DNA of 10,347 nucleotides from Candidatus Hydrogenedentota bacterium (GTDB lineage: Bacteria > Hydrogenedentota > Hydrogenedentia > Hydrogenedentiales > CAITNO01), in assembly GCA_903922535.1 (NCBI GenBank), contig CAIXUF010000312.1, forward strand, positions 1 to 10,347. Direction: 5' to 3'. A program made the translations under genes and the position numbers. The notes beneath the pieces were generated by a model. The model had not been told where the DNA came from and made no database searches. It saw nothing but the letters and a program-made list of their open reading frames with translations. Shown one piece after another: positions 1 through 10,347 of this stretch; positions within the stretch are counted from its first letter, which is position 1, and every line of letters starts with the position of its first letter.

Positions 1-531
1 TGCAGAACAGTATACGTTGCTTGTCGCGCCGCCGTAGCCGGCCACGTTCCCTGTGAACACGCAGTTCGCAAACGCCGGAGCGCAGGCGTACCAGGTGGAC
101 ACCGCACCGCCGATATAGTCGGCTGTATTGCCCGCGAAAACGCAGTCCGCAACCATCGGGGCACAGGCGTAGTTGTACATCCCGCCGCCTTCATAGGCTC
201 TTCCCCGTGTGACGGTGAAGCCGTCCAACGCCGCGTTGTCGGCGCCGATCACACAACGGTGCTCCTTCTGCCCGTCGATGACGGCGGAATTCGCCAACCA
301 GTTGCGCTGGTTACCCGAGGTTTCAGTACCCACAAACCCGCCATAGAGATTCACGCCGGGCCGCATCGTCACCACCGGGTCGCTTGCGGAAGTGTAGGCA
401 CCCGAGGCAACACAGACGTCGCCGCCGCCGTTGTTTGCGGCGGCATCCACCGCGGACTGAATATCCCGAAACGCCGTGGCCCAAGTGGTGCCATCCCACG
501 GTCCGGCGGTGTTCTGCGCGTTGACACGATA
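1..531 (-). other. Right-handed parallel beta-helix domain 2, cut at the window edge
   Basis: Residues 3273-3449. The head reads YRVNAQNTAGPWDGTTW, FRDIQSAVDAA, LYGGFVGTET, VIDGQ and LDGFTVTRG, almost the same as the head of the helix at 8719-9822. PMP-like coils follow: GGGMYNYACAPMVADCVFAG, then GGAVSTWYACAP and NCVFTGN, with Cys codons at 142 and 61, a 27-residue period. Only the first two or three coils are inside the window. By analogy with the first helix it should continue for some six coils and end in a choice-of-anchor Q-like segment beyond position 1. Here the coils have extra cysteines (NYAC, WYAC) not seen in the first helix. Confidence 0.88.
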
Positions 532-3500
532 CTTTACGGGGCCGGTCACAACAACCGCGCGCGTAACTTCGGCAGCGTTGTTGCCGTTGGCGTCCGCGGC
601 GTTGTACGTCACCACGTAGGTGCCCGGAACCACTGTGTTCACGATATCACCGCCCACCGCGGCAACCGGGCCGTCCGGGCAGTTGTCGGTTACGGCCGCT
701 CCGAGTTCCGCATATATGTCCCCGCATTCCACGGCCTGCGTTGACGGGCCGTTCAGTATGATCACCGGTGCCGTCTCGTCCGCAATCACCAGGTTCACGA
801 CGCTGCCGTCTTCGAGGACGGTGGAGGCAGGCGGATCCTGGGCCAGGACCGTTCCGGGCGCCGCAAGGGCGCCGCACGCTTCGGTGACTGTTCCAACGGC
901 CAGCCCCGCGGCGAGAATTGCCGACACTGCGTCTTGATGATTCAGACCTGTCACCGACTGCAGAACCGCCCTATAAACGCCGTTCACAGTCTTTGCCTCG
1001 TTGTCGTGAAGCATGAAGGATACCGGCGGCGGGGTTACCCAGCCTGCAATGTCCTGGCATGTCACGGTATGACCGCCCAGCGGCACGTCGGCTGCAACGT
1101 AATTGCCCGGCCACCATGGGCCATTGTCAAGCTGCCATGCAGCGCCCCGGGCGATTGCCGCGTTGGGCGCGATCACGGCCTGCACGGTGCCATTGCGCAG
1201 CCAGCCCGCCGGGACCACCTGGACAACGCGGGACATCTGCACGGCCATCACACCGCGGGAGTTCTCCACGTTGTACTCGACGAGATAGGAGCCGACCGTG
1301 TTGGTGTCAACCGGATTGTAGGTCTGAATGACCGCGGAAAGGTCGCCGTCGACGCTGTCGGACGCCGTGGCGCCCTCCTCAATGTAGCGGCCGCCAACCT
1401 GAACGTAGACCGTGCCGTCGCCGTTGAGCGTAATCACCGGACGCTCCGGCGGCGTGCCGAATTCAAGCATATAGGTCACGCTGGGTCCGGCCAGCGCCGC
1501 CTGGTAGTCGAACAGGTGCACCTCCGCCGGAATAGTCGCGGGTGTCTGGGGCAGGTGGGCAACATAGGGCGTCTGCCACGCATTCGGCCCCACGAGAAGC
1601 TGTTTTCCATCCGCGCGCCGCACGGACGTCAATGCCAGGCCACCGCCAGTCGGATCCTCAAAGCGCGCGTAGAACCAGCCGGGCTCCGCGGGCACGGTGA
1701 CGGTGGTGATTCCGCCCGCCGTGTCTGTCACAATGCCGGTGTTGACGCCCGAGACCGGCAGGGTCTGACCGTCACTGGCATACAGGTGGTCGGGCATCTT
1801 GTCGGTATCCGGCATGTCGTCCGCGAGGAAATCGGGACGCCCGTCCGCCGAAGGCTCATCCACCGCGACGACATGCGTCAAGGGGTGGATATTGACTTGG
1901 TCAAACAGGGACTGCACCTTGCTGCCCAGATCGGTTACGTGCTCGTACGTGGCCTCGAAGGAGATAAATTTTCCCTGCAGCGTCGAGGTCAGGTTCCACT
2001 GCGCCACGTCGATGGCACCCGGGGCCAGCGAGCCGAAATCCGCCGTCAGCGACGGGGTCTTGGGCGCGCCGTTGACTTCCGACGAGAGGATCTGGAAACC
2101 GATGAGAAGCCCGGAGTCATTATCGATGACGCGTGGCTGACCCGAGGTGATGGTCAGCGCGTTGGCCGTACCCGCACCGTCGTTCTTCACCAGCAGCCCC
2201 AGCGCGAACGGAACCGCGGGTTCTATCTCCGCCGTGAACGGGTCGTCGCTGTACACCCGCTCTTCCAGGAAATAGTCCAGTTCCAGCTTGGGATCGGGAT
2301 ACACATCAATGGCCACGGGGAACAGCGGCATGGTCATGGTGGCCCCGCCCATGGTGTACTGCACGGTTCCGGAGACATAGTACGTCGTCATGCTGGCGGG
2401 TGCGGCGTCCCGTCCGGGTATAAGCGTCCAGTTTGCCGTCCCCGTGGTCAGGGGAAGGATCATGCCCGTGCCATCAACGTCATCGACCCCTGCCAGCGCG
2501 GGACCCTGAATCTCAAACATTTCCGTGGCGTCCGCCCCGGTCTTGTCTTTGACGTAGAGCGCAACCGACAGATCCTCGATGGTATCAGTCCCGTTGTCAT
2601 TGCTGATGCCCAGCTTGGCGGCAAAGGCCGCGCGGGTCATCACCGCCCGCTGGTCAATCTGCATCGTGACGAGGGCGCACACGCCCGTCAACGGATCGAG
2701 ATCTTCCCCGCAGTACACCGGCTGCGGAACGGGATCGGGAGGATTATTGACGGTTGCGCCGCCGCCACCGACAATCCATCCGCCGCCACCGCCACCGACA
2801 CTTATGGGAGTCGGGACCCACGGCGAACAATCAGGAACACTGGCCCTGTGCAGGTTGACCGGAACCGTCACGTAGACGCGTTCGCCCACGACATACGAAT
2901 AGACCAGACTCAGACTGCTCACGTCGCATGCTTCCCCGGACGGATAGTCTGGACTCCGGTAGATGTTCACCGGAATGACGCGCCTGGACATGGCCGGAAG
3001 GTCTCCAAGATCCGTGACCAGCGGCTCGATTATCCATGCGCCCTGGTTGACCACGTCGAAGTGGGCGGTTTGCGCCGCGACCAGGCCGTGGTTCTCCACT
3101 TCGAGATCCACCTGCTTGGGCCCGTCCAGTTCAATCAGCGGGGGCGTCACGGTGACCACGGGCGCAGGGACATTCGTCTCAAACTCCGCCACGAGGTGAA
3201 CCACATATTCGTCCACAATCTGTGTGGGCACCACGGACCAATCCATCCGCACGGACTCGATCGGCAGGAACGCGGTCATCTCTGTGACCACGCCGCTGAC
3301 GATCTTGACCATCGTGGTGGAGGACCTGTGCTGGGTCGCCACGGCCTCGACGTGGCAATACCCCTCGGGAACGTTTTCAAACAGGGCAACTCCATCCTGA
3401 TCGGTGATCTGTTCGTATCCGAGCGGCTGTCTGCTAACCGCATCCAGCAGACGCACCGTGACGCCCGCCAGATTCGGCTTGCCCTCGCCGTAATAGCTGG

Positions 3501-6500
3501 CCTCGTCCTTTGCCGTCACCCGCAGCGAACCCTTCAGGTCCGAAATGCACGTGAACTCAAAGGGAACCGCAAGCCAGTTTCCGGGACACGAGACCGCCAG
3601 TCCGCCGGTGTACGTTCCCAGAGGAAGCGCCGCGGGCGGCGCGAGCATCAACTGCACCGTGGTTTTCTCTCCCGGTGCGATGACCGGGATGCTCAACGGC
3701 GTAATCAGACTCATCCAATCGGCGCCCTGCGGAAGCATAACCTGCACGTTCTCCGCGTCGCGCGAGCCCGTGTTGCCAATATCGAACGAGTAGACAGTCT
3801 GGTGTGTCTCCGTGGCGGTCGCCCGCAGCATGCCGCCCTGCAGCCGGGCCGGTGTCACCACAAGCACCGGCTCAGGAGACTTCACTTCAACCTGGATCGG
3901 CACCGTGACGGCACCGCCCTGCGTGGTGGCAATCTGAAGCAGCGTCTCGTAACTCCCCTGCGCCGACGGAACCGCGCTGAGCGCCATGCGCAACGTTGTG
4001 GAGCCCAGCCCTGGCAGCGTTGTTTCGGCAAGTTCCGCTGTGGCGCTCACGCCGGACGGAATACCGCCAAGCGACGCGGCAAGTCCGTTCGTGGCCTGGT
4101 CCCCCGGATTGGTAATGGTAAACACCAAGGTCTGCGCCGGTGCGTTCGGCAGAATCTGCACCGAGGCCGATTTCGGATCCACCAGGATGCCCCACAGGCT
4201 GAACCAGTCTTGAACCTCTCCCAGGCCGGAACCGGCAGGGCCCGCGCTCAACGAATACAGCCCGGCCTCCGTCGGCAGCGGGTTGAACGTGGCGTAGAAC
4301 GCGCCCGTCGCATCCGTGCCGGCCGTAACCGTGCGGAAGGTCCCCTGCACTCCAACGTTGACTTCCACATTCGCGTTGGCCACGGGCGTTCCATTCGCCC
4401 GGTGGGCTTCACCGATCAACGGTATCGACGTGCCGGCCGGCGCATTGTCAACGGGGGTTGCCACCGTCACGAGAATCGTTTCCACACAAAAGTCGGACGA
4501 GGTCCCGATATTGTCCCCTTCCCCGCCTTCGGTTCCCTCGTTCACAGCATCGGCACAGTCGGTGAACACCACAATCCGGTACTCACCCGCACGCGAGGGA
4601 TAGCGCAGCGTGCGCGTCTGCTCATAGAATCCCAAGGCGTCGAGCGTGGCGCTGACCGCCACCTCCGTGTCATACACGTGCGCTTCCGTCAGCGCGTCCA
4701 CGATGGAGATCCGGTCCGTCCATGCGCCCTGGACGGGAACGCTTCCCGCATTCCCCACCCGCCATGTGACATTGAATTCCGTCCCGACCAGCCCGTCGGC
4801 GGGCGTGCCGACCTGTTCCACCACGAGGTTGGGCCTGGGCGGTTGCGTCAATTGCAGTGTGTCCGCCGAAAACGCCGTGTTGTTCTCGGGCGCGCCCTCT
4901 TCCCGGACCACGTCGGCCACGTCGGCCACAACGCACACCCGGTAGAAGCCCCCGGGCAGGCGGCCCGGCACAACAAACGTGCAAGTCTCCTCGTATTCCG
5001 TGTTCCTGGCCAGCGATTGACGGTGGATCGGACGGCCCACCAGCGTCATCGGCCCGCCGGACTCCGGCTGCAGGTACACACCATCCATCCAGAAGGGCAG
5101 CGCCACCGCACGCCCCAGATTCGCCACGCTGAACTTGACGCCCACCGTACTGTCGCCGGCCACGGTGGCCGGAACGGTCACCCCGGTCACCGCAAGGTCA
5201 GGACGCCACATTTCCGTGCAGGGAATGGCCGCCAGCGTGTTGTCGGTCTCGTCCCCTTCGGCGATGTTGTTCCGGTTGTCCACGGTGACCGTGAAGCAGG
5301 TCTGGTCTCCATCGAGTTGCGGCATCGCGAAGCTTATCTGCCGGGTTTCGCTCGCGTCCGCGGCAAGACCGCCGTTGACCGCCTGCTCGAAGACCATGGT
5401 CCCGGAAGAGGTTCTCACCGCGTCGTAACGCCCCGACAAGGTGCCGCTCATGCCTGTATTCGCCACCGTGTACGTCACCGTAACCGAATCGCCCAAGGCC
5501 GCGTGATCGGGTCCCACAACATCGGAGATCACAAAGTTCGGTCCGGTCGGCGTGATCGTGAAAGTCCCCGAAACGAATGACAAAATGGTGTAGTTCGTTC
5601 CCGCGCTCAAAGTGCCCTGGTTGATGGCATAGGCGCCCATCTCCTCGCCGGGCACACGGCATAATGCACCGGGAAGGAAATCGCCCGCCGCCAGCGCCGG
5701 GCTGGCCGCATAGGTCAGCGCCGGGTCGGGTGAACCGAGCATCTTCGACTTGTTGTCCGCGGTCACCGTCACCGGCTTCGGCGTGATATTCGCGCTCAGC
5801 CCGGCCGGCTGTATCAGCGCATAATTGGCCGCGCCCGCGCCCGCCAGTTTCAGTGCCGCCGCGACCACCTTGACCAAGCCCGCATCCCTGTCGGCAAAGG
5901 CGCCTGTCATCGGGCTTGCCAGTGAGACCACATCACCGGAAATCACACCGCCCGCCGTCAGCGTGGCGCCGGTGATTCTCGCCAGCGTGGTCCCGTCGTA
6001 CACCTTGTTGGACGCAACCGCGCCCGTCACCGTCAACGGCTTGGGCACAATCGTCAGGTTGGCGCCCACAAAGCTCAGGAGATACTTGGGCGGCGCGGCA
6101 AGCGTGCCTTGACTGATGGCATGCGCGCCCACCGATTCGCCCGAAGCGCGCGTCAACGTGCCACTCAACGAATCGCCGGGATCAAGCCAGCCCGAGGTAA
6201 TCTGATAACTCAAGACCGGGTCCGCCTCCCCGTACACCTTCGTCACGCCATCCGCACTCACCCTGACCGGCCTGCTTGTGATAGTCAAGTTCGCGCCCAC
6301 GTAGGTGACGCTGTAGTTTGCGCCCGCCGTCAGGGTGCCTTCGAGAATTTCATAGCTGCCGAGTTCCTCGCCTGCCACACGGCTCAGCGCGCCGCCAAAC
6401 AGGTCGCCAGACACCGGCGCCGGACTGACACGGTACGTCAGTTCCGGGTCGGCCGCACCGACCGTTTTTGTTTGGGCGTCCGCCGTTACCGTGATTGGCA

Positions 6501-9500
6501 TGGGCGTGATGTCCGCCGTCAGTCCAACCGGCTGAATCAGCGTGTAATTGACCGCGTCCGCGCCGATCAGGCCCAGATCGGCCGTCACCGCCTTGCCCTG
6601 CCCGGCGTTCTTGTCCGTAAAGCTGCCCGTCATCGGCGTCGCCAGCAAAACCGCGTCCCCGCTGACCACCCCGCCCTCGGCCAGCACGGCGCCCGTAATC
6701 ACCGCATTGCGGTTGCCGTCGTACACCTTGTTCAAAGCGACCGCCCCGGACACGTTCAACTCCTTCGCTGAAATGTCCGCGGACAGCCCGACCGGCTGCA
6801 GCAGCGTGTAGTTGTTCGCGTCGATGCCGTCCAAGGTCCACGTGGCCGTCACCGGTTTGTTCAGGCCAATTAGCTTGTCCTCAAACAGGCCCGTCGCCGG
6901 CCAACGCAAGCTGACGCTATCCCCTGCCAGCACACCGTCCAACACGCCGCCGTTGCTGATGACCGCAACCGTGGCGCCGTCGTAGACCTTGTCCTCAGCC
7001 ACCGCATCAGTCACGGTGACCGCCTTCGGCGTGATGTCCGCCGTCAGCCCGGACGGCTGCGTCAGGACATAGTTCTCCGCATCGATGCCACCCAGTGTCC
7101 ATGGGGCTGTGGCCGTTACCGAGATTCCCGTGCCCACGTCCTTGCCGGCAAAGGCACCCGCGGGCGGAATGACGACCACATCATCTCCGTTGACCATGCC
7201 ACCGAGGCGGCTGAATCCGAATTCGGCCGCCGTGGCGCCATCATACTCCTTGTCCAGTGCCGCCACATCAAGCAAGGCCGCCGCCTTCGGCGTGATGTTC
7301 GCGGTGAGCCCGGTCGGCTGCGTCACCGTGTAGTTGCCCGTGCCGGAACCGCCCAGCAGCCACGTTGCCGTGACGGGCTTATCCACGCCAACAGTCTTGT
7401 CCGCAAAATAACCCGCGGTGGGCGGAATCAGGAATACCGCCAGTGGGTCAATCGCGCCGTTCAGTATGCCGCCGCCGCTGATGACCGCGTCCGTGGTGCC
7501 GTCGTACTCCTTGTCCGCGGCAACAGCGCCGCTCACCGTGAGTTCCTTCGCCGTGATATCTGCTGCAAGCCCCTGCGGCTGCGCCAGCGTATAGTTGCCG
7601 GCGGACGGACCGCCCAGGATCCATGGCGCCGAGGCGGCAACCGATATGCCTGTGCCCGCATCGGGGCTGGCAAAGAATCCCATGGGGGGCGCGGTCACGG
7701 TGACCAAGTCGCCTTCGACCACCCCGGAAAGGGTCGTCCCCGCAAATGCCGCGTCCGTGGTGCCGTCATAGACCTTGTCCAGGGCCGCCGCATCCGCCAC
7801 TGTCAACGTTTTGGGCAGGATGGTCAGCACCGCGCCGACAAAGCTGACCGAGTAGTTCCGCGGGGCCGACAGCGTGCCCTGGCTGATGGCATAGGCGCCC
7901 ACGGTCGGGCCGGGCTCGCGCACGAGCGCGCCGCTGAGCAGGCCGCCCGATTCCAGCGGCCCGGACGTGATGCGCCAAGTCAGCGCCGGCTCGGCGCCGC
8001 CGTAGACCTTGGTCTGTTCATCCGCCGTTATCGTGATGGCAATCGGCGCGCTCCATTTCGCATACAACGTCTGGTCGGCGGTAATCGTCACCGCCGTGGA
8101 CTCCGTCACCTCCACGCCCGTACCCTCGACGCCGGTCCACCACCCCTCAAAGCTGAAGTCGGCTAGCTCGGGCGTTGGAAGGGTACCGTAGCTCAGGCCG
8201 TAAGCCACCGTCACGCGGTCAGGCGACACGCTGCCGCCCGACGGATCCAGCGTCACCGTGTACTGGTCCGGCGCGAAGTTCGCCGTCACGGAAACATCAC
8301 CTGTTACTTTTGTTTCCGTGCGCGGATTCTCCGTCGAACCGTCGCTCCACTGCTCAAAGTGATAGCCGGTATCCGCCACGGCTTCCACGGGCGTGCCATC
8401 GCCATCGTACGCCACCGTCTGCAATGTGTCGCCGTTGACGGCTCCGTGTCTCCCTGCCATATACGTTAGGGTGTGCGTTTCGGCAAGGAAGTTCGCCGTC
8501 ACCGACCTGCTGCCGTCCATGACAATGCTTGCGCGCGGAGACGCGCCGGAAATGTCGCCGCTCCAACCGGCAAATGACCAGCCGGTGGATGCCCATGTAG
8601 AGAGCGGAATCTTATCGCCGCGAACAAAGGAATGCACCCCTTCGGACGGTATTGTACCGCCTTGACCGGCCGGGGAAACCTGCATTGTGAGTGTGATGAT
8701 GTCTTCCGGCGCAACAGGCCCCTCGTAGGCACCCATATCTATGCCCGCACCCTGGGGACGGGCCACGTTGCGGATATCCACGGCGGGCGCTCCCGCCGCC
8801 GTACCCGTGTCAATGCATGGGGAACCCACCTGAAGCTGCAAACTGTCTCCGTTGCCAGCAACAAAAAGCGGGTCAGCACTTATGTTCCCCGTCCCCTCAT
8901 AACCCCCCTGGACGCACGAATATGTCAGTGACGACGTGGAATACGAATCGTTGTATATCTCTCCATGCCAAAGTGGGGTGTCTCCCCAAAGGACGCAGTT
9001 CGTCAACGTCGGCGAAGATGAGTAGTTCTTCATCCCACCCGCCGAGTGGTCGTCATAATAGCCCGGGACTTCGGGATTGGCCCAGTTGCCTGTGAACGTG
9101 CAGTTCGTCAACACCGGCGAAGAGGAACTGTTAACCATCGCGCCGCCGCCAAAATAGAGATTGGCCCTGTTGCCTGTGAAGACGCAGTTCATCAACATCG
9201 GCGAAGAGGACTGGTTAACCATCCCGCCGCCGCCATAGTTGCGATTGACCACATTGCCAGCGAAAGTACAGTTCGTCAACATCGGCGAAGACCCAATGTT
9301 GTGCATCGCACCGCCGCTAGCCCAGCCACTGGTCGAATTGTTCATGAACACGCAGTTCGCCAGCATCACCGAGGAAGCGTTGACGTTGAACATCGCACCG
9401 CCGTAAGTCCAGGATGAACTGCCGACGAACGTGCAGTTGGCCACCGTCGGCGAAGCCCCGCTGTTCAACATTCCGCCGCCACAATCAGCGTATCCCCGCA

Positions 9501-10347
9501 TTACGGTAAAGCCGTCCAACACGGCTTCACTGGAGCCAACCACGCAGCGGTGTGCGTTTTCACCGTCGATGACGGTGCCGTTCGCCAGCCAGCCGCGCTG
9601 ATCGCCCGTGGTCTCCGTGCCAGTAAACCCGCCATAGAGAAGCACGCCGGGCCGCATCGTCACCACCGGGTCACTCACGGAAGTGTACGCACCTGCGGCG
9701 ACCCACACATCACCACCGCCGCCGTTGGCGGCGGCATCCACCGCCGATTGGATGTCCCGGAACGCCGTGGACCATGCGGTGCCGTCCCAAGGTCCGGCGG
9801 TGTTCTGTACATCAACGCGGTACGCCGCGGCTTCGGCAAACTCCGCTGTGATGGAAACGTTCATCGTTGGGTTCGCGTCCTGACGAACCGCAGTGGTCGC
9901 GCCGTCGCTCCACTGGACAAAGCGCCAGCCAATGTCCGCCACAGCGGCCACCGTCGTGCCGCTCATGCCTTCGTCCAACGTCTGAGTCAACGCGCCAAGG
10001 ACTGTTCCGTGCTCCCCAGCGGCATAGGTCAGCGAGTAAACTACTGTGAACTGCGCCGTTACTGTAATGTCCTCCATCACATTCGCATCCGTGCGCGGGT
10101 TCTGCGTGGATCCGTCGCTCCACTGAATGAAACGGCAGCCGGAATCGGGCACGGCTTCCACCGCCGTGCCACTGCCCTCGTACACCACCGTCTGCAATGT
10201 TGTACCGTCGAGAGACCCGTGTTCCCCAGCCGTGTAGGTCAAGGTGTACGTTTCGGCCAGGAAGTTCGCCGTCACAGACTTGTTGCCGTCCATGGCAATA
10301 CTTGCACGCGAAGACGCGCTGAAAATGTCACCGATCCAACCGGCAAA
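1..10347 (-). CDS. Giant multidomain extracellular repeat protein (InlB, beta-helix, MBG/YDG, CARDB, PASTA-like), partial at both ends
   Basis: The minus strand is open from edge to edge: 3,449 codons with no stop. Recognisable domains stay in one register throughout, so there is no frameshift. Neither start nor stop codon is in the window, so signal peptide, anchor and total length are unknown. The domains are all beta-rich modules typical of secreted or surface proteins: InlB repeats, right-handed beta-helices, MBG and YDG units, CARDB, NEW3-like, Ig-like, PEGA-like and PASTA-like domains. I see no catalytic motif, no obvious transmembrane segment and no sorting signal. The likely place is the cell surface or outside the cell, and an adhesin-like or structural role is inferred from families only. 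Codon choice is GC-rich. The reverse-complement register is open for 1,611 codons between 745 and 5577, which means the gene uses no TTA, CTA or TCA codons there. The gene is certain; its specific function is unknown. Confidence 0.96.
544..780 (-). other. DUF5011/HYR-like Ig domain 2
   Basis: Residues 3190-3268. It opens DETAPVIILNGPSTQAVECG, continues YAELGAAVTDNCPDGPV and closes VPGTYVVTYNAADANGN. The 'D-x-x-A-P-(V/I)-I-x-L-x-G ... C-G ... Y-x-(E/D)-x-G-A-x-(V/A)-x-D-N-C' form, with Cys in the second strand and the D-N-C turn, is the two-cysteine version of the domain. The two cysteines could form a disulfide. It leads straight into the second beta-helix, with no InlB array between them, unlike the first helix. 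Confidence 0.88.
781..960 (-). other. PASTA-like domain
   Basis: Residues 3130-3189. It reads VTGLNHQDAVSAILAAGL, AVGTVTEACGA and then GTVLAQDPPASTVLEDGS, ending VNLVIA. This order (V-x-G-(L/M) helix start, A-x-x-x-L-x-x-A-G-L-x-x-G, then G-x-V-x-x-Q-x-P-x-x-(S/G) and G-x-x-V-x-L-x-(V/I)) matches PASTA. PASTA domains are best known from penicillin-binding proteins and Ser/Thr kinases, where they bind cell wall fragments, but single copies also occur in mosaic surface proteins. Binding cannot be judged from sequence here. Confidence 0.82.
973..1206 (-). other. PEGA-like small beta domain
   Basis: Residues 3048-3125. It has GTVQAVIAPNAAIARGAAW, then WQLDNGPWWPG, the turn PLGGHTVTCQDIAGWVTPPP and a final VNGVY. 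The motif 'G-x-(V/L)-x-(V/A)-x-I-x-P ... W-x-(L/V)-D-x-G-x-W ... G-x-H-x-V ... G-W-x-x-P' is common to PEGA-type modules in environmental bacterial surface proteins. It connects the DUF5011-like domain to a PASTA-like domain. Confidence 0.65.
1213..1449 (-). other. DUF5011-like Ig domain 1
   Basis: Residues 2967-3045. It opens RPVITLNGDGTVYVQVGG, then YIEEGATASDSVDGDLS, and closes NTVGSYLVEYNVENSRG. The pattern 'I-x-L-x-G ... V-x-x-G-x-x-(Y/F)-x-(E/D)-x-G-A-x-A-x-D ... D-G-D-(L/I) ... V-G-(S/T)-Y-x-(V/L)-x-Y-x-V' is the clear hallmark of the DUF5011 Ig-like domain of bacterial surface proteins. Confidence 0.88.
1450..2718 (-). other. Unidentified region B (about 423 residues, probably several beta domains)
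   Basis: Residues 2544-2966. I cannot assign a named family with confidence. Three parts can be told apart. Part 1 (2293-2718) starts after the linker with a close Cys pair (CGEDLDPLTGVC) and has a beta-rich core ending FPVAIDVYPD. Part 2 (1858-2292) has a distinctive block: LELDYFLEERVYSDDPFT, VPFALGLLVKNDGAGTANAL, LLIGFQI, DFGSLAPG, STLQGKFISFEATYEHV. Part 3 (1450-1857) starts with the acidic run SADGRPDFLADDMPDTDKMP, then YASDG, VPAEPGWFYARFEDP and VTYMLEFG. Part 2 has an N-x-G-x-G-x-A turn like NEW3 or CARDB folds and may be an Ig-like family. Part 3 has spaced Asp residues that could bind calcium; this is a guess. Confidence 0.5.
2719..2802 (-). other. Gly-rich and Pro-rich linker
   Basis: Residues 2516-2543. 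The stretch reads SVGGGGGGWIVGGGG and then NNPPDPVPQPVY. It has runs of six and four glycines around Trp-Ile-Val and then a Pro-rich tail. It is the only low-complexity glycine hinge in the window and divides the two unidentified regions. It is probably a flexible break in an otherwise rigid rod. Confidence 0.8.
2803..3249 (-). other. Unidentified beta-rich region A (about 149 residues)
   Basis: Residues 2367-2515. I do not recognise a named family. The N-terminal half has WSVVPTQIVDEYVVHLVAEF and TNVPAPVVTVTPPLIELDG, followed by the strand LEVENHGLVAAQ. The C-terminal half contains MSRRVIPVNIYRSP, a Cys (EACDVSS) and VYSYVVGERVYVTVPVNL. Alternating hydrophobic and polar residues, an N-x-G turn and Pro-rich breaks suggest one or two Ig-like beta-sandwiches. 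It ends in the Gly-rich linker and a neighbouring unknown region. Confidence 0.5.
3250..3531 (-). other. Carboxypeptidase-regulatory / prealbumin-like domain
   Basis: Residues 2273-2366. It opens GSLRVTAKDEASYYG and has LAGVTVRLLDAVSRQPLG, then TDQDGVALFENVPEGYCHV and VEAVATQHRS. The run 'L-x-x-V-x-V-x-L ... T-D-x-x-G-x-x-x-F-x-x-V-P-x-G-x-(Y/C)-x-V' is the standard motif of transthyretin-like carboxypeptidase-regulatory folds, which stiffen or decorate extracellular proteins. The regions next to it on the C-terminal side are not recognised. Confidence 0.8.
3532..3876 (-). other. NEW3-like beta-sandwich domain 2
   Basis: Residues 2158-2272. It reads PEPVLVVTPARLQGG, YSFDIGNTGSRDAEN, then a core with WMSLITPLSIPVIAPGE and a closing LGTYTGGLAVSC. 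The layout repeats that of the preceding unit: N-x-G turn, 'I-x-P-G-x-x-x-x-(V/I)' step and final 'G-x-Y-x-G' strand. It leads into a carboxypeptidase-regulatory-like module without a linker. Confidence 0.6.
3877..4188 (-). other. NEW3-like (COG1470-type) beta-sandwich domain 1
   Basis: Residues 2054-2157. The segment has VDPKSASVQILPN, LVFTITNPGDQATNG, then IPSGVSATAEL, the step LGSTTLRMAL and a closing YETLLQIATT. A conserved N-x-G turn, a middle strand with Gly-x-x-x-T-x-x-(L/V) and a final 'S-Y-x-x-x-(L/V)' strand describe the NEW3 or alpha-galactosidase-associated type of fold. A related unit follows at once. Confidence 0.6.
4189..4458 (-). other. Ig-like / carboxypeptidase-regulatory-like domain
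   Basis: Residues 1964-2053. It opens TPVDNAPAGTSIPLIGEAH and has GTPVANANVEVNV, followed by TDATGAFYATFNPLP and YSLSAG. The run 'G-x-P-V-A-x-A-x-V-x-V ... T-D-A-x-G-x-F' is the usual signature of bacterial Ig-like or carboxypeptidase-regulatory-like beta-sandwich modules. Family assignment beyond the fold class is uncertain. Confidence 0.65.
4459..4836 (-). other. CARDB-like domain 3
   Basis: Residues 1838-1963. It opens RPNLVVEQVGTPADGLVG, continues FNVTWRVGNAGSVPVQG and WTDRISIVD, and closes YRIVVFTDCADAVNEG. A short Gly-Glu-rich loop (EGGEGDN) sits in the final turn where the family normally has E-x-D/N-N. This is the last CARDB copy before the Ig-like and NEW3-like region. Confidence 0.87.
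4837..5205 (-). other. CARDB-like domain 2
   Basis: Residues 1715-1837. It opens RPDLAVTGVTVPATVAGDS, has the strand VKFSVANLGRA and closes with YRVCVVADVADVVREEGA followed by PENNTAF. The (R/P)-D/N-L start and the closing acidic-Asn-Asn turn fit CARDB well. It also contains WMDGVYL, a common CARDB mid-domain strand. It sits between two further CARDB-like domains, so it is part of a three-unit stalk. Confidence 0.88.
5206..5547 (-). other. CARDB-like domain 1
   Basis: Residues 1601-1714. The segment starts GPNFVISDVVGPDHAALGD, continues VTVTYTVANTGMSG and ends FTVTVDNRNNIAEGDETDN. This opening (polar residue, hydrophobic strand, then V-x-N-x-G) and the closing (V/I)-x-E-x-x-E-x-x-N are typical of CARDB, the cell-adhesion-related domain of bacteria, an Ig-like fold of about 110 residues. 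It follows the last MBG domain with no linker. Confidence 0.85.
5548..8046 (-). repeat. Block of ten MBG and YDG domains
   Basis: Residues 768-1600. Four MBG (YGX-type) units of 76-79 residues and six YDG units of 86-89 residues alternate. In order they are MBG 7810-8046; YDG 7543-7809, 7285-7542, 7024-7284, 6760-7023 and 6499-6759; MBG 6271-6498 and 6040-6270; YDG 5776-6039; MBG 5548-5775. MBG units open with (I/V)T(V/I)(T/S)AD followed by KVYG, KTVG or KMLG, and close with a TLxAxxxY then LTI step. YDG units carry K(V/E)YDG and close with NY(T/V/A)L-x-QP-x-GL-x-A-(D/N)-I(T/S). These are small Ig-like beta modules that occur as long tandem arrays in bacterial surface proteins. The last MBG runs straight into the CARDB domains. 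Confidence 0.93.
8053..8700 (-). repeat. InlB / Listeria-Bacteroides repeat array 2 (three units)
   Basis: Residues 550-765. The first unit (8488-8700) has TLTMQVSPAGQGG, then FAGWSGDISGASPR, ending SVTANF. The second (8275-8487) has TLTYMAGRHGAVNGD, then FEQWSDGSTENPRT, ending SVTANF. The third (8053-8271) is a classical Flg_new repeat: YTVTLDPSGGSVSP, YGLSYGTLP, FEGWWTG and a closing TLYAKW. The first two units are close copies of the first two units of the array at 9838-10347; the third is a different subtype. The array links the beta-helix upstream to the MBG/YDG block downstream and probably acts as a stalk or spacer. Confidence 0.88.
8719..9822 (-). other. Right-handed parallel beta-helix domain 1 with PMP-like repeats and choice-of-anchor Q-like C-terminal segment
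   Basis: Residues 176-543. The head reads YRVDVQNTAGPWDGTAW, then FRDIQSAVDAA, a Gly-rich turn, LYGGFTGTET, TVIDG and LDGFTVMRG. This is the usual opening of secreted bacterial beta-helix proteins, with rungs for an extended parallel helix. Six coil repeats follow, each with a GG(G/A)M-x-N step and an Asn-Cys-(T/V)-(F/L) step. The domain ends with ADPLF, GSPCIDTG and DMGAYEG, which matches the choice-of-anchor Q type ending seen in such proteins. Such folds form rigid rods that often bind carbohydrate or surfaces, but some are lyases. I see no lyase active-site signature, so I infer a structural or binding role. The domain is complete and lies between two InlB arrays. Confidence 0.88.
8995..9441 (-). 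repeat. Six tandem PMP-like coil repeats inside beta-helix 1
   Basis: Six repeat cores read Asn-Cys-(Thr/Val)-(Phe/Leu), usually followed by x-Gly-Asn and then GG(G/A)M-x-N. Their Cys codons lie at 9433, 9352, 9268, 9184, 9100 and 8995, giving periods of 27, 28, 28, 28 and 35 residues. The 28-residue units are closely similar at the DNA level as well, for example around 9088-9140 and 9171-9224. The pattern resembles Chlamydia-type polymorphic outer membrane protein repeats (GGAI and FxxN motifs), with Met in place of Ile. The last unit is longer and diverges at the end of the helix. Confidence 0.85.
9838..10347 (-). repeat. InlB B-repeat-like array 1 (two and a part units)
   Basis: Residues 1-170. 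Three units of about 70 residues are visible: the end of a first unit at 10261-10347 (begins FAGWIGDI, ends SVTANF), a second at 10048-10260 (TLTYTAGEHGS, then FIQWSDGSTQNPRT, ending VTAQF) and a third at 9838-10047 (SLTYAAGEHGT, then FVQWSDGATT, ending ITAEF). The pattern of aromatic-x-x-Trp-Ser-Asp/Gly followed by (V/I)TAxF is that of the divergent InlB B-repeat family (Flg_new_2), small beta-grasp-like modules found as stalks in bacterial surface proteins. The first unit runs out of the window, so more units may precede it. A beta-helix domain follows directly. Confidence 0.87.

Follow-up and report, generated by a model that had tools for sequence, protein, structure and literature searches.

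The minus strand of the 10,347-nt stretch of DNA analysed here (hereafter the window) is the interior of a single coding frame, and this frame is probably the inside of a giant gene for a secreted surface or extracellular mosaic protein, in which two parts, referred to as T (residues 1975–2426) and M (residues 2553–2948), would serve as a conserved two-part joint. The less ordinary part is this conserved T–M pair, which has carried no name so far, the giant surface-protein gene itself being ordinary in kind.

A single coding frame and its domains

Upon translation of the window, minus-strand positions 1–10347 yielded one open frame of 3,449 codons with 0 stops and both edges open, and between 13 and 151 stops were counted in each of the remaining five frames. 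Across all six frames of 300 order-2 Markov shuffles, the longest open frame reached 300 codons on average and 620 at most. That the frame is coding follows from its codon-position bias, from eight Pfam families lying in one register, and from differences between internal copies that are weighted towards the third codon position. Specifically, GC at codon positions 1/2/3 was 0.62/0.51/0.77, with the third position ranking highest in 10/10 blocks of ~345 codons each (range 0.68–0.82), and the eight families all scored above their cut-offs in a search with the whole protein. Mismatches at codon positions 1/2/3 numbered 24/18/53 between the beta-helix header copies (over 128 codons) and 19/15/33 between two InlB-like repeats (over 100 codons), while two more diverged YDG pairs displayed a less clear pattern (36/31/40 and 43/36/52, 87 codons each). 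An earlier note on this DNA had described a single edge-to-edge minus frame of 3,449 codons in which recognisable domains follow one another in the same register, and both statements are borne out by the absence of stops, the bias and the Pfam search of the translated frame. The features are located as follows (residue numbers refer to this frame):

1–10347, minus strand: one open coding frame of 3,449 codons, open at both edges
9832–10347, minus strand: InlB-like B repeats (Flg_new_2), of which the window edge truncates the first, residues 1–172 (Flg_new_2 E 5.6e-27, 2 stretches passing alone)
8713–9831, minus strand: right-handed beta-helix, residues 173–545, with a choice-of-anchor Q domain at 500–542 (Beta_helix E 9.8e-11; NF041518 E 2.3e-13)
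8056–8682, minus strand: Flg_new_2 repeats and one Listeria-Bacteroides repeat, residues 556–764 (Pfam, TIGR02543)
5548–8037, minus strand: MBG_2/YDG array of 6 YDG and 4 MBG_2 stretches, residues 771–1600 (YDG E 3.7e-88, MBG_2 E 3.9e-57)
4426–5541, minus strand: CARDB domains, three stretches, residues 1603–1974 (E 2.1e-26)
3070–4425, minus strand: tract T, residues 1975–2426 (NEW3 at 2184–2247 above the Pfam cut-off; relatives)
2692–3069, minus strand: end of the T side and Gly-rich linker, residues 2427–2552 (comparison with 52 relatives)
1504–2691, minus strand: module M, ~396 residues, residues 2553–2948 (no Pfam, NCBIfam or PHROG match; predicted to form consecutive beta domains)
1216–1434, minus strand: bacterial surface Ig-like domain, residues 2972–3044 (PF16403)
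781–957, minus strand: PASTA domain, residues 3131–3189 (PF03793 E 6.9e-09)
547–750, minus strand: second bacterial surface Ig-like domain, residues 3200–3267 (PF16403 E 1.7e-09)
1–531, minus strand: second beta-helix block, residues 3273–3449, truncated at the window edge (over 128 residues its header shares 74% identity with the first one)
934–5580, plus strand: shadow ORF of 1,548 aa, not a gene (codon boundaries in common with the real frame; no Pfam match)

Extracellular-type repeat domains were thus found in the window protein. The recognised domain types are ones known from extracellular proteins, and their combination is that of an extracellular stalk-and-head protein. The window protein is a modular mosaic of a known kind and has the appearance of a secreted surface protein. 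The choice-of-anchor Q match to NF041518 reached 50.2 bits (curated cut-off of 25). The repeats are also visible as an 84-nt DNA period in the first beta-helix region (8713–9831) and a 261-nt period in part of the MBG_2/YDG array; piecewise self-comparison gave 68% identity between residues 1–100 and 592–691, and the DNA of the two header copies (54–516 and 9345–9807) is 74.6% identical. The second beta-helix block had no Pfam beta-helix match of its own. Inside T, a CarboxypepD_reg match at 2293–2358 (E 1.4e-5) stayed below its cut-off, and residues 2400–2960 (561 aa) gave no Pfam match at E 0.1. Matches to REV1_C and a rhamnogalacturonidase were disregarded for being below their respective cut-offs, and the Pfam search revealed no RHS in the window protein. 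No anchor, sorting signal or signal peptide was found within the window part of the protein, the N-terminus of which lies outside.

T and M in other proteins and genomes

Being defined on the window, the T–M pair (T, then M) is present there by construction, and the window's T and M also align to T and M proteins that are split. Among M-bearing giants, T was present and located before M in 52 of 53 (52/52 of those with both); this count is biased, since T as well as M lay in the region used as the search seed. M without T occurred only in P0178 among these giants, and T without M in 2 further proteins. The T–M gap is short in the window, at 127 aa, and spans 122–799 aa in the 52 relatives (238–503 aa in 46 of them). 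In 51 giants this gap provided segments of more than 150 residues, which are Cys-rich in the three shown and each of which has a relative among the others. An RHS element inside the T–M gap of the giants is unsupported, as 0/51 segments matched the two RHS proteins tested; 3/51 matched what follows T in the T-bearing protein of Eleftheria, and one of these also matched its Methylomonas counterpart. At their very ends, 29 of the 53 giants carry an aromatic/hydrophobic-Arg motif in the last 14 residues, a pattern that was chosen after seeing the ends.

M is carried by records named Verrucomicrobiota, Planctomycetota, Cyanobacteriota and Pseudomonadota. An M profile search found it in 8/369 genomes of one class sample (with G347 contributing just a 57-residue piece), in 1/200 genomes of that class's phylum (the 369- and 200-genome samples overlap), and in 2/395 genomes of the phylum of a Bacteroidales genome. 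The same search returned nothing from 14 genomes of the phylum of L003, an empty answer that carries no weight, or from 10 genomes of another sample. At E <= 1e-100, T was present in 7/11 M-positive genomes vs. 0/40 M-negative ones. One of these seven, G190, contributed its T to the T profile, and leaving it out gives a fairer count of 6/10. The 40 controls were drawn from the same samples without matching for size or kinship, and 7 of them gave weak partial T matches (E 3.2e-9 to 9.8e-4). T and M share one open frame in G190, G779 and G858, are no more than about 7 kb apart on a single contig in G290, G448 and G510, and are on two contigs in G295, with T at a contig end. The T search gave no T in the M-positive genomes G326, G337, G347 and G434; the M of G326 and G434 sits on short contigs (32.8 and 7.9 kb), and G337 looks like a real exception to the co-occurrence. 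Neither the pair nor its locus was described in the literature titles and abstracts searched, a coverage that is short on subscription journals and excludes bioRxiv preprints, and the first 300,000 characters of PMC3482391 contain no CARDB, NIDO or rhodanese.

M also occurs alone behind signal-peptide-like stretches (P0197, P0198, P0202 and P0204, by eye), and such a stretch directly precedes M in 7/7 genomes examined of the 11 with M (by eye). It is a gene of its own, with T in a nearby gene, at L014, L015, L018 and L019, and T and M are in one protein in Nostoc (L012) and G190. Using tblastn with queries mostly from L018 and L019, 12 loci were compared, of which 6 have RHS, 7 transglutaminase-like genes, 7 rhodanese-like genes and 7 T; these counts include the query-source loci, L019 and L020 represent a single locus, and the M of L016 closely resembles that of L014. 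At L018, L020 (where T and RHS are in one gene), G290 and G448, T is followed by RHS and then M, all on the same strand, and the order at L014 is M, rhodanese-like, T, RHS.

Beside M, the Eleftheria locus (L018) carries genes for GspG, GspF, GspE, a secretin-cohesin fusion and pseudopilins. Since tblastn with these type-II-like proteins retrieved none in the other 11 loci, within reach of those stretches, a dedicated type-II-like secretion system, seen at this one locus, was set aside. A phage origin of the T–M region was likewise rejected: residues 1990–2960 matched none of 50,697 phage records. M is carried by three IMG/VR contigs (L014, L015 and L016), and in the two examined, L014 and L015, its neighbours are genes for phage tails or heads, so that these contigs resemble the borders of prophages.

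Some further observations concern the surroundings of M. The secretin near the M gene of the Eleftheria terrae plasmid (L018, 24007–26391) is fused to a cohesin domain, and two short M proteins (P0195 and P0197) have dockerin matches. On plasmid pFW12EY (L020, 27182–36091), a type I-F CRISPR-associated gene set lies about 9 kb from the beta-helix/T/RHS giant. On Nostoc plasmid pTCL26-01_C (L012, 19072–21337), a partition locus and an M-bearing gene of 4,599 aa are close to eleven annotated 156-nt ORFs, which follow one another head-to-tail at 211-nt spacing and fall under two protein accessions, one present seven times and the other four times.

Possible roles of the pair

In the proposed giant surface protein, the Ig-like arrays (YDG, MBG, CARDB and Ig-like) would form a long stalk, and contact with a ligand or the matrix would probably fall to the beta-helix blocks. 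T and M (together residues 1975–2948) would act as the conserved joint, made of two parts, by which the giant is held or displayed on the cell surface. Such a joint role in giant surface proteins would fit the observed linkage. We infer that the window protein may be secreted, that it may function in adhesion, and that T and M may make physical contact. The host may be a Gram-negative bacterium, with a PVC-type one as a guess.

Alternatively, T and M might be nothing more than additional segments of the stalk, kept together by common descent and without a role in joining or assembly, a reading that we hold to be quite possible while short of probable. For a stalk, however, M is well conserved, the M of ten relatives being 35–45% identical to that of the window with 36 invariant columns in 11 rows, and T and M remain close to each other even as separate genes. 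As for the joint, we tentatively consider that T and M could be the halves of an extracellular joint that extends across phyla, being split in Pseudomonadota and fused in PVC-type bacteria, cyanobacteria and the window. In Pseudomonadota, an M protein with a signal peptide would then dock onto a separate T-bearing giant, often with RHS, and the rhodanese-like and transglutaminase-like partners might assist this docking.

It is unlikely, in our estimation, that M is a delivered or enzymatic part (e.g., glycan-acting or -binding) for which T and the rest are merely carriers. This possibility draws on the invariant polar residues of M (D162, D163, T166, E170, N183, N204, D296, D300, R372 and D374 in the numbering of a 421-residue piece) and on some of its structural neighbours, which come from glycoside hydrolases (GH123, GH20) or are cellulose-binding domains. 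Nevertheless, no catalytic fold stood out, the structural neighbours listed being beta sandwiches of many functions; the fold searches gave no whole-module match and barely covered the C-terminal ~130 residues, and a sequence search of the PDB gave a single match at chance level (E 0.046).

Most of the giant surface proteins of uncultured bacteria await explanation, and the T–M pair, fused in some bacteria and encoded by neighbouring genes in others, would offer a small expressible target (about 400 + 450 residues) for tests of giant assembly. Annotation would gain as well, since M matched no Pfam or NCBIfam model despite its occurrence in records of four named phyla.

Integrity of the frame and comparison with known proteins

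The right edge of the window lies inside an InlB-like repeat (the 78% match between 8275–8574 and 10048–10347 runs to the edge) and the left edge falls inside the second beta-helix block. With the window open from edge to edge and both edges inside such blocks, the gene is in all likelihood longer than 10.3 kb, in good agreement with the earlier note.

The window combines a YDG array with M. Among the 206 sequences compared, made up of 204 retrieved relatives plus the translations of two loci, 113 matched the YDG array and 64 matched M, but none matched both, which speaks for the frame being an assembly artefact, i.e., a chimaera in which a YDG/beta-helix gene was joined to one of the CARDB-T-M type. 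We nevertheless deem this very improbable, since header copies of the beta-helix flank the T–M part on both sides, GC3 is high in every block, and codon usage correlates between the window halves with r 0.88 (0.71–0.86 for quarters), a weak test given that an Eleftheria gene correlates 0.84 with either half. Within the window, identity does not exceed 86% between copies of the repeat families, nor about 81% between local DNA matches of at least 60 nt (two short ones, of 28 and 23 nt, reach about 96%); without near-identical long repeats, which also argues against a chimaera, repeat collapse is not suggested.

The claim that a gene caller in need of both start and stop would miss the frame and report plus-strand shadows holds logically for a closed-ends caller, whose closed ORFs include the one at 934–5580, but an open-ends listing gives the real frame at once. 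As the frames of both strands have common codon boundaries, only sense TTA, CTA or TCA codons can stop the plus-strand ORF; the minus frame contains 13 of these, 12 of them within residues 311–1590. We attribute to this uneven spread that the plus-strand stop-free run of 1,611 codons is longer than in all 300 codon shuffles (median 747, 95% point 1,219, maximum 1,569). Despite the length of this run, there is next to no chance that the 1,548-aa ORF is a real antisense gene, and plus-strand ORFs were ruled out as genes, given the matching codon boundaries, the clustered stop-making codons, the lack of a Pfam match at E 0.01, and an M-bearing giant from another genome (L017 1–17001, G190; frame reported as 8,464 residues open) in which the antisense is open even longer, i.e., across the whole 17 kb.

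In a published survey (PMC11573180), "huge" proteins are those of more than 5,000 aa, of which there are more than 41,000 across the tree of life, mostly eukaryotic, and Planctomycetota, Omnitrophica and Lentisphaerae are named among the bacterial phyla rich in them; an earlier survey quoted there set the giant-gene limit at a single uninterrupted frame above 5 kb. With 10,347 nt open, the window passes the latter limit, and its protein measures at least 3,449 aa, both ends being open, against the 5,000 aa of the former. To rank the gene among the very large bacterial ones, as had been proposed, is therefore fair, but it is not exceptional: 54 of 120 listed relatives (out of 659 within the length limits of that search, about 1,900–6,040 aa) and 49/73 in a second search, seeded with the region holding T and M, are at least as long as the window. 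Among the matches listed, most of which are without a name, the named relatives are from Verrucomicrobiota, Limisphaerales, Planctomycetota, Phycisphaerae, Pontiella, cyanobacteria, Pseudomonadota, Flavobacterium, Pedobacter, a MAG named Bacillota and one diatom, and L003 has 47% identity over part of residues 13–766. The L003 match had pointed to Omnitrophota as the source of the window, an assignment that was dropped when M did not turn up in the 14 genomes of that phylum mentioned above. The record with the diatom label (P0172, Fragilaria crotonensis) has T and M at 37% identity over 29% of the query region, reflecting contamination or transfer.

A similar design is found in P0004 (3,702 aa, uncharacterised, with a signal-peptide-like start by eye), which resembles the window protein in having the same beta-helix header (two copies), Flg_new_2, Flg_new, YDG, MBG_2 and bacterial surface Ig-like domains, but which has no T or M match and contains TIG and Kre9_KNH, unmatched in the window. 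The YDG/MBG filamentous-haemagglutinin-like proteins (from Janthinobacterium, Dyella and others) have YDG and, in many cases, MBG_2 as in the window, whereas the haemagglutination-activity domain (PF05860/PF13018) was not matched in residues 1–3449, its expected place being the N-terminus, outside the window. Giants of the CARDB/Ig type from Verrucomicrobiota, Planctomycetota, Cyanobacteriota and Pseudomonadota (e.g., P0151, P0157 and P0158, covering 99%, 82% and 82% of residues 1590–2960, respectively) have T and M in the same order as the window but differ in the YDG array, which was matched in 0/64 M-bearing sequences. Finally, in the split loci of Pseudomonadota (Methylomonas koyamae plasmid pFW12EY and the Eleftheria terrae plasmid), M is a separate protein, unlike in the window, whose protein gave no RHS match; in these loci RHS stands between T and M, and rhodanese-like and transglutaminase-like genes are nearby. 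Homologues of both T and M are present as in the window, the Methylomonas T residing within a protein of 4,657 aa that also has beta-helix and RHS domains.
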